Shown piece by piece: positions 1 through 64,000 of a stretch of 64,000 bases of DNA (position 1 is the stretch's first letter; every line of letters starts with the position of its first letter). Both the position numbers and the translations under genes were made by a program. The DNA comes from Promethearchaeia archaeon. Lineage in GTDB: Archaea; Asgardarchaeota; Lokiarchaeia; Sigyniarchaeales; SOKP01. The notes under the pieces are model-generated. The model made no database searches and was not told the DNA's origin. It saw only the letters and a program-made list of their open reading frames with translations. The stretch spans positions 26,938-90,937 of the forward strand of contig JAHQWG010000050.1 in assembly GCA_029856045.1 (NCBI GenBank), in the 5' to 3' direction.

Positions 1-1
1 A

Positions 2-376
2 AAGAATTTAAGCACCATATCAAGAATTCAAAAAGAAGTGTCAGAAAAAGCCATAATTATTGATGCGGAAGGAAAAATCCCCCCAAGTAATTGGTCAGAT
101 ACCAGCAGTTTCGCAACTGTCAATGAAATTTTAGACCCCAATAAAATGTTATTTTTAGGTGGTGAAGAACAACGTTATCATATGATAAAATTGAGTGTCC
201 GATGTAGTAATAAGTATCTTGAAAAAAATCCGGGCAAGGGAGCAAATTATGTAATTCAAAATATTAAAAAAGATCTGGGTGGAATTGGAGGGGGGCATAA
301 ATTAGCTGGAGGGATTAAAATATCGCAAAATTCATTTCATATTCTAAGAGAAAATATAGATAAATTTCTGGAGTAA
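2..376 (+). CDS. DHH-family phosphoesterase (RecJ-like), C-terminal DHHA1 part, 5' end outside window
   Basis: The reading frame is open from base 2, before the first possible start (GTG at 38), so this is the 3' end of a longer gene. The visible 125 residues end with IGGGHKLAGGIKI, which matches the GGGH-x-x-A-G signature of the DHHA1 substrate-binding domain of DHH phosphoesterases (RecJ/GAN-like exonucleases, oligoribonucleases). The catalytic DHH domain would lie upstream and cannot be checked. It is followed after 9 bases by the DUF167 gene, probably in one transcript. The family call is good; whether it is a nuclease or another DHHA1 enzyme is open. Confidence 0.7.
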   Translation, partial: KNLSTISRIQKEVSEKAIIIDAEGKIPPSNWSDTSSFATVNEILDPNKMLFLGGEEQRYHMIKLSVRCSNKYLEKNPGKGANYVIQNIKKDLGGIGGGHKLAGGIKISQNSFHILRENIDKFLE

Positions 377-385
377 ACGTCTTAT

Positions 386-685
386 ATGTCATTTTTAAAA
401 AAAGTTAATGAAAATACCTTTACTCTTTCAATTCATGTAAAACCTAATTCTAAAGAACAAAAAATAATCCAAGAAAATGATAATTTAGTGGTTTCGCTTA
501 AATCACCACCCATTAAAGGTAAAGCAAATAAAGAATTGCTTAAATTAATCAAAAAAGAAGTAAAAATTCCGCATATGAATGTTTGTTTATTATCGGGATT
601 CCAGAATAGAGATAAAATCATTCAAATTACATTTAATAACGAGATAATAAATCAAAAATTTATTTTAGAAAAATTAATTAAATAA
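386..685 (+). CDS. DUF167 / YggU-family protein
   Basis: This is a 99-residue protein. The stretch HVKPNSKEQKI near the N-terminus and the central PPIKGKANKELLKLIKK are the hallmark of the DUF167 (YggU) fold, a small alpha/beta protein found in all domains of life. Length fits the family (about 70-110). The biochemical role is unknown. It starts 9 bases after the DHHA1 gene, so the two are probably cotranscribed. Confidence 0.85.
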   Translation: MSFLKKVNENTFTLSIHVKPNSKEQKIIQENDNLVVSLKSPPIKGKANKELLKLIKKEVKIPHMNVCLLSGFQNRDKIIQITFNNEIINQKFILEKLIK

Positions 686-730
686 TAATTTGAGATATCT
701 AATCGTAATAACCTTATACTATTTTTTAAT

Positions 731-1861
731 ATGAGCAAATTAGTTTTAATTGATGGTGCAAAAGGGCACACAGGTACATTTCTTGTAAGAGAGATATTAA
801 AAACAAAAGATAATTGGAAGATTATTGCAACTGACCTCCCATCAGCTAGGAGAAAAGAAATAATGAGTAAGGAAACGATTTTTAGTAGCAGATTGAAATA
901 TATGAAAGAAGTTTTGCAACATGAGAGAGTAGAATTCATCCCAGCAGATTTGACCGAACCAGAGAGTCTTGAACCTTTATTTAAAGATAAAAAATATGAT
1001 TTGATTTTTCATACGGCCAGTTTATATGATTATTTTGCTAGTTTAGATATTTTAAGAAAAATTAATGTTGAGGGGATAAGGAATTTACTTGAAATTATTT
1101 ATAAATCACAAAATTTGGAGACATTACGATTTATACATTGGAGCACATGCGGGGTTTACGGGGAGCCTAAATATAAAAAAGATAATAAAAATTATCCAAT
1201 TCCTGCTGATGAGACAACTCCTTATAACCCTCCAAATAATTATAGTATTAGTAAAATGGAACAAGAAAAGGTTTTAAAAGAATATTGTGAAAAATATAAA
1301 TTAAAAACAATCATAATCCGACCCGCGCCTATTATTGGTCCCTATCAACATTATGGTACTTTCCATATTTTCCAAATTGTAAATAAATCAGGTGTTGGTC
1401 CGGGTATCCATATATATCCAAAAAAGAAGCGATTAGCTATGCCATTAATTCATGTGGTAGATTTAGCCCGTGCAGCAACTTTTCTAGCGGAAAATGATAA
1501 AGCAATTGGTGAAGCTTATAACCTGATTATTGATCCTTGCTTTCAAGAAGATTTTTTTGAGTATGTTGCTGATCTTTTAAATGTTGATTATTTTAATTTT
1601 CCAGTTTGGTGGCCATTTTATAAATTTATGTCGAGTACTCTTTTTTGGCTTGCTAAGCGAAAGGAAAAAAAAGCTCGAAAATTAAATTCCAGACCTCCTG
1701 TTGATTTATCTATGGCTGGCTATATAAAACATCAATATCTATTTTCTAATGAAAAAATTAAAAAATTAGGTTTCAAATTTAAATTTCCTGATTACAAAAG
1801 CACCTCAAAGGATACGATCGATTGGTATATTAAAAATGGATGGTTGGAGAGTGAAAATTAA
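731..1861 (+). CDS. NAD(P)-dependent epimerase/dehydratase (extended SDR)
   Basis: The 376-residue protein opens with a Rossmann strand and a glycine-rich loop (LIDGAKGHTGTF, residues 6-17). It has a Ser/Thr-rich catalytic strand (HWSTCGVYGE, 136-145) and the catalytic YxxxK pair (Y171, K175 in NYSISKMEQEK). These are features of extended short-chain dehydrogenases acting on nucleotide sugars, sterol-like or flavonol-like substrates. The C-terminal third holds the variable substrate domain and a hydrophobic, aromatic stretch (WWPFYKFMSSTLFWLAKRK, about 293-311) that may touch the membrane. The next gene, 3 bases on, encodes a small membrane protein, so they likely form an operon. Substrate cannot be inferred. 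Confidence 0.8.
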   Translation: MSKLVLIDGAKGHTGTFLVREILKTKDNWKIIATDLPSARRKEIMSKETIFSSRLKYMKEVLQHERVEFIPADLTEPESLEPLFKDKKYDLIFHTASLYDYFASLDILRKINVEGIRNLLEIIYKSQNLETLRFIHWSTCGVYGEPKYKKDNKNYPIPADETTPYNPPNNYSISKMEQEKVLKEYCEKYKLKTIIIRPAPIIGPYQHYGTFHIFQIVNKSGVGPGIHIYPKKKRLAMPLIHVVDLARAATFLAENDKAIGEAYNLIIDPCFQEDFFEYVADLLNVDYFNFPVWWPFYKFMSSTLFWLAKRKEKKARKLNSRPPVDLSMAGYIKHQYLFSNEKIKKLGFKFKFPDYKSTSKDTIDWYIKNGWLESEN

Positions 1862-1864
1862 AAT

Positions 1865-2338
1865 ATGGGGTTTTTAACATCGCTGATTTTGATGTTTTGG
1901 GTTGGTTGGGTTAACTCATATTTATATCGAAAATTTTTACGGAAAAGAAATAAGGATTGGATTGTTTTCTTAGCCATAATTTCTATTTCTGGTTTTTGGA
2001 TTTTTGATTCCTTAATTTATTTTGAAATATTTGATATGACTTGGATAAATTTCCTTCCATGGGTAAATATTCCTATGGTCGATGGAGGGAAATATTATAT
2101 GTGGAACTCATTTATAGTCTTAGGCCTTGATTTTGGAATAACTCATCAATCCGGTATGGAAATAATTGCATTCTTTTTACTCATATCATACCTTTTCTGG
2201 TACTATTTTGGTTCTAAACTTGGAAAAATCTTTCACGGTTATAAAACATATCAGCAAGGGCATTATATGATCATTAGACCTGTTAAAAAATATATTAAGG
2301 ATCGAGAAAAAAGAAACTTAAAAGAACATAAAGAATGA
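1865..2338 (+). CDS. Small integral membrane protein, unknown function
   Basis: The product has 157 residues. Hydrophobic segments occur at about 1-20, 32-55, 82-100 and 100-122, giving three or four membrane helices, then a basic cytosolic tail (KKYIKDREKRNLKEHKE). Tryptophan is abundant. I recognise no family. It starts 3 bases after the SDR gene and is almost certainly cotranslated with it, suggesting a membrane partner for the SDR enzyme (inference). Confidence 0.65.
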   Translation: MGFLTSLILMFWVGWVNSYLYRKFLRKRNKDWIVFLAIISISGFWIFDSLIYFEIFDMTWINFLPWVNIPMVDGGKYYMWNSFIVLGLDFGITHQSGMEIIAFFLLISYLFWYYFGSKLGKIFHGYKTYQQGHYMIIRPVKKYIKDREKRNLKEHKE

Positions 2339-2376
2339 AATTTAAAAAATAAACCCAAGAAATATTACATTTTTAT

Positions 2377-3834
2377 TTATTTTATTGGTTTTGGTTTAAT
2401 TTTAAACACATAAGCTGGAGCCCATAATAAATTTCTTGAAATCTCAATTTCAAGGTTTTCTGCATTATTTTTCCAATTTAAATCTTTTGTATTATCCAAA
2501 ATTTGAATTTTAGCATTTTTTTCTAAATTTAATGATTTAATCGTAATTGTGTTAGTTTTTAGCTTCCCCAATAAAATTGCATAAAGTACATTTTCTTTTT
2601 GGGTATATCGTATTTCCATATTATCTACAGTCTTACTTTCTGCTCTTATCCATGGTCGGGTCCCAAAAATTGCATCTCCATTCACCTCGAGCCATTTACC
2701 AAATTTTAATAAAAGATTTTTTTGAATTTCTGGAATCGTGCCATCTTCCATTGGACCTACATTTAACAAGAGATTTCCATTTTTACTCACAATATCCACA
2801 AACATATAAATCAATTCTTCTAACGTCAGATATTGACTTTTCGGCTCAAACTTATTATATCCAAATGAAAAACCAATGCCTCTTGTTATTTCCCATTTAT
2901 TTTCTCTAATTTCTTTAAAACGCATATATTCTGGAGTCTGGAAATCATAATGATGAGATATTGGGAATGAGACACTTCCCTTAGAAGTCAGGCGTTTGAC
3001 TATCCATTTTATTAACGCTGCGATTGGTTTAAATTTCAATAATTTTCGAGTAAATTTCGAAATTTGGATCCATCTATCATTAACAATACCATCTGGAAAT
3101 TTATTATAAAAATAGGCAAATAATTCATTCACATTTGTTTTAGGGGGATATCCAATATCATTCCATAGAATAATTGGCTCATACTTATCTATCAATTCAT
3201 ACCAATGATTACTTACATATTCGACATATTCTGGTTCCGTAGGTCCATTATCTAAAAAAGAAATAATGTCGATAATTGGAGTTTCAGTAAAAGACCAGTC
3301 TAATGAACCAGAATAATATAAACCCATTTTTAACCCCGCCCGCTTAACCACTTTTGTAAGTTCTCCTACAATATCTCGGCTTGCTGAATAATTCTTCTTT
3401 CGGGGGTTGGGATATTTACTAGGCCACAGGAGAAATCCATCATGATGTTTAGTAACGAGAATGACATATTTAGCTCCTACTTTTTTAAATAAGTCAACCC
3501 ATTCATTCGGATTCCATTTTTTAATGGCTTTATTAAATATTGGTACAAAATCATCATAGGAGAAATTTTCTCCATAAGTCTCTCGATGATATTTTTGAGT
3601 TTCAGTCCCATCAATTCTGAGAGAGTTTAAGTACCATTCTGCATATGGATTTTTTGCAAATTGTGCGCCGATTCCTTCTTTTTTCTGAATCTCAACTAAA
3701 TCACCTTGTCCAACAACTGCGAACGCAGGAACAGAAGATAAACTCCAATGAATAAAAATTCCAAATTTGGCATCATGAAACCATTCAGGAACTTTATGTT
3801 TTCTTACAGATTTTAGATTAGGAGTATAAGTCAT
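2377..3834 (-). CDS. Alpha-L-fucosidase, GH29
   Basis: The 485-residue protein carries the GH29 N-terminal signature PEWFHDAKFGIFIHW (16-30) and TKHHDGFLLW (128-137). D226 in LWNDIGYP aligns with the known catalytic nucleophile of GH29 (compare the LWNDMGWP motif of the Thermotoga enzyme). A C-terminal beta-sandwich follows. There is no signal peptide or membrane segment, so it should act in the cytosol on imported or endogenous fucosylated oligosaccharides. GH29 enzymes are retaining hydrolases releasing alpha-L-fucose. It is convergent with the membrane protein upstream and has its own promoter region of about 60 bases. No fucose-catabolic gene is adjacent. Confidence 0.88.
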   Translation of the reverse strand: MTYTPNLKSVRKHKVPEWFHDAKFGIFIHWSLSSVPAFAVVGQGDLVEIQKKEGIGAQFAKNPYAEWYLNSLRIDGTETQKYHRETYGENFSYDDFVPIFNKAIKKWNPNEWVDLFKKVGAKYVILVTKHHDGFLLWPSKYPNPRKKNYSASRDIVGELTKVVKRAGLKMGLYYSGSLDWSFTETPIIDIISFLDNGPTEPEYVEYVSNHWYELIDKYEPIILWNDIGYPPKTNVNELFAYFYNKFPDGIVNDRWIQISKFTRKLLKFKPIAALIKWIVKRLTSKGSVSFPISHHYDFQTPEYMRFKEIRENKWEITRGIGFSFGYNKFEPKSQYLTLEELIYMFVDIVSKNGNLLLNVGPMEDGTIPEIQKNLLLKFGKWLEVNGDAIFGTRPWIRAESKTVDNMEIRYTQKENVLYAILLGKLKTNTITIKSLNLEKNAKIQILDNTKDLNWKNNAENLEIEISRNLLWAPAYVFKIKPKPIK

Positions 3835-3897
3835 TTTTATTAATATAAATAATTGGATTATCTTTAATATTTGATATTTTACAAAATAAATGAATCT

Positions 3898-4266
3898 CTA
3901 ACTTCCAATTTTTATCATCTTGCCACATTTTAAACAGATTATAAAATGAGTCATCCCTTCATCGGCACTTCTTGTTTGACGTGTTTCTATTGCAGCCTTA
4001 TCATAACCGCATTTAGGGCATTTAAAATCTTTTATGGCACTTTTTAGGTTTTCATCCTTCCATTTTAATATTGCTGAAGCGCTTGTTATTTCTCCTCGAA
4101 CAGAGTGTTCTATTTTTTTCTTTATTGTGTAATGATTTTCTTCAACAATATTAAGCGGTTTTGTTTTACCACAAGATTTACATTTAAATATTTTTTTTCC
4201 AATATCATCTTTTGTTGGGAGCATTAATCCGCCGCATTCGTCGCAAAACTCCACCATTTTTTTCAT
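3898..4266 (-). CDS. tfs: Transcription factor S (TFS / TFIIS-like)
   Basis: The 122-residue protein has an N-terminal zinc ribbon (CDECGG...CKSCGK) like RPB9 and a C-terminal TFIIS ribbon (CPKCGYDKA...CLKCGK). QTRSADEGMTHF contains the acidic pair (D-E) that enters the RNA polymerase active centre to stimulate transcript cleavage. Length and order match archaeal TFS, which rescues backtracked polymerase. The catalytic hairpin is intact, so it should be active. Genes downstream on the same strand lie on the far side (GH29) with a 60-base gap; upstream is the CitG-like gene. Confidence 0.93.
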   Translation of the reverse strand: MKKMVEFCDECGGLMLPTKDDIGKKIFKCKSCGKTKPLNIVEENHYTIKKKIEHSVRGEITSASAILKWKDENLKSAIKDFKCPKCGYDKAAIETRQTRSADEGMTHFIICLKCGKMIKIGS

Positions 4267-4292
4267 AACCTCAATATTATTGTATTTTACTA

Positions 4293-5273
4293 TTATAATT
4301 TAATACCAAAAATTAAAGAGAGAAAAATAACACCAGCTAATAAATCTGCAGAAGTTCCTGGATTCATTTTTCCTTTTTTCGATTGTAAAAAAGCGTCAAA
4401 TTTTTTAATCATTTTTTTTCCCTTAGAACTCAATAATCCTTTTTCATCTAAAATTTCTCTTGCAGTAAATGAAACCATTTTTGCTGCTGTAAGCCCACTT
4501 TTTCGACAAATTAATGTATCCGGATGATTAGCTAAAATTCTTAAGAAAGTATGCACAGATGCAACATTAACATCTCCAGTTTTATTAAAAGTTTCTAAAT
4601 AGTAAGGAAATCCTTCAGATAAAATTATGGGAAATCCATTTGCATATTCATAACTAATTAAATCATAATCTTGTGAAAGTTGAAAGATTTTTTCCAAATT
4701 AATGTTATCTGATTTGAGATCTTGAAGTGAATTATCATTAGACAAATCATATTTCTGCACAGTTCCCATTCCACCTGGGTTACAATATCTTATTGCTTTA
4801 TAAAGATTAATTGAATCTGTGGGTGTTGATTCTTTTATTATTTTAATTAAATTTTGTTTAAAATCTTTAAAAGATAATGCATCTTGTTTAATGCATATTG
4901 TTGCGGTTACAGATAAGATCCCAAGAATTAAAATATGCCCTAATAAAACATTTCCACCCCCTTGCCAATCTATCATCCTTTTTACAGCATCAAGGAAAAA
5001 GTTTCCTAGTCTTACAGATGAAAAATCATGTAGGTTAGTTTTATATTCTTCAGAAACTCTATAACATAAATTTTTAAAAGATATTTGAATTGCACAAATT
5101 CCAGCAAGAAAATGCTCAAACCGTGTCTTTTCAAAATTTATGGTACGATGGACATTACCCGGTTTAGGCCATGCGGAAACTTCTAAGAGGCTAGCTAAAT
5201 TAACGCATGTCAAGACATCGTCAACACAGCTAATTGAAAGGTTTAGACCTTTGACTTTTTCAGGTTTAGCCAT
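4293..5273 (-). CDS. Triphosphoribosyl-dephospho-CoA synthase (CitG/MdcB)-like protein
   Basis: The 326-residue protein contains ASLLEVSAWPKPGNVHR near residues 27-43, matching the conserved E-x-x-x-x-PKPGLV segment of the CitG/MdcB family, and later GGMGTVQKYDLS and a Lys-rich C-terminal helix followed by NPGTSADLLAG. In bacteria the family makes the prosthetic-group precursor of citrate or malonate lyase from ATP and dephospho-CoA. Archaeal members lack those lyases as neighbours, as here, and their true role is unsettled. It lies between eL22 and TFS on the same strand. Confidence 0.75.
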   Translation of the reverse strand: MAKPEKVKGLNLSISCVDDVLTCVNLASLLEVSAWPKPGNVHRTINFEKTRFEHFLAGICAIQISFKNLCYRVSEEYKTNLHDFSSVRLGNFFLDAVKRMIDWQGGGNVLLGHILILGILSVTATICIKQDALSFKDFKQNLIKIIKESTPTDSINLYKAIRYCNPGGMGTVQKYDLSNDNSLQDLKSDNINLEKIFQLSQDYDLISYEYANGFPIILSEGFPYYLETFNKTGDVNVASVHTFLRILANHPDTLICRKSGLTAAKMVSFTAREILDEKGLLSSKGKKMIKKFDAFLQSKKGKMNPGTSADLLAGVIFLSLIFGIKL

Positions 5274-5297
5274 TATATAACAATATAAAGAATTAAT

Positions 5298-5636
5298 CTA
5301 ATAATAAGTGAATTCTACTTGTTTCTTCTCATGAATTTCATACCCATCCTTCTCTTCTTTTTTGTAAGATATCGGGCGGAAATTTTCTTTTAAGTTGTTT
5401 TTATATAAGAATTTCCGAATTCTGAGCTTTATTATTTTCTTTGACATTGATAGCGGAGCAGAAATCTCAAGTTCATTTCCATTTCTCTCAATTTGGATAC
5501 TTGCTAACTTTTCTTGTAAAAAGCGAACCAAATCTATAACTAAGGAATCATCTTTATAACTCAAATCATCTACTTTCAAATAAATTTTCCTTAACTCTAA
5601 TTCTTCCGCCTTAGAATTTTTTTTTTTAGAAGACAT
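5298..5636 (-). CDS. rpl22e: Ribosomal protein eL22 homologue
   Basis: The 112-residue protein matches eukaryotic eL22 in order: a D-x-LV-F-LQEKL helix (FLQEKL vs FLQERI), a strand with IQIERNGNELEISA (vs VTIERSKSKITVTS), then SMSKKIIKLRIRKFLYKNNLKENFR (vs [25 protein letters not shown]) and a YEI/ELRYF-like final strand. The lysine-rich N-terminus suits rRNA binding. eL22 is absent from most archaea but reported from Asgard genomes, so this is a lineage marker. The call is by eye from sequence pattern and no alignment was run. Confidence 0.8.
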   Translation of the reverse strand: MSSKKKNSKAEELELRKIYLKVDDLSYKDDSLVIDLVRFLQEKLASIQIERNGNELEISAPLSMSKKIIKLRIRKFLYKNNLKENFRPISYKKEEKDGYEIHEKKQVEFTYY

Positions 5637-5683
5637 TTAATTCACATATTAGAAAATAAAAAATCAATTAAATTTTTTTCTAT

Positions 5684-5793
5684 TTAAATATTTTTTTCTT
5701 CTCCAAGTTTTTATAAAGAGGTTTTTTGAATATTTAATTGTGAGAAAAGGAAAAATCTTTTTTATTTCAACGATATTTAAATCACAAAAGGAG
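5684..5793 (+). promoter_or_regulatory. Divergent promoter region with rbcL ribosome binding site
   Basis: The 165-base gap between eL22 (minus) and rbcL (plus) contains TATA-like boxes TTTAAATA (5684-5691) and TTTATAAA (about 5709-5716). AAGGAG at 5788-5793, eight bases before the rbcL ATG, is a clear Shine-Dalgarno site that fixes the start. The exact TATA used is uncertain because the whole gap is AT-rich. Confidence 0.45.
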
Positions 5794-5801
5794 AAATTAA
5801 T

Positions 5802-7085
5802 ATGTTAGATTATTTAAATCTCGATTATAAACCTTCTGATAATGATCTTAAAGTAATGTATTATGTTGAGAAAGCTGCTGATACTTCTTCTATAGAAAAA
5901 GCATGTGAGGAAATTGCTAAAGAAAGTTCTATTGGAACTTGGACTGATATTGTAACTCTTTCTGAGGATATTGCTCAAAGATTAAAACCATGCGTATATC
6001 ATATAAATAAAGAGAAAAAAATAATTAAGATCGCCTATAACGAGGAACTCTTCGAAGCAGATAATATTTCTCAAATCCTGAGTGCTATTGCTGGTAATAT
6101 TTATGGCATGAAAGCAATTAACAATTTAAGATTAATTGATATAGAGTTTCCAAAAAGTATAGTAAGTGTATATAAAGGACCTAAATTCGGAATAAAGGGA
6201 ATTCGCAAATTATTAAAAGTTTTTGGTAGACCTCTTTTGGGTACAATTGTTAAGCCAAAAGTGGGCTTAAATCCAAAACAGCACGCAAAAGTTTGCGGAG
6301 AGTCGTGGATAGGAGGTTTAGACATAGTAAAAGATGATGAAAACTTAACAAGCATGAAATTTAATAAATTTGAGACAAGAGTTAAAGAAACTTTAAAGAT
6401 ACGGGATAAAATCGAAATAGAAACTGGCGAAAAGAAAATATACATGCCAAATATTACAGCTCCGGTTAGTAAAATGAAAGAGAGAGCGGATTTTGTCATT
6501 GAACAAGGAGGAGAGTATGTAATGGTTGATATTATTACTTTAGGATTTTCTGCACTTCAAGAAATACGAGATTATCTTGATGATAAAAATGTTGTGATAC
6601 ACGCTCATAGGGCAATGCACGCTGCCATAACAAGAGACCCAAAACATGGTATGACGATGTTATCAATTGCTAAAATATCAAGGCTAATCGGAATGGACCA
6701 ACTACATACTGGTACAGTAGTTGGAAAAATGGAAGGTGGAGAGAAAGAAGTAGTAGATATCAATAAGGTACTTACTAATATGTTTATTGAAGAAGAAGAT
6801 TATTCAATGTTACATCAAGATTGGGGAAATATTAAGAAAACTTTCCCCGTTGCTTCTGGAGGTCTTTATCCTAATGTTGTTCATAAATTAATTGATATTT
6901 TAGGAACAGATATCGTGATTCAAGCGGGTGGAGGTGTTCATGGACATCCAGAAGGTACCGAAGCTGGAGCAAAAGCTATGAGGCAAGCAGTTCAAGCTTA
7001 TTTGGATAACATTAATTTAAGTGAATATGCAAAAACTCATAATGAATTAAAAAAAGCACTTGAAAAATGGAAATATTTAAAATAA
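5802..7085 (+). CDS. rbcL: Form III RuBisCO large subunit
   Basis: The 427-residue protein has the full catalytic set (spinach numbering in brackets): E41 (60), T46-W47, N99 (123), K151 (175), K153 (177), the carbamylation motif K177-D179-E180 (201/203/204) in GGLDIVKDDEN, H269 (294), R270 (295), H302 (327), loop-6 K309 (334), S352 (379) and the GGG phosphate loop at 376-378. It is therefore a true carboxylase rather than a RuBisCO-like form IV protein. Length and sequence fit archaeal form III, which consumes ribulose-1,5-bisphosphate made from AMP/nucleosides. The R15P isomerase that supplies this substrate is encoded at 12.9-13.9 kb. AMP phosphorylase is not in the window. Confidence 0.95.
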   Translation: MLDYLNLDYKPSDNDLKVMYYVEKAADTSSIEKACEEIAKESSIGTWTDIVTLSEDIAQRLKPCVYHINKEKKIIKIAYNEELFEADNISQILSAIAGNIYGMKAINNLRLIDIEFPKSIVSVYKGPKFGIKGIRKLLKVFGRPLLGTIVKPKVGLNPKQHAKVCGESWIGGLDIVKDDENLTSMKFNKFETRVKETLKIRDKIEIETGEKKIYMPNITAPVSKMKERADFVIEQGGEYVMVDIITLGFSALQEIRDYLDDKNVVIHAHRAMHAAITRDPKHGMTMLSIAKISRLIGMDQLHTGTVVGKMEGGEKEVVDINKVLTNMFIEEEDYSMLHQDWGNIKKTFPVASGGLYPNVVHKLIDILGTDIVIQAGGGVHGHPEGTEAGAKAMRQAVQAYLDNINLSEYAKTHNELKKALEKWKYLK

Positions 7086-7160
7086 TTTAAGTTGAAAACA
7101 CAAAGATTAGACTATTATAATTATAATTAAAATAAGGATAAAACAGAAAACATCCAAAAT

Positions 7161-8192
7161 TCAGGATATTTCAGCTTTTAATAAATCGTGTTTATACAGT
7201 TCGGAAATAGTATTCGGGGCAAACTTCAATTTCTCTTTAATAATTATTGAATTTAACTTTTTCGAACGTATAAAATATTTTTTAAACCCTTGCCAGAAAC
7301 CTTTTAAAATTGAACGAAATAAAGTATTTCTTTCAACATTATAATAACGCTGATCTTCCTTATGATTAATTAAATTATAAATCCATTTGAAAAAATATAA
7401 AGAAATACCAGTAATAATTTCAATAGGACTTTTCCAATGCTTCATTATTAATAAAGTTGTATTAGATATAATATTTGAATACCATTTTTCTGCTTTACAC
7501 CTACAGCCACCATAATTAACTCTTAAATGATTTACTAGCATTTTCGGATCAAAAATTATTCTACCATATTCTTTTGCTCTAAGACAAAAATCTGTTTCTT
7601 CTCGATAATGATTTCCATCAAATTGTGGATTAAATCCCATACATCGGTAAATAATACCTTTTTTAAAGTACATATTTCCACCAGGAAGAGTATCAACTAA
7701 GATTGGCTTTTTTGGTTTTATATAAAAATTTCCAATTATTTCTGGAATAATTTTATTGATCTTTCCAATCATTCTACTTGAAATTTCTATCTTAGAGAGA
7801 GAAGGATTTTGTTTTGTGGATCTAAAAAAAACTGGTCCTCCAACTCCCACTATTTTACTTTTTTTTGATTTGAGCCATTTTTTTGCTTGTTTGAACAAAT
7901 CATTCCTTATTGGAAAACAATCATCATCTATAAATCCAACGATTTCATGATTACTATGTCTAACTCCTATATTCCTAGAAGTGGGCAGTCCTACTTGATG
8001 TTTTAATTGAATATATTTTAATTTATATTTCAGATGTAGAGCAATATTCTTAATCATTTTTCTAGTTCCATCAGTTGATGCATCATCAACAATAATAATT
8101 TCAAATTTACCTTTTTGATTATTTAGTTCAATAAGTAAATATTCAAGTATTTCAGCACGATTATGAGTTGGAATTATAATAGAAATACTCAT
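7161..8192 (-). CDS. Family 2 glycosyltransferase
   Basis: The 343-residue protein starts with ISIIIPTHNRAEILEYLL and IIIVDDASTDGT, the nucleotide-sugar-binding strands of GT2, and has a metal-binding DDD in VGFIDDDCFP (about 90-99). A later EETDFCLRA motif (E-E-x-D) is the usual catalytic-base region. The C-terminal 100 residues are basic and amphipathic. The start codon of this gene overlaps the stop of the upstream methyltransferase by 4 bases, so the two are translationally coupled. It lies in the segment separating rbcL from a decayed rbcL 3' end, which suggests it arrived by insertion. Substrate unknown; surface glycan synthesis is likely. Confidence 0.85.
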   Translation of the reverse strand: MSISIIIPTHNRAEILEYLLIELNNQKGKFEIIIVDDASTDGTRKMIKNIALHLKYKLKYIQLKHQVGLPTSRNIGVRHSNHEIVGFIDDDCFPIRNDLFKQAKKWLKSKKSKIVGVGGPVFFRSTKQNPSLSKIEISSRMIGKINKIIPEIIGNFYIKPKKPILVDTLPGGNMYFKKGIIYRCMGFNPQFDGNHYREETDFCLRAKEYGRIIFDPKMLVNHLRVNYGGCRCKAEKWYSNIISNTTLLIMKHWKSPIEIITGISLYFFKWIYNLINHKEDQRYYNVERNTLFRSILKGFWQGFKKYFIRSKKLNSIIIKEKLKFAPNTISELYKHDLLKAEIS

Positions 8193-9001
8193 CTATATAA
8201 CACCTTTTTTTTTGCATGAATTAAATATGATTCAGCAATAAATAATTGAAAATGAATAGGCATCTTAGAGAGCTTTCCAGAAAAATAATTAAATATTTTT
8301 AGAACTTTTTTCTCTAATTTTTTTGTTATCAAGGGAATTTCATCATTTCCCCGTTTAAAAATTGGTAGCCTTATTATTACTGGTGAAATATTAAGAATGG
8401 ATAAATTATTTTGTTTTATTAAGGATTTTAAAAACTTTAATGAAAGATTTTCGAACCAAGAATATTGTCTAACTTCATTAAACTTATTCCGATTATAAAA
8501 TCGTAGGAATACTTTTAATTTCTTATAATAATCCCAAATAGACTTTTTTGTTTTTGTTATTATCACTAATTCCCCATTGGGAACTAAAAGTTTACTGATC
8601 TTCTTGAATAATTTAATTTTATTAGGAATATATTCAATTACTCGGACTGAAAATATTTTATCAAATTTTTCATTAACTTCAAAATCCAGAAAATTGCAGT
8701 TAATAAATTTAACATTATTATCTTTAACATAATTTTTTACTTTATCAATCATTTCTTTAGAAATATCTATTGCAACTAACTCAAAGCAGTTTTTTGCTAT
8801 TAATTGCGTCCAAATGCCGGGACCACAACCAATTTCTAAAATTTTTTCATTTCTTTTTGGTCTTAAATTTCTTAATAATTTTCTTTTTGTTTGTTCATAA
8901 TCAAACTGGGAAGTTAATGTTCCTGTCCATTGTGCTTTTCTATATCTTTTTGAGTGATTATCCCAATAACTACTAATTTGTTTATTTAATATAATATTCA
9001 A
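8189..9001 (-). CDS. Class I SAM-dependent methyltransferase
   Basis: The 270-residue protein shows SAM motif I (ILEIGCGPGIWT, about 54-65), motif II (LVAIDISKEM) and a motif IV/post region (FDKIFSVRVIEYIPN). The DxxR-like N-terminus (YWDNHSKRYRKAQW) is typical of small-molecule or glycan methyltransferases of the UbiE/Methyltransf_11 group. It is coupled by a 4-base overlap to the glycosyltransferase downstream, so glycan or lipid-linked sugar methylation is a reasonable guess, but the substrate is not shown by sequence. Confidence 0.82.
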   Translation of the reverse strand: MNIILNKQISSYWDNHSKRYRKAQWTGTLTSQFDYEQTKRKLLRNLRPKRNEKILEIGCGPGIWTQLIAKNCFELVAIDISKEMIDKVKNYVKDNNVKFINCNFLDFEVNEKFDKIFSVRVIEYIPNKIKLFKKISKLLVPNGELVIITKTKKSIWDYYKKLKVFLRFYNRNKFNEVRQYSWFENLSLKFLKSLIKQNNLSILNISPVIIRLPIFKRGNDEIPLITKKLEKKVLKIFNYFSGKLSKMPIHFQLFIAESYLIHAKKKVLYR

Positions 9002-9710
9002 GATTATCCATTCTATTTTTATGTGTCTTTCAAGAAATAATGTTAAGAGGAAAATTATCTATTAAAATTTTGTTTATTAGAGCAAATTCAATTTAAAATA
9101 TTAACAAAATAAACGTTTATAATAACCATTTTTTATGAATTTCCCATTTGTGACGTAATAAATAAATGAATTATTATTTATAAATATAACATAAAAAATA
9201 ATCGGTGTGTTTATTTATTCTATAAAATCTAAATGGGTTATACCTTAAATGAATAAAAATTAATAAATATTTAGACTATTAAAAGAGAAAAGGCAATTAT
9301 TCTTCGTAATTGATTAACATTTACAGAATATTCTTTTTAAAAATTGATATTTTATTATTTTCAGGAGTAATATTTTAGCCTATTTTAATTTTTGCTATCC
9401 ATATAATTGTTTTTATCATTTAGATTCAATATCTTCACATTCTGCTCTATATAGTTATTATGGTTTGTTTGTTTATTTATTAAAAAAAAATTAAATAATT
9501 TTTTACTTGAGTTTATAAAAAAATAATAAATTTTTATACCTTAAACACAATGTAAGTGATTAATTTTGAGTTTTATCTTATTAATCATCATTCACCTTAA
9601 TTTTTAAAGAAGTACAATAATTTTTTATATAGTCAAATTTTTTTTTAAAAATGGATTCAAAAAAAATATCATATTAAATTTTATTTATCATTCTACCTTA
9701 TTTTTATTAG
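9002..9710. other. AT-rich gap without recognisable gene
   Basis: About 700 bases of very AT-rich sequence with stops in all frames. I see no RNA fold, repeat array or gene remnant here. It lies upstream of the divergently arranged methyltransferase (minus) and the unknown gene at 9.9 kb (plus), so it probably holds both promoters and eroded sequence. Confidence 0.5.
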
Positions 9711-9908
9711 ACAAAGGTTGAGAAAATTATTATTGAGATAAAAAAATATTTAAAGAGTATAAAAAACCCCAAAAAATTAATTATAGGATGTAAAAAATAC
9801 CATGCGTTAAATAAACGCGATTCAAGCTACGTTATTTCCAGATATATTCTTAACCAAGATCCATCTAACATTAATAAAATACTCGCTAGTTCAAAGATAA
9901 TATTTTAC

Positions 9909-10424
9909 ATGTGGAATGTAAGATTTTTTGAAACATTATCTAAATATACAAAAAATAATTTAGAAAAAGAGATTTTAAGAGCATATAATGAATGTAAATT
10001 AGATTTAGAAAAGTTAAAAAGGAAAAAGTTAAGTAAATTAAATTTTAATAAGAATGGAAATTTAATTAAACGTATTTTTTCGACTTTCTCTATAATGCCT
10101 TCAATCAGATATACTGGAGCAGCAAAGATTTTGCATATATTAAACCCAAACGTTTTTATGATGTGGGATTTACAAATAAGAAGGGCTTATTTCAAAATCA
10201 ATAACAATATAAGAGATCCTGCAAAATTTTATTTAAAATTTCTACAAAAATCTAAAAAGATTATTAATGCTATCTTAAAATTAGTTGATGAAGAAACACT
10301 TTGGATTTATCATTTGGAGTTTATAGATAAAAATTTTGTTAAGAATTTTTCATTCAGTGAAACAATTCTCAAAATGTTGGATGAGTGCAATTATTTAAAA
10401 TTTAATCAGAATATAGATTTTTAA
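9909..10424 (+). CDS. Unknown protein, possibly 5'-extended or 5'-truncated gene
   Basis: From the ATG at 9909 the product has 171 residues. The same frame is open back to about 9711, and its translation (including KKLIIGCKKYHALNKR and SSYVISRYILNQDPSN) looks like real protein, but no ATG, GTG or TTG occurs there. Either translation begins at a non-standard codon (three ATT codons at 9726-9734) or the gene has lost its start. The stretch GAAKILHILNPNVFMMWD resembles a motif seen in helix-rich proteins of uncharacterised families (weak recollection, not an assignment). It sits just before the rbcL remnant. Confidence 0.45.
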   Translation: MWNVRFFETLSKYTKNNLEKEILRAYNECKLDLEKLKRKKLSKLNFNKNGNLIKRIFSTFSIMPSIRYTGAAKILHILNPNVFMMWDLQIRRAYFKINNNIRDPAKFYLKFLQKSKKIINAILKLVDEETLWIYHLEFIDKNFVKNFSFSETILKMLDECNYLKFNQNIDF

Positions 10425-10475
10425 ATTTTTCTTTTATTTAGTAATGTTCTCTTTTTTTATTTACATACTCCATTC

Positions 10476-10565
10476 TTATTGGAGAATATTTATCTAATCG
10501 AGAATGCAAAAAACTCATATAAATTAAAAAAAGCATTTGAAAAATGGAAAGATATTAAAGTTTAA
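10476..10565 (+). pseudogene. Remnant of a second rbcL: C-terminal 29 codons
   Basis: Translated in one frame to the TAA at 10563, this stretch reads LLENIYLIENAKNSYKLKKA then FEKWKDIKV. It aligns over its whole length with the C-terminus of the intact RuBisCO (YLDNINLSEYAKTHNELKKA then LEKWKYLK). The nucleotides also align, for example around the AAATTAAAAAAAGCA-TTGAAAAATGGAAA block. No other RuBisCO sequence precedes it. It stops 3 bases before the truncated R15P isomerase copy, so both 3' ends are preserved facing each other. Confidence 0.8.
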
Positions 10566-10568
10566 TTT

Positions 10569-11040
10569 TTATCCTACTAATTCTGGGTAAAGTCTTTCGA
10601 AATATATATGGATATAACTAGGAGCGAATATGCCCGCTTCAGTAATAATTCCATCAATATATCTCCTACTTACAGTTTCAAAGGCAGGATTTATTACATG
10701 TACGCCTTCTGGAGGATCCTCCCATATTTCCTTAGTATCTCTCATTTCAATTTTTTCTAATAATCCAAAAGAAGTCTCAGGATTATATTTTAGTAATGGT
10801 GAAGCAACATAAAAGAGTACATGTTCTTCTTGTGCAACCAAAGCTAATAATCTTAAGCCGGTTTTGTTTAAAACAGTACCTTCTGAAGTAATTGAATCAG
10901 CCCCAATTAAAATTAAGTCCACTTCAAAATGATTGACAGCCCAGCGCATTGCAGAATCAACTATATGAATTACCTCTATATTTTCTTCTAATAATTCTTT
11001 TGTCGTTTTTCTTCCTTGTAATTTCGGCTGAGTCTCTGAG
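10569..11040 (-). pseudogene. 5'-truncated copy of ribose-1,5-bisphosphate isomerase
   Basis: This copy covers the C-terminal half of the intact isomerase (from TETQPKLQGRK, about residue 159 on, to LYPELVG). Over the last 126 residues the two differ at about 11 positions. Homology ends abruptly near 11040, after GAGACTCAG on the minus strand. Upstream of that the frame runs into the stop codon of the corrinoid-protein gene with no start, the only in-frame Met being internal. The catalytic Cys (135 in the intact copy) is lost, while the Asp of GADSITSEG remains. It cannot make a functional isomerase by itself. Confidence 0.85.
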
Positions 11041-11066
11041 ATTTGTTCAATGTAAGAAATTATATT

Positions 11067-11720
11067 CTAACTCTTGTTAAGTAGTTCTAACGCTTTTTTA
11101 ACAGCTTCAGGAGCAGTTAGAGCCCATCCATCCGCTCCGTATTGTATTGCAATCTTTTCAGTAACCGGTCCCCCTCCTGCCATAATTATTACACCTTTAT
11201 CTTTTAGACCTTTCTCTTTAGCCAAATTAACGAGTTTTCCTATTTGTGGAAATAACGAACTTAACATCAGGGAGAGCAAAATAAGGTCTGCATTTGCTTT
11301 TTCTGCCTCTTCTACAAATTTCTCAACTTTTACATCAAAACCTAAGTCAATCATTTCAAAACCTTCAGCTTCCATTAGATATTTTACAATATTTTTGCCA
11401 AGATCATGAAAGTCTCCTTCGCCAACACCAATAACCGCTACCCCTTTTTTATTTGCTTGTGCTTTTTCTGGACTTATACTAGGTCTTAAAATGTTAGCGC
11501 CATCATAAAATGCATCTGAAGCTAATATCAAATCAGTTAGAAAAATAGTTTTTTCATATTCATCACACACTTCTTTTAGACCAATATAAAGTCCTTTCTG
11601 GATAGCATCAATCGGATCTATTCCCGCTTCCAAAGTTTCTTTAGCAGCTTCTTTAGCAGCCTCACCATCATAATTTAAAACACTTTTTTTAAGTTTATTC
11701 AAAATATCTTCTTTTGACAT
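11067..11720 (-). CDS. Corrinoid protein of methyltransferase system (MtbC/MttC/MtaC-like)
   Basis: The 217-residue protein has an N-terminal helical cap domain (about 1-85) and a cobalamin-binding Rossmann domain. D103-x-H105-x-x-G108 in GEGDFHDLGKN gives the lower axial histidine; SLMLSS and AGGGP loops complete the B12 site. Such proteins carry a methyl group between a substrate-specific methyltransferase and a second methyltransferase. The gene begins 6 bases after the UroD-like methyltransferase gene stops, forming a pair. The substrate-activating MtxB subunit is not in the window, so the methyl donor is unknown. Confidence 0.88.
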   Translation of the reverse strand: MSKEDILNKLKKSVLNYDGEAAKEAAKETLEAGIDPIDAIQKGLYIGLKEVCDEYEKTIFLTDLILASDAFYDGANILRPSISPEKAQANKKGVAVIGVGEGDFHDLGKNIVKYLMEAEGFEMIDLGFDVKVEKFVEEAEKANADLILLSLMLSSLFPQIGKLVNLAKEKGLKDKGVIIMAGGGPVTEKIAIQYGADGWALTAPEAVKKALELLNKS

Positions 11721-11726
11721 TTTTAT

Positions 11727-12857
11727 TTAATTACCTCCAGATATATATTCAGGTTTGGGTCCTTCTCCAGTTTTATAGTTAGCTCCATAGGTCCTAGCTG
11801 CTTTAACCACCGCCATCGCATTGTATAGAGGAGCATATGGCGGATATTCACATGACGCTCCGAGAAAATAGCCTGCAGGTGCCTTTCCAAAAGTCTCAAG
11901 TTGTCTTTTACATTCTGCTATTACTTCACTAGGACTTGCCCAAGCAAGTAATGAAACGCTCAAAAAACCTAAGAAAATTAATTTTTTACCGTATTTTTCT
12001 AACATCTCTTCTTCGGTCGTGCAACCGTCCGGTAAAAACGCATTTTGGATGAGAATTGGTCGAAGCCATTTAATTAAAAGATCGAAATAGGGCCCTCGAC
12101 CACATGTATGAACACAGTAGAGCCCTCTTTTTTTCTTTACAAATTTTGCTATCCTTTGTTGGTATGGGGCATCTAATTCTTCCCACATTTCTTTACTCAT
12201 TAATTCCCTTTCAGCTAGGACGACTGGCACCATGATGACTTGAGCTCCGGCCTCAATCTGCTTCTCTACATATTCGATTTGAATCTCAGTTACGATATCT
12301 AAAGCTTCATGAAGTTTATCTTTATTATGGACGAAATCACGAATAAGTTCATTAATATTTCGAAGCCTTGAAATAAGACCCAGGGGACCAATAGTGAATC
12401 CGCCCACCAATAAATCGGGTATTTTTTCCTTAAAGGTTTCAATAGCACGAAGTTGATTTTTCATCCTTGTCGCTTTGTCCCAATTGAATAATTTATCAAA
12501 ATTTTTATAATCATCCGCGGACTTAAGAATAGGATTATATGGATCTGGGTACGCTGCATTATTTTTTGGATAAATAATTTTCGCTCCAAAACCTTGAGCC
12601 TCAACACACAAATCAGGTATAGATGTAATTGCGTCGTAGCCGAAGAGCTTTTGAGCCTCTATTTGAGCCTTTATAAATAATTCTGGTTTTTTGGCATATT
12701 CATCATAGCCTAAATGGAGCACTTGTGCTGCGGCTGCTGTAACAAATGGAAAAACAGGTATTCTATCTAGTTGCTTGCGCGCTATTAAACCCATTATCCT
12801 TTCTTTTGGAGTCATATATTCTTCTATTTCTTTTAATTTTCCTGACATTTTTTCCAT
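11727..12857 (-). CDS. UroD-family corrinoid:coenzyme methyltransferase (MtaA/MtbA-like)
   Basis: The 376-residue protein belongs to the uroporphyrinogen-decarboxylase fold group. The zinc-ligand pattern H250-x-C252 (CVHTCGRG) and C336 (GASCEYPP) is that of MtaA/MtbA/CmuA-type methyltransferases rather than of haem-pathway UroD. It is directly followed by its likely corrinoid partner protein. In methanogens the acceptor is coenzyme M; in Asgard archaea without MCR the acceptor is probably a folate/pterin or other thiol (inference). The pair sits between the intact and truncated R15P isomerase genes, a placement that reflects the duplication history rather than pathway. Confidence 0.82.
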   Translation of the reverse strand: MEKMSGKLKEIEEYMTPKERIMGLIARKQLDRIPVFPFVTAAAAQVLHLGYDEYAKKPELFIKAQIEAQKLFGYDAITSIPDLCVEAQGFGAKIIYPKNNAAYPDPYNPILKSADDYKNFDKLFNWDKATRMKNQLRAIETFKEKIPDLLVGGFTIGPLGLISRLRNINELIRDFVHNKDKLHEALDIVTEIQIEYVEKQIEAGAQVIMVPVVLAERELMSKEMWEELDAPYQQRIAKFVKKKRGLYCVHTCGRGPYFDLLIKWLRPILIQNAFLPDGCTTEEEMLEKYGKKLIFLGFLSVSLLAWASPSEVIAECKRQLETFGKAPAGYFLGASCEYPPYAPLYNAMAVVKAARTYGANYKTGEGPKPEYISGGN

Positions 12858-12945
12858 TTTTTAATATTAATTATACATGAAATTATTTCATGATTTACTT
12901 ATGTTTTTAATAATAATGTATTCAGAAATCTTCTAATTTTAATAT

Positions 12946-13890
12946 TTATCCTACTAATTCTGGGTAAAGTCTTTCGAAATATATATGGATATAACTAGGA
13001 GCAAAAATACCAGATTCAGTAATAATTCCATCAATATATCTCCGACTAACTGTTTCAAAGGCAGGATTCATTACTTGTACGCCTTCTGGGGGATTCTCCC
13101 ATATTTCATTAGGGGGTCTCATTTCAATCTTTTCTAATAATCCAAAAGAGGTTTCAGGATTATATTTCAGTAGCGGTGAAGCAACATAAAATGGTACATG
13201 TTCTTCATGTGCAACCAAAGCTAATAATCTTGAGCCGATTTTGTTTAAAACAGTTCCTTCTGAAGTAATTGAATCAGCCCCAATTAAAATTAAATCTACT
13301 TCAAAGTGATTAACTGCCCAGCGCATCGCGGAATCAACTATATGAATTACTTCTATATTCTCTTCTAACAACTCTTTCGTCGTTTTTCTTCCCTGTAATT
13401 TCGGCTGAGTCTCTGTATTTATAACTTTAAATTCTTTTCCCTGTTTTTTAGCCTCAATTAGAATTGCAGAAACAATGGTACTGTGACAATGCGTCATTAC
13501 AGTAAAACCTTCTGGATCTTCATATGGAATACGATTGGCACCTATTTTTGCGATTTTCTCTTTTGAATTTAATAATTTCTTATGATATTCCTCTTTATAT
13601 TGTTGAACTTTTAAAAGAACATCAGATAATGAAATAGAATCTGCTTCAAGTTCAAGCTTTTTAAGAATATATTTCAATCCATTTTTCATTGCCGGTTCTG
13701 TAGGGCGAGTATCAATTAATACATCTTTTGCCTTATATAATTGTTCTAATATCTCTTTTTTATTCGTTGCTTTTATTCTTTGAGCAAAACTATTTAAAAA
13801 ATCACAGGCACTCAAACATACATTAGTCGCACCTTGAATTTCTAAAGACCTAATTCTTTCTGCATCCTTTTTTAATTGTTCCATATCCAA
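12946..13890 (-). CDS. e2b2: Ribose-1,5-bisphosphate isomerase
   Basis: The 314-residue protein belongs to the eIF2B-alpha/MtnA-like family. VMTHCHST places the catalytic Cys at 135 and LILIGADSITSEG the catalytic Asp at 206, matching the Cys/Asp pair of the Thermococcus enzyme. NPAFETVSRRYIDGIITE is the conserved C-terminal block. It converts ribose-1,5-bisphosphate (from AMP phosphorylase) to ribulose-1,5-bisphosphate for form III RuBisCO, whose gene is 6 kb away. The assignment over a true eIF2B-like subunit rests on these residues and the RuBisCO context. A truncated duplicate lies at 10.57-11.04 kb. Confidence 0.88.
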   Translation of the reverse strand: MDMEQLKKDAERIRSLEIQGATNVCLSACDFLNSFAQRIKATNKKEILEQLYKAKDVLIDTRPTEPAMKNGLKYILKKLELEADSISLSDVLLKVQQYKEEYHKKLLNSKEKIAKIGANRIPYEDPEGFTVMTHCHSTIVSAILIEAKKQGKEFKVINTETQPKLQGRKTTKELLEENIEVIHIVDSAMRWAVNHFEVDLILIGADSITSEGTVLNKIGSRLLALVAHEEHVPFYVASPLLKYNPETSFGLLEKIEMRPPNEIWENPPEGVQVMNPAFETVSRRYIDGIITESGIFAPSYIHIYFERLYPELVG

Positions 13891-13975
13891 TACACATTAA
13901 ACTTTCAGATATTCAATAAATTAAAGATTAATATATTTAATTATAGATTCACTATTAATTCCGATTACAAACAAG

Positions 13976-14161
13976 TTATTTCTTTTCTTTTTCTTCTTTT
14001 ATTTTTTTTAATTCATCAATATCTACTTCAACAAAAAAGGAGCCACAATATCCGCATTCCTTACATTCGAATTTCTGAGGGGCTAACCAGCCAGATACAT
14101 TAGTTAAAAGATGTAACTTGGCTGAGCGGCATTTAGGGCATAATCTCACAGTCTTTGGCAT
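13976..14161 (-). CDS. Small zinc-ribbon protein
   Basis: The 61-residue protein has two Cys pairs (LCPKC near residue 7-11 and CKECGYCG near 33-40) forming one zinc ribbon, and a Lys/Glu-rich tail. Such tiny ribbons are common in archaea and are suspected RNA- or protein-binding adaptors, but no function is established. It is immediately upstream of the isomerase region and 18 bases downstream of uvrC on the same strand. Confidence 0.75.
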   Translation of the reverse strand: MPKTVRLCPKCRSAKLHLLTNVSGWLAPQKFECKECGYCGSFFVEVDIDELKKIKEEKEKK

Positions 14162-14179
14162 TTGATCACTTAATTTAAA

Positions 14180-16021
14180 TTAATTATTATTAGATAAAAA
14201 ATCTTGGATTATAATGGCTAATTTTTCTCCCACAACTTCTGAGATATCTTCAAGTTTTGCTCTTTTTATTCCATCTACACTTCCAAAAGTTTCTAATAAT
14301 TTTGTTCTTTTAGCAGGGCCAATTCCGGGAATATCATCTAAAATTGATCTTGAAACTCTTTTTTCTCTTAATTTTCTATGTAATTTTACTCCAAATCGGT
14401 GGGCTTCGTCTCTAACTCGTTGTAAAAGTTTGAGAGCCGCTGAATTATCTGACAATCTGATTGGTTCTTTTTTATTGGGGATATATATTTCTTCAAATTT
14501 TTTTGCTAATCCCAATATTGGAGTATTTCCTATTCCTAAATCATTTAAAACAGATAAAGTTGCATTTAATTGACCTTTACCTCCATCTATTAGGATTAAA
14601 TCGGGAAGTTCTAGATTTTTTTCAATTAAAGAGTTATAGCGACGATACACTACTTCTTTCATCATGCCTACATCATCAGGTGTAGATTTAGACAATATTT
14701 TGTAATGTCGATACCATTTTTTATTGGGTTTTCCATCAAGAAAAGATACTAAGGATCCTGTTGGATCAGTACCTTGAATATTTGAAATATCAAATCCTTC
14801 AATAATATGAGGTATATTAGGGAGATTTAGGACTTCTTTCAGCTCATTAAGAGCTTGATTTATTTGATTAGGGCTCTCCAATTCCAGTTCTTGTTTTATT
14901 TTTTCTTGCTCAACAATAACTTTTGCATTTTTATTAGCAATTTTTAAAAATCCTTCCTCGAAATGATCACTAGGAGTTTTAACTATAATTTTTTTCTTTA
15001 ATTTTTCACTTAATAGATCTTTTAATACTTTAACATCCTCGTGTATTTCACTTACAATTATTTCGTTGGGGACTTTTGTTGCTGGATGAAGATAATACTG
15101 TTTCATAAAGGCGGGTATAATTCCGTTCCTTTCAATAAGTTTACCTTTCAAATCGTATATAAATGGAATTTTTCCCGATATCTTTCCTTCTCTTATTAAT
15201 AAAATCAAAACAGCCGAATATTCTTCATCCTTATAATAACTAATAATATCTTGATTTTTTTTATTTCCAGAAATTATTGTATGTTTAATCGTCACACGAG
15301 TTAAATCACCTAATCTATCACGCCATATTGCAGCAGATTCAAAATTTTGCTCTTCTACCGCTTTTTCCATTTTATTTTTAAGAATTTTTGTTAATTTATC
15401 GGTTTCTCCTTTAAGAAACAATTCTACTTGTTTTATGTTTTGTAAATAATCTTCAGGTGTAATTTTACCAATACATGGACCGGGACATAATTTTATTTGA
15501 TAATACATACAAGCCTTTTTTTGATTTTCCTTAACTTTTCTCTTACAAGTACAAAATGGGATTGTTTTACGTATAAATCTCAGAATACGTCTTAATTCTT
15601 TTTTATCTGTATATGGTCCGATAAACAGATTTTTTTGATTATATTTGTGTGGACCTCTGATAACTCTAATTCTAGGATAATTTTCGGAATAGGTTATCAT
15701 TAAAAAAGGATAAGTTGTATCATCACGAAATCTAACATTATATTTTGGAAGATGTTTCTTAATTTGAATATTCTCTAAGATAAATGCTTCCTTTTCATTC
15801 TCAGTTATTATATAGTCAATATCCGTAATGTTGCTAACTAAATCTTTAATTTTTTCTCCAAAATAGGGGTCTCTATAAGTTGATTTTTGAAAATATTGGG
15901 AGACTCTCTTATTTAAATCGATAGCTTTCCCTACATAGAGTATATTTCCATTTTTATCTTTAAATAAATACACTCCTGGATTATGAGGAAGACTCTTTCT
16001 CTGAACTTCTAAATCTACCAT
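14180..16021 (-). CDS. uvrC: Excinuclease ABC subunit C
   Basis: The 613-residue protein shows all UvrC parts in order. A GIY-YIG nuclease domain has GVYLF and LYVGKA (Y18, Y29), R39 and an EAFILE glutamate. A Cys cluster includes CTCKRK and CPGPCIGKI. A UvrB-binding helix pair follows (MEKAVEEQNFESAAIWRD). The RNase H-like endonuclease domain has EGFDISNIQGTDPTGSLVSF and LILIDGGKGQLNA, and the C-terminal end is a helix-hairpin-helix (DDIPGIGPAKRTKLLETFG). It makes the dual incision in nucleotide excision repair. uvrA and uvrB are not nearby. In archaea the Uvr system is of bacterial origin, so lateral acquisition is likely. Confidence 0.95.
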   Translation of the reverse strand: MVDLEVQRKSLPHNPGVYLFKDKNGNILYVGKAIDLNKRVSQYFQKSTYRDPYFGEKIKDLVSNITDIDYIITENEKEAFILENIQIKKHLPKYNVRFRDDTTYPFLMITYSENYPRIRVIRGPHKYNQKNLFIGPYTDKKELRRILRFIRKTIPFCTCKRKVKENQKKACMYYQIKLCPGPCIGKITPEDYLQNIKQVELFLKGETDKLTKILKNKMEKAVEEQNFESAAIWRDRLGDLTRVTIKHTIISGNKKNQDIISYYKDEEYSAVLILLIREGKISGKIPFIYDLKGKLIERNGIIPAFMKQYYLHPATKVPNEIIVSEIHEDVKVLKDLLSEKLKKKIIVKTPSDHFEEGFLKIANKNAKVIVEQEKIKQELELESPNQINQALNELKEVLNLPNIPHIIEGFDISNIQGTDPTGSLVSFLDGKPNKKWYRHYKILSKSTPDDVGMMKEVVYRRYNSLIEKNLELPDLILIDGGKGQLNATLSVLNDLGIGNTPILGLAKKFEEIYIPNKKEPIRLSDNSAALKLLQRVRDEAHRFGVKLHRKLREKRVSRSILDDIPGIGPAKRTKLLETFGSVDGIKRAKLEDISEVVGEKLAIIIQDFLSNNN

Positions 16022-16228
16022 AAAGACTCAAGTGAATATAATTATACCTACTTTATTAATAAAGAGGGGTAAATATTTTTATTTACAATAAGAAAAGGAT
16101 CTTTAATATTTATTATTGATAATACCAAAAATAATAGTAATAAAAAAAATTTAAAATAAAAAAAATCAAAATTTAGGAAGTGATTAAAGATATTAGACGA
16201 ATCAGAAGGATTTACCAATGAAGATATT

Positions 16229-16726
16229 ATGGAAGTTCTTAAGGGACAACAAGAAGTAGGGAATAAATATAAGACTCACTTCTTTGCTATGTTTTCCCAA
16301 TTATTCTGCACTATTGCAGAGGAAATAATCAATCAATTTGGAGATAAAGGTAGAGATGCGATAGGAGAAGCGGTAAAAAAGTATGGAGAAGAAAGGGGTA
16401 GAAGAGTAGGAGAACTCGTTAAATCTGTGGGAAAAGAGAAGAATTTAAAAAACTTTTTCATTTACAGTGATTTAGATATAAAAAACACGGCAAAATATAG
16501 ACCAAAAATCATTGATGGAGATGTTATAATTGAACTTAGGGATTGTGTTTTTTGTAATGGTTGCAAGGATTGGGATAAATTGGAATATGGAAAAATTTAT
16601 TGCGAATATATTGATAAATCTACTTTAAAAGGATATAATCCAAATCTTCGCATTGAAGTACCCGCTACTTTAACAAAGGGAGATAAAAAATGTATTCTAA
16701 GATATATTGTTAAAAAAAGTAGTTGA
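16229..16726 (+). CDS. L-2-amino-thiazoline-4-carboxylic acid hydrolase (ATC hydrolase)-like protein
   Basis: The 165-residue protein has an N-terminal helical block (EEIINQFGDKGRDAIGEAV and KKYGEERGRRVGELV) and a Cys-containing C-terminal beta domain (LRDCVFCNGCKDW, KIYCEYID). This is the pattern of the ATC_hydrolase family, named for the bacterial enzyme that opens L-ATC to cysteine derivatives. Most members are uncharacterised and often sit beside flavoprotein oxidoreductases, as here (fumarate-reductase-like gene 40 bases downstream). The ATG at 16229 is the only standard start after an upstream TGA in frame. Confidence 0.65.
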   Translation: MEVLKGQQEVGNKYKTHFFAMFSQLFCTIAEEIINQFGDKGRDAIGEAVKKYGEERGRRVGELVKSVGKEKNLKNFFIYSDLDIKNTAKYRPKIIDGDVIIELRDCVFCNGCKDWDKLEYGKIYCEYIDKSTLKGYNPNLRIEVPATLTKGDKKCILRYIVKKSS

Positions 16727-16766
16727 ATAATCTAATTTATGGGAAAAATTAAAGAGATGGTATAAT

Positions 16767-18590
16767 ATGGGAGAAGTAGAAAAATTTTTTGATAGAATTA
16801 TAAGCACGGATTTATTAATTGTTGGAAGCGAAGGTGCAGGAGGTCACGCAGCAATAGAAGCACATAGTCATGGAACTGATGTTCTAATAGTAACAAAGGG
16901 GAAAATTGGACAATGTGGGGCTTCTCAGATGGCGGGAGTAGATTTTAATGTAGATGGGAAAACAGCTAAAATATTAGGTTTTGATGGCGATGATCGCGAC
17001 AGTCCCGAGAGATTTTTTGAAGACCTTGTTAGAGAAGGATTATATCTAAATAATCAAAAAATGGTTGAAAAGTATGTTGAGTATGCTCCTAAAGCTATGA
17101 AGGATCTTATGGATTGGGGAATGCGTATCTACGGATATGACTCAGTCCACACGGAGGAAATGGCTCGTGGTATCACAAGTGCTGGTACTTTATGGGTCGC
17201 CGCTATCCGAAAAAAAGTGAAAGAATTAAAAATTCCAATGCTGGAAGATACAATGCTTATAGACTTATTAGTAAGCGATGGGCGAATTGCTGGAGCAGTT
17301 GCCTTAAGCATTAAATCTGGAGAAACAGTCCTGATTAAGTGCAAGGCAATCATATTAGCTACCGGAGGGTGGCATAGAGCATATTCATTTAACACGGGCT
17401 CATATGATCTGTCAGGTGATGGTATAGGGGTGGCTTACCGAGCCGGAGTAGAATTAATTTCGATGGAGATGGTACAATTCTGTCCTATAACAATGGTCTG
17501 GCCCCCGAAAGACCGAGGGAGTATAGCACTATATGTCCTTAGCTGTATTGACCCTTTTGATAAATATATCCAACTTGTAAATAATAAGGGTGAAAGATTT
17601 ATGGAAGAATATGATCCAATAAATTTGGAAAAAAGCACTAAAGAAATAGTATCAATTGCTTCGGAATTAGAGGTTGAAAATGGCCGTGGGGGGCCACATG
17701 GCGGTATCTTTCTTTCATTAAAACATTTACGGACAAAATTTATTGATGCAATTATTAGAATCGCCAATAACCGTATTAAAAATGAACTTAAAGATACACG
17801 CTATGAATTTATAACTCTCATACCAGAATTGTTAGAAAAATGTAAAACTGAAGATATAGAGGTGGGAAATGCTGCCCATTATATGGGTGGTGGAATCAAG
17901 GTCAATGAAAATACAGAAACAACTATCCCCGGATTATTTGCAGCAGGAGAATGCTCTGGCGGTCTGTGGGGGGCAGTAAGAGTTGCCTCTGCTTGTACTG
18001 AGGTTGGTGTTCAAGGAATAATTGCAGGTGGAGTTGCTCCAAAATACGTTAAAAAAGTAGAACAAGCTGAGATAAATAAGAATCAAGTCAAAGAGATTTT
18101 GGATAGAATAAATAAACCATTGATGAGAGATGAGGGAATTACACCAAATGAACTTACTAAAAAAATACATGAAATTTCTGGGCAAAAAGTTGGTTTAATC
18201 AAGGAAGGAATCCTATTAAAAGAAGCGATTGGAGAACTGGAGAAAATAATAAATAATGATCTTGAGAATCTCTGCATTACTTCTACTAAAAGCAAAGAAT
18301 TGAATGATGAGTGGATTAAGGCTATTGAGTTACGAAATATATTAACATGTTTATATTTATCAGCTAAATCTTCGCTAATTCGGGAGGAGAGTCGTGGTGA
18401 GTTTTATCGTAGAGATTATACAAATACTGATCACGACAATTGGCTCAAAACAATTGTTATGAAACAAAAAAACGGTGAATTGGATATTAAATTTGAAAAA
18501 CCTGTTGTAACAAAAATTTCTTTGCCAAAAGGAAAATTGACGTATCAAGAGGCTATAGGTGTGGCGACAGCCTCTTTAAAGAGAGAATAA
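16767..18590 (+). CDS. FAD-dependent oxidoreductase, fumarate reductase/L-aspartate oxidase flavoprotein family
   Basis: The 607-residue protein starts with a Rossmann FAD motif (LIVGSEGAGGHAAIEA, about 17-32). It has the FAD-loop GQCGASQMAG and the family block GGGIKVNENTETTIPGLFAAGECS near 375-395. The C-terminal three-helix region includes EESRGEFYRRDY, matching the SdhA/FrdA ESRG-x-HxREDY segment. The next gene supplies a matching [2Fe-2S] subunit. The active-site histidine of true SdhA (covalent FAD) is not evident, so it may act as a soluble reductase or dehydrogenase on a dicarboxylic or amino-acid substrate. Neighbouring ATC-hydrolase-like and racemase genes suggest amino-acid metabolism (inference). 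Confidence 0.8.
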   Translation: MGEVEKFFDRIISTDLLIVGSEGAGGHAAIEAHSHGTDVLIVTKGKIGQCGASQMAGVDFNVDGKTAKILGFDGDDRDSPERFFEDLVREGLYLNNQKMVEKYVEYAPKAMKDLMDWGMRIYGYDSVHTEEMARGITSAGTLWVAAIRKKVKELKIPMLEDTMLIDLLVSDGRIAGAVALSIKSGETVLIKCKAIILATGGWHRAYSFNTGSYDLSGDGIGVAYRAGVELISMEMVQFCPITMVWPPKDRGSIALYVLSCIDPFDKYIQLVNNKGERFMEEYDPINLEKSTKEIVSIASELEVENGRGGPHGGIFLSLKHLRTKFIDAIIRIANNRIKNELKDTRYEFITLIPELLEKCKTEDIEVGNAAHYMGGGIKVNENTETTIPGLFAAGECSGGLWGAVRVASACTEVGVQGIIAGGVAPKYVKKVEQAEINKNQVKEILDRINKPLMRDEGITPNELTKKIHEISGQKVGLIKEGILLKEAIGELEKIINNDLENLCITSTKSKELNDEWIKAIELRNILTCLYLSAKSSLIREESRGEFYRRDYTNTDHDNWLKTIVMKQKNGELDIKFEKPVVTKISLPKGKLTYQEAIGVATASLKRE

Positions 18591-18603
18591 ATGAGGGGAT
18601 CAT

Positions 18604-18921
18604 ATGGAAGAGAAAAAAATAATAAAAGTAAAATGTTTTAGATTTGATCCACACAAGGATGAGAAGCCTTACTATGATACTTTTGAAGTCCCAATAAGTG
18701 GAAAAATGAGTGTTCAAGACTGTCTGGTTTATATAAGAGAGAATGAAGATCCAAGTTTAGCTTTTTTTATTAACTGTAGATTGGGGTTCTGCAAAAGATG
18801 TTTAATCCGTGTCAATGGGAAATCTTGTTTTAGTTGCTTAACAAATGTGGAAGAGGATATTACAGTTGAGCCGCTTATTAAAGATAAGATAATAAGAGAC
18901 CTATGGAGTAAAAATTCCTAA
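18604..18921 (+). CDS. [2Fe-2S] ferredoxin-like subunit (N-terminal SdhB/FrdB half only)
   Basis: The 105-residue protein corresponds to the plant-type ferredoxin half of SdhB/FrdB. NCRLGFCKRC and FSC supply the four cysteines of a [2Fe-2S] centre (C-x4-C-x2-C...C). The second SdhB domain with [3Fe-4S]/[4Fe-4S] centres is missing entirely. No membrane anchor gene follows. It begins 13 bases after the flavoprotein gene and should pass electrons to or from its FAD. A soluble two-subunit enzyme with a single cluster is therefore likely. Confidence 0.8.
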   Translation: MEEKKIIKVKCFRFDPHKDEKPYYDTFEVPISGKMSVQDCLVYIRENEDPSLAFFINCRLGFCKRCLIRVNGKSCFSCLTNVEEDITVEPLIKDKIIRDLWSKNS

Positions 18922-18998
18922 ATTTACCCTTTTTTTTAACTTTTTAAATAAATTTAGTTAAATAAAAAAATAAAAATTTAAATTAATTCATTAGAACT

Positions 18999-19691
18999 AT
19001 GAAGAATATAGGACTTATTGGAGGCATGAGTTGGGAATCTTCTCTTGAATATTATAGAATAATTAACGAAATCGTAAAGCAAAAATTAGGAGGGTTTCAT
19101 TCTGCCGAATGTATTATGTATTCAGTTGATTTCGATGAGATCGAAAAATTACAACACCAGGGAAAGTGGGAAGACCTTACAAAAATAATGATAGATTGCG
19201 CTCAAAGATTAGAAAAAGCAGGTGCAAATTTAGTTATTATTTGTACTAACACAATGCATAAGATGGCTGAAGATGTCGAAAGTAATATTACTATTCCTTT
19301 ATTACATATCGCTGACGCAACAGCTGAGAGAATCAAAGAAAAAGATTTTAAGAAGGTTGGACTTTTAGGAACCAAATTTACAATGAATGAAGATTTCTAT
19401 AAGGGGAGGCTTATTGAAAAACATGGTATTGAAGTAATTATACCAAATTCTGAAGAGATGCAAATTGTCCATGATATAATTTATAACGAACTATGTTTGG
19501 GAGAAATAAAAGAAACATCTAAAGAGCAATATAAGAAAATTATAAAAAATCTTGCTAAAAAAGGGGCGGAAGGAGTTATATTAGGTTGTACAGAGATTCC
19601 CTTACTAATTAAGCAAGAAGATGTTGAAGTTCCATTATTTGACACAACAAAAATTCATGCAGAATTTGCGGTTGATTACGCAATTAAGTAA
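18999..19691 (+). CDS. Aspartate/glutamate racemase family protein
   Basis: The 230-residue protein has the family start IGLIGGMSWESSLEYYR and two catalytic cysteines, C82 in IICTNTMHK and C197 in LGCTEIPLL. This places it with PLP-independent aspartate racemases, which use the two cysteines as acid/base on opposite faces. Length fits. It follows the [2Fe-2S] gene by 77 bases on the same strand and may belong to the same unit, supplying or removing D-aspartate for the flavoprotein (inference). Confidence 0.88.
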   Translation: MKNIGLIGGMSWESSLEYYRIINEIVKQKLGGFHSAECIMYSVDFDEIEKLQHQGKWEDLTKIMIDCAQRLEKAGANLVIICTNTMHKMAEDVESNITIPLLHIADATAERIKEKDFKKVGLLGTKFTMNEDFYKGRLIEKHGIEVIIPNSEEMQIVHDIIYNELCLGEIKETSKEQYKKIIKNLAKKGAEGVILGCTEIPLLIKQEDVEVPLFDTTKIHAEFAVDYAIK

Positions 19692-19875
19692 AATGATTTT
19701 TTTAAAATGTTTATTTCAAAATCAATGTTAAAAAATACAATCAAAAAATTATTGGGATATCTTTATCTCTTAAATAATTGTATTATTGCAAAATAAAAAA
19801 ATCATTTTCTTTTGAAAGTGATCAAGAACAGCCGTTAGAAATTTTTTTTATTTAATTAATCGTAAGAAATTAAAG

Positions 19876-21312
19876 TTATGAAATAGTTGAGGTTTTTTGA
19901 ACAATTTGAGTAATAAATTGAACAAGTTTTTTAGCTAGATCTTCAGATTTCGCCTCACTTATTATTCTAATTACTGGTTCTGTATTTGATGGGTGTATTA
20001 AAACGAACCAATGGTCAGGATATAGTATTTTTATATCATGACCTATTTCAGAAAAAACTTTACCTTGTGTTATTTTGTGATTTTTTAATTCGTGTTTTAT
20101 TATTTCTAAATCTTTTCCATGAATGGATATATTCACACGTTTTGAATAAAACTTTGGTAACTTACTAATTAAATCTGAAATTATTTCACCAGATTTTACC
20201 AAAATTTCGATAATCTTTGCCGTAGCAAAAATACCATCCCTGGCATTGTTAAATGATGGAAACATAACTCCCCCACAAGAGCCCTCCCCACCAAAAATAA
20301 AAGAGCCTTTACTAATATTCAATTCTGCTTTCTTCTCTTCTATTAAAAACATCTTCTCTGCGAGGTATCTTTCACCAATTGGAGTTCTTATTATTGAGCC
20401 ATCATATTTTTTCACAATTGAATCAAACATTAAAGATGAAGCAACATTCGTGACAAATATTCCTTTTTTCTTTTCTTCTGATAACTCATTAAAAGTATGT
20501 TCAGTAATTAAGGCAAGACCTATATCTTCTTGATACCATTGACCATCATTTCCAACGAGACCTAATCGATCTGCATCGCAATCATATGCGAAACCAACAT
20601 CGAACTGTCCCTTTCTTACAGTTTCTATTAAACTTTCAAGATTTGATTCAACTGGTTCTGGATTTCGGGGAAAATCATTTCCTTCTAATAATTCATTATT
20701 AATTACTTTTACTTCACAACCAAGTGATTCCAGTATTTTGGGAACAATAACTTTTGCCGCGCCTGCTCCTGTATCAACTACTACTTTTAATTTATTTTTC
20801 TCTTTTATTGAATCTGATTTTAAATACTTGAGTAAATCCCTTAGATAATCGTTAATGGGATCAATAACTTTTATTTGTGAAAGTGTATCCCAAGAGGCAT
20901 ATTTAATTTTATCAGAGTCAGATATTTCTGCAATTTCTTCTAACTCTGCTTTACTAAGAAAGGTTTCTTGGGATAAAAATTTTAAAGCATTCCATTCTGG
21001 AGGATTATGGCTTCCAGAAATAATAATGCCACCAGGTACTTTTAATTTATTTTTTGTATAAATAATAACTGGAGCCGGACATATACCTAAATTAATTACC
21101 TTACACCCGACTGAAACCAGAGCTGAGATAACTGCAGATTCAAGCATCTCACCGGAAGTGCGAGTATCTCTTCCAATTATTACTTCATTCCCAAATTTAT
21201 GAATCCACTGCCCAAAAGCAGAAACGATATTAATAACAGCTGGAACAGTTAATCCTTCTCCGACTATTCCCCGGATACCACTGGGTGTGATTATTAAATT
21301 ATCGTTCTTCAT
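19876..21312 (-). CDS. Phosphoglucomutase/phosphomannomutase (alpha-D-phosphohexomutase)
   Basis: The 478-residue protein has the phosphoserine loop IISGSHNPPEWN (S101), the metal loop YDCDADRLG, the sugar-specificity loop GGEGSCGGV (GEGSC in place of the common GEMSG/GEQSG) and the phosphate-binding HPSNTEPVIRIISEA near the C-terminus. It interconverts 1- and 6-phosphates of glucose, mannose or glucosamine. The nearby ROK kinase suggests a sugar-activation pair feeding glycan synthesis. Substrate cannot be fixed from the loop alone. Confidence 0.9.
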   Translation of the reverse strand: MKNDNLIITPSGIRGIVGEGLTVPAVINIVSAFGQWIHKFGNEVIIGRDTRTSGEMLESAVISALVSVGCKVINLGICPAPVIIYTKNKLKVPGGIIISGSHNPPEWNALKFLSQETFLSKAELEEIAEISDSDKIKYASWDTLSQIKVIDPINDYLRDLLKYLKSDSIKEKNKLKVVVDTGAGAAKVIVPKILESLGCEVKVINNELLEGNDFPRNPEPVESNLESLIETVRKGQFDVGFAYDCDADRLGLVGNDGQWYQEDIGLALITEHTFNELSEEKKKGIFVTNVASSLMFDSIVKKYDGSIIRTPIGERYLAEKMFLIEEKKAELNISKGSFIFGGEGSCGGVMFPSFNNARDGIFATAKIIEILVKSGEIISDLISKLPKFYSKRVNISIHGKDLEIIKHELKNHKITQGKVFSEIGHDIKILYPDHWFVLIHPSNTEPVIRIISEAKSEDLAKKLVQFITQIVQKTSTIS

Positions 21313-21359
21313 GGCAATATGAATTAAAAGATGAATGATAATATAACTTTTATTTAAAT

Positions 21360-22364
21360 TTAAGAAATAATTTTATGATTATCAGTCTTGTATTTAACTA
21401 AGGCCAAAGCCCCTCTTAAACCGACATCATCACCTAATTTTGTAAGCTTTATTTCTGGTGGATTATTAATTGTAAAAATAATAGGATTTTCTTTAAATTG
21501 CTTTATTATTGGAGGAAGTATTTGCTCATGGTCTTTCATCATTGCACCACCCACATATATAGTCGAACAATCATAAAAATTATTAACTAAGCCAAAACCA
21601 ACCTTCGCGTAGAAAACACAGTCATCTATAACTTTTTTTGAAAGCTTATCACCTTTCCGAGCTGCTTGAAATATTTCTTTAGCCGTAATTTTTGTAATAT
21701 CATTATTTACTATTTCTAGTAGAATATCTATATTTAATTTCCCTTCACTTATCGCTTCTAAAGCTCGATTTCTAACCCCAGTTCCCGAACTAAACACTTC
21801 CCAACATCCATAGGCCCCACAATTACATTGAATTTTACTTCTTGGGGCAACCAATCCATGACCTACTTCAACCGCATTCCCTTCCTTTCCAAGTAGTAAA
21901 TGTCCGTTGCAAATTACACCACCACCAATTCCAGTTGAGATTGTAATATAAACCAAATTATCTTTCTCATATTCTTCTGCTTCAAAATAATGAACACCCA
22001 AAACAGCGGCGTTGCAATCATTAATAAAATAAATAGGAATCCCTGGAAATTTTTTTTCAATTGGCTTTTTTAAAGGGATTATTTTAAATCCCAAATTAGC
22101 GTTATTAAATATCTCACCTTTCTTTAAATCTATGGGACCAGCAGAAGCCAGACCAATACCAATTATATACTCTTTTTCAATATTATTCTCAATTAATAAT
22201 TGATTCAGTATCTCACAGACCAAAGTACTAATTGAATATGGGCTTTCTTTTCCAGTTCTGGCAATTTTATGCTTTATTTTTTCCTCCTTAAGATCATCTG
22301 CACAAATTCCAACCCTTATCCATGTGCCCCCAATATCAACTCCAACGATATATCTTTCTTCCAT
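21360..22364 (-). CDS. ROK-family sugar kinase
   Basis: The 334-residue protein begins YIVGVDIGGTWIRVGI (ATP-phosphate loop 1). It contains the ROK zinc motif GH...CNCGAYGCWEVFSSG and the catalytic Asp region YFINDCNAAVLG. ROK kinases phosphorylate glucose, mannose, N-acetylmannosamine or similar hexoses at position 6. No N-terminal HTH is present, so it is an enzyme and not a NagC-type repressor. The gene lies 48 bases upstream of the phosphohexomutase on the same strand, a sensible pair (hexose to hexose-6-P to hexose-1-P). Confidence 0.9.
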   Translation of the reverse strand: MEERYIVGVDIGGTWIRVGICADDLKEEKIKHKIARTGKESPYSISTLVCEILNQLLIENNIEKEYIIGIGLASAGPIDLKKGEIFNNANLGFKIIPLKKPIEKKFPGIPIYFINDCNAAVLGVHYFEAEEYEKDNLVYITISTGIGGGVICNGHLLLGKEGNAVEVGHGLVAPRSKIQCNCGAYGCWEVFSSGTGVRNRALEAISEGKLNIDILLEIVNNDITKITAKEIFQAARKGDKLSKKVIDDCVFYAKVGFGLVNNFYDCSTIYVGGAMMKDHEQILPPIIKQFKENPIIFTINNPPEIKLTKLGDDVGLRGALALVKYKTDNHKIIS

Positions 22365-22423
22365 AATCTTATGAGCTAAAGGTGTTAATTAAATAATAAA
22401 GTACATTTTTGTTTAAAAAATTT

Positions 22424-23305
22424 TTATTTGATAAATCCGCTCAATTTTAAACCTTTTATTAACCATGAAATCATTAATTGCAATCCATGTATGTTCTCAA
22501 TAGTAAATATTTTCGAATCTGGTATAAAAGTTTCCTGATATTTCGCTGTTACATATTCTGCCGATGGATTTTCATTATACCATTTAATGAACGCATCCTT
22601 TGTTTTAAAATGAATTTCTTCCATATTGTTGAAAATTTTATCCAAATCTTCATCTGTCCATACTCCAAAATGAGATAAAGAAATTGAATTTAAATTTTCT
22701 CTCATTTTTCTCAATTTTTCAATCGTTTTAATGAGTTCTACTTCATTGAAATCGGGCGGCATAAAATTTGGTATAATAGTGTCGTGATCCCATTTATGAT
22801 GAATAGGTTCTCCTAGAAAAATATTTTTATTTTTCTTATCAAAAATAGCAATACAATCCAATGAATGTCCAAAAACATTTATAACTTCCAATTTTAAACC
22901 ATTTAAATTAATTATTGCTCCTTCTTTTAATGGTATGACATTTTCTACTGGATTCACAGTCGCTTCATAGGGTTCATTCATCCTTTCTGGATTTTTCAAG
23001 TCTTCTATAGCGTTTTCTGAAGCTAAAACTTCAAAATCTCCCATTAATTTCTTTAACTTACCAACACCTTGTACATGATCCCAATGAGAATGGGTTAAGA
23101 GCAATTTATGAATTGGGAATAATCCAAATTCTTTTAATTTTTTTACAATTTTTCTAGCTGCTATTTCTGATGAAGTATCGATCATCATCCGCATTCCATT
23201 GTTCTCAATTACGTAGATAGCCATGACTCCAGTCATTCGAAATAACTGTCCATCTATAAGATAAGAATTTTCGTTAAATTTCCCTTCAGAATTTATAAAA
23301 ACCAT
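22424..23305 (-). CDS. Metallo-beta-lactamase-fold hydrolase
   Basis: The 293-residue protein carries LLTHSHWDHVQG (HxHxDH metal site, about residue 80), later FGHSLDCIAIF (metal His) and SLSHFGVW. These are the metal ligands of the MBL superfamily. The C-terminal helical region resembles glyoxalase-II-like or thioesterase-like members. No specific substrate is evident. It reads in the same direction as the ROK kinase with a 59-base gap. Confidence 0.82.
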   Translation of the reverse strand: MVFINSEGKFNENSYLIDGQLFRMTGVMAIYVIENNGMRMMIDTSSEIAARKIVKKLKEFGLFPIHKLLLTHSHWDHVQGVGKLKKLMGDFEVLASENAIEDLKNPERMNEPYEATVNPVENVIPLKEGAIINLNGLKLEVINVFGHSLDCIAIFDKKNKNIFLGEPIHHKWDHDTIIPNFMPPDFNEVELIKTIEKLRKMRENLNSISLSHFGVWTDEDLDKIFNNMEEIHFKTKDAFIKWYNENPSAEYVTAKYQETFIPDSKIFTIENIHGLQLMISWLIKGLKLSGFIK

Positions 23306-23375
23306 ACTTAAATATGTATCAATATATTATATAATGTCTTCCTTGTTGGGAGAATAAATCTTAAAGTATTATAAT

Positions 23376-23984
23376 TTGCCTGTTATGATAGAATGGATAA
23401 ATTTCATTTCATTGATTCTCAGCGCACTTTTTTTTTGCTATTTTTATACATTAAGCGTCCAACCAATGAAAAGAAAGGAAAAAAGGGGTGAACAAGCGTG
23501 GAAGGATTGCAAGATTTTGCGATCTTTAGCAGGACTTTTTGAATTCATTACTATCGTTAATATCTTGCTCTGGGTATGGTTTCCGATTCCTTCATTAAAT
23601 TGGATAATACATCAAAATATTGGAGTGGGTATAGGTATATGCATTGCGATTGTTGTTCCTGGTTTTATAATTATTTTTAAAGGCATAAAAGATGCTGGTT
23701 TCGAGTCTTTACGTCCATTAGGAGAAACAGAAATGTTTGGGGGTATATATAATTATATCCGACATCCTCAAACACTCGGAGAATTCCCAATTTTCATTGC
23801 AATTGCCTTTGCCGTCAATTCATGGTTTCTCGTATTGTTGATGTCTGTATTAGTTGTAATATATACTCCAATTATGATTCATTATGAAGAAAAAGATCTC
23901 ATAAAACGTTTTGGAGATAAATATCGTGAATATCAACAACGGACAGGTGCTTTATTCCCAAAATTTTGGCATAAATCTGAATAG
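23376..23984 (+). CDS. Isoprenylcysteine carboxyl methyltransferase-like integral membrane methyltransferase
   Basis: The roughly 200-residue protein has about five membrane helices and the C-terminal signature YNYIRHPQTLGEFP...EEKDLIKRFGDKYREYQQR. This is the SAM/substrate site shared by ICMT, phospholipid methyltransferases and NnrU-like proteins. The first possible start is TTG at 23376; ATG at 23385 (MIEWINF) is an equally plausible start. The substrate may be a lipid or prenyl compound. It is divergent from the MBL gene. Confidence 0.75.
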   Translation: MPVMIEWINFISLILSALFFCYFYTLSVQPMKRKEKRGEQAWKDCKILRSLAGLFEFITIVNILLWVWFPIPSLNWIIHQNIGVGIGICIAIVVPGFIIIFKGIKDAGFESLRPLGETEMFGGIYNYIRHPQTLGEFPIFIAIAFAVNSWFLVLLMSVLVVIYTPIMIHYEEKDLIKRFGDKYREYQQRTGALFPKFWHKSE

Positions 23985-24321
23985 ATTTTGAGTATAATGA
24001 CGATTTCTTTCAATCCTTATATAATGTAATGACAATAGTTACATCTAATAAAGTCAGATAGAAAAAACTATAAGAAAATGTAATATTTTAAAATATTTTT
24101 ATAATTTATAATCAAGGATGTTATATTTAAACTCATATTTTAATAATTTAATGAGATTTAGACAACAGAATCAACCAAATTCTTATTTCTGTAACTGTTG
24201 TAGGGATTGTTGTTGCTAAAAACAACACCTCACATATTCTCATACATCCATCATACTCCTATAATTATAACGGTATTATGGTGGCTAAATTTATTGATAA
24301 TAAATCCTTGAGGTAAAAAAA
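23985..24321 (+). other. Intergenic stretch with a Cys-rich 22-codon frame and the cysteine synthase RBS
   Basis: No ordinary gene is present. One short frame (ATG 24151 to TAA 24217-24219) would encode a 22-residue peptide whose last ten residues hold six cysteines (FCNCCRDCCC). It lacks an obvious ribosome binding site and may be chance. TTGAGGTAA just before 24322 is a plausible Shine-Dalgarno site for the next gene. Confidence 0.35.
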
Positions 24322-25335
24322 ATGACTATATTTGCAAAGATAAGTAAAAAACTGAATGTAAGCACAAAATCTCAGTTAAGAGTTTTTGAAAGTATTGAGG
24401 AGTTGATTGCAACTCCAGAGAATCCAACCCCCTTAGTTAGATTAAGTGAAAGATTTAATCCGCATAGAAATTTCCCAATATACCTTAAATTAGAGAGATA
24501 TAACCCATTCGGATCTATAAAAGATAGGATTGCCCTCTCAATGTTAGAAGGAGTTAAGATAAAAGAAGATCAATACATAATTGAACCTTCATCGGGTAAT
24601 ACCGGTATTGGTTTATCAGCTCTTGCTAATGCGAAGGGTATTCCAATAGAAATAGCAGTCCCTAGTAGAATCCCTGAAGAAAAGAAGATACTATTAAGGT
24701 TATTAGGAGTTAACAACTTGTGGGAAGCAGATGATGATTTATGCCCATCATTCCCAAATGAGGGAGCAAGGGGTTTAGTGAATGGGATAATGAAAGGTAA
24801 GCGAAGAAAAAGATTTATTAATCCAAATCAATATGAGAATCATTTAAACGTTCAAGCACATTATAGAACTACAGGTCCAGAAATTTGGGAACAAACTCAA
24901 GGCAAAATTGATTATTTTTTTGGTGCTCTCGGAACTGGCGGTACAATAACAGGAGTCGGAAGATATTTAAAGAAAAGAAATCCTTCAGTGAAAATCATAG
25001 GTGTTGAACCAGCTAAAGCAGAGCACAATTTACCTGGAATGAAGAGAATATCTGATCTTACAGAAGAATTGAAACCAAAAATTTTAGATTATTCTATAAT
25101 AGATCAAATCTTGGAAGTTGAAGATGATGATGCGTACCTAACAGGAATCCAATTAGCAAGAAAGAATGGTATTCTTGTTGGCCCCACTACAGGTGCTTTA
25201 TTATTCGTGGCAATAGAATATGCAAAAGAACACAGTGGATTAGCCGTAGTAATTTCTCCAGATGATGCTATGAAATATATAAGTGCTTATGCACCTTATG
25301 TAAGGGAAGATGGAATTCCCAAGTTTATGAGCTAA
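24322..25335 (+). CDS. Cysteine synthase / cystathionine beta-synthase family PLP enzyme
   Basis: The 337-residue protein contains the PLP lysine K67 in NPFGSIKDRIA, the substrate loop EPSSGNTGIGL and the phosphate cradle GALGTGGTITGVG. TPLVRLSERFNP and the IGVEPAKAEH block are standard for fold-type II cysteine synthases. It would make cysteine from O-acetyl- or O-phospho-serine and sulfide. The insertion LWEADDDLCPSFPNEGARG is seen in CBS-like archaeal forms (recollection). Its last 4 bases overlap the convergent radical SAM gene. Confidence 0.88.
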   Translation: MTIFAKISKKLNVSTKSQLRVFESIEELIATPENPTPLVRLSERFNPHRNFPIYLKLERYNPFGSIKDRIALSMLEGVKIKEDQYIIEPSSGNTGIGLSALANAKGIPIEIAVPSRIPEEKKILLRLLGVNNLWEADDDLCPSFPNEGARGLVNGIMKGKRRKRFINPNQYENHLNVQAHYRTTGPEIWEQTQGKIDYFFGALGTGGTITGVGRYLKKRNPSVKIIGVEPAKAEHNLPGMKRISDLTEELKPKILDYSIIDQILEVEDDDAYLTGIQLARKNGILVGPTTGALLFVAIEYAKEHSGLAVVISPDDAMKYISAYAPYVREDGIPKFMS

Positions 25336-26138
25336 AAATATCTTATATCCACACTTTCATCATCTATGACTTGCTTAAACTCTTGGACAATCCATGCCTT
25401 TCTTTCGTCATCTATAGCATAGACGTAATATTTTGCAGGCATTCTAGCTATAGAATAGACCTGTACTATATCAGGTTTAATTTTTTTAAATGCAAAAGCT
25501 AAATCATTTATGTTTTCTGAAGTGTTATTGTCAGTAAATTTTTCTCTATTTGAATTAAAAATTAAACACTGAATTGCTAATTTATGATCATTCGGCATTT
25601 CTCTTTTCAATTTAACGAGGGAGTCAATGATTATATCAATATTTGGAACATCTTTATGGGGGCAATTCACTCGTCTAAAATCAATTTCATTCGCTACATC
25701 TAATTTTGCCAATACAAGATCAAAATTTTTTATTTTTTCCCTTATTTCTTTTAAAAACAAGGTACTAGAGTTAGTAAATAACGTAAGTTGAGGATATTTC
25801 TTAGGCCAATTTTTCTCATTTCTAAGTTCTTTAGCAAGTCTTAAAAAATCTAAGATATTCTCATTTAGCGTAGGTTCTCCATTATAACCAAAAGTGATGG
25901 AATTTAAATGAGTTGTATATTTTAAAAATGAATGCAATTCTTTTCTAAAATTTTGAGTGGGAGGATCTTTGATTCTATAATCAGGAGGGACTAAATGATC
26001 AGGTTGTGTTGATCCAATCTCACAATATACACAATTATAAGTGCATTTTTTCATTTTTGGTAAAATATCAACACCAAGGGATGACCCTAACCTTCTAGAT
26101 AGCCAGGGTCCATAGCAATACCTTCTTGTATTTCTCAT
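25332..26138 (-). CDS. Radical SAM protein (COG0731-like Fe-S oxidoreductase)
   Basis: The 268-residue protein has the start YGPWLSRRLGSSLGVDILP followed by C32-x3-C36-x2-C39 (CTYNCVYCE), the SAM-cleaving [4Fe-4S] site, then FGYNGEPTLN (the GGE-like SAM amino-group motif with NGEPT). The R-R-L-G-x-S-L-G-V-D preamble is typical of the small archaeal/bacterial COG0731 family, related to TYW1 but lacking the flavodoxin domain. Its reaction is unknown. Confidence 0.83.
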   Translation of the reverse strand: MRNTRRYCYGPWLSRRLGSSLGVDILPKMKKCTYNCVYCEIGSTQPDHLVPPDYRIKDPPTQNFRKELHSFLKYTTHLNSITFGYNGEPTLNENILDFLRLAKELRNEKNWPKKYPQLTLFTNSSTLFLKEIREKIKNFDLVLAKLDVANEIDFRRVNCPHKDVPNIDIIIDSLVKLKREMPNDHKLAIQCLIFNSNREKFTDNNTSENINDLAFAFKKIKPDIVQVYSIARMPAKYYVYAIDDERKAWIVQEFKQVIDDESVDIRYF

Positions 26139-26172
26139 ATTTTGAATGTATTTTTACAACTTTATTTAATTC

Positions 26173-26544
26173 TTGTTGATCCTTTCATTTTTATTTTTTT
26201 ATTATAACTTAGAAGAAATTTACAAGAATTTCTTTAGAAAGGCTAGTGTCGCGTTAATAAGTATTAGCCCCATATTAATTATCTTTTATTCATATACGGC
26301 AATTCTTGGCACTAAAATTCTTATTATCGACATATTGAGTTTTTTTGTCGGAGTGATTATTGGTCAATTCATTAATAATAAGATTATCACATTAATTAAA
26401 CTTCAAAAATGGATAAGCATTGTTTCATGGATAATTATAATTGGATTGGGATTATCTTTAATAATATTTACTTATTTTCCACCTCATTTACCAATTTTCC
26501 AAGATTCTGGGACTTGGCTTTATGATATTTTAGTACATTCCTAA
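26173..26544 (+). CDS. Membrane protein resembling the C-terminal part of DUF6512; probably 5'-truncated
   Basis: The 123-residue product has four hydrophobic helices and ends with FTYFPPHLPIFQDSGTWLYDI, which recalls the PLF-x-DP-TG-x-YGI ending of DUF6512 membrane proteins. The expected N-terminal helix with a conserved W-EHLK motif is missing, and the only start is a TTG in a T-rich tract. I read it as a truncated or decaying copy. The family match is from memory and weak. Confidence 0.4.
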   Translation: MLILSFLFFYYNLEEIYKNFFRKASVALISISPILIIFYSYTAILGTKILIIDILSFFVGVIIGQFINNKIITLIKLQKWISIVSWIIIIGLGLSLIIFTYFPPHLPIFQDSGTWLYDILVHS

Positions 26545-26655
26545 AAATAAATGATTTTCATTAAAAAACAAATAAATTATTTTTTACTTTATTTATTCTG
26601 TTAAATTTAAAAATAACAAATCTTTCATTTATAGTTTTAAGAATAATTAAAATAA

Positions 26656-26937
26656 TCTAAAGAAAAAGATATTATTAGTTGGAGATTAATCCTTCCCTCT
26701 AGTATTAATACAAAATGCCTAACTGAAGATCAATTAAGAAATCTAATTTTAAAAGATCTAAACAAAGGAGAGCTTCGCCAGGCGTTTCTTGATAGGAAAA
26801 TTGATATTCGTATTATTGATGACCAACCTATAAATTTTTTAGCAGCTAGAGAGGAAATTTTAACTCAAGTTAGAAATGGGAAAGTACCAAAAGGTATTCT
26901 TAAGAAATGGCCTTTATACATTGTTGAACTTCTATAA
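26656..26937 (+). pseudogene. Start-less open frame, unrecognised gene remnant
   Basis: A frame of 93 codons runs to TAA at 26935-26937 with protein-like composition (TEDQLRNLILKDLNKGELRQ, DDQPINFLAAREEIL, VPKGILKKWPLYIVELL). It has no ATG, GTG or TTG before a large part of the sequence, and an in-frame TAA lies directly upstream. It is either a 5'-truncated gene or one started at ATT (26671). I do not recognise the family. Confidence 0.4.
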
Positions 26938-26977
26938 GTAGTTAAATAAAAAAAAAAGAATAATTATACTTTAAAAT

Positions 26978-27217
26978 TTAAGTCCACACAATTAAAATCA
27001 TTCCTGCAATAAGAAATCCAAAGAGATACACTATATATTCTATAAGAAATAGTTTTAGACCTCGATTGTTGAAGATAGTCTGATTAATTCCAATAGTTCC
27101 AACAAGTCCCCCCCAAAGTAATAAACTTAACAATAATGCAGGTCCTATTTCAGTAATCCCTATAAGAATCGTTATAATGTCAATAACAAGAACGGTGATA
27201 AAACTTATTAGGATCAT
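26978..27217 (-). CDS. Small two- or three-helix membrane protein
   Basis: This is a 79-residue product. Hydrophobic stretches cover about 2-20, 24-44 and 55-77, with a short polar loop (NQTIFNNRG) between. No family is recognised. It is convergent with the start-less remnant and divergent from the heliorhodopsin gene. Confidence 0.5.
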   Translation of the reverse strand: MILISFITVLVIDIITILIGITEIGPALLLSLLLWGGLVGTIGINQTIFNNRGLKLFLIEYIVYLFGFLIAGMILIVWT

Positions 27218-27478
27218 AATGATGGTTTCTTTTACAATCTTAGATTTGGATTCACTTTCCTTTCCTACTAATTTAAGCTTGATATTCTATATGCTAATTT
27301 AATCTTTATTTATATAGATTATAAAAATTTCAGTCATTAATTGAATATTAAAATTTTACCCTAAACTCATTAAATCTAAAACTGATTATTGGAAAATTTA
27401 AATAATTTTTAAAACCATTATTTAAATTCTTTATTTGGATAATTAATAATGTAAAATCTAAATTTAAAAATTATAAAA

Positions 27479-28294
27479 ATGGTTAAAATGAATTATAAAG
27501 AACGACAAGAAATTATTGCAAATTCCAATATTTCATCTGATTATTTACAAAAGTTTAACAGGAATATGGGAATTCTTCATTTGATACAAGGGATACTAAT
27601 GCTAACTGTAGGTCTTATTTTGGAGTTCTCTAGAGATATTTATACTTTTTACTTGACTTATGAATTCACTCCTCCCGATATTTTCAATATTTATCCCAAT
27701 CCTGAAGTGATATTCACAATTTCATATTTTGGAGCTATTTTAGCTTCATTCTTGTTATTGTCCGCGGTAGCCCATCTCCTTATTGCCTATCCATTAAATA
27801 AGAGATATAATGAAAATCTAAAGAAAGGATTCAATCCTTATCGTTGGTATGAATATGCATTCTCTAGTTCGATTATGATAACTTTTATTTCGTTGCTTTT
27901 TGGTGTGTGGGATTTATGGTCTCTGGTAATGATTTTTGTCTTAAATGCCACGATGATAATGTTCGGTTATGTAATGGAATTAGTTAATCAATATACAGAG
28001 AAATTAAATTGGAAGCCATTTATAATGGGATGTATATCTGGAGCAATTCCTTGGATTGTGATTTTAGGATACTTTTATGGCGTAGACGCTGAAGGAATGC
28101 CTGATTTTGTATACGTAATTTTCTTTACATATTTAGTTCTATTTAATACATTTGCTATAAACATGGTTCTTCAGTATAAGGGAGTCGGTCCTTGGAAAGA
28201 TTATCTTTTTGGTGAACGCGTATATATAATATTAAGTTTGGCAGCTAAATCATTGCTGGCATGGTTAGCCTTTGCAGGTATTTTACAACCATAA
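27479..28294 (+). CDS. Heliorhodopsin
   Basis: The 271-residue protein has seven hydrophobic helices. The last carries GERVYIILSLAAKSLLAW with the retinal Schiff-base lysine K257. Helix 3 contains RWYEYAFSSSIM, where E125 matches the heliorhodopsin counterion. H34 (GILHLIQG) and H99 (VAHLLIA) match the two conserved cytosol-side histidines. These motifs separate it from type-1 rhodopsins. Heliorhodopsins sit inverted in the membrane (N-terminus inside) and have a long photocycle with no clear pumping. No carotenoid oxygenase for retinal is in the window. It has its own upstream AT-rich promoter region, and its nearest downstream neighbours are an FMN-binding protein and a broken UvsE. Confidence 0.93.
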   Translation: MVKMNYKERQEIIANSNISSDYLQKFNRNMGILHLIQGILMLTVGLILEFSRDIYTFYLTYEFTPPDIFNIYPNPEVIFTISYFGAILASFLLLSAVAHLLIAYPLNKRYNENLKKGFNPYRWYEYAFSSSIMITFISLLFGVWDLWSLVMIFVLNATMIMFGYVMELVNQYTEKLNWKPFIMGCISGAIPWIVILGYFYGVDAEGMPDFVYVIFFTYLVLFNTFAINMVLQYKGVGPWKDYLFGERVYIILSLAAKSLLAWLAFAGILQP

Positions 28295-28298
28295 TTAT

Positions 28299-28325
28299 TT
28301 AAATTTTTATTTTTTTTTCTTTTTT
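28299..28325 (+). terminator. T-tract terminator after heliorhodopsin
   Basis: Starting a few bases after the heliorhodopsin stop codon is a run of T tracts interrupted by single A/C bases. Archaeal intrinsic termination relies on such U-tracts without needing a hairpin. Position right behind the stop supports the call. Confidence 0.5.
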
Positions 28326-28356
28326 ATATAAAAAAGACATTTTGGTCATGATATTT

Positions 28357-28827
28357 CTATAATGATTTGAGTCCAATTGGTTTGTTTATTAATTCAAATT
28401 TATAAATTAGTTGATCTTTTGCAGTAAAATGCTCCCATCCTTCTTTTTTATCAAATCCATGAGCTAAAAGGAAATTCTCTGAATAATTTTCCCTGGCTCG
28501 TTTGACCATTTGACTAACAACTTTCTTTTTTAGATCATTATTTTTAACTAACTTTAACTTACCCTGCATTGAAATAAAATAATATTTACTGAGATTAGGC
28601 TTGAAGTTTTCAATTGATACGCATACATTTGGATTTTTTGCTAGTATTTTCTTTTTTTTTCCATAATCTGTTAAATGGAAATATAAGATATTGTCGATAT
28701 TAACATATTGAAAGGGAGAAATATAAGGATAATCTTCATCAATAAATGCAATTCTACATAAATTATTAGATTCAATTGCTGAATTTATTTCAATCTCACT
28801 CATGTGTGATAATTTTATTACGCTCAT
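28357..28827 (-). CDS. Pyridoxamine 5'-phosphate oxidase-fold (FMN-binding split barrel) protein
   Basis: The 156-residue protein has the split-barrel pattern: CRIAFIDEDYPYISPFQYV, LYFHLTDYGKKKKILAKNPNVCVSIE and a GKLKLV strand. This resembles the small NimA/PNPOx-like flavoproteins that bind FMN or F420. The substrate is unknown. It lies 29 bases downstream of the UvsE frame on the same strand. Confidence 0.75.
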   Translation of the reverse strand: MSVIKLSHMSEIEINSAIESNNLCRIAFIDEDYPYISPFQYVNIDNILYFHLTDYGKKKKILAKNPNVCVSIENFKPNLSKYYFISMQGKLKLVKNNDLKKKVVSQMVKRARENYSENFLLAHGFDKKEGWEHFTAKDQLIYKFELINKPIGLKSL

Positions 28828-28856
28828 AGATACTATTAAACAAAAATTCTATATAA

Positions 28857-29759
28857 TCATATTCTATTTCTAATGAATCTTATATCATTCACAAGATTTT
28901 TTATAGCCATTAAAGCACTTTTTTCTTTATTTTTAATTTCCAACATAATATCAAAATTGTGTTTATTTGTCATTTTTATGAATTCTTTGAAATAATTCAT
29001 ATTTATTTCATCAGCACGCTTAAATTTCCCCTTAACTGGGTGTTCTGAACTGTAATGTACTATTGGCAGTCCATTTTTTTCATTCCAAGTTTTAAAAGTA
29101 TTTTCAATTGCTTTTTCAATTGATTCTCCTGAATTATAGTAAAAATGATGGTAAAAATCTAAAATTATAGGTATATTTGTTGATTCATTTATTAGCAGAC
29201 ATTCTTTTAAATTGTAATTCTTATCATCATTTTCAATAACATAATGATTTTTTATACTTTCATTGAGTTTCCTATGTCGTTCTATAAATCTTTTAATACT
29301 ATTTTTCTTATCACCATAAACTCCTCCCACATGGGTAATTACTTTCGCTTTTGAATCTAAACCCAATAAGTTTAAAACTTCAGTATGATATTTCAATTCT
29401 TTTATACTATTTTGAACCACTTTATCATTTATAGAGTTAAGAACAGTATATTGCCCTGGATGCATCGTTATTCGCATTGAGTTCTTTTTTATATACACAC
29501 CAATTTCCTTAAATTTTGATTTAAAATACTCTTACCAACCAAATTTCATGATTGGATGAGAAGCAAAAGGTATTAAATCCGAAGTAATTCGAAAAAATAA
29601 AATATTATTATTATAGTTAAATTCTAATATTTTTGCTAAGCAATTCAAATTATTTTCAATTGTTTCTATAAGTCTTTCTTCTGAATAATTTTCTAAACGG
29701 AATGTTCTACTACTTCTACAATTTAAGGTCAAATTTATACAAGGATATCCTATTTTCAT
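28857..29759 (-). pseudogene. uvsE: UV damage endonuclease UvsE interrupted by one in-frame TAA
   Basis: One continuous frame of 301 codons encodes a near full-length UvsE. The N-terminal part has GYPCINLTLNCRSSRTFRL and ILFFRITSDLIPFASHP; the second part has RITMHPGQYTVLNS, THVGGVYGDK and VIENDD (metal and active-site residues), then LDFYHHF. The single defect is TAA at 29532-29534, right after MKFGW, where family members have a glutamine or similar residue before GYF/EYF. No frame change occurs. It may be a true nonsense mutation, a sequencing error or a readthrough site; an internal Met could start the larger half. UvsE nicks 5' of UV lesions. Confidence 0.85.
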
Positions 29760-29782
29760 AAAAAAAAGAGAATCATAAATTT

Positions 29783-30571
29783 TTAAATATATTGATAAAA
29801 TTTTATACGTCTATCTTCAATTAAATTATTAAATTCATTAAGATTTTTATCTCTTGCTCTATTAATATCGACATTAACAATATCTACAAACTCTTTCGCT
29901 TTTGGGGCTGAAGACAAAATTTCTCCATTATAAGAGGTTATTTGACTTGCACCTGTAAATGAGAAATTATCTAAGCCACGTTTCTCCTGACCTATTCTAT
30001 TAGAAGTAATGGCAAAAACTCGATTTTCCAAACATCGAGTGATCATTGCTTTTTGACAATAAGGAAGCACTAAGTTTGAGGGGTGTGCAATAATATCAGC
30101 ACCTAGAAGTGCGAGCGTTCTAGCAGTTTCAGGGAAAATCCAGTCAAAACAAATCATCATCCCAACTTTAAAATCATTTATCTTATAAACTTTTAACTGT
30201 TGATTTCCCGGTGAAAACCATAATTTTTCCCTGTAGTAAAGGTGAATCTTTCTGTATATACCAATTACACCAGTTTCAGAAACAATCATCGCAGAATTAA
30301 AAATTTTATTATTATCTCTTTCAATGAAACCTCCAACAATTGTTGCACCTGTAATTTTGGTCATTTTTTGTAAAAATTGAGATGTAATCCCATCTACACT
30401 TTCTGCCAGAGTTTTGGCTTCTTCCTTAGAGGTAAAGGTATAACCTGTAGCGAAAAGTTCAGGTAATACAATAAGATCCGCTTTTTTATTAACTAATAAT
30501 CCCTTAACTTGTGTAAAATTTTGCTCCCTTTCACCAAAAATTGGGGATGTTTGAACATAACCGATTTTCAT
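29783..30571 (-). CDS. Carbon-nitrogen hydrolase (nitrilase superfamily)
   Basis: The 262-residue protein has the catalytic triad E38 (IVLPELFATGY), K108 (YRKIHLY) and C141 (MICFDWIFPETAR). The family includes omega-amidases, carbamoylputrescine amidases and other amidases of about 260-300 residues. Substrate is not predictable. It starts 23 bases upstream of the UvsE frame start and reads the same way, so the two could be cotranscribed. Confidence 0.87.
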   Translation of the reverse strand: MKIGYVQTSPIFGEREQNFTQVKGLLVNKKADLIVLPELFATGYTFTSKEEAKTLAESVDGITSQFLQKMTKITGATIVGGFIERDNNKIFNSAMIVSETGVIGIYRKIHLYYREKLWFSPGNQQLKVYKINDFKVGMMICFDWIFPETARTLALLGADIIAHPSNLVLPYCQKAMITRCLENRVFAITSNRIGQEKRGLDNFSFTGASQITSYNGEILSSAPKAKEFVDIVNVDINRARDKNLNEFNNLIEDRRIKFYQYI

Positions 30572-30649
30572 ATTCTCATCTCTTAATCTAAAAATTAATT
30601 ATGATTTTTGATAAAATAATAATTAAATTCAATTTTTAAAACGTTTCGA

Positions 30650-31429
30650 TTATAAAGATTCAATAAATTCTTGGATGTACTGATTTACTAGCTGGGGTTT
30701 TTCTAACATTACCATATGCCCCGCTTGTTGTAAAATATGTAATTTACTGTCTTTAATATTAGTATGGAAGTATTGACTATACTTCGAAGGGGTTAAAATA
30801 TCGCTATCTCCACATAAAATTAGGCACGGGACTTGAATTAATTTCAATTCTTGCATAATATCAAAGCCATCACATATTTTAAAGTCATTGTAAATAACTT
30901 GGGGGTCGACTTTAGAGATTTGGTCTCTATAGGTATCAATAACTGATTTTGGAGCTTTCCTATGAAATGCTGTTTGACGTATATAATTCAGATATTGGTT
31001 ATAATCATCTGTGAGTTGTTGGAATATAATGGAGCTAGTCCGTAATCGAGCGCCTGTAGCGCATAAAATTAAAGATTCAATATCATTAGGATTTTTTAAA
31101 TAATAGGATAATATAATAGCACCCCCTAATGAATGCCCGCATAAAATCATTTTTTCTAATTTTAAAGATTCTTTCAATTTTTCAATAACATTAACGTAAA
31201 GGTCAAGGGTAATTTCTGATATTAAAATTTTATCAGAGTTTCCATGCGAAGGGAGATCAACCGCTATTATTTTATAATCAAGATTAAAATCATCAATTTG
31301 ATTATGCCAAATGAGCGAGGTGCTCCCTGACCCATGAATAAAAATTAATCCCTTATTTTGCGAACTTGCTGCGTTATTTTCTTTAAGCTGATAATAAATT
31401 TTTTCTCCTTTAAAATTGAGATATGGCAT
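30650..31429 (-). CDS. Alpha/beta hydrolase
   Basis: The 259-residue protein has the oxyanion loop FIHGSGSTSLIW, nucleophile S100 in LCGHSLGGAI, the acid in CGDSDILTP and the histidine in QQAGHMVMLEKP. This is a standard serine hydrolase of the esterase/peptidase/C-C hydrolase group with a helical cap (about 130-190). There is no signal peptide. Function beyond hydrolysis is not evident. Confidence 0.88.
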   Translation of the reverse strand: MPYLNFKGEKIYYQLKENNAASSQNKGLIFIHGSGSTSLIWHNQIDDFNLDYKIIAVDLPSHGNSDKILISEITLDLYVNVIEKLKESLKLEKMILCGHSLGGAIILSYYLKNPNDIESLILCATGARLRTSSIIFQQLTDDYNQYLNYIRQTAFHRKAPKSVIDTYRDQISKVDPQVIYNDFKICDGFDIMQELKLIQVPCLILCGDSDILTPSKYSQYFHTNIKDSKLHILQQAGHMVMLEKPQLVNQYIQEFIESL

Positions 31430-31469
31430 AAATATGAAAAATAATTAATCAATAGATTTATAATATTCC

Positions 31470-31487
31470 TTTTTCTCATGAGAAAAA
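31470..31487. promoter_or_regulatory. Perfect 18-base palindrome between divergent genes
   Basis: TTTTTCTCATGAGAAAAA is a perfect dyad lying between the hydrolase start (31429, minus) and the small gene at 31558 (plus). It could be an operator for a dimeric regulator of either gene. Low sequence complexity means chance is possible. Confidence 0.35.
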
Positions 31488-31557
31488 AAAGGAAGAAACG
31501 CTAACACGGAAAAATGATCTTTCGCGAATATTTATAAATTTTGTCGATAAATGAAAT

Positions 31558-31746
31558 TTGAGGTATATCTTATTGATGAACTTTTCTTATAAGAGTAGTT
31601 CAAAAAAGGATGAGAAAGAACAACAAGTCCTAGAAGAACATCCCCATGATATATTACAAATAGGAAAAGATATAAAACGAATAGATGGTAATGAAAAAAA
31701 GAGATTACTTGCCATCCTTAAAGAAGAATTACTTAAAGAATTATGA
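31558..31746 (+). CDS. Small charged protein of unknown function
   Basis: The 62-residue product starts at TTG 31558 or, giving 56 residues, at ATG 31576 (MNFSYKSSSKK). It is rich in Lys and Glu, with a predicted amphipathic C-terminal helix (EKKRLLAILKEELLKEL). A decayed paralogue follows at 31.93-32.06 kb, which shows the sequence was protein-coding and duplicated. No family recognised. Confidence 0.5.
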   Translation: MRYILLMNFSYKSSSKKDEKEQQVLEEHPHDILQIGKDIKRIDGNEKKRLLAILKEELLKEL

Positions 31747-31925
31747 TTCCTTTATTTTTGTAAAATTCCTTCATCCGAAATTAATTAAAGTTACATTAAA
31801 TACTGTAATTACTAAAAAACTAAAGTAGATTGAATTATTTTAGATTCTGGTTGAAAAAAAGCACACATCTTCCACATAAGGGGTAATAATATTTGGGGTA
31901 AAGGTAAAGAATAACCTACCGAAAT

Positions 31926-32057
31926 GAAAAGCAATTAGACGAAGAAGAGATAAAAGATTACCTCCATAATATTACTCAAATAGGAAAGAACACCAAATAT
32001 GCAGAGAGGGATGATAAAGATAAATTATTCGCCCTCTTAAAGTAAGAATTTCTGTAA
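31926..32057 (+). pseudogene. Decayed tandem copy of the preceding small gene
   Basis: The frame reads YLHNITQIGKNTKYAERDDK then DKLFALLK-stop-EFL-stop. This aligns with HPHDILQIGKDIKRIDGNEK KRLLAILKEELLKEL of the intact gene. The lysine codon before EEL has become TAA (32043-32045), and no start codon is found in frame. Confidence 0.65.
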
Positions 32058-32092
32058 ATTTATACTAATTCTCTTTTATATTACTTTTTTAC

Positions 32093-32893
32093 TTAACTTA
32101 TTTCCATTTTATTAAATGATCTTGCTCCAATTAATATTAAAATCGCTCCAAATAGTACCATCACTATTAGATCAAGCCAAAATGGAAAGTACGATACTCC
32201 GAGTAACACTAATCTAAATAGATCCACGCTATAAGTAAAAGGGTTACACATCATTATTACCTGCATAGGAAGTGGTACTGAATTGAAAGCGAATAAAGCC
32301 CCCGATAACCAGAACATAGGCATCACGATAAATGTTTGGATTAGTCCAAAAGACTGCATATCGCTCAGACGAGTGCTGATAGTTAACCCCACTCCAACAA
32401 TTCCAATACTTGCCAATAAAGCGACGGGTAAGACCAACATTACACGCCAAATTAAATTAAGGTCATATCCGTAATATCCAAAAACGATACTTAGACCAAT
32501 CATTATTAAAACTTGCACCAAGGTTTGTAAAGCTACTCCTAAAGTTCTTCCAAACATTAGCGTATTCCGACTAACAGGTGCAACCATTAATTCTTTCATG
32601 AACCCAAACATTTTATCGCGAAAGATTGACATACCTCCGAAGATTCCCGTAAATAAAATAACTATTGCTGCAATACCTGAAGCAGTAAAAGCTCTTGGAT
32701 CAATAGATGTCCCATCTATAGTTATTGAAAGGGATGAAAATCCTCCCGCAAATACAAATAAAAAGAGTATTCCCTGAGCTATTGATGAGATAACCCTTGA
32801 TTTATTTCTCCAGAATCCCAATAACTCCCTTTTCGCCAGTGCCCATATCGCATTATAATTTATTTTGGTTTTGGTAATATTTAATTCTGACAT
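32093..32893 (-). CDS. ABC-2 type transporter permease
   Basis: The 266-residue protein has six hydrophobic segments and the ABC2 layout: a basic N-terminal helix (WALAKRELLGFWRNKSRV), then FRDKMFGFMKELMVAPVSRNTLMFGRT with the conserved K-E-L-x-x-A-P-V-S-R loop, and NPFTYSVDLFRLVLLG near the end. It is a DrrB/NodJ-like exporter subunit. The ATPase gene ends 6 bases upstream, so the two form one ABC exporter, of antibiotic/lipid type by similarity. Confidence 0.88.
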   Translation of the reverse strand: MSELNITKTKINYNAIWALAKRELLGFWRNKSRVISSIAQGILFLFVFAGGFSSLSITIDGTSIDPRAFTASGIAAIVILFTGIFGGMSIFRDKMFGFMKELMVAPVSRNTLMFGRTLGVALQTLVQVLIMIGLSIVFGYYGYDLNLIWRVMLVLPVALLASIGIVGVGLTISTRLSDMQSFGLIQTFIVMPMFWLSGALFAFNSVPLPMQVIMMCNPFTYSVDLFRLVLLGVSYFPFWLDLIVMVLFGAILILIGARSFNKMEIS

Positions 32894-32899
32894 TTATTA

Positions 32900-34246
32900 T
32901 CACTTCCTTAATTGCCTCATTTGAATCATCTTTTTAATACCTTTTGTGTGATTTGAAGATTCCTCCCTTATTGCGCTCCCAACGTAATGGAGGAACACAT
33001 CTTCCAATGTAGGTTGATGCATATTTACAGATTTTATGATTAAATTATTTTCATTTATTTTTTGAATAATTAGAGGTAATTGTTTTCCACCGTTTTCGCA
33101 AGAGATCGATAAAGATGGCTCGATATCCACTTCTTCCTCTGGATATTCTCCCTTTTTTATTTTAATTAACTCTTGTTTTATATTTTCTGGAACCTCTTCT
33201 AAAAGTTTGTCGTCAAACAAATCTGCAATCTTTTTCTTAGCGATTAATGGTGCATTTAAAAACATATTTACTGCCATTGGCATCTTTTTCCAAGCCATTA
33301 ACAATTTTTTAGGATCAGACAAAATTTCTCTCATTCTTGCTTGGATCATTTCAGGAGTAACAGTAGCAGGCATACCTGGTGGTAGTTGCATTTTCGGTAT
33401 TATATCTTGTTCATTTCCTGCAGTTCCAAATGAAATATTTTTAATTCCAGATATTTCTTTTACTTGCTTCATAATCATGGGAAACTTAAACTGATCGTCA
33501 ACATTCTCAAATTGTATATCTATTACATCCCCAGATAATTGTTTTTTTAAATTTTCCGAAGTATCCATAGCAATTATTTTACCGTGATCCATTATGCATA
33601 TTCTATCCGCGAGCTCATCTGCTTCATCCATATAGTGTGTGGTAATTAAGATAGTCATATTTAAGTCTCCTTTATTTAATTCTTTTATTTTCTCCCAGAT
33701 TTTACGCCGTGTCTGAGGATCTAAACCTAAAGTAGGTTCGTCAAGAAATAAAACTTTCGGTTCGTGTATCAATCCTCGAGCAATTTCTAAGCGACGTTTC
33801 ATCCCACCAGAATAATTTTTTACGTAAGTATCGGCTCTATCCTCAAGATCCACAATTTTCAATACTTCTTGTATTTTAACTTGCCTTTCTTTCTTCAGCA
33901 TTCCATAAAGAACCGCATGTAATTCAAGGTTTTCCCAACCTTTCATATCTCCGTCTACTGAAGGTTCTTGAAAGACAAATCCTATACTCTTCCTTACTTT
34001 ATCGGGATCCTTCGCAACATTGTACCCATTTACAAATGTAGCCCCTTTTGTTGCATTTAGCAGAGTCGCCAAGATCGATAACGTTGTTGTTTTACCAGCC
34101 CCATTAGGACCTAAAAGCGCAAAAATCTCTCCCTTTTTAACAGTAAATGAAATTTTATCTACAGCTTTTAAATTACCCTCTTTATAAATTTTAACTAAGT
34201 CTTTAACTTCTACTATATTTTCAGAATTGCTTTTAATTTCAGTCAT
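32900..34246 (-). CDS. ABC exporter ATPase (DrrA/CcmA type) with long C-terminal insertion
   Basis: The 448-residue protein has Walker A GPNGAGKTT (46-54), Q-loop FQEPS, signature YSGGMKRR (145-152), Walker B LFLDEPTLGLDP and the switch His in TTHYMDEAD. Typical DrrA-like ATPases have about 310-340 residues. Here roughly 100-130 extra residues (about 265-400), including a proline-rich PKMQLPPGMPATVTPEMIQAR stretch, lie within the C-terminal regulatory domain. The usual ending (MHQPTLEDVFLHYVG) is kept. It powers the permease encoded next. Confidence 0.9.
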   Translation of the reverse strand: MTEIKSNSENIVEVKDLVKIYKEGNLKAVDKISFTVKKGEIFALLGPNGAGKTTTLSILATLLNATKGATFVNGYNVAKDPDKVRKSIGFVFQEPSVDGDMKGWENLELHAVLYGMLKKERQVKIQEVLKIVDLEDRADTYVKNYSGGMKRRLEIARGLIHEPKVLFLDEPTLGLDPQTRRKIWEKIKELNKGDLNMTILITTHYMDEADELADRICIMDHGKIIAMDTSENLKKQLSGDVIDIQFENVDDQFKFPMIMKQVKEISGIKNISFGTAGNEQDIIPKMQLPPGMPATVTPEMIQARMREILSDPKKLLMAWKKMPMAVNMFLNAPLIAKKKIADLFDDKLLEEVPENIKQELIKIKKGEYPEEEVDIEPSLSISCENGGKQLPLIIQKINENNLIIKSVNMHQPTLEDVFLHYVGSAIREESSNHTKGIKKMIQMRQLRK

Positions 34247-34434
34247 ATCATAATCAATTATCTATTATTTTACTTCTAACACAATCTTTGAATATTTTTT
34301 TTAATAGAACAAATGATTTATTCTTTTTGGTAACATTTTAAAAGCCCTCATTACGATATCTAATCATATTCTTACTCAATTTTTTTAGATAAAATAAAAG
34401 GAAAAAAAAATTGATGTATTTTAATTATTTTAGA

Positions 34435-35724
34435 TCATTCATATCGCAATGCTTCTACTGGATTCAGTTTTGATGCACGCCGTGCTGGATATAAGCCGAA
34501 AAGGATGCAGACTACGAGACTGAAAGCGAAAGCTAAAAATAATATGGTTGGTGTCAAAATAGGTGTTATACTTAATGCCATAGCTTGTTGTTGTCCCGTA
34601 TCGAACCCACCTCCTACTCCACCGCTCATAAAGACAGATAAGAATAAGGAAATTACATTTGATACACCCCATCCAAGAGCAATACCTAGCACTCCACCTA
34701 ATAGACCAATTAAGCTAGCTTCACCCAGGAATATTGTTAGAACGTTTCGATCCTTCATACCTAACGATTTTAGGATACCAATTTCACGAGTACGTTCCAA
34801 AACAGAAACAATCATGATATTCATGATGCCTATACCTGCCACTAGTAGAGCTATACCCGATATTGCTACCAAAAATAGTTCTATTATTGAAAACATTCCG
34901 GATATCGTACTAAGTAAAGCTGTCGGAGAAATCACACTAACTTTGTCATCATACAATTTCTCTATCTCTGATGTTACCGAGTCTATGGTTTCCTGATTGC
35001 TATCTATTAGTTGAATAATTATTTGATTACATTGTTCAGTATCAAAAAATTCTTGTGCTGTTGTTATTGGAATATAAATTTGATTGTCTGAAGGTCCACC
35101 CAGGCCAAATCCGCCAATTTCTTTAAGGATGGTAGATACATTGGCTATATAACTTTTTGTTATAGGATTAAGGATTGGTCCAGTCGCCCAAGTTATATTG
35201 ATCTTATCGCCTACGCTAGCGAATAGAGTTCCATTATTCCAAGGATCAGCTATTCCTGCTCCTAGGATTATTGTATCATTCGCTGGGCTAAAAGGTATTG
35301 ATCCATTTTCTGCAAGAAAAGTACTACCGTATATCTCTGAATATTGGGTAAAATTAACACCCACTACAGAAACAGATCGTGTTATATTGTTAGAAGAGAT
35401 ACTTACTTGCTTAGATATTATTGCCAGTGCAATGTTGACACCTTCTACTTCATCGATTGTCTCAGTATCATTAACTAATAAATAAAATTCATCATCGCCT
35501 CCTCCGAACCCCATAAATCCACCACCTGGAGTGACAGTTAATGTATTTAAGGAAAAACCTTGTTCAAATTGACCAGTCATCTCAATCCTGAAACCTTCTC
35601 CGAGAGATAAAAGGGCAACAATCCCGGTGATTCCGATGATAACGCCCAACGTGGTGAGGAAAGTTCTAAGCTTTCTCACTCGAATGCCACTCAAAGCGTA
35701 TTTAAAAACATCTAAAATCTTCAT
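34435..35724 (-). CDS. MacB/FtsX-type ABC permease
   Basis: The protein of about 429 residues starts at ATG 35724 (MKILDVFKYALSGIRVRKLR), one base after the partner ATPase stop; a TTG at 35745 would overlap that gene and is less likely. It has one N-terminal helix, a large extracytosolic MacB-PCD domain (about 50-290, Asn-glycosylation-like sites) and three C-terminal helices (IELFLVAISGIALLVAGIGI, LGVLGIALGWG, ILFLAFAFSLVVCILFGLYP) with the end motif PARRASKLNPVEALRYE. It works with LolD-like ATPases in lipoprotein, peptide or signal transfer. Confidence 0.9.
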   Translation of the reverse strand: MKILDVFKYALSGIRVRKLRTFLTTLGVIIGITGIVALLSLGEGFRIEMTGQFEQGFSLNTLTVTPGGGFMGFGGGDDEFYLLVNDTETIDEVEGVNIALAIISKQVSISSNNITRSVSVVGVNFTQYSEIYGSTFLAENGSIPFSPANDTIILGAGIADPWNNGTLFASVGDKINITWATGPILNPITKSYIANVSTILKEIGGFGLGGPSDNQIYIPITTAQEFFDTEQCNQIIIQLIDSNQETIDSVTSEIEKLYDDKVSVISPTALLSTISGMFSIIELFLVAISGIALLVAGIGIMNIMIVSVLERTREIGILKSLGMKDRNVLTIFLGEASLIGLLGGVLGIALGWGVSNVISLFLSVFMSGGVGGGFDTGQQQAMALSITPILTPTILFLAFAFSLVVCILFGLYPARRASKLNPVEALRYE

Positions 35725-35725
35725 T

Positions 35726-36466
35726 TTAATTAACCCCTCTCTCAAAATTTGTATGCTCTATTCTTCCATCTATAAGATGAATTATTTTCTTTGCCTCATT
35801 AGTTATATTTTGGTCATGGGTTGCAAGAATAATAGTAATTCCTTTTTCCTCATTTAACTTCTTAAGTAATGTAACTATTTCTTGTGCAGTTTTTGAATCT
35901 ATATTTCCAGTTGGCTCGTCCAGTAGAAGAAATCTTGGATTACCTGTCAATGCTCTGGCAATAGCTACTCGCTGTTGTTCGCCACCGCTCAATTCTGTTG
36001 GTCTATGATTTATACGATCTCCGAGACCAACTATTCGTAATAATTCTTCGGCTTCCTTTCTTCGTTTCTTGTTGTTGACACCCATTATTGCTAATGGTAG
36101 TTCTACATTTTTTCGAGCATTTAATTTTTGTATTAAGTTAAAAAATTGAAAAACAAATCCAACTTTGCGTCTTAAATTAGCTAGTTGATTTCCTTTTAGG
36201 GTAGAAACATCTGCACCATCTATATATACTTTTCCATTAGATGGTTTGTCGAGAGCGCCTATAAGATTTAGGAATGTTGACTTTCCACATCCTGAGGGAC
36301 CAGTGATAGCAATAAAATCACCTTCTTCAATTTTCAAATCGATTCCCCTTAAAGCATGCACTATAACCTTACCCATTAAATAGGTTTTTTTTAAATCTTG
36401 AGTTTCGACTACATACGATTTTTCTATGGAATCATTTTTAAGTAAATCCAGATTTGTATCTTTCAA
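35726..36466 (-). CDS. LolD/MacB-type ABC ATPase
   Basis: The 246-residue protein has Walker A TGPSGCGKST, Q-loop VFQFFNL, signature LSGGEQQRVAIARAL, Walker B FLLLDEPTGNID and the switch ATHDQNI. QFFNLIQKLNARKNVELPL is typical of LolD/MacB/FtsE. It is translationally coupled to the MacB-like permease downstream. A three-copy 51-base repeat with dyads begins 67 bases upstream of its start and may regulate it. Confidence 0.92.
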   Translation of the reverse strand: MKDTNLDLLKNDSIEKSYVVETQDLKKTYLMGKVIVHALRGIDLKIEEGDFIAITGPSGCGKSTFLNLIGALDKPSNGKVYIDGADVSTLKGNQLANLRRKVGFVFQFFNLIQKLNARKNVELPLAIMGVNNKKRRKEAEELLRIVGLGDRINHRPTELSGGEQQRVAIARALTGNPRFLLLDEPTGNIDSKTAQEIVTLLKKLNEEKGITIILATHDQNITNEAKKIIHLIDGRIEHTNFERGVN

Positions 36467-36532
36467 ATATTTATACCTCGTTGATTTTAATTTTTAAAAA
36501 AGTTTTCAAATTATTTTAAATAAGAATTTTCT

Positions 36533-36685
36533 TATTTAAATATTTTGCATTTTTGCAAACATTTGTAATTAAATAATTTCTCATATTTAAGTATTTTGCA
36601 TTTCTGCAAACATTTATAAATTAGTAATTTTTCATATTAAAATAGTTTGAATTTTTCACATCTATATCTTTGAAGTTTTTTTACT
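36533..36685. repeat. Three 51-bp tandem repeats with TTTGCA-n4-TGCAAA dyads (operator candidate)
   Basis: Units start at 36533, 36584 and 36635. Units 1 and 2 each contain a perfect inverted repeat, TTTGCATTTTTGCAAA at 36544-36559 and TTTGCATTTCTGCAAA at 36595-36610. The third is degenerate (TTTGAATTTTTCACA from 36646) but keeps the exact 51-base phase. The array lies between the divergent LolD/MacB operon (start 36466) and a membrane protein gene (start 36753). Spacing close to five helical turns would put sites on one face of the DNA, as for cooperative regulator binding. Confidence 0.65.
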
Positions 36686-36752
36686 TAACGCAGTAAGTAA
36701 ATCAAAATAGCACCAAAGAAATAAATAGATTAATTCCATATTTGATATTAAC

Positions 36753-37640
36753 ATGAGATCCAGAAACTCATTTAAATTATTCACGGAAACAAAAAAGGAT
36801 TTTAAGAATAGTTGGCAGCTATTTAAAGAAAATTACAAAGCGTTTATTAGTACTGAATTTTTCGCTTTTTTATCCTTCATATCAATTGAAATAATCATGT
36901 TTTCACTGATAGGTTTAATTTATTATCTAGTTCCATCGTTATCACTTGAAGATTTTTGGTTTATTTTCCCACAAAATTTTAATATTTCATTCATCTTTCG
37001 ATTTATCACCATTTTTGTTGCCCTAATTATCTTATTTGCTTTTCTAAACTGTCAAAATGGTCTGGCTTATGATATTATGTCTTCGGGAGAAATGTTTGCT
37101 GAATTTAAAAGTTCATTCACATATTTCCGACGTTATTGGTGGCAATATTTTGTTTTAACGATTCTAATTCTTATGGGATGGTTTTTGGGAATGATAATTT
37201 TTGATTTTGACCATAACAATATGCAATCCCCGCAAACAATTACTTTGGATGCTTTTCAAATTGGGTGGTTGATAATCAGCTTCCTTTTCTTTTTCATTTG
37301 GTTTGTAACTTTTATCAATACCCTTCCCAGCATCACCGCACAAGGAAGTTTAAAGCATAGTTTTATCGAAAATTTTCGGATTTTACGTAAGAATGCAAAA
37401 CGATTGCTTACTACATGGGGAATTTTTTTTTTGATTTTTTTTATCACGCCATTTACGGTTAGCTTTATCACAATAATATTTCTACCCTCATTAACAAGTC
37501 CTTTTTTGATTCTATTTTTACTTGGTTTATTTATATCATTTCTGGCAATAATCGGTTTTCCGATGTTGTCATTGATTGCAACAGGAATTTACAATAATGT
37601 CGAATTCGAACGATTCAAACCCTTTCCACCATCTGAATAA
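36753..37640 (+). CDS. Polytopic membrane protein, unknown function
   Basis: The 295-residue product has about six membrane helices and short loops, with an N-terminal cytosolic segment (ETKKDFKNSWQLFKENYK) resembling DUF4013/glycerophosphoryl-diester membrane-domain proteins. No catalytic motif is visible. The gene is divergent from the LolD/MacB operon across the 51-bp repeats and 55 bases upstream of the HTH regulator, so it may be the regulated target of that regulator. Confidence 0.65.
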   Translation: MRSRNSFKLFTETKKDFKNSWQLFKENYKAFISTEFFAFLSFISIEIIMFSLIGLIYYLVPSLSLEDFWFIFPQNFNISFIFRFITIFVALIILFAFLNCQNGLAYDIMSSGEMFAEFKSSFTYFRRYWWQYFVLTILILMGWFLGMIIFDFDHNNMQSPQTITLDAFQIGWLIISFLFFFIWFVTFINTLPSITAQGSLKHSFIENFRILRKNAKRLLTTWGIFFLIFFITPFTVSFITIIFLPSLTSPFLILFLLGLFISFLAIIGFPMLSLIATGIYNNVEFERFKPFPPSE

Positions 37641-37695
37641 TCTAAATAATATTATAAAATTTCAAATATCAAAAAAAAAATGTGAATAATGGCAT

Positions 37696-38016
37696 ATGGC
37701 GAGTAATTTTAATTCTTCCATTGATAAATCTTCAAAAATAAAAGAAGAGATTAAAATCACCGACTCCTCACTCGCTCTCATAGTATTACATGAGAAAAAG
37801 AAGATGATTTTGAAAATGTTGCTCGAGAAAGCAATGACCATCCAAGACCTTAAAAAGGCAACCAATCTCAATCCTGGCACAATAAAGCGCCATCTCGATG
37901 ATTTGGTTAAAAATAAATTAGTTTTTGTGGCTAAAGTTAAGTATAGTGATTATAATATAAGAATGAAATATTATAGAGCCACCGCCAAGAATTTTATTAT
38001 TAATATTAAAATTTAA
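37696..38016 (+). CDS. ArsR-like winged HTH transcriptional regulator
   Basis: The 106-residue protein has a winged-helix core: LEKAMTIQDLKKATNLNPGTIKRHLDDLVKNKLV is the helix-turn-helix with recognition helix NPGTIKRHLDDL, followed by a wing (VFVAKVKYSDYNIRMKYYRA). It lacks an effector domain. It is the closest regulator to the 51-bp dyad repeats, 1 kb away, and follows the membrane protein gene in the same direction. Confidence 0.8.
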   Translation: MASNFNSSIDKSSKIKEEIKITDSSLALIVLHEKKKMILKMLLEKAMTIQDLKKATNLNPGTIKRHLDDLVKNKLVFVAKVKYSDYNIRMKYYRATAKNFIINIKI

Positions 38017-38035
38017 GGAAACTGAAAAATTTAAA

Positions 38036-39004
38036 TTAATTATTTTTAAATAATGCTTTTAAATTGATTTTTTGAATTATTAGACGGTACATATAATAAA
38101 TCGATACATAAAATTCTGGCGTCCATTTATAAAGAAGAATCATAAAAATTAAAGCTCCAACAATTCCAGATAAGTAATTTAAAGCCATATGTATAGGTTC
38201 TAAAGGTATTTCAATATAATCAAGATAAATCAATAAAATCAAACGTAATATATTTAAAATGTAAATAGCAATTATTGAAATTGTTAATGCTTTCGTCTTT
38301 CTCCAGATTATATCTTCTCTTGTTGCTTGATTTTGTGAGTGAGGGATAAGAATAATGATAGCTCCAAAAATACTATAAGCATGTACTGCTGTGCATGCCC
38401 TTGTTATATAAAAAATATTATTTTTTTGAAGAATAAGAATCATCCAAGGTATTTCTTCTTCTGGAGAAAGCAATACTTGTGATTTAATGTCAAATATAAC
38501 ATTTAAAATAAAAACTGTTTGTTTAGTTGCAATTTCTTCTAACCAATTGTTAGTCTCTGTGTGAAAGAATATGTAGAAAAAATAAAATAATAAAGGACTC
38601 CCAATTAACAAAATTATTATTGATTTTTTCGAAAAAATATAATATTGTTCATCTAGTTTTAGAATTAGTTCATTATTTTTTTTTTGTTTGTGTTTATCTT
38701 TTTTTAGATGGGTTTTTTGATAAGATTCATTCTTATTCTGTTTTCTTTTCTTTTTCAAATCATCATTTTTTCTTAAAATAAAGTGATATCTGTCAACTAC
38801 AATGTAACCAAGGATGATTAATAATGGAATCAAGATAATTCCCATGAGATATTTTCCATTAGATTCCATAAATGGAATCGAGAAAACAATCAAAAATAAA
38901 AATATTAAATTCAAAGTCAGAATCGATGTATAACCTAATTTCTTTACAGTTATTGGATTCATATAAATATCAAATAGAAATATTGAATTATTTATTAATT
39001 TCAA
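38036..39004 (-). CDS. Archaeosortase/exosortase family transpeptidase
   Basis: The 322-residue protein has about eight hydrophobic helices, and its three presumed catalytic residues are in order: C204 (ITRACTAVHAYSIFG), R254 (LNILRLILL) and H272 (IHMALNYLSGIVG). This is the exosortase/archaeosortase pattern. A lysine-rich cytosolic loop (about 80-112) is an unusual insertion. Such enzymes cleave C-terminal tripartite tails (short motif, membrane helix, basic cluster) and attach the protein to a lipid. The divergent neighbour at 39.18 kb has exactly such a tail. Confidence 0.8.
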   Translation of the reverse strand: MKLINNSIFLFDIYMNPITVKKLGYTSILTLNLIFLFLIVFSIPFMESNGKYLMGIILIPLLIILGYIVVDRYHFILRKNDDLKKKRKQNKNESYQKTHLKKDKHKQKKNNELILKLDEQYYIFSKKSIIILLIGSPLLFYFFYIFFHTETNNWLEEIATKQTVFILNVIFDIKSQVLLSPEEEIPWMILILQKNNIFYITRACTAVHAYSIFGAIIILIPHSQNQATREDIIWRKTKALTISIIAIYILNILRLILLIYLDYIEIPLEPIHMALNYLSGIVGALIFMILLYKWTPEFYVSIYYMYRLIIQKINLKALFKNN

Positions 39005-39113
39005 ATTTTAAGCAATCAAAAGAGAATAAATTCTCTTGTAAATATGAAGAACATATTTGAAATTTAATTTTTGTCTAATTTAATATTACTAATAAATTTA
39101 CATTAGTGAGAAA

Positions 39114-39126
39114 ATATTTATATAAC
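39114..39126 (+). promoter_or_regulatory. TATA-like promoter of putative archaeosortase substrate
   Basis: ATATTTATATAAC lies about 60 bases before the ATG at 39183 in the gap between the divergent archaeosortase and substrate genes. The spacing fits a TATA box with a short 5' leader. Confidence 0.4.
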
Positions 39127-39182
39127 CTTATCCCAAATAAAAGCAATATTTGAAAAATGAATAATCCGATAAGTGAGAAAAG

Positions 39183-39560
39183 ATGGAAGAAAAATCAGGT
39201 CACCGTGTTTTCTGGGGTACATGTATTTGTTGTTTCTGTTTAGTGATATTTATTGCTATTTTGTTTGCCATAGGCGCTTCTATGCAGTTTTCTGGGGGTT
39301 TGCCTCCTGGTGAAGGTGGAATATTTGAAAAAATCGCCAACGGAATTTACAACTTCTTCAATGAAATACATATGGCTTTTTGGGGTGGTATATTCGGAGC
39401 AGTAGAGGAAGGAGTAGAGGAAGTAGTAGAAGAAGGATACGAAAATGTAACAAGTAATATTCCGGGGTTCGACTTTACTGCAATTTTAATTACTATAATA
39501 TTATTTTTCCCAATAGTTATAATTCTAATTAAAAGACGATTATCAAAGGAAATTGAATAA
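39183..39560 (+). CDS. Small surface protein with IPGF-type C-terminal sorting tail
   Basis: The 125-residue protein has an N-terminal signal-like helix with a Cys cluster (CICCFCLVIFIAILFAIG, about 14-32), a Gly/Phe-rich middle, an acidic EEGVEEVVEEGYENVTSN segment, then IPGFDFTAILITIILFFPIV and IILIKRRLSKE. The order short motif (PGF), hydrophobic helix, basic end is that of PGF-CTERM or the Asgard C-terminal sorting signals. Its divergent neighbour is an archaeosortase, which strongly suggests an enzyme-substrate pair (inference). Confidence 0.65.
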   Translation: MEEKSGHRVFWGTCICCFCLVIFIAILFAIGASMQFSGGLPPGEGGIFEKIANGIYNFFNEIHMAFWGGIFGAVEEGVEEVVEEGYENVTSNIPGFDFTAILITIILFFPIVIILIKRRLSKEIE

Positions 39561-39713
39561 TTTAAATCTATTTTTTTTACTTTTTATGCTTTATGTTTAC
39601 CCTCAAAAAATTCAATTTGATTTTTCATCAAAATTTAGTTTAAAGAATTTTTTTAAAGAACAGATTATTGTTTAGATAATACTTATATTCTAAATTAAAA
39701 TACCAAATTCTTC

Positions 39714-40439
39714 ATGCCAAAAAAAGTTATAATCATAATTCCTGCATATAACGAAGAGAGGAATATTTCTTGGGTTTTAAAAAAAATACCTAAATTACCA
39801 GATTATTTAGTTGAAACACTAGTAATAAATGATGGAAGTGAAGATAATACTGCCTTGCTGGCAACGAAACATGGAGCAATAGTAATCAATAATAAAAAAA
39901 ATATTGGATTAGGACAAACAATTAAAAAAGGATTAAGAGAAACTCTGAAACGAGGAGCTGACATAGTTATTCATTTAGATGCAGACGGGCAATACAATCC
40001 TGAAGAAATTAAAAGATTGATTAAACCTTTTGAGAAAGTCGAAAGAGAAAAAATTGATTTGGTTTTGGGAACTCGGCTTCAAAATATCGAATTTAATTTT
40101 GGTCCCATGAAAATTCTTGGAAATAAAATAATCTCCTATTTGATTTCATTATTCATTTCCAGAAAGTCTATTATTTCAGATACTCAAACAGGTTTTAGAG
40201 CAATATCCAAAGAGTTAGTTGAGATATTTGTAAAAAAATTGAAAGGGAAATACACCTACACCCAAGAAATGATAATACATACAAAATTAAATAATTTTAA
40301 AATAGTTGAAGTACCAATTCATTTTTATCAACGGAGATTCGGTAGATCTAGATTAATTAAAAACCCTTTTATCTATTTATTAAGAGTTATAATTATTTGC
40401 GCTAAAACATATTTAGGATATAAAATATTTGAGAAATAA
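39714..40439 (+). CDS. GT2 glycosyltransferase, dolichol-phosphate mannose/glucose synthase-like
   Basis: The 241-residue protein has VIIIIPAYNEERNISWVL, VINDGSEDNTA, the DxD metal site in IVIHLDADGQYNPEEI and the DPMS-type QTGFRAIS block, then HFYQRRFGRSRLI. This matches soluble/peripheral dolichyl-phosphate sugar synthases lacking extra membrane helices. It probably charges a lipid carrier for surface protein glycosylation. A 3' remnant of a second copy lies at 42.2 kb beyond the symporter gene. Confidence 0.85.
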   Translation: MPKKVIIIIPAYNEERNISWVLKKIPKLPDYLVETLVINDGSEDNTALLATKHGAIVINNKKNIGLGQTIKKGLRETLKRGADIVIHLDADGQYNPEEIKRLIKPFEKVEREKIDLVLGTRLQNIEFNFGPMKILGNKIISYLISLFISRKSIISDTQTGFRAISKELVEIFVKKLKGKYTYTQEMIIHTKLNNFKIVEVPIHFYQRRFGRSRLIKNPFIYLLRVIIICAKTYLGYKIFEK

Positions 40440-40658
40440 ATACCTAATGTAAGAAATATCTTATTACATTCACTACATACACTACCTTTATTAATATTCA
40501 TTTACATTCATTCATTTTATTATCCAAATATGTTTTAATAAATTATCATTTGAATTTAAAGCGTGATTTAATTATTCTGTATGTTTTAATCCCAGTAAGA
40601 TAATTAAAGGCATAATTAATTATAGGGCTGATTTGCTTAATCTCTAAAGATTGTAAAG

Positions 40659-40672
40659 ATATAAATATATAA
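40659..40672 (+). promoter_or_regulatory. TATA box upstream of the GPH symporter
   Basis: ATATAAATATATAA lies about 50 bases before the ATG at 40720, a good archaeal TATA element position. Confidence 0.45.
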
Positions 40673-40719
40673 GAATTAAAATATAATCAATAAAATTTTA
40701 AAAAAAAAGTAGAAGTAAA

Positions 40720-42129
40720 ATGAATATCGAAAAAAGCAATTCAAGTGAAAAAATTTCAAAAAAAACAGTAATTTTCTATAGTTTTGCAGGAATTTCAGAC
40801 ACGATGTCTTACCAAATGTTCACATTTTACATTTTTAATTTTTATTTCGCTGTGAAATTACTTCCTCTTGAGTGGGTGACGATAGGTTTTATCATCTGGA
40901 CAATTTGGAATGCTATAAATGATCCTCTCTTAGGTGCTTTATCAGATCGTACTAGTACTAAATGGGGTAGAAGAAAACCATATATTATATGTGGAATAAT
41001 TCCTACATGTATTCTATTAATTCTTTTATGGACGCCCCCCCTAACTGGCTCAAGTATAAGCATTTTTATATATTTCTTAATTATTATTAATCTATTTGAT
41101 ACATTCTATACAATGTATAGTTTGAATCAAACATCTCTTTTTCCAGAAATGTTCCAAAATCTTGAACAGAGGACAAAAGCAAATAATTATGTTCAGATTT
41201 TCAATATAATTGGTTTATTATTTGCTGCGATATTACCATCTTTATTTGTATCTGAATATGTTGAACCTGGTCACGAGACGGAATATATTAATGCTTCAAT
41301 TTTTATGGCAATACTAGCGGTAATATTTGCTTTCATTTTCATTATGTTTGGATTGAAAGAAAGAAAAGAATACTCTAAAGACCCAGAAACAGCTCCATCA
41401 TTTTTTAATTCAGTAAAATTTACTTTTAAAAATAAGCCTTTTAGAATATATGTTATAACAAATCTTGCTGTTTGGTACATTTTTGGCTTAATACCCATAA
41501 TAAATCCTTATTTTCTCCGATATAACTTGAATATTTCTGATGCACTAATCCAATCATTATTTTTAGCTCTAATATTTGTTTCTGCAATAATTTTTATGGT
41601 ATTATGGAGTAAAATTTTCGCACATAAGGGAGTAAAAAATGGTGAATTAATTGCATTAGGATCTGTGATTATTACCTTGATACCATTCTTAATAATTTGG
41701 GATATAATTGGAGCTATTTTTGCATATATTATTGTTGGCTTCGGATTTGCTGGGATAATGTTTGGAAGAGATGTGATGATGAGTACCATAATTGATTATG
41801 ATGAATTAGAAACAGGTATAAGACGCGAGGCCGCTTATTATGGTGTCAACGCATTAATAATACGGTTATCAACAATAGCTGTATATTTATCAATTGCTTT
41901 AGTTTTTGGTAATATTGGATGGAAAATATATGATCCAACCATAGTAACTGAGTGGACACACTTAGGTTTAAGAATATTAATTTGTGTGCTTCCCTCAGTC
42001 GCGATAGGTCTTGGAATATTATCCTTAAGACGATTCCCAATTACAAAAGAAAAGTATGCAGAAATTAAAAATAAATTGGAAGCAATGCATAAGGAGAAAA
42101 AAGAAAAAGTTACTGCAAATAAACGTTAA
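40720..42129 (+). CDS. GPH-family (MelB-like) sugar:cation symporter
   Basis: The 469-residue protein has 12 hydrophobic helices. The segment between helices 2 and 3, DPLLGALSDRTSTKWGRRKPYI, is the GPH signature (N-D-P-x-x-G-x-x-x-D-R-x-x-x-x-x-G-R-R). A second half-repeat contains GRDVMMSTIIDYDELETGIRREAAYYG. GPH transporters import di- or oligosaccharides and glucuronides with H+ or Na+. It lies between the complete GT2 gene and a GT2 3' remnant, so it may have entered by insertion or after duplication. Confidence 0.88.
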   Translation: MNIEKSNSSEKISKKTVIFYSFAGISDTMSYQMFTFYIFNFYFAVKLLPLEWVTIGFIIWTIWNAINDPLLGALSDRTSTKWGRRKPYIICGIIPTCILLILLWTPPLTGSSISIFIYFLIIINLFDTFYTMYSLNQTSLFPEMFQNLEQRTKANNYVQIFNIIGLLFAAILPSLFVSEYVEPGHETEYINASIFMAILAVIFAFIFIMFGLKERKEYSKDPETAPSFFNSVKFTFKNKPFRIYVITNLAVWYIFGLIPIINPYFLRYNLNISDALIQSLFLALIFVSAIIFMVLWSKIFAHKGVKNGELIALGSVIITLIPFLIIWDIIGAIFAYIIVGFGFAGIMFGRDVMMSTIIDYDELETGIRREAAYYGVNALIIRLSTIAVYLSIALVFGNIGWKIYDPTIVTEWTHLGLRILICVLPSVAIGLGILSLRRFPITKEKYAEIKNKLEAMHKEKKEKVTANKR

Positions 42130-42174
42130 ATATTAATTTTTTTTATTTTAAAATCTTTAAATCAAGTTATTTAG

Positions 42175-42263
42175 AAATCGTTTTATCTACTTTTTTAAAA
42201 ATAGTGATTCTTTGTGCCAAAACTTATTTAGGCTACAAATTAAAAAACTATACAAAAAAATAA
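42175..42263 (+). pseudogene. 3' remnant of a GT2 glycosyltransferase
   Basis: The last part reads KIVILCAKTYLGYK then LKNYTKK-stop, matching RVIIICAKTYLGYKIFEK at the end of the GT2 gene at 39.7 kb. Upstream, NRFIYF aligns with NPFIYL, but one extra base in the T/A run at 42191-42200 shifts the frame. Nothing else of the gene survives. Confidence 0.75.
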
Positions 42264-42324
42264 AAATAAATTAATAAAAAAATTAAGAGAAATAATTAAA
42301 AAAAATTTTAAATCTTTTTTAGAT

Positions 42325-42957
42325 GTGAAAATTATGAATAATCCGGAAGCAACTGATCAAGCTTTAGCAATTTTACGTAGCGGGGAAAACTTCCAGTGGT
42401 ATGTAGTTTTTATGATTGTTGTCGTTATGTTCATTTACTTCAGTGAGATCCAAAAGAAAAATTGGAGGGGTATTGCTGCAGGAATGTCTTTATATATGGT
42501 GCATTGGTTTGTCGAAATCATTAATTCTTTATTCCAAGTTTTTACTGGTCATGCCCTCTGGACCATTCCCACAGGTACAGCATATTTAATTCTTATAGGT
42601 GTTGGAATTGAGATTAGTTTGATGTTCTCTGTCATGGGACTTGCGGTTAGTAAAATTCTTCCAGAAGACCCAAGGGAGAAAGTTTTGGGTATCCCAAGCC
42701 GTCTTTTTATTGCTATTGTCAATGCAGGTATGGTATCAATTATAGAAATATTTCTCATAATGACTCCTACGTTTGTATGGGTATGGGAATGGTGGAATGC
42801 TTTAACAGTCTTTATTTTTGTGTATATACCATTTTTCGTGGTCTCATGTTATTGCTATTACTGGGAACCTAAGAATCAACGTATTGTGATCGGGGTAATG
42901 GCAGCAATAAACATTGCATTACTCGTAATTTTTCTAGGGATATTAGGCTGGATATAA
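42325..42957 (+). CDS. Integral membrane protein, unknown function
   Basis: This 210-residue protein has about six membrane helices with regular Trp at the boundaries. ATG could be at 42325 or 42334 (MNNPEATDQ). It contains a GMSLYMVHWFVEIINSLFQVFTGHALW segment with two buried histidines and KILPEDPREKVLGIPSR in a cytosolic loop. No known catalytic motif or family is recognised. Confidence 0.6.
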   Translation: MKIMNNPEATDQALAILRSGENFQWYVVFMIVVVMFIYFSEIQKKNWRGIAAGMSLYMVHWFVEIINSLFQVFTGHALWTIPTGTAYLILIGVGIEISLMFSVMGLAVSKILPEDPREKVLGIPSRLFIAIVNAGMVSIIEIFLIMTPTFVWVWEWWNALTVFIFVYIPFFVVSCYCYYWEPKNQRIVIGVMAAINIALLVIFLGILGWI

Positions 42958-43129
42958 ATTTAAATCTAAATTTAAAATTTCAATTTTTTTTCTATTTCTT
43001 AAAACCAATTACCTTAATAAAAAACTGATAAAAGTAAACATTAAATTTCTATTTATTGTTAGTTTAATTCTAATAGTTAAAAAAATTAATTTCAACTAAA
43101 TTTTTTTAAAAAAATAAAAATAATTTCTT

Positions 43130-44473
43130 ATGTCAGAAGTTTTTATTGTTGATACAACTCAAGGGATTGATTCCGCAATTAAAGATATGTTTTCTCATCT
43201 TGAAAAGGATGGAGAATCCATTTTAAAAAGTTCAAAAGAGGTTTATATTAAAGTTAATGGCATCGATTTTAAAAAACACGCTTATACTTCTCCCGAAGTT
43301 TTAGAGATTGTAATTAAAAATCTTAAAGAGATTGGGGCAAGTAAAATTTATGTTATGGAGAATTCAACGCAAGGAAATATGAGTAGAATAGTTTTTGCAA
43401 TAACTGGTTATAGAAAAGTGTGTAAAAAAACGGGAGCAAAGGCAATTTATTTAGATGAGGAAAAAACAGAAACTTTCACTTTTAAAGGAAAACCTTCAAT
43501 AGAAGAAGATCCTAAAGAAGGATATAAATTAAAAACCTTTAGTTTGCCTAAAACCATAATAAAAATAATGAAAAATAGAGACGCATACACATATATTAAT
43601 ATACCTAAATTAAAGACACATAGTATGGCAGGGGTAACCTTAGGTTTGAAAAACCAATGGGGTTTCCCAGGACATAAAATGAGAGGATTTGACCATAATT
43701 ACAATCTCCACTCAAAAATTGTGGATGTTTATGAATACATTCAGCCGGATATAACAATTATAGATGGAATTGAGGGCACTATTCATGGACATTATCCTCC
43801 AACAGCCTTAGAGGATAGACTTGTTAAGAAATTTAATATTTTAATCGGTGGGAGAGATACAGTTTCAGTTGATGTGGTTGGTGCAAGGGTCTTTGGTTTA
43901 ACTTTAGATGATGTTCCACATTTGAAAATAGCAAATGAACGTGGGTTTGGAGAGGGTGATTTAAGTAAAATTAATGTGATTGGAAAATCCTTGGATGAAT
44001 ACAAAGAAAAATATCCTACTGATTTACTTCAAGAGTTTCCAGACGATATAAAAATTATAAAAGGAAAAGAATTATGCTGTAAAGAAGGTTGTCAAAATAA
44101 CCCTTTAGCTACCATGCAAGTTTTTAGTTTGGATTTTCAAGGAAAAGGGGGTTTTTTCATAGTAATGGGAAAAGGTTTTGATGATGATTTGATAGAACAA
44201 TTAAAAAGCGAGAGATATGCCAAAGGCCTCGTAGCTGGATTTTGTGCTATAGATGAGGTTGGAGAAAAATTGAGGGAAGAATTCGGTAAGAAAAATGTGT
44301 TTTTCTCGCATAATTGCAATAATTTAGCTGAAACTATTAACGCTTTATTTAAATTGATGGATGTAAAGGCTCTCGATGTATTTCCCCCGGGCTTTTCAAT
44401 ATGGAAATTATTATATTATGCAATAGCTGGGAAATTACATGGTTCAAAGGCTCTGATTCCAAGTATATTTTAA
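43130..44473 (+). CDS. DUF362-domain protein
   Basis: The 447-residue protein has the DUF362 core: KSSKEVYIKVNGI, NIPKLKTHSMAGVTLGLKN, GFDHNYNLHSKIVDVYEYIQPDITIIDGIEGTIHG and VDVVGARVFGL. Many DUF362 proteins carry a C-terminal ferredoxin; here that is absent, though the later part has three Cys (ELCCKEGCQ) and a separate alpha/beta domain of about 110 residues. Family members are thought to act with Fe-S or reductive pathways, but no activity is firmly known. Confidence 0.82.
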   Translation: MSEVFIVDTTQGIDSAIKDMFSHLEKDGESILKSSKEVYIKVNGIDFKKHAYTSPEVLEIVIKNLKEIGASKIYVMENSTQGNMSRIVFAITGYRKVCKKTGAKAIYLDEEKTETFTFKGKPSIEEDPKEGYKLKTFSLPKTIIKIMKNRDAYTYINIPKLKTHSMAGVTLGLKNQWGFPGHKMRGFDHNYNLHSKIVDVYEYIQPDITIIDGIEGTIHGHYPPTALEDRLVKKFNILIGGRDTVSVDVVGARVFGLTLDDVPHLKIANERGFGEGDLSKINVIGKSLDEYKEKYPTDLLQEFPDDIKIIKGKELCCKEGCQNNPLATMQVFSLDFQGKGGFFIVMGKGFDDDLIEQLKSERYAKGLVAGFCAIDEVGEKLREEFGKKNVFFSHNCNNLAETINALFKLMDVKALDVFPPGFSIWKLLYYAIAGKLHGSKALIPSIF

Positions 44474-44486
44474 TATTAAGTAAATT

Positions 44487-44513
44487 TTTTCTCTTTTCTT
44501 TTTTTTTTTTTTT
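44487..44513 (+). terminator. T-tract terminator after the DUF362 gene
   Basis: Beginning about 14 bases past the stop codon, a nearly uninterrupted T run (with single C/A) ends the transcript region. This matches U-tract intrinsic termination in archaea. Confidence 0.55.
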
Positions 44514-44581
44514 GAGATATGAAAAGTATTAAATATAGTAAGAGCGGATATTATTATATTCAAGTTTGAGGATAATATTTT

Positions 44582-45322
44582 TTGAGAATCTATTCAAAGT
44601 TTGAGGAAATACAGAGTTTCCTTTCAATTTCGAATGAGTCTTTTGATCTGGAAGATTTTATTAACAGATATATTTTTTCAGCTCAGGATAAAATTACAAT
44701 CCTCGACAAAATCTTAAAATTCATTAATCTCTTCGAAATGTTTAAATCCATTAAACCTTTTATGAAAACAATTAATAATTGTATTCTTCAATCATTGGAA
44801 ATCACTGCAGAAAATATTGATGATTACGATGAGCTATTATTAAAAACTACACTTTTCAAACTCCTTAATGAATTTATTGAGTATCAAAAATTATCTAAAA
44901 AGGATTTTGTTTTAGATTATTTAACAGGAAGTTTCAAATCTATGCAATTGCAACCATTGATTATTAATTTAGGATTGATGGTAAAACCCATATATACTGA
45001 TTTAAGCTATGTCAAGAAAATTGAAGATTTAGAGCAGGTCGAAGTGTCATATGTTTCAGGAGATAATAAAGAGATTGAAATAAAAAGTAGAATTGATAAA
45101 TGGATTTCCAGACAAAGACTGGATTTAAATCAACAAGAGGAGACACGATTCCAATTAATTCGAGAATTTGAAAATTTAATAATGGAATATAGCATCGAAA
45201 AGGGAACGAGCCAATATAAAAGATTAATGAATGAGGTAAATGAAATGCTCACTCTTAAATTTACAATATTGAGTTTAATGGATTCAGTTAGCGAAGATAT
45301 CGCACCAATTCCTATAAAATAA
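44582..45322 (+). CDS. Helical protein of unknown function
   Basis: The product has 246 residues, starting at TTG 44582 with GAGGA ten bases earlier. It is mainly amphipathic alpha helix with no membrane segment or signal peptide. The last 80 residues (KWISRQRLDLNQQEETRFQL onward) look like a coiled coil. I recognise no family. It precedes the 35-residue-repeat protein by 90 bases in the same orientation and may be its partner. Confidence 0.55.
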   Translation: MRIYSKFEEIQSFLSISNESFDLEDFINRYIFSAQDKITILDKILKFINLFEMFKSIKPFMKTINNCILQSLEITAENIDDYDELLLKTTLFKLLNEFIEYQKLSKKDFVLDYLTGSFKSMQLQPLIINLGLMVKPIYTDLSYVKKIEDLEQVEVSYVSGDNKEIEIKSRIDKWISRQRLDLNQQEETRFQLIREFENLIMEYSIEKGTSQYKRLMNEVNEMLTLKFTILSLMDSVSEDIAPIPIK

Positions 45323-45412
45323 TATAAAATTTACCTAATTTTATTAAGAATTATTTTCATTTAAAATACAGAAATAATTATCCATTTATTATTAATTTGG
45401 ACAATAAGAAAC

Positions 45413-46594
45413 GTGAAAAATTTGGAAGATGAAAATATTAATAAAAAAACACCGGAAGAAATCGAAAAAGAAAAGGAGATGTTAAAGAAACTCATTCAAA
45501 AAGAAAAGAGCGAGATTAAGGAATATTTAGATAAAACTGAAGAAAAAAGAAAGGAATCATTTGAGCAGAGTAAAAAAGAGATTGCTAAAACTGTTGCTGA
45601 TAAAATTTTTATTTCTGAGAGAATGAAATCAGAAGCTGAAATGAGAGCCAGTTTTAAGCCGGATTTAAATGAAATTGAGAAAGCAATTGCCAGTAATATC
45701 GCGGATAAGGCATTTCGTATGGATATACGTCGTGAAAAGGATAATATAAGAACATCAGTAAAACCGAGAATTATTGGGACAGGATTAGAAATTGAAAAAA
45801 AAGTAGCCGAAAAGGCATTTATGATTGAACGACAAAAAGAACGAGATGAACAACGCAAAGCAATAAGTCCTGATATAGAAAGAACAAAAAAGGAGATTGA
45901 GGGAAAAGTGGCCGAAAAGGCATTTATGATTGAACGACAAAAAGAACGAGATGAACAACGCAAAGCCATACAAACAGATATTGAAGGTGTAGGAAAAGAT
46001 ATTGAGAAGAGTCTCGAAGAAAAAGTTTTCAAAATTGAAAAAATAAAGGAAAGAGATGAACAAATCGCTTCAATAAAGCCTAAAATTGAAGGTACAGGAC
46101 AACAAATTGAAAAATCAATTGCTGATAAGGCGTTTATGATTGAAAAAAAGCGCGAAAGTGAGCAACAACGTAAAGCCATACAAGCAGATATTGAAGGTGT
46201 AGGAAAAGATATTGAGAAAAGTATTGGAGATAAAGCTTTTAAAATATCAAGACATAAAAAGCAGAGTGAAGAATTGGCAACAATAACACCTGATATAAAA
46301 GGAAAACAGAGTGAATTAGAGAAGAGTATAGCCGATAAAGCATATAAAATGGAAAAATTAAAGGAAAAAGATAAAGAGAGATTTGAAATAAAAGCAAATA
46401 TTGAAAGTAAAAAGGGAGAAATCGAGAAAACTATCGCAGATAAAGCATTTTATAGAAAAAGACAAAAAGAGAGGGATGAACTGCGTAAGTCTATTGATAC
46501 AGATATAGAAGGAAAGGGCAAACAAATCGAAAAAACAGTCGAGAAAAAATTTGATGAGATAAAATCCAAAGAAACAGAAAATAGGAATGATTAA
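45413..46594 (+). CDS. Repeat protein: 35-residue helical repeats, coiled-coil-like
   Basis: The product has 393 residues and starts at GTG 45413. Nearly half of it consists of Lys/Glu. Seven exact 35-residue units run from 45791 to 46525 in 105-base register, each of the form IEKSIADKAFMIEKKRESEQ then QRKAIQADIEGVGKD, flanked by degenerate units. Each unit is a long charged helix ending in a short P/G-containing turn (KPKIEGTG, SPDIE). No signal peptide or membrane helix is present. It is likely an extended cytosolic scaffold. I know no named family with this repeat. Confidence 0.7.
   Translation: MKNLEDENINKKTPEEIEKEKEMLKKLIQKEKSEIKEYLDKTEEKRKESFEQSKKEIAKTVADKIFISERMKSEAEMRASFKPDLNEIEKAIASNIADKAFRMDIRREKDNIRTSVKPRIIGTGLEIEKKVAEKAFMIERQKERDEQRKAISPDIERTKKEIEGKVAEKAFMIERQKERDEQRKAIQTDIEGVGKDIEKSLEEKVFKIEKIKERDEQIASIKPKIEGTGQQIEKSIADKAFMIEKKRESEQQRKAIQADIEGVGKDIEKSIGDKAFKISRHKKQSEELATITPDIKGKQSELEKSIADKAYKMEKLKEKDKERFEIKANIESKKGEIEKTIADKAFYRKRQKERDELRKSIDTDIEGKGKQIEKTVEKKFDEIKSKETENRND
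45791..46525 (+). repeat. Seven in-frame 105-bp repeats within the helical repeat gene
   Basis: Units start at 45791, 45896, 46001 and every 105 bases to 46421, ending at 46525. Units 1 and 2 share a run of over 50 identical bases (around AAGGCATTTATGATTGAACG), and AAAGCCATACAA-AGATATTGAAGGTGTAGGAAA recurs at about 45962 and 46172. The level of nucleotide identity shows recent duplication or homogenisation. Confidence 0.8.
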
Positions 46595-46607
46595 ATATAT
46601 CAAAAAT

Positions 46608-47153
46608 TTACCCAGGAATTATTTTTGAATGTTTTGGTTGAATGACACTGGGTATCTTATATAAATCTATTTTATCTTTAAATTTTTCAAAAATTTTCAC
46701 GTCTCCACAAAAGTTTTCAATATTGACTTTAAAAGAAAGATAAAAATCATTAATAATCATAGAAAGAAATGTTCGTTCAATTTCAATATTTGTTTTTTTT
46801 GAAATAGCTATAGCCATTAAACGCCCTTTTTGTTTATATAAAATTCTATTATTCTTAAAATTCACTTCTTCTATTGATTCATTATCAAAATCAAGTTCCT
46901 TCACAAAATAATTAAGTGCATTTAAGAATCCTGAAATTAAATCTTCATTATCTGAATTAAATTTATTAAAGTTTTTTGAGAACTTTTTGCTTAAAAAAGT
47001 TAAGCCAGTTTTAGCATCAATTAGGAATATAGCGTGAAATCTATCAGATAAATTATCAATAATTGAATATCTATATTTTGAAACCCTATTATTAGAATAC
47101 AATAAAATTACTCCGGTGTATAAAAATGGTTTAAAATTTGATAATCTCTCCAA
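46608..47153 (-). CDS. Longin/roadblock-like small protein
   Basis: The 181-residue protein contains FHAIFLIDAKTGLTFLSKKF, then EDLISGFLNALNYFVKEL, NRILYKQKGRLMAIAISKK and a terminal helix with FLSMIINDFYLSFK. This order of beta-hairpin, helix, beta-hairpin, helix matches longin or roadblock/LC7-type dimerisation folds, which are expanded in Asgard archaea beside small GTPases. No GTPase is in the window. It converges with the repeat protein gene with 13 bases between. The fold call is by pattern only. Confidence 0.6.
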   Translation of the reverse strand: MERLSNFKPFLYTGVILLYSNNRVSKYRYSIIDNLSDRFHAIFLIDAKTGLTFLSKKFSKNFNKFNSDNEDLISGFLNALNYFVKELDFDNESIEEVNFKNNRILYKQKGRLMAIAISKKTNIEIERTFLSMIINDFYLSFKVNIENFCGDVKIFEKFKDKIDLYKIPSVIQPKHSKIIPG

Positions 47154-47302
47154 AAATACCCATTAAGAACATCGAATATTAAATCAAATAATACCCAAGT
47201 ATTATAGAAAGTATGTAAAAATCAGAAAATTTAAAACTAACAATTACCTATTCAATAGAGAATTGCAATTATATTGTAAAAAAACAAGAGTTGTAAGTAG
47301 AA

Positions 47303-47758
47303 ATGGCGTTAAATGAAGATAAAGGAAAAAAAGTATCAATAGGATTAATTGTAAAAAATGAGGATATTGTTTCAAATAAAATTATTCCAAAAAAAATAAT
47401 CCAATCCTTGGAAGAGAAACCTTATTTTTTATTGATTTATATAATAAGGGAAGACATCGTGAAAATAAATATATTCCCAATAGAAAATAAAGCAATCAAA
47501 AAAATTTTAATAAATTTAACAGATTTTTCTCCAGAGTTGGTAAATATTATATCTAATATATTAAAAGATTTGAATTTAAATGATTCTATTCTGCATACTA
47601 CAGGTATCTGCCACGCCGAAGAATTTTGTTATTATGAAACTTACATAAATATCGCTAATTTAAATGAAATTAATATAACTCTTGAAAAAATTAAGGAAGA
47701 ATTTTCGGATATTCCTAGGATTAATAATGTAATGATTGAAGATATTCCTCTTCTTTAA
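47303..47758 (+). CDS. Unknown small protein with ACT-like C-terminal half
   Basis: The product has 151 residues. The N-terminal half (KKVSIGLIVKNEDIV, KPYFLLIYIIREDIVKINIFP) is alpha/beta. The C-terminal half, SILHTTGICHAEEFCYYETY followed by INITLEKIKEEFSDIPRINN, resembles an ACT-type beta-alpha-beta unit with two Cys and a His that could bind metal or sulfide. No specific family is recognised. It shares the region with the longin-like gene (divergent). Confidence 0.5.
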   Translation: MALNEDKGKKVSIGLIVKNEDIVSNKIIPKKIIQSLEEKPYFLLIYIIREDIVKINIFPIENKAIKKILINLTDFSPELVNIISNILKDLNLNDSILHTTGICHAEEFCYYETYINIANLNEINITLEKIKEEFSDIPRINNVMIEDIPLL

Positions 47759-47848
47759 ATTAAATTTGAAAATTACTATTTCCTGAGATGTTAAAATAAG
47801 AAGTAATGAAAAGAAAATCAGCTCGATTAATTATTCTAATGATTTTTT

Positions 47849-49237
47849 ATGAAATTAATAGACACATTAGGATCACTTAAAAATGCTCTAAAATTTGATT
47901 CTAAAAAAAAAATAAAGAAAGACACCATTCTGAAAATCCTAGAAGCGGCACGTTGGGCTCCTTACGCCGGAAATCAACAAGTTTGGAGATTTATTTCTAT
48001 AGATGATAATGAAAAAATAAAATTCATTAGAGAATCCATAAAAGATGGAGATCCTCGGTTAATTAAAAGATTATCAGTTCTTGAAAAAATCACAGAGAAA
48101 GAGATAAATAAGGCAAGTTTTAGATTTGATGAATCCTATTTCAATGTTGAGCAAGACCTGTATCAATTTAAAATACAAAATATTCATAAGACTGATATTT
48201 TATGTGCTCAATCTGCGCCTAAATTCATAATTTGCTGCCATTCTAATAGGTTGACTGGAAAGATCTATGGGGAAACTGAAATGGGTGCTGCCATAATTAA
48301 CATGATCATAGTTGCAAATGATTTGGGGTTGTCTACTAGATGGATAAGAATTTTTAATCGAGAAGATCTAAGAGAGGAATTTCAAATCCCAAGACATATA
48401 TCTATTGATACAATTCTTGCATTGGGTTTTTCAGATGATTTTAAGGAAGATATCCCCCAAAATCAATTAAATCTTGAAGATTTTTTATCTCATAATCTGT
48501 GGGAAAATCCATTTAAAGTTCAACAAGATTTATTAGAAAAAACTACTCAAGAAGAATATAATATATCCGCCATTGATGCAGTTCTTGATCGGCGCTCGAT
48601 AAGAAATTATCGCGAAGGAGATAATTATAAAATATCATTATTGAAAATTTATAAAATTGTTAAGGCAGGATTATATTCCCCCTTAACTTTAAATGAACCT
48701 TTTATAAAAATTCTTGCCATAGATGATCCGAAAACCCTCTCTAAAATTGCAGAAACAACTAAAGCATTTTTTATAAAACAATCTCATGTCCATCAAGTTC
48801 CTTTAATTATTTTAATTGCATTTGAAGCTAAAAATTCTTCGGCTTTTTATGCAAAAATTGACGTAGGAGCCATTAATCAATTAATATTATTAAAAGCTTA
48901 TTCATTAAGAATAGGTTCTTGTTGGATTGGAGATTTTTCGAGAAAAAGAATAAAAGAAATAGTAAAATGTCCTAATAATTGGCATATATGTTCTCTTGTG
49001 ATATTAGGCTATAGTAAAGTATATCCTAATCCACCGTCGAGAATAGGTTTGGGAAAAATGGTATTCCATAATTATTGGAATAAATCGATCGTGAAATATT
49101 CTAAAACCCTTAGTCCAAAATCTGGTTTCTTCTCCTTTATAATGAAAGATATAATAAAACCAAATACTGAAACTCCCTTAAGAAATATAAATGTTGGATG
49201 CAAAAATCCAACCTTCTTATTAGAAAAATCGGAATAA
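47849..49237 (+). CDS. Tandem nitroreductase-fold protein (two domains fused)
   Basis: The 462-residue protein has two nitroreductase-like domains. The first (about 20-210) has ILEAARWAPYAGNQQVWRFISID and GAAIINMIIVANDLGLSTRWI. The second (about 235-410) has AVLDRRSIRNYREGD, AGLYSPLTLNEPF, VGAINQLILLKAYSLRIGSCWIG and CSLVILGYSKVYPNPPSR. Normally two separate chains dimerise to build two FMN sites; here both halves are in one chain. The first domain lacks the R-R-S-x-R opening, so only one FMN site may be complete. A C-terminal extension follows. Confidence 0.75.
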   Translation: MKLIDTLGSLKNALKFDSKKKIKKDTILKILEAARWAPYAGNQQVWRFISIDDNEKIKFIRESIKDGDPRLIKRLSVLEKITEKEINKASFRFDESYFNVEQDLYQFKIQNIHKTDILCAQSAPKFIICCHSNRLTGKIYGETEMGAAIINMIIVANDLGLSTRWIRIFNREDLREEFQIPRHISIDTILALGFSDDFKEDIPQNQLNLEDFLSHNLWENPFKVQQDLLEKTTQEEYNISAIDAVLDRRSIRNYREGDNYKISLLKIYKIVKAGLYSPLTLNEPFIKILAIDDPKTLSKIAETTKAFFIKQSHVHQVPLIILIAFEAKNSSAFYAKIDVGAINQLILLKAYSLRIGSCWIGDFSRKRIKEIVKCPNNWHICSLVILGYSKVYPNPPSRIGLGKMVFHNYWNKSIVKYSKTLSPKSGFFSFIMKDIIKPNTETPLRNINVGCKNPTFLLEKSE

Positions 49238-49267
49238 ATTTAATAAAAAGAATGTCGAAACTCTTAT

Positions 49268-49642
49268 TTATTCTACTTTAATTTTTGAGATTGAACGCCA
49301 TGTCTTAAAAAAAATCAACCATAAAATTATAAAAATGAAAATCGAAACGGCTACTGTATAAGCTCCAATAAAAAGATCATATATAAATATTCCCAAGATT
49401 CCAGCAGTAGAATATCCAATCATATATCCATAAGACCATATTCGTAGCCTTAACCCAATAATGATTGCAGGGATTATAATTAAAAAGATGATTAATAAGT
49501 AAGCCCATACCTCCATTGATAATAAAATTATATACATATTAATATTAGAAACAACAAAACCTATTATGAAAAATAATACCAAAAAGAAATTATTTCTTAA
49601 TTGATTACCAATATTAGATTCAGATCTTTGGTTTTGCGGCAT
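49268..49642 (-). CDS. Four-helix membrane protein, unknown
   Basis: The 124-residue product has four hydrophobic helices and a short polar N-terminus (MPQNQRSESNIGNQLRNN). No motif or family is recognised. It is convergent with the nitroreductase gene. Confidence 0.5.
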   Translation of the reverse strand: MPQNQRSESNIGNQLRNNFFLVLFFIIGFVVSNINMYIILLSMEVWAYLLIIFLIIIPAIIIGLRLRIWSYGYMIGYSTAGILGIFIYDLFIGAYTVAVSIFIFIILWLIFFKTWRSISKIKVE

Positions 49643-50727
49643 ATTATTTCTAATTGAACCAATTAATAATAATTATATGATATAAAATTATAAATTGTTT
49701 AAAAAAGTCCTTAAAAATATAAAAATCAATAAAAAATAGTTATCAAAATTATCAAAATTCGACACTTTTTTCGAAATTTTATCCAAAAGTAAAAATAATT
49801 TCTTAAGAAGCTTAAAAAAAAACAGAAAAGATTATTAAAATAAAAGTTTACATATATAATATATAAGACATAGAACTTGTATCTTAAAAAAATTTAATTA
49901 AGAGATTAACATAAATTTTAGTAGATAAATTACAAAAAGATAAAAATCAGAAAGATAATTGTATAATAATTGATTGGAGGAACTTTAAAGGCAAAAATTA
50001 AATAGGAATAAAAACCAAAAATAAGATCCCTGCCACTCTGGATTTTTGTCTTTTGGTTGGTGTAGAATATAATCTACACTTATTTTCGCCCTCCTCCTCC
50101 CCCTATTTATTTGTGGCAGGGATCCACCTTTCAAAAAATTCCTGAGGGTGGAGTAAGAAAAACAACACTTTTACATTGTTACTAGTATTACTTAATGAGG
50201 AATACCCTTTTTAAATGTTTATTTTTAAATTCTAACTGGGCTACATCATATTTTAAACTGACCTGCATTTTATTTTTTTAAAAAAATCGAATAGAAGAGT
50301 ACTCTATTAAAAAACAATGTTTTAAAAGAATCTTTAAATGCTAATTTAAATGAATAAATGGAATTCTAAAGGGAATAATTTCATATATTTTAGAATATTA
50401 ATGTTTTACCAATTGACATTTAGAATAAAAAGAGCTTATTCTAAAGCTAATTTTACAAGTTTCAATATTATAATTTAGAATAGATTGAACAACATTAATA
50501 AAAAAGAAATCTTTCAATATAAAAAAAAGTCAATCAACGCCTAATCTAAGAAATAATTAGTTAATGGATATTTTCAATCAATTTATTAAAAAATTAACTC
50601 AATTTTAATAAAAAATATCAATCCAATTATTAGTTATCTTAAAATCTTTAAATTGAATAAAAGAGTATTTAATTAAATAACTTTTCTTTCATACAATAAT
50701 ATTCCCCCAGTATGAGAGGTTAATATA
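49643..50727. other. 1.1-kb gene-free region containing an RNA-like fold
   Basis: No coding frame is credible. A strong TATA-like stretch (ACATATATAATATATAAG, about 49848-49865) precedes a GC-rich island at 50.02-50.15 kb with stem-forming arms, listed separately. The remainder is AT-rich, with T/A runs, up to the RBS (GAGAGGTTA) before the Tes gene at 50728. Confidence 0.5.
50021..50151. ncRNA. Structured RNA candidate in a GC-rich island
   Basis: GATCCCTGCCAC (50025-50036) pairs perfectly with GTGGCAGGGATC (50113-50124), closing a loop of 76 bases. Inside is a hairpin with stem GTGTAGA/TCTACAC (50060-50066/50073-50079, 6-nt loop) and a pyrimidine tract CGCCCTCCTCCTCCCCCT (50087-50104). A CACC/GGTG stem may follow up to 50151. 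The GC content stands out sharply from the AT-rich surroundings. It does not look like tRNA, 5S, SRP or RNase P RNA. The strand is not determined; a TATA element upstream at 49.85 kb favours plus. Confidence 0.45.
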
Positions 50728-52416
50728 ATGACTGAAGTAATTAGAAATACTACAAGTATCTGTCCGGAATGTCTTCAACAAATTCCAGCCGAGATATATG
50801 TTGATGATAATACAAAATGGGTTATGATGCGAAAAGAATGTAAAACTCATGGTGAATTCAAGGATAAATTATCAATTAATAAGGAAGATTATGTTTGGGG
50901 TCAAAATTTCTGTAATGATGTTGGCTCAACTTTAACATCTACAAAACCAAGTTTTGTTAGTTCGGGGATTAAAGAAGGAAGGAACGGTTGCCCTTATGAT
51001 TGCGGCATCTGCGAGAACCATAAATCGGCTCCTTGTATTGCGTTAATCGATGTAACAAATAGATGTAATTTGGTATGTCCTATTTGTTTTGCTAATGCAA
51101 ATGCTGCAGGATATATTGTAGAACCCACATATGATCAAATTGTTCAAATTATGGAGCATTTTAGATCGATGAGACCAGTACCACCAGTTTTGCTTCAATT
51201 ATCTGGTGGGGAACCAACAATGAGAGATGACATATTCGACATAATAAGAAAAGGGCACGAACTTGGATTTACCGAAGTAATGCTTACTACCAATGGAGTA
51301 AAGTTAGGAAAATCTGTAGAGTATTGTAGAAAACTAAAACAAGCCAAATGTGATGCAGTCTATTTACAATTTGATGGTTGCACACCCGAAACTTATAAGA
51401 AAATAAGAGGCGTAAATCTATGGCCTTTAAAACAAAAAGTAATTGAAAATTGCAGAGAAGTTGGTTTAAAGGGTGTAATGCTTGTTCCAACGGTATGTAA
51501 AGGAATGAATGACCATGAAATTGGAAATATTATGAATTATGCTAAGGAGAATACTGATATAGTTGCCGGTGTTGTCTTTCAACCAGTATCTCTATGCGGA
51601 AGGATTAGCTATGAAGAATTAATGGATATGAGATATACTACAAGTGATTTGAAAGTTGCACTTAACGAATGTACAGGTGGAGCTATTACGTATTTTTACC
51701 CAATCGCAACTACAGGGAAATTCACGAGATTACTAGCATGGTTTGACGACATGCCTCAATTCTCTATGCTTTCTCACCAAGACTGTGGATTTGCTACTAT
51801 TGTACCTCTTAATGAACATGGTGAATGGGAACCTATTGAAAAGTATTTTGACGTTGAGGGGTTAATAAGGTGGGCAAATAAAGTTTGGGATATGGTAGAG
51901 AGTAAAGAAATGCCAAAACCTACGAATATGTTTGGAAATTTTGACATCAAAAATTTAGGTAAAATAGGAAATGTTATTGGTGATTTTATTGATGGAATGG
52001 CTGATGCAGCTTATAGAAATTTAATGAGAGCTTATTTTTTCGCAGGTCTTGTTAGATATGTTAAAAATCCAGAAAAGATTTTTTCATCAAAAACTTTGCA
52101 AAAGTTTGCAAGTCTTGTTTTCAAACCGGGATTGCAGGCTGCAGGAGCCTTTTTGCAATCGAAAAATTTAATGATTTCAGCGATGCATTTTCAAGATGCC
52201 TATAATTTTGACTTGGAGCGAGTATCGCGCTGTTTAGTTCACTATGGTGTGATAGATCCATCAGATCCTTCAAAGGTCTTAGAAATTCCATTTTGCGCAC
52301 ACAACACCATACATCGTCCACATATTGAGGAGCAATTAGCTAAAGGAGCATTGGATAAAACACCACAAGAAGTACAGGCCGAGATAGAGAGATTAGTTAA
52401 AGCAGTTCAAAAATAA
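50728..52416 (+). CDS. tes: Tes-like radical SAM enzyme (tetraether lipid synthase family, COG1964)
   Basis: The 562-residue protein has an N-terminal rubredoxin-like Cys set (C12, C15, C38), then NGCPYDCGICENHKSAPC, and the radical SAM site C113-x3-C117-x2-C120 (NRCNLVCPICFANA), with LQLSGGEPTMRDD as the SAM motif. A long C-terminal domain with CGFATIVPLN and GLVRYVKNPE follows. This layout is that of the archaeal Tes protein (MJ0619-like) that joins two archaeol chains to make tetraether lipids. Homologues with other substrates exist, so the exact role is not certain. GAGAGGTTA gives a good RBS. Confidence 0.78.
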   Translation: MTEVIRNTTSICPECLQQIPAEIYVDDNTKWVMMRKECKTHGEFKDKLSINKEDYVWGQNFCNDVGSTLTSTKPSFVSSGIKEGRNGCPYDCGICENHKSAPCIALIDVTNRCNLVCPICFANANAAGYIVEPTYDQIVQIMEHFRSMRPVPPVLLQLSGGEPTMRDDIFDIIRKGHELGFTEVMLTTNGVKLGKSVEYCRKLKQAKCDAVYLQFDGCTPETYKKIRGVNLWPLKQKVIENCREVGLKGVMLVPTVCKGMNDHEIGNIMNYAKENTDIVAGVVFQPVSLCGRISYEELMDMRYTTSDLKVALNECTGGAITYFYPIATTGKFTRLLAWFDDMPQFSMLSHQDCGFATIVPLNEHGEWEPIEKYFDVEGLIRWANKVWDMVESKEMPKPTNMFGNFDIKNLGKIGNVIGDFIDGMADAAYRNLMRAYFFAGLVRYVKNPEKIFSSKTLQKFASLVFKPGLQAAGAFLQSKNLMISAMHFQDAYNFDLERVSRCLVHYGVIDPSDPSKVLEIPFCAHNTIHRPHIEEQLAKGALDKTPQEVQAEIERLVKAVQK

Positions 52417-52890
52417 TTATCTTAACATCTTTTTTTAATTATTTCTTTTATCTGCATGAGAAGTCTTATCTTTTAACTTTTATTAGAAAGAGTTTTTCTC
52501 CCATTACTTTCCCATAAATTGCTCAAGAAATGTCCCATTTTCCGATAAATTTATATTCAATGCGTTAAATTTATTTTTAATCGTTAAAAATTGATGAGTA
52601 ATTTATGTTATATAGTCAAGATAGATGGAATAAAATTATCGGACTACTCAAAGTACATAATATGCCGTCTATCAATTTGACTTGTATAGCGACATTGATT
52701 TTTTTATGATTCGATTATAAAATCAACGACTTCTCTCTTTTGCATCTTATTATCATTACCTTGTATATTCTTGCACTTCTTTTATTTTTCTTAGATCTTT
52801 GATATTCTTTTTTTATATTATAATTCTACGGATTTCTTTCAGATTAATATTGATTTTATAATAAAATAAAAAAATAGGGGTTAAAAAAAA
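52417..52890. other. AT-rich intergenic stretch
   Basis: 474 bases with a T-rich tract directly after the Tes stop (probable terminator) and an AT-rich leader (AGGGGTT RBS-like) before the MFS gene. A 34-codon frame at 52605 is probably chance. Nothing else is seen. Confidence 0.45.
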
Positions 52891-54129
52891 ATGAACAATT
52901 TAGAAAGTAAAAATGGAAAGGGATATTTCCAACATGCAATGGAAAAGAAAGTGAATGAGATAGATTACAGTAGAAATGTGTTGAAATTTTATTTATTTAA
53001 TCTTTTCATTAGCATGCACACAGTCAGCGGAGTGTTAGTTCCCTTTTTTATGCAATGGGGTCAAATAACATTTGTAGAAATTATGTTTTTGCAGAGTTAT
53101 TTCATGTTCATGATATTTGTATTTGAAGTTCCAAGTGGTGCAATTGCAGATTTTTTGGGACGTAAGCTCGCTATGATATTATCGGCTCTTGTGACTGCAT
53201 TGGCTACATTGGTTTATTCGAGTATTCCAAATATATTCATTTTTGCAATTGGAGAGACTCTTTGGGCATTAGGAGCAGCTTTGTCTTCTGGCGCAAATGA
53301 AGCTTTTATATATGATACATTGAAGAAAATAAATAAAAAGGAAAGATTTTCTAAGATCTGGGGTCGAGCAAATAGCATGTCGATAATTGGAATAATGATC
53401 AGTGGTCCAATTGGTTCGATGATTGCAGAATATATTTCATTGCAATTAACTATGACATTTTGCTTTTTCCCAATGATGATGGCTGCGATAGTGTCATTTA
53501 CTTTCAAGGAACCTAACTCCGACTTGGCGAAAGAATCAAAGAGATACTTAAATATATTAAAAGAAGGTTTTGTGCAATTAAGAAAAAATAAGATTATAAA
53601 ATTATTAGCTATTGACATGATTTCAGTTAATGTATTAGCATTCTTCATAATTTGGACTTATCAATTATATTTAGAAGCGCTTAATGTACCTATGGTTTAT
53701 TTCGGTTTCATATTGGCTATGATGACATTTACAGAGATGGTTTTTTTTAACCTTGTTCCAAAATTCATGAAATGGTTCAAGAAAGGTAAGAGATACTTAA
53801 CATTTAGCACAATGATAACAGGTATTGCATTTATTTTTATGAGTTTCACGATGATAGTCCCTATAAGTATAATTTTAATTATGATCATTATGGGTTTCGG
53901 ATTTTCGCGGCGATTAATTTTTGCAGAAGGAATCAACAAAGAGATTGAATCAGAGAACAGAGCTACAGTTTTAAGCGCAATAAGTATGCTCGGCGGAATT
54001 ATACAAGCTATAATGAATCCATTTATTGGAATCATGGCGACTTGGAATTTATATACGGTATTCATATTTTTAGGAACGACAATAATAGTGATTGCCTTTC
54101 TAACACCTATTAAGAATAAACATCTTTGA
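52891..54129 (+). CDS. Major facilitator superfamily transporter
   Basis: The 412-residue protein has 12 hydrophobic helices. The loop after helix 2, EVPSGAIADFLGRKLAMI, is the MFS motif A (G-x-x-x-D-x-x-G-R-[RK]). GFSRRLIFAEGINKEIESENRATVLSAISML is a family-specific loop. It belongs to drug/solute-type MFS carriers with no clear substrate. Next to it lies a second copy broken into two remnants (54.16-54.34 and 59.05-59.36 kb) which share its first 57 and last 96 residues. Confidence 0.85.
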   Translation: MNNLESKNGKGYFQHAMEKKVNEIDYSRNVLKFYLFNLFISMHTVSGVLVPFFMQWGQITFVEIMFLQSYFMFMIFVFEVPSGAIADFLGRKLAMILSALVTALATLVYSSIPNIFIFAIGETLWALGAALSSGANEAFIYDTLKKINKKERFSKIWGRANSMSIIGIMISGPIGSMIAEYISLQLTMTFCFFPMMMAAIVSFTFKEPNSDLAKESKRYLNILKEGFVQLRKNKIIKLLAIDMISVNVLAFFIIWTYQLYLEALNVPMVYFGFILAMMTFTEMVFFNLVPKFMKWFKKGKRYLTFSTMITGIAFIFMSFTMIVPISIILIMIIMGFGFSRRLIFAEGINKEIESENRATVLSAISMLGGIIQAIMNPFIGIMATWNLYTVFIFLGTTIIVIAFLTPIKNKHL

Positions 54130-54160
54130 TGTTTTTTATCTCAAAATAAAAAGTAGGTGT

Positions 54161-54345
54161 TATAGAACAACCAATTTGGAAAAAAATAATAGAACAGAGG
54201 ATTTCCAACAAGCAACGGAATATAAAGCAATGGTGATAGATTACAGTAGAAATACGCTGAAATTATTTTTATTTTATTTTTTTATATATTTACACGTTTC
54301 TATTGGAGTATTAGTTCCCTTTTACCTGGATTAAGGTCAAATTAA
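54161..54345 (+). pseudogene. N-terminal remnant of a second MFS transporter
   Basis: The frame reads NLEKNNRTEDFQQATEYKAM, VIDYSRNTLKLFLFYFFIYL, HVSIGVLVPFYLD-stop-GQI. It matches the intact gene (NLESKNGKGYFQHAMEKKV, EIDYSRNVLKFYLFNLFISM, HTVSGVLVPFFMQWGQI). The ATG is lost (ATA/AGA), the Trp codon before GQI is now TAA (54332-54334), and homology stops right after GQI. Confidence 0.85.
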
Positions 54346-54663
54346 GGTTAGAAAAACTTTATTTGGCGAGGATATGGGATTTTTAAACAAATGGGCAAGG
54401 AAAAGGGAATATATTAAAAAGAAACAGGAAATAAGTTAACTGATAAACCGCTTAAAATTTTAGAATCATAGAGTTTTGATAAATCTCGAATGAATATTTA
54501 CATACTAGAAATTAAACTAATATTTAAATGCAAAATAGAATGTCCGGAAATGTAGTAGAAATCACAAAAAAAACATAATTTATTATTTCATTTTTCAATA
54601 AAAATTCTCCTAATAATTGAGCTAAAATCACACTCTATTATTATTCGATAATGAACATATCAT

Positions 54664-54792
54664 CTATTCTTCTTCATCGTCCCATTCTTCTTCGTGCTCT
54701 TCTTCATCTTCATCATAATCAGGCCAATCTTCATCTTCATCTTCTTCTTCTTTTTTCTTCCTTTTTGGGCCATAACCACTATTTTCATCCAT
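54664..54792 (-). CDS. 42-residue highly acidic miniprotein
   Basis: The ATG at 54792-54790 is preceded by AAGGTGATAAATAA, a strong match to the archaeal Shine-Dalgarno (GGTGAT). The product begins MDENSGYGPKRKKKE, then is an almost pure Asp/Glu run with Trp (23, 37), Tyr 26 and His 33, ending WDDEEE. It has no membrane or signal sequence. The acidic run could bind cations or mimic nucleic acid. It lies 0.8 kb from the ATP-grasp gene, opposite in direction. Function unknown. Confidence 0.6.
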   Translation of the reverse strand: MDENSGYGPKRKKKEEEDEDEDWPDYDEDEEEHEEEWDDEEE

Positions 54793-55109
54793 TTATTTAT
54801 CACCTTATATTCTGTTATTGATATATGATATTTTTTTATGATAAACGATTGAAGTAATAACAGCTTTTGTTTATAAACTTACCGATTTTTGATGATATAT
54901 TTCTAAAAATTACATCTTAGAAAAAATTTGATATTTTTAAATGTATTAAAAACTCAGAATAAACATAGTATAATAGTAGATTAATTACATTAACTCATAT
55001 GATTATTGACTAAAAAATTTTTAAATACATCATATTAAAAAAAAAATTATTAAAATTAACTTTTAAAATCATATTTGAAATTTCTATTAATTAATACAGT
55101 AAATTTTCA

Positions 55110-55440
55110 ATGGAGATCTCAGAAATTTTTAGTGAATTAAGTTATCATTATGATGATATTAGCGATTTATGGTATGAATGGTTATTTTCTAGAATTTATT
55201 ATATTATTGCAAAAGAAGTAAAAAATAAATTCCAATCAAAAGAAGTGCTAGATATTGGCTGTGGGACTGGGTTTCAATCATTTTTTTAATCAGCAAGTGG
55301 AGCAAAAGTTCTAGGAGTGGATATTGCAAAACGTATCCTTGAAGTAGCAAATAAGAAATCTTTATTCACTCATTTTTTTCAAAATATGAAATATAAGATT
55401 AACTTTTTTATTTTGGATTTCCATATAAAATTATATATTT
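55110..55440 (+). pseudogene. Class I SAM methyltransferase remnant with in-frame stop
   Basis: From ATG 55110 the frame reads FSELSYHYDDISDLWYEWLF and EVLDIGCGTGFQS (SAM motif I), then FF-stop (TAA 55287-55289), and continues SASGAKVLGVDIAKRILEVA (motif II) before losing similarity around 55.4 kb. The stop falls between motifs I and II. The rest of the domain (motifs IV-VI) is absent, so no functional enzyme can be made. Confidence 0.75.
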
Positions 55441-55569
55441 TTACTTTTAATAAATTAGGAAATATATGATAGTTAAGAATATTAGATTATCTCAAGGTTG
55501 CACGGCAGTCTTGCGTTTTATTTCAATAAAAATGGAGTATTGAGAGTATAGAGAAGTTGAAAACAATAA

Positions 55570-56565
55570 ATGAAAAACATTGTTATTCTTTTTTATGATA
55601 AGACAAACAAAATTAAAATTTATGATTTTGAATTACCTATAGATGGTTATACTAATTTTAATGATTTTCAAAATGAATTAAATCATTTAAGAGATAAATA
55701 TAATTTTCTGATGATAGAGGACCACAGTGAGAGTATCGATTATTTTTTCCAAAAAAAGGATAAAATCGATTTAGTCGTTAATTTTGCAGATAATGGATAT
55801 GAAAACGATTTCTCAAAGAATGCATTTTTTATAGATTTATTTAACCATTTAGGCATAAAATATACAGGTAGGCAAGCGAATAATGTAGAATTCTTTGAAA
55901 GAAAAGATCTAATGTTATATTTATTCGATTATATTGGAATTAATTATCCAAATACCGTCATATATTATCCGGGAATAAATTTAAGGTTTTTAAAACAAAA
56001 AATTAACACCTTGAGATTTCCTGCAATCGTTAAAACGGGGATATCTGGTGATTCATTACTTTTAGATGAAAATAGCATTTGTAATTCGTTTAAAAAGGTT
56101 ATAGATAGAATTGAATATATTGAGAAGAGTTTAGGTGAAAAAAACGTCGTTCTTGTTCAAGAATTCATTGAAAAAGCGAGGGAATATACAACTTTGGTAA
56201 TTGGTAATCACGAATGTAGTGATGTGAAAGCATTTACTATCCTAGTAACTCCCATAAAATTTTACGATTTCGAGCAAAAAAATTATAGTGCTGCTCCAGT
56301 AGAGGATTATTACCATAGATGTGATATCGAAAATACTGATTTATTAAAAAACATTGAGAATAAATTAATTTATTTAAAAAAAATTACAGACTGCAAGGAT
56401 TATGTGAGATTTGATTGGCTACTTGATCAAGATAATAAGTTTTATTTACTTGATTTAAACGCCAATCCCTCCTTTGATTCGACAGTTTTTAGATTATATA
56501 AAGAATTTTATTCAATAGAGGGAAGCATAATAGGACATATTATAAATTCTGCTTTAAAAAGATAA
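55570..56565 (+). CDS. ATP-grasp ligase, D-Ala-D-Ala ligase-like
   Basis: The 331-residue protein has the Ddl-type order: an N-terminal Rossmann-like domain (DLVVNFADNGYENDF, LGIKYTGRQANN), an ATP-binding core (RFPAIVKTGISGDSL, VVLVQEFIEK) and the metal site YVRFDWLLDQDNKFYLLDLNANPSFD. The usual E-x-N pair (LLEINPNP) appears as D-x-N (LLDLNANP). It should form an amide or ester bond from a carboxylate with ATP. No peptidoglycan genes are here and Asgard archaea lack murein, so the substrate is probably different. It is the first of two ATP-grasp genes in the cassette. Confidence 0.8.
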   Translation: MKNIVILFYDKTNKIKIYDFELPIDGYTNFNDFQNELNHLRDKYNFLMIEDHSESIDYFFQKKDKIDLVVNFADNGYENDFSKNAFFIDLFNHLGIKYTGRQANNVEFFERKDLMLYLFDYIGINYPNTVIYYPGINLRFLKQKINTLRFPAIVKTGISGDSLLLDENSICNSFKKVIDRIEYIEKSLGEKNVVLVQEFIEKAREYTTLVIGNHECSDVKAFTILVTPIKFYDFEQKNYSAAPVEDYYHRCDIENTDLLKNIENKLIYLKKITDCKDYVRFDWLLDQDNKFYLLDLNANPSFDSTVFRLYKEFYSIEGSIIGHIINSALKR

Positions 56566-56933
56566 TTTTATTTTTAACTTTGAAAATTTTTAGTCAAAGT
56601 AGCGCCGAAATTAATTTCACAATGAAGATTGAAATTTTTACCTTTATTGGGTTTTTCCGTTTATATCGGGCGTCTATTTACTTTTAATTGATTAATAATC
56701 CTTATCCAAAATATAATAATTTTAATAGGACTACTAATTTTCTATCAATTAAGATCAAAAATCGAAACTAAAGTATTAAGCAATATTTAAAGTTAAGAAA
56801 ATTTTAATTAATTTTTACTAGGTTATTTGGTTGTAAGTGCAGTATTAAAGAATAAACGATAACCTTAAATAGTAATGAAATTGTTTTAATTTCAATAAAA
56901 ATAATATATTTCCTTATTGGGAATATAAAGTCA
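56566..56933. other. Gap between the two ATP-grasp genes
   Basis: 368 AT-rich bases with stops in all frames and no gene remnant that I recognise. It presumably holds the promoter of the fusion gene, with AT-rich TATA-like runs at about 56880-56915. Confidence 0.4.
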
Positions 56934-58877
56934 ATGAATAGTATACAATCCAAAAGTAAAAAAAATTCCCACCACAAATGGTTTAATAATAGGAAATACG
57001 CCTCACTAGGACCTGTAGAAAATCTTGAACAATATGTACGCTCTGATTGGTGGAAACGAATTTTCAATTCGCTTTATTTGAAGACAGATGGTGATGTTGT
57101 AAATGATCAAAAAATTACTGCGCAAGAAGTTACTCTATTTTTAAAAATTTTAGAATTAAATCCAAACGAGAATATTCTCGATCTTTGTTGCGGACAAGGG
57201 CGTCACACAATAGAATTAAACAGAAGAGGATTTAAAAATGTTTTTGGACTTGATCAATCTTCTTACTTGATCCAAAAAGCCCGAACGGTCGTAAAAAAAG
57301 AGCACTTACCTGCTAAATTCAAGGAGGGCGACGCACGAAAATTGCCATATCCCACAGATATGTTTGATGTTGTCATGATATTAGGTAATAGCTTTGGATA
57401 TTTCGAGTCAATAAAAGATGATTCAAAAGTATTAAAAGAAGTCTTAAGGGTACTGAACCCTTTGGGTAAAATCTTTTTAGATTTAGCTGATGGAGAGTAT
57501 TTAAAGAAATATTTTCAGAAGCGTTCATGGGAATGGGTAGATACAAAATATTTTGTTTGCCGAGAACGTTCTCTCTCACAAGATCAACAACGCTTAATAT
57601 CCCGTGAGGTTATTACGGATGCAGAAAAGGGGGTAATAGCAGATCAATTTTATGCAGAACGTTTATATAACAAAGAACAAATAAAAGAATTATTAAAGTT
57701 AGTAGGTTTTAAAAAGATTCAATTTCACGGTGAAATTACCCCTAATTCTCAACGAAATCAAGATTTGGGAATGATGAAGCGTCGGATACTTGTTTCTGCA
57801 GTGGTAGAAAAAGAATGGAGTGAAGTAAAACTAAAAAAAAAGAAACAAATTCGAAATGTAGTGGTTATTCTAGGGGATCCAAAAAAGTCTGACATCATTA
57901 AACCAAATTCTAAGTTTGATGATGATGATTTTTATACAATTGATAAACTGAAATCATCTTTGAGAGATTTAATAAATTATCGTTTTATATATCTTGATAA
58001 TCATGACAGCCTTATTCTTGAATTGACTAATCTTAAAAATAAGATTGATTTTGTGTTTAACTTATGTGATGAAGGTTATATTAATGATGCCCGAAAAGAA
58101 CTCCACATTCCTGCCTTGCTAGAAATACTTGGACTTCCATATACAGGTGCAGGTCCTCAATGCTTGGCGTTTTGTTATGATAAATCACTTGTGCGAGGTA
58201 TTGCTAAAGAAATGGGGATCCCTGTTGCTGAGGGTATCTATATTAAACAAGAAGATATTAAATATGATCTTGGGTTTGATTTTCCGGTCATTGTAAAACC
58301 CAATTTTGGAGACTCTAGCTTTGGAATTACAAAAAACAGCGTCGCTAGAAGTAGTGAAGATTTAATCAATGCAATAACAGAAATTAGGGAGAAATTCGGT
58401 TATGATAAACCAATTTTAATTGAAGAATTTCTTACTGGAAATGATATATCTGTGGGAATTATAGGAAATCCCCCTGATTATTACCAAGTATCTATTATTG
58501 AAGAAGATTATTCCTCACTTCCAGAAGATTTACCGAAAATTTGTGGTTATGAAGCTAAATGGTTATCTGACTCAGTCTATAGGAAAATCACATCGATTCC
58601 AGCTCAAATCGATGATGAAATAAAAAATTATATCATTGATAGCTGTTTAAAATTATTTAAACGACTCGAGTGTAGGGATTACTGCAGATTTGACTGGCGT
58701 TTAGATTCAAAAGGTATTCCTAAATTACTGGAGATAAACCCAAATCCAGGATGGTGTTGGGACGGACATCTCGCAAAAATGTCAGAAATTGAAGGAATAT
58801 CATATAAAGACATGTTATTTGCTATTTTACAGGCTACTGAAAAACGTATCGGATTGCAACTCGTAAATGGAGCTTAA
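56934..58877 (+). CDS. Methyltransferase-ATP-grasp (Ddl-like) fusion protein
   Basis: The 647-residue protein joins two enzymes. Residues about 1-295 form a class I SAM methyltransferase (motif I ILDLCCGQGRHT 81-92, motif II FGLDQSS, AEKGVIADQFYAERLYN). From about 305 a D-Ala-D-Ala-ligase-like ATP-grasp domain follows: FVFNLCDEGYINDARKELHI, LGLPYTGAGPQCLAFCYDKS, VIVKPNFGDSSFGITKNS, LIEEFLTGNDISVG, RFDWRLDSKGIPKLLEINPNPG with the E-x-N metal ligands intact. Fusion suggests one pathway that both methylates and ligates the same product. The companion stand-alone ATP-grasp gene lies 370 bases upstream. Confidence 0.85.
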   Translation: MNSIQSKSKKNSHHKWFNNRKYASLGPVENLEQYVRSDWWKRIFNSLYLKTDGDVVNDQKITAQEVTLFLKILELNPNENILDLCCGQGRHTIELNRRGFKNVFGLDQSSYLIQKARTVVKKEHLPAKFKEGDARKLPYPTDMFDVVMILGNSFGYFESIKDDSKVLKEVLRVLNPLGKIFLDLADGEYLKKYFQKRSWEWVDTKYFVCRERSLSQDQQRLISREVITDAEKGVIADQFYAERLYNKEQIKELLKLVGFKKIQFHGEITPNSQRNQDLGMMKRRILVSAVVEKEWSEVKLKKKKQIRNVVVILGDPKKSDIIKPNSKFDDDDFYTIDKLKSSLRDLINYRFIYLDNHDSLILELTNLKNKIDFVFNLCDEGYINDARKELHIPALLEILGLPYTGAGPQCLAFCYDKSLVRGIAKEMGIPVAEGIYIKQEDIKYDLGFDFPVIVKPNFGDSSFGITKNSVARSSEDLINAITEIREKFGYDKPILIEEFLTGNDISVGIIGNPPDYYQVSIIEEDYSSLPEDLPKICGYEAKWLSDSVYRKITSIPAQIDDEIKNYIIDSCLKLFKRLECRDYCRFDWRLDSKGIPKLLEINPNPGWCWDGHLAKMSEIEGISYKDMLFAILQATEKRIGLQLVNGA

Positions 58878-59049
58878 AGTATAAAAGAATTAACCGGAAA
58901 AAACCGACTTCTATAATAAAATATTTTTTGTCGTTTTTTTAATAAAACACTTATATTATGAGGATATTTTTAGTTGATAATAATATAAAAAATCAATTAC
59001 AAAATCCCAAATCTCAATGGTCCCCAAGGTTAAATTATATGCCTTTTAT

Positions 59050-59358
59050 TGAATTAAACTTATATTCATGAGCTTTACGACGTTTGTCCCAATAAGTATA
59101 ATTTTTATTATGATCATTATGGGGTTCGGGTTTTCGCGACGATTAATTTTTACAGATGGAATCAACAAACAGATTGAATCAGAGAACAGAGCTATATTTT
59201 TAAGCGCAATTAGTATGCTCGGCGGAATTTTACAAGCTATAATGAACCCATTTATTGGAATCATGGCAACATGGAATTTATATGCGGTATTCTTATTTTT
59301 GGGAACAATAATAATAATTTTTGCCTTCATAACTCCTGTTAAGAATAAATATCTTTAA
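59050..59358 (+). pseudogene. C-terminal remnant of the second MFS transporter
   Basis: From an ATG at 59068 the frame encodes 96 residues that match the last 96 of the intact MFS (FGFSRRLIFTDGINKQIESE, NRAIFLSAISMLGGILQAIM). The original Met-start of the MFS is missing; this ATG is an internal Met. Homology ends abruptly at about 59.05 kb on the left. With the N-terminal remnant at 54.16 kb it shows the second copy was split by an insertion. Confidence 0.85.
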
Positions 59359-59500
59359 TATCCTAATTAATACATAGCTTGGGGCTATTAAATACCATAA
59401 ATTTTGAAAAAAATCATTATTGCATGGATATTCTTTAAAAATAACCAATTTCTGAATAAATTATAAAATAAGATTAAAATCCATATTGATCAACAGAAAC

Positions 59501-59509
59501 ATATAAATA
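59501..59509 (+). promoter_or_regulatory. TATA box before the giant secreted protein gene
   Basis: ATATAAATA lies 56 bases upstream of the GTG start at 59565, a spacing that gives a transcript with a short leader. Confidence 0.45.
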
Positions 59510-59564
59510 CAAGAAAAATCAATTAATTTTTTGTCTTTTTAAAAATTTTTTACGAAAATCCAAG

Positions 59565-62500
59565 GTGAAAAAGATTATAAATAGAAATTATAAATTAATT
59601 ACTTTAGGAGCGATTTTACTCTTTTTAGCTTGTGCTTTTTTAGTTATTATACCAAACAATGTTAAATTAACTGATACATCAAATATTGTTATAAATGATG
59701 AGCAAATTCTTACGGCAGATGAAGATACTTTTTTAATATACGGAAAATGCTATGGACCTGGAGAGTTAGATCCGCACAATGCTTGGGATACGGGTTCGTT
59801 TGATGTAATTGATCAAGTTGTTGAGACCTTACTTGCTTATAACTTATCAGATCCAGAATTATCAATAATACCAAGATTAGCATCCTCAATGGGTACATGG
59901 TCTCCAGATAACTTAAATTATATGATCACACTTGGATCAGGAGTAATGTTCCACGATGGAACAATATTTAATGCAACAGCTGTTAGATGGAACTTTGATA
60001 GGTTAGCTTATTTCATGAATGTATCAGGTACTCTGCCAGAAGAAACACGAATCTGTTCAATTGATGAATTATATCGTTGGAATGATGGAACTCCAATAAT
60101 TAATAGAACTGAGATTATTAATGCTAATACAATAAATTTTGTGTTAAATCGACCTTTTGGAGCATTCGAGGCTTTATTGTGTTTTACTGGATCAGGTATC
60201 ATGTCACCAAATTCTACACCCACAACTGAATATATTGATTTTGCAACCGGAGATTTAATAGGAACAGGTCCATTTGTATATGATGAGTACATTCCAAATA
60301 TTGAATTAAATTTCCACGCTTTTGAGAATTACTGGGCAGGTGTAGTCAATATTACATATTTAAAATTTTCAATCATAACGGATGCGAATAAGAGAAATCA
60401 AGCATTATTATCAGGAGAAATAGATATTTTAGATGAACCCTTACCCTCATTTTTAGATATTTTTGAGATAGATCCAAATATTATTGTAAAAAGTAGCCCA
60501 AGTACAATTATGAGATATCTTGGAATGAATAACAAGCAAATAAACAAAACAAAAAGACAAGCAATCTCATATGCGATTAATTATAGTTATATTATCGACG
60601 TGATTTTAGACAGTCCAGCGGCAAGATTGAAATCACCTATTCCTAATGGTATTAGATATGCTAACGATTCATTTAATGTTGCTACATTAAATCTCACAAA
60701 AGCAAGAAACCTTATGCAAGGTATGGGTTTTGGAATTGGATTTAACATCTCTGATGATGCAGAATGGATAACTGTTGCAGAGGGACTAACACCATTTGAA
60801 ACATATAATTATACATATAATATCGGAAACCGAGTTCGAGAAGAAATATTTGTTTTATTACAAGATAATCTAAAAAAAATTGGAATCGAAGTGACAGATG
60901 CAGGAATGAGTTGGCCATATTTCCTTTTTAGATGTTTCGAATTTGGCGGATTTCACAGAGATATGTTGCAACTCTACTTCCTTCATTGGATGCCGGATTA
61001 TAATGATCCAAGTAATTATATTAATACAATGATGACCAATAGAACTGTTGCAGGAAATGGATGTCAAATTAATGATTATTATTTACAAGATTTGATGGAG
61101 AAGGGGCTCCAAGAAACCAATCCAGTTATTAGAAAAGGGATGTACGAAGAAATACAGAGATATTGTGTTGAAGATTTAATGCCTTGGGCATTTGGTTATG
61201 TAGCATTTAATTATGCTGTGTATAATATCAATATCACAGGATATCAACCTAATCCAATGGGAAAAGTGTGGTTCTACGGAGTATCAGGAGGTAGACTTGA
61301 GCCTTTTATAGATAATATAGATCCCATAATAGAAATTACATATAGTAATTCAAACACTACATATGGGAATGGTTCAATTTATATTGAAGCCAATGTGACT
61401 GATGATGTACAATTACAGTTGCCTGTTTATATTGGATTTTATTATCCAAACGGAACACTTTTAAGTATGGAAAATATGATATGGGGAGGAGGAGATACAT
61501 ACAATTTTAATTGGAGTGTAAATTTTTACCCAGTAGATAGTCTCTATTACTTTACGATTTATGCAAATGATACTTCGAATAATATGGCATTCAAAACGAG
61601 GTATTTCAGCATAACTGGTCCCATACAAGATACAACAAATCCTGCAATAACAATTACTTATTATGATGAAGAAGCGGAGTATGGAACTGATAATATATCT
61701 GTAACAGCAAATATTATTGATAATATAATGATTCAAGAACCTGTTGTTATTAAATTCTATAATCCAAATGGAACACTTTTAAGTATGGATTGTATGATTT
61801 GGGTAGGAGGAGATACTTACTACTTTAATTGGAATGTGAATTCTTACCCAGTAGATAATCTCTATTACTTTACGATTTATGCAAATGATACTTCGAATAA
61901 TATGGCTTCTGAAACAAGGTATTTCAGCATAACTGGTCCCATACAAGATACAACAAATCCTGTAATAACAATTACTTATTATGATGAAGAAGCGGAGTAT
62001 GGAACTGATAATATATCTGTAACAGCAAATATTATTGATAATATAATGATTCAAGAACCTGTTGTTATTAAATTCTATAATCCAAATGGAACACTTTTAA
62101 GTATGGATTGTATGATTTGGGTAGGAGGAGATACTTACTACTTTAATTGGAATGTGAATTCTTACCCAGTAGATAATCTCTATTACTTTACGATTTATGC
62201 AAATGATACTTCGAATAATATGGCTTCGGAAACAAGATATTTCAATATCTCCGAGATTATACCGAGCCCAACATTTTGGGTTCTTTCACCATTTATTATT
62301 AATGATGATGGAACTGGAGATTATACATGGATGGAAGTTGCAAATGAAGAGTGGTGTAGTGGTTCTGGGACTTGGAATGACCCTTATATTATTAAAAACC
62401 TTATCATTAATGGTAATGGAGAATCTAGTTGTATCGAGATAAAAAATTCCAATGTTTATTTCCAGATCGAAAATTGTACAGTATATAATTCGTGGGGTGG

Positions 62501-64000
62501 AAGTTGGCCAAATTTCGGAGCGGGAATTAAATTAAATAATGTATCTAATGCGGAATTAATTAATAATAATTGTTCGGATAATAATGGAGTAGGAATATTT
62601 TTAATTGATAGTAATAGCAATACTATTTCGGGAAATATTATAAACAATAATTTATTGAACGGAGGAATTTATTTAGAGCAATCTAATAACAACCTCATTT
62701 CAGAAAACATAATAGATAGTAATGCAGGAGGTGGAATATATATACACTATAGTAACAATAATACTATTTCGGGAAATCACATAGTTAATAATTATTATTG
62801 TCACGGTGGTATTCGTTTAGAAAATTGTCAATTTAGTGAAATTTCAGAAAATTTTATATTTAATAACAATAATGGTGGAATATCTTTATATATAAGCAGC
62901 TACAATGAGCTATATGGTAATATCGTTAATCATAACCAACCAGGAGAAGGAATACTTTTAGAGGGAAACAGTAATCACAATATAATATTAGACAATATAA
63001 TCGACAACAATAATATGGGTATTTACCTTGATACTAGCTTTTTTAATGTTATTGAAGGAAATATTATCATCAATACTGAAGGGAATGAAGCAATTGGCAT
63101 ATATGATAGTCATAATAACATAATTTCGGGTAATATGGTTAATTTCAATTTTGGTGATGGGATAGTATTAGATATTGCTAACTACAATGAAATCTCAGGA
63201 AACATAATCACAAATAATGGCGGATCTGGACTTTCCATCTATGATGGAGACAATAATACTATAACAGGAAATATGCTCATTAATAATACTGAAATTGGTA
63301 TCTTATGTGATGAGCAAAGTGTTCAAAATGTTATATTCAATAACATTGTGGATAATAATTTAGGTGGAAATGCATTTGATGATGGAGTAGAATATGGATT
63401 AAAGAATTTCTGGGATAACGGAACTATTGGTAATTATTGGGATGATTATGATGGTATTGATGCAAATGACGATGGTATAGGTGATACGCCATATAATATT
63501 CCTGGAACAGCAGGAAGTGTAGATAATTTTCCAATTTGGGATGATGGCATTGATATTATTATACCCTCAGAAATTCTTGAAGACCTAATAACTATTCTGG
63601 AGAACCTTGAGGTACCAGAGGAAGCAGAATGTGATATAAATATTGCTATAAGAAGATTAAACAGGGCAATAATTAAATTTGAGAAGGGTAAATTCTATGA
63701 TGCTTTTAATAAAATCCAAGAAGCAGTGGAACACTTAATGTACGCTCAAGATCTTGGTGCTGATACTCAAGAAATAATTGACTCACTCATTAATCTGGTA
63801 CAAGGCATAGTGGATCAAGCATTAGAAGATGCAATTAATATGGTAGGAGAGGATAACTACCATATTATTGTAGCACAAGAGAAATATAATTTAGCACTTC
63901 AAAAGTTAGCAAATGGAAAATACGACAAGGCAGTAAGATATTTCAAAAGAGCGTATAAAAATGCTATGAAAGCACGTTGTGAGTGGATACCTGAATCGTA
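59565..64000 (+). CDS. Giant secreted protein: solute-binding (SBP_bac_5) + Ig-like repeats + NosD-like beta-helix + helical tail, 3' end outside window
   Basis: One frame of 1478 codons is open to the window end. GTG 59565 starts a signal-peptide-like segment (YKLITLGAILLFLACAFLVI). Residues about 50-585 form a family 5 (oligopeptide/nickel) solute-binding domain, including DLIGTGPFVYDEYIPN, YLGMNNKQINKTKRQAISYA and LQLYFLHWMPDYNDPSNYIN. Then come three 106-residue Ig-like repeats (DDVQLQLPVYIGFYYPNGTLL type). About 905-1320 has right-handed beta-helix NosD repeats (NNTISGNIINNN, GGIYLEQSNN), and the end is helical (KIQEAVEHLMYAQ, QEKYNLALQKLANGKYDKAV). Many N-x-S/T sites suggest heavy glycosylation. 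Permease genes may follow beyond the window. Confidence 0.85.
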   Translation, partial: MKKIINRNYKLITLGAILLFLACAFLVIIPNNVKLTDTSNIVINDEQILTADEDTFLIYGKCYGPGELDPHNAWDTGSFDVIDQVVETLLAYNLSDPELSIIPRLASSMGTWSPDNLNYMITLGSGVMFHDGTIFNATAVRWNFDRLAYFMNVSGTLPEETRICSIDELYRWNDGTPIINRTEIINANTINFVLNRPFGAFEALLCFTGSGIMSPNSTPTTEYIDFATGDLIGTGPFVYDEYIPNIELNFHAFENYWAGVVNITYLKFSIITDANKRNQALLSGEIDILDEPLPSFLDIFEIDPNIIVKSSPSTIMRYLGMNNKQINKTKRQAISYAINYSYIIDVILDSPAARLKSPIPNGIRYANDSFNVATLNLTKARNLMQGMGFGIGFNISDDAEWITVAEGLTPFETYNYTYNIGNRVREEIFVLLQDNLKKIGIEVTDAGMSWPYFLFRCFEFGGFHRDMLQLYFLHWMPDYNDPSNYINTMMTNRTVAGNGCQINDYYLQDLMEKGLQETNPVIRKGMYEEIQRYCVEDLMPWAFGYVAFNYAVYNINITGYQPNPMGKVWFYGVSGGRLEPFIDNIDPIIEITYSNSNTTYGNGSIYIEANVTDDVQLQLPVYIGFYYPNGTLLSMENMIWGGGDTYNFNWSVNFYPVDSLYYFTIYANDTSNNMAFKTRYFSITGPIQDTTNPAITITYYDEEAEYGTDNISVTANIIDNIMIQEPVVIKFYNPNGTLLSMDCMIWVGGDTYYFNWNVNSYPVDNLYYFTIYANDTSNNMASETRYFSITGPIQDTTNPVITITYYDEEAEYGTDNISVTANIIDNIMIQEPVVIKFYNPNGTLLSMDCMIWVGGDTYYFNWNVNSYPVDNLYYFTIYANDTSNNMASETRYFNISEIIPSPTFWVLSPFIINDDGTGDYTWMEVANEEWCSGSGTWNDPYIIKNLIINGNGESSCIEIKNSNVYFQIENCTVYNSWGGSWPNFGAGIKLNNVSNAELINNNCSDNNGVGIFLIDSNSNTISGNIINNNLLNGGIYLEQSNNNLISENIIDSNAGGGIYIHYSNNNTISGNHIVNNYYCHGGIRLENCQFSEISENFIFNNNNGGISLYISSYNELYGNIVNHNQPGEGILLEGNSNHNIILDNIIDNNNMGIYLDTSFFNVIEGNIIINTEGNEAIGIYDSHNNIISGNMVNFNFGDGIVLDIANYNEISGNIITNNGGSGLSIYDGDNNTITGNMLINNTEIGILCDEQSVQNVIFNNIVDNNLGGNAFDDGVEYGLKNFWDNGTIGNYWDDYDGIDANDDGIGDTPYNIPGTAGSVDNFPIWDDGIDIIIPSEILEDLITILENLEVPEEAECDINIAIRRLNRAIIKFEKGKFYDAFNKIQEAVEHLMYAQDLGADTQEIIDSLINLVQGIVDQALEDAINMVGEDNYHIIVAQEKYNLALQKLANGKYDKAVRYFKRAYKNAMKARCEWIPES
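61295..62248 (+). repeat. Three 318-bp Ig-like domain repeats, copies 2 and 3 nearly identical
   Basis: Copies begin at about 61295, 61613 and 61931; the phrase CATAACTGGTCCCATACAAG recurs exactly 318 bases apart. Copies 2 and 3 are almost base-identical over their whole length, while copy 1 has diverged mainly in its first half. Each encodes a 106-residue Ig-like unit beginning DTTNP.ITITYYDEEAEYG and ending SNNMA-ETRYFSI. Recent unequal recombination is the likely cause. Confidence 0.85.

Follow-up and report, generated by a model that had tools for sequence, protein, structure and literature searches.

A methyltransferase–ATP-grasp fusion protein found across bacterial and archaeal phyla and its association with an acidic mini-protein in Lokiarchaea

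In the LysW/ArgW and LysX/ArgX systems, a small acidic Trp-containing protein is paired with an ATP-grasp ligase; the small protein carries zinc cysteines and a constant C-terminal EDWGE, and the ligase a GSWGR motif. Pup-proteasome systems combine a small, acidic, disordered-looking protein with a proteasomal AAA ATPase and an ATP-dependent carboxylate-amine ligase, which has the glutamine-synthetase fold and not the ATP-grasp fold. Graspetides, the microviridin-type RiPPs, come from loci in which an ATP-grasp ligase, a methyltransferase and an acidic peptide lie close together, and UbiE-like methyltransferases have been reported in some of these loci (PMC8939145). Further, the ATP-grasp fold is that of the Ddl and VanA/C ligases (PF07478/TIGR01205). 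The Lokiarchaeal locus described here, within a stretch of 64,000 nucleotides (the window), is like each of these systems in some features and unlike each in others.

The central feature of the locus is a methyltransferase–ATP-grasp fusion of 647 aa encoded on the forward strand (56934..58877), with Pfam matches to both domains. Its N-terminal half matches Methyltransf_25 (1.6e-19), and a class I AdoMet methyltransferase domain (57009..57812, forward strand; residues ~26-293) is placed there by Pfam, PDB and conservation, with PDB 9ri2 matching at 3.7e-20. The fusion has the Rossmann core, motif I (ILDLCCGQGRH) and an (N/S)SFGYFE segment in common with the class I methyltransferases 9ri2 and 1ve3, but differs from them in a conserved WW..IFNSLYLKTDGDVV segment at the N-terminus of the domain, in RSWEW and QDLGMM motifs and in the C-terminal ligase. 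The C-terminal half matches Dala_Dala_lig_C (1.6e-28) and holds a Ddl-like ATP-grasp domain with altered substrate sites (57846..58853, forward strand; residues ~305-640), according to Pfam, Foldseek and alignment with Ddl. Among 69 aligned proteins, D83, C86, G87, G89 and R90 of motif I are invariant, as are K455, S462, E497, K542, R585, D587, E600 and N602 of the ATP-grasp domain. The structure model is confident (pLDDT 85, pTM 0.53), and its ligase half resembles Ddl structures, with Foldseek TM(target) values of 0.64-0.81 among the top 50 matches.

In Pfam, NCBIfam and the PDB alike, the ligase halves match Ddl and Van best, and the fusion shares with these enzymes both the fold and the ATP/Mg core (K455, S461-S462, R585-D587, E600-N602). 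A D-Ala-D-X ligase, serving peptidoglycan-like chemistry or D-cycloserine resistance, would fit these likenesses but is extremely improbable. Unlike Ddl and Van, the protein is fused to a methyltransferase, and the recognition motifs for both D-Ala substrates are missing. In the alignment with canonical Ddl, the EHEVS motif of the first D-Ala site is absent and the region reads GDP..D..KP...FDDDDFYTI, while the PGxTxxS(M/L) / SxSM loop for the second D-Ala is replaced by NPNPGWCWDGH. Ser150 and Tyr216 of DdlB are conserved in D-Ala-D-Ala producers (PMC7691350); at these positions the fusion keeps the Ser (S461) and has an invariant Trp543 in place of the Tyr. Its NCBIfam TIGR01205 score of 128 bits is far under the curated cut-off of 246 bits. 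In addition, alanine racemase (PF00842) was detected in 0 of 13 genomes, with 8 of 14 control genomes positive, and one Atribacterial genome encodes a canonical Ddl besides the fusion. Judged by its sequence, the fusion is not a D-Ala-D-Ala ligase. The organism of the window has only four PF07478 matches, which are the two ATP-grasps of this locus, one weak match and CarB. The earlier claim of two Ddl-like ATP-grasps is supported, and the organism lacks both a canonical Ddl and alanine racemase.

Full-length homologues of the fusion, at 57-68% identity, occur in more than 20 bacterial and archaeal phyla, and no conserved operon or shared neighbour gene was found across these lineages. The lack of a shared neighbour indicates that one polypeptide carries both steps. 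Because this identity is held over so many phyla of both domains of life without a fixed operon, the fusion must serve some widely useful purpose in microbes of anaerobic and subsurface settings. The fusion is a real, previously unnamed family: we found no description of it in the open-access literature, and it has so far gone under no more than the generic names of its domains. The window copy groups with Lokiarchaeal copies in the tree (98%), which rules out a recent foreign insertion. A viral, plasmid or defence origin, or a mobile or defence island, likewise found no support: viral contigs held no fusion homologues, plasmids yielded only plain Ddl-like proteins at ~30%, and a generic methyltransferase model was the only PADLOC match of the fusion. 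In two lineages, Ddl-like genes have a 4Fe-4S protein and a B12-radical-SAM protein in their vicinity, which was judged coincidental, and the rhizobial plasmid ATP-grasp neighbourhoods that were examined gave no functional clue.

A first-pass annotation of the window had proposed a peptide-modifying system of two ATP-grasp ligases, one of them fused to a methyltransferase domain, and an acidic mini-ORF, and all three ORFs are present at the coordinates given. The mini-ORF (54664..54792, reverse strand) encodes an acidic Trp-containing protein of 42 aa, MDENSGYGPKRKKKEEEDEDEDWPDYDEDEEEHEEEWDDEEE, with 60% D+E. The stretch is (GAA/GAT)-rich, and the ORF is preceded by AAGGTGAT, with a Shine-Dalgarno-like AAGGTGA at 54800..54806 on the same strand. 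As the 48-64 kb part of the window holds 42 ORFs of 42-200 aa, it should be said that a lone 42-codon ORF has no meaning by itself; what lifts this one beyond chance is that 19 of 27 related genomes have mini-ORFs of like composition beside the fusion. A homology search in 64 relatives gave no match, and the mini-ORF was at first read as an orphan, a reading overturned by composition and pattern scans. Such searches are blind to these low-complexity sequences, and caution is needed since the composition of the family makes it invisible to ordinary homology searches. The Lokiarchaeal mini-proteins, of which the window ORF is a member, are 30-90 residues long, D/E-rich and Trp-containing, and have good Shine-Dalgarno sites (an SD-like site precedes 39 of 51 mini-ORFs). 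They contain 1.6% Ser, 0.8% Thr and 0.2% Cys, their Lys residues lie mostly ahead of the acidic part, and their C-termini are variable, with no common terminal motif. In contrast to LysW/ArgW, they lack the zinc cysteines and the constant EDWGE terminus; the fusion ligase, unlike LysX/ArgX, is Ddl-like and has no GSWGR in its sequence. An EEEWEEE pattern match, seen once in many of the genomes, has a different composition and was treated as background.

Among 65 genomes of the window's family, the mini-protein is present in 24 of 27 genomes with the fusion and in 7 of 38 without it (Fisher 1.2e-8; 1.6e-6 when stratified by genus; 0/20,000 in a within-genus permutation). Its gene adjoins the fusion in 19 of the 27, in several arrangements and both orientations and in both branches of the deepest division within the Loki clade, at 12-940 bp upstream of the fusion; the distance in the window is 2.1 kb. 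Small acidic ORFs reach a density of 0.034/kb around the fusion vs 0.0024/kb elsewhere. The suggested link between mini-ORF and fusion is thus real and non-random within the Lokiarchaeal family. Outside Lokiarchaea, none of 84 fusion loci has such a mini-ORF, and no convincing conserved small ORFs were seen beside these fusions. The core reaction therefore cannot need the mini-protein. For lineages outside Lokiarchaea, these loci also give the outcome that the annotation itself had named as refuting its proposal, the fusion occurring regularly without any mini-ORF or second ATP-grasp. Mini-proteins also occur in seven genomes where no fusion was detected (in one of them, G126, the contig ends at the expected fusion site), and extra mini-protein copies adjoin unrelated genes, namely those for deoxyhypusine synthase/PvlArgDC, cyclophilin and a DUF255 protein. 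The mini-protein is accordingly not bound to this enzyme only. Further, a large part of the adjacency belongs to one inherited syntenic block, which has a MobA-like gene as its neighbour.

The second Ddl-like ATP-grasp (55570..56565, forward strand; 331 aa) is a real gene (Pfam Dala_Dala_lig_C, 1.2e-15), but its proposed part in the system fails, since just 6 of 226 related genomes have it and it adjoins the fusion nowhere outside the window. None of its other five copies has a mini-protein near by (0/5), and tandem ATP-grasps as one pathway were rejected. A structure model of this protein, built from 6 sequences, had a pLDDT of 41 and was unusable.

We favour, tentatively and with slightly less than even confidence, the reading that the fusion is a bifunctional methylation and ligation enzyme with a Loki-specific acidic mini-protein as its carrier, acceptor or accessory. 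The N-terminal half would bind AdoMet and methylate a substrate, and the ATP-grasp half would convert a carboxylate to its activated acyl phosphate form and couple it to an amine through an amide or peptide bond, with chemistry as in D-Ala-D-Ala ligases but different substrates. The fusion would be self-contained, and its reaction general enough for retention at about 60-68% identity across bacteria and archaea without a fixed partner gene. The Lokiarchaeal fusion would have acquired a dedicated small partner, the disordered-looking D/E-rich Trp mini-protein of 30-90 residues, which most likely would serve the ligase half as an acceptor or carrier rich in carboxylates, or else act as an accessory that binds to it. 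The domains, the ligase fold, the ATP-grasp core, the loss of the D-Ala motifs, the cross-domain spread and the co-occurrence and adjacency of the mini-protein are observed; the two catalytic activities, the coupling between them and what the mini-protein does, including any role as substrate, are inferred. The Loki-specific mini-protein offers a concrete handle on the fusion, be it as substrate or carrier or as regulator.

The 84 non-Loki loci without the mini-protein, its occurrence elsewhere and the partly shared ancestry of the adjacency in one block speak against this reading. They suit a plausible but slightly less probable account, in which the fusion is a small-molecule enzyme whose product, wherever it occurs, is a methylated metabolite of dipeptide-like or amide type. 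The mini-protein would then be an independent acidic protein of Lokiarchaea, present in several copies and binding, for example, metals, polyamines or nucleic acids, that lies near the fusion through inherited gene order. Mini-proteins beside other genes and in the seven fusion-less genomes agree with such independence, as does the assignment of much of the adjacency to the block by the MobA-like gene. However, the co-occurrence holds under genus stratification and within-genus permutation, and the adjacency outlasts changes of orientation and holds in the unrelated MFS locus of the window. A graspetide-like RiPP cluster, in which two ATP-grasps and a methyltransferase would modify the acidic peptide to yield a natural product, is quite unlikely, although ATP-grasp, methyltransferase and acidic peptide make up the graspetide parts list, UbiE-like methyltransferases are among the parts of some graspetide loci (PMC8939145), and an acidic gene adjoins the ligase in 19/27 Loki genomes (0/84 elsewhere). 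The ATP-grasp and methyltransferase are of other types than in graspetides: the ligases resemble Ddl and not the RimK/MvdD type, the NCBIfam matches listed include no graspetide-type model, and rimK scores only 22 bits for the 331-aa protein. Graspetides have Ser, Thr or Lys acceptors in an acidic core, but the mini-proteins are nearly free of Ser and Thr (1.6% and 0.8%) and their Lys mostly precedes the acidic part; the second ATP-grasp is unlinked in other genomes, and the fusion is widespread without the peptide. The peptide natural product first suggested is still a guess, with no recurrent export, protease or leader features and with most lineages lacking the peptide.

In ten of the 27 fusion genomes, the fusion is followed on its own strand, after 2-82 bp, by a divergent paralogue of the proteasomal ATPase PAN, and at least two PAN genes are found in 17/27 fusion genomes vs 7/38 without the fusion (Fisher 5e-4). 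These neighbours, with a mini-protein that is tag-like in being small, acidic and of low complexity, recall Pup: the mini-protein would be the tag, the ATP-grasp half its ligase, and the second PAN-type ATPase would unfold the tagged proteins. Such tagging in Lokiarchaea is very unlikely, given that the Pup ligase has a different fold, that the mini-proteins have no constant C-terminal motif, that the window genome has a single PAN, away from the fusion, and that most fusion-bearing lineages have none of these parts. It is also unlikely that a Lokiarchaeal protein- or peptide-conjugation pathway exists in which the fusion loads or attaches the mini-protein as tag or carrier, coupled in some genomes to a second proteasomal ATPase; if true, this system of tagging or carriage would rely on a ligase fold that neither ubiquitin, Pup nor LysW employs.

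The surroundings of the locus in the window record a rearrangement. An intact MFS transporter gene (copy 1; 52891..54129, forward strand), syntenic with sister genomes, is followed by an N-terminal remnant of a second MFS copy (54134..54342, forward strand), which marks the left edge of the rearranged block, and an MFS C-terminal remnant (59060..59361, forward strand) marks its right edge. Within it lies a decayed methyltransferase gene (55110..55460, forward strand), overlooked in the first-pass annotation, with an in-frame TAA at 55287-55289 after which similarity is lost. The locus had been called an inserted segment; a block does stand between the two remnants of the second MFS gene, but synteny does not resume downstream, so the site is rearranged and not a clean insertion. 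The corresponding site of the sister genome G097 is occupied by two MFS genes in tandem, both intact.

The solid finding of this analysis is the enzyme family of the 647-aa methyltransferase-ATP-grasp fusion (window 56934-58877, +). In the window genome (3.34 Mb, 55 contigs), the fusion, a 331-aa Ddl-like ATP-grasp (55570-56565, +) and a 42-aa acidic, Trp-containing ORF (54664-54792, -) are all present, as observed in the first-pass annotation, whose interpretation as a peptide-modifying system is partly supported: the idea of a peptide natural product found no support, and the second ligase is better excluded.

Motif I of the methyltransferase half and the ATP-grasp core of the ligase half are kept in the fusion, with >100 invariant columns across its whole length in an alignment of 69 sequences. 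The structure model of the ligase half matches Ddl structures, but how the two halves sit relative to each other is uncertain (pTM 0.53). When aligned to the canonical Ddl that an Atribacterial genome has near its own fusion, the ligase half lacks the EHEVS motif, carries an invariant Trp where Ddl has Tyr216, and has NPNPGWCWDGH as its D-Ala2 loop. Because, in addition, no canonical Ddl occurs in the window genome and no alanine racemase was found in the 13 genomes searched, the fusion is Ddl-like but not a Ddl. By analogy with the family, it would work like Ddl, through an acyl phosphate and then amine attack. No constant neighbour gene family was present beside the fusion in the loci compared, and the fact that both domains share one polypeptide but no operon suggests that methylation and ligation are two steps of one small pathway.

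The fusion occurs in about 45 Asgard-phylum genomes (57-68% identity), and a scan of GTDB genomes yielded at least 546 relatives. The best 80 of these (61-68% identity, essentially full length) come from sources including the bacterial Atribacteria, Planctomycetes, Thermotogae, Aminicenantes, Aerophobetes, Stahlbacteria, Tectomicrobia, Cloacimonadota, Omnitrophota and Chloroflexi, as well as Methanoculleus, Methanophagales, Altiarchaeota and Nitrososphaerota, a list that is not exhaustive and in which individual assignments may be wrong, many of the sources being metagenome bins. The fusion is a cross-domain family with a bush-like tree; a search of viral contigs did not find it. The window copy clusters with 21 other Lokiarchaeal copies (98%), next to those of genomes G154 and G101 (99%), and this grouping marks it as a long-resident gene, though a patchily distributed one (four congeners of the window genome lack it).

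A protein search in 64 relatives returned no homologues of the window mini-ORF. In a composition scan, 20 acidic small ORFs lay ≤3 kb from the fusion, against 2 in the remainder of these loci; all came from the Lokiarchaeal family. This mini-protein family was defined by motif scan, a DNA-level version of the pattern [DE]3W[DE]3 scanned over 65 genomes (reversed-pattern control, zero) and inspection of loci, and its calls depend on thresholds and by-eye judgement. Members have 30-90 residues (39% D, 20% E, 6% W), with a short Lys-rich start (sometimes GPKK) followed by D/E runs interrupted by Trp. They are probably translated, since an SD-like site precedes the start codon in 39/51 mini-ORFs. 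At three loci (L252, L253, L259) mini-proteins form tandem pairs beside a cyclophilin gene, and several of them carry the motif DYNDG(E/D)W.

Both genes occur in 24 of the 65 genomes, the fusion only in 3, the mini-protein only in 7 and neither in 31 (Fisher 1.2e-8; Mantel-Haenszel by genus 1.6e-6; within-genus permutations 0/20,000), although genomes inside one genus are still related and incomplete bins hide genes, as in G126, whose contig stops where the fusion would be. In the window's genus, the window genome alone has either gene. The two are adjacent in 19/27 fusion genomes: divergent and about 300-940 bp apart in the main syntenic block; in G098-G101 and G106 the mini-protein gene lies 12-374 bp upstream on the same strand, and at the window's MFS site the distance is 2.1 kb. 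Part of this adjacency is plain shared gene order. In the Loki part of the tree it is found in both of the most deeply divided branches, and it stayed while orientation changed.

A second, divergent PAN-type proteasomal ATPase (L055:7752-8969 and orthologues) follows the fusion by 2-82 bp on the same strand in 10/27 fusion genomes, in addition to the canonical PAN that almost every Loki genome has. At least two PAN genes occur in 17/27 genomes with the fusion vs 7/38 without. Taken with a carboxylate-amine ligase and a mini-protein that is acidic and of low complexity, this ATPase recalls a tagging system, but this is not our conclusion: the window has no PAN-type ATPase beside its fusion, mini-protein C-termini are variable and the ligase fold differs from that of Pup ligase. 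A polyamine link is possible, with PvlArgDC and deoxyhypusine synthase-like genes lying in the fusion region of L055, L061, L069, L080 and other Loki loci, often with their own mini-protein. Because extra mini-protein genes adjoin PvlArgDC and deoxyhypusine synthase genes, a gene for a DUF255 protein or one for a cyclophilin, and 84 fusion loci of non-Loki lineages have no mini-protein, the mini-protein is a Lokiarchaeal addition and not part of the fusion's core reaction. Its link to the fusion is statistically real, and mechanistically it is a candidate partner.

The second ATP-grasp, which the first-pass annotation had counted as a component, is better treated as separate from the system. 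It occurs in only six Lokiarchaeal genomes (74-81% identity); each of the other five either lacks the fusion or has it at a distance from this gene, whose surroundings hold unrelated genes and no mini-protein. Other ATP-grasps were seen at further loci, including two tandem Ddl-like ATP-grasps of 377 and 522 aa (L079:8232-10966, genome G087), the longer with a C-terminal extension resembling a candidate GNAT acetyltransferase, and stand-alone ATP-grasps with 50% identity to the fusion's ligase half (L072 of G159, L076 of G158), both adjoined by a B12-radical-SAM-like protein.

Remnants of a second MFS gene lie on both sides of the window block, at a position occupied in sister genome G097 by an intact tandem pair of MFS genes, and a decayed methyltransferase fragment (55110-55460, stop at 55287) separates the mini-ORF from the second ATP-grasp. 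Synteny is lost downstream, so the block is a rearranged site. Its non-syntenic right flank, from 59565 up to the end of the window (+), is a very long open frame that encodes NosD/beta-helix repeats as well as a family 5 solute-binding protein domain. The tetraether lipid synthase Tes gene (50728-52416, +; NCBIfam NF045702, 455 bits, over cut-off) adjoins the MFS pair, and all sister genomes keep it. Elsewhere, the window encodes a RuBisCO large-chain homologue (5802-7085, +; PF00016 3.7e-94, PF02788 3.5e-38). An IF-2B family gene and a detached piece of its C-terminal half (10569-10949 and 12946-13890, -) enclose genes for a corrinoid protein and a URO-D type methyltransferase; the arrangement is a partial duplication of the IF-2B gene on either side of this B12 methyl-transfer pair.
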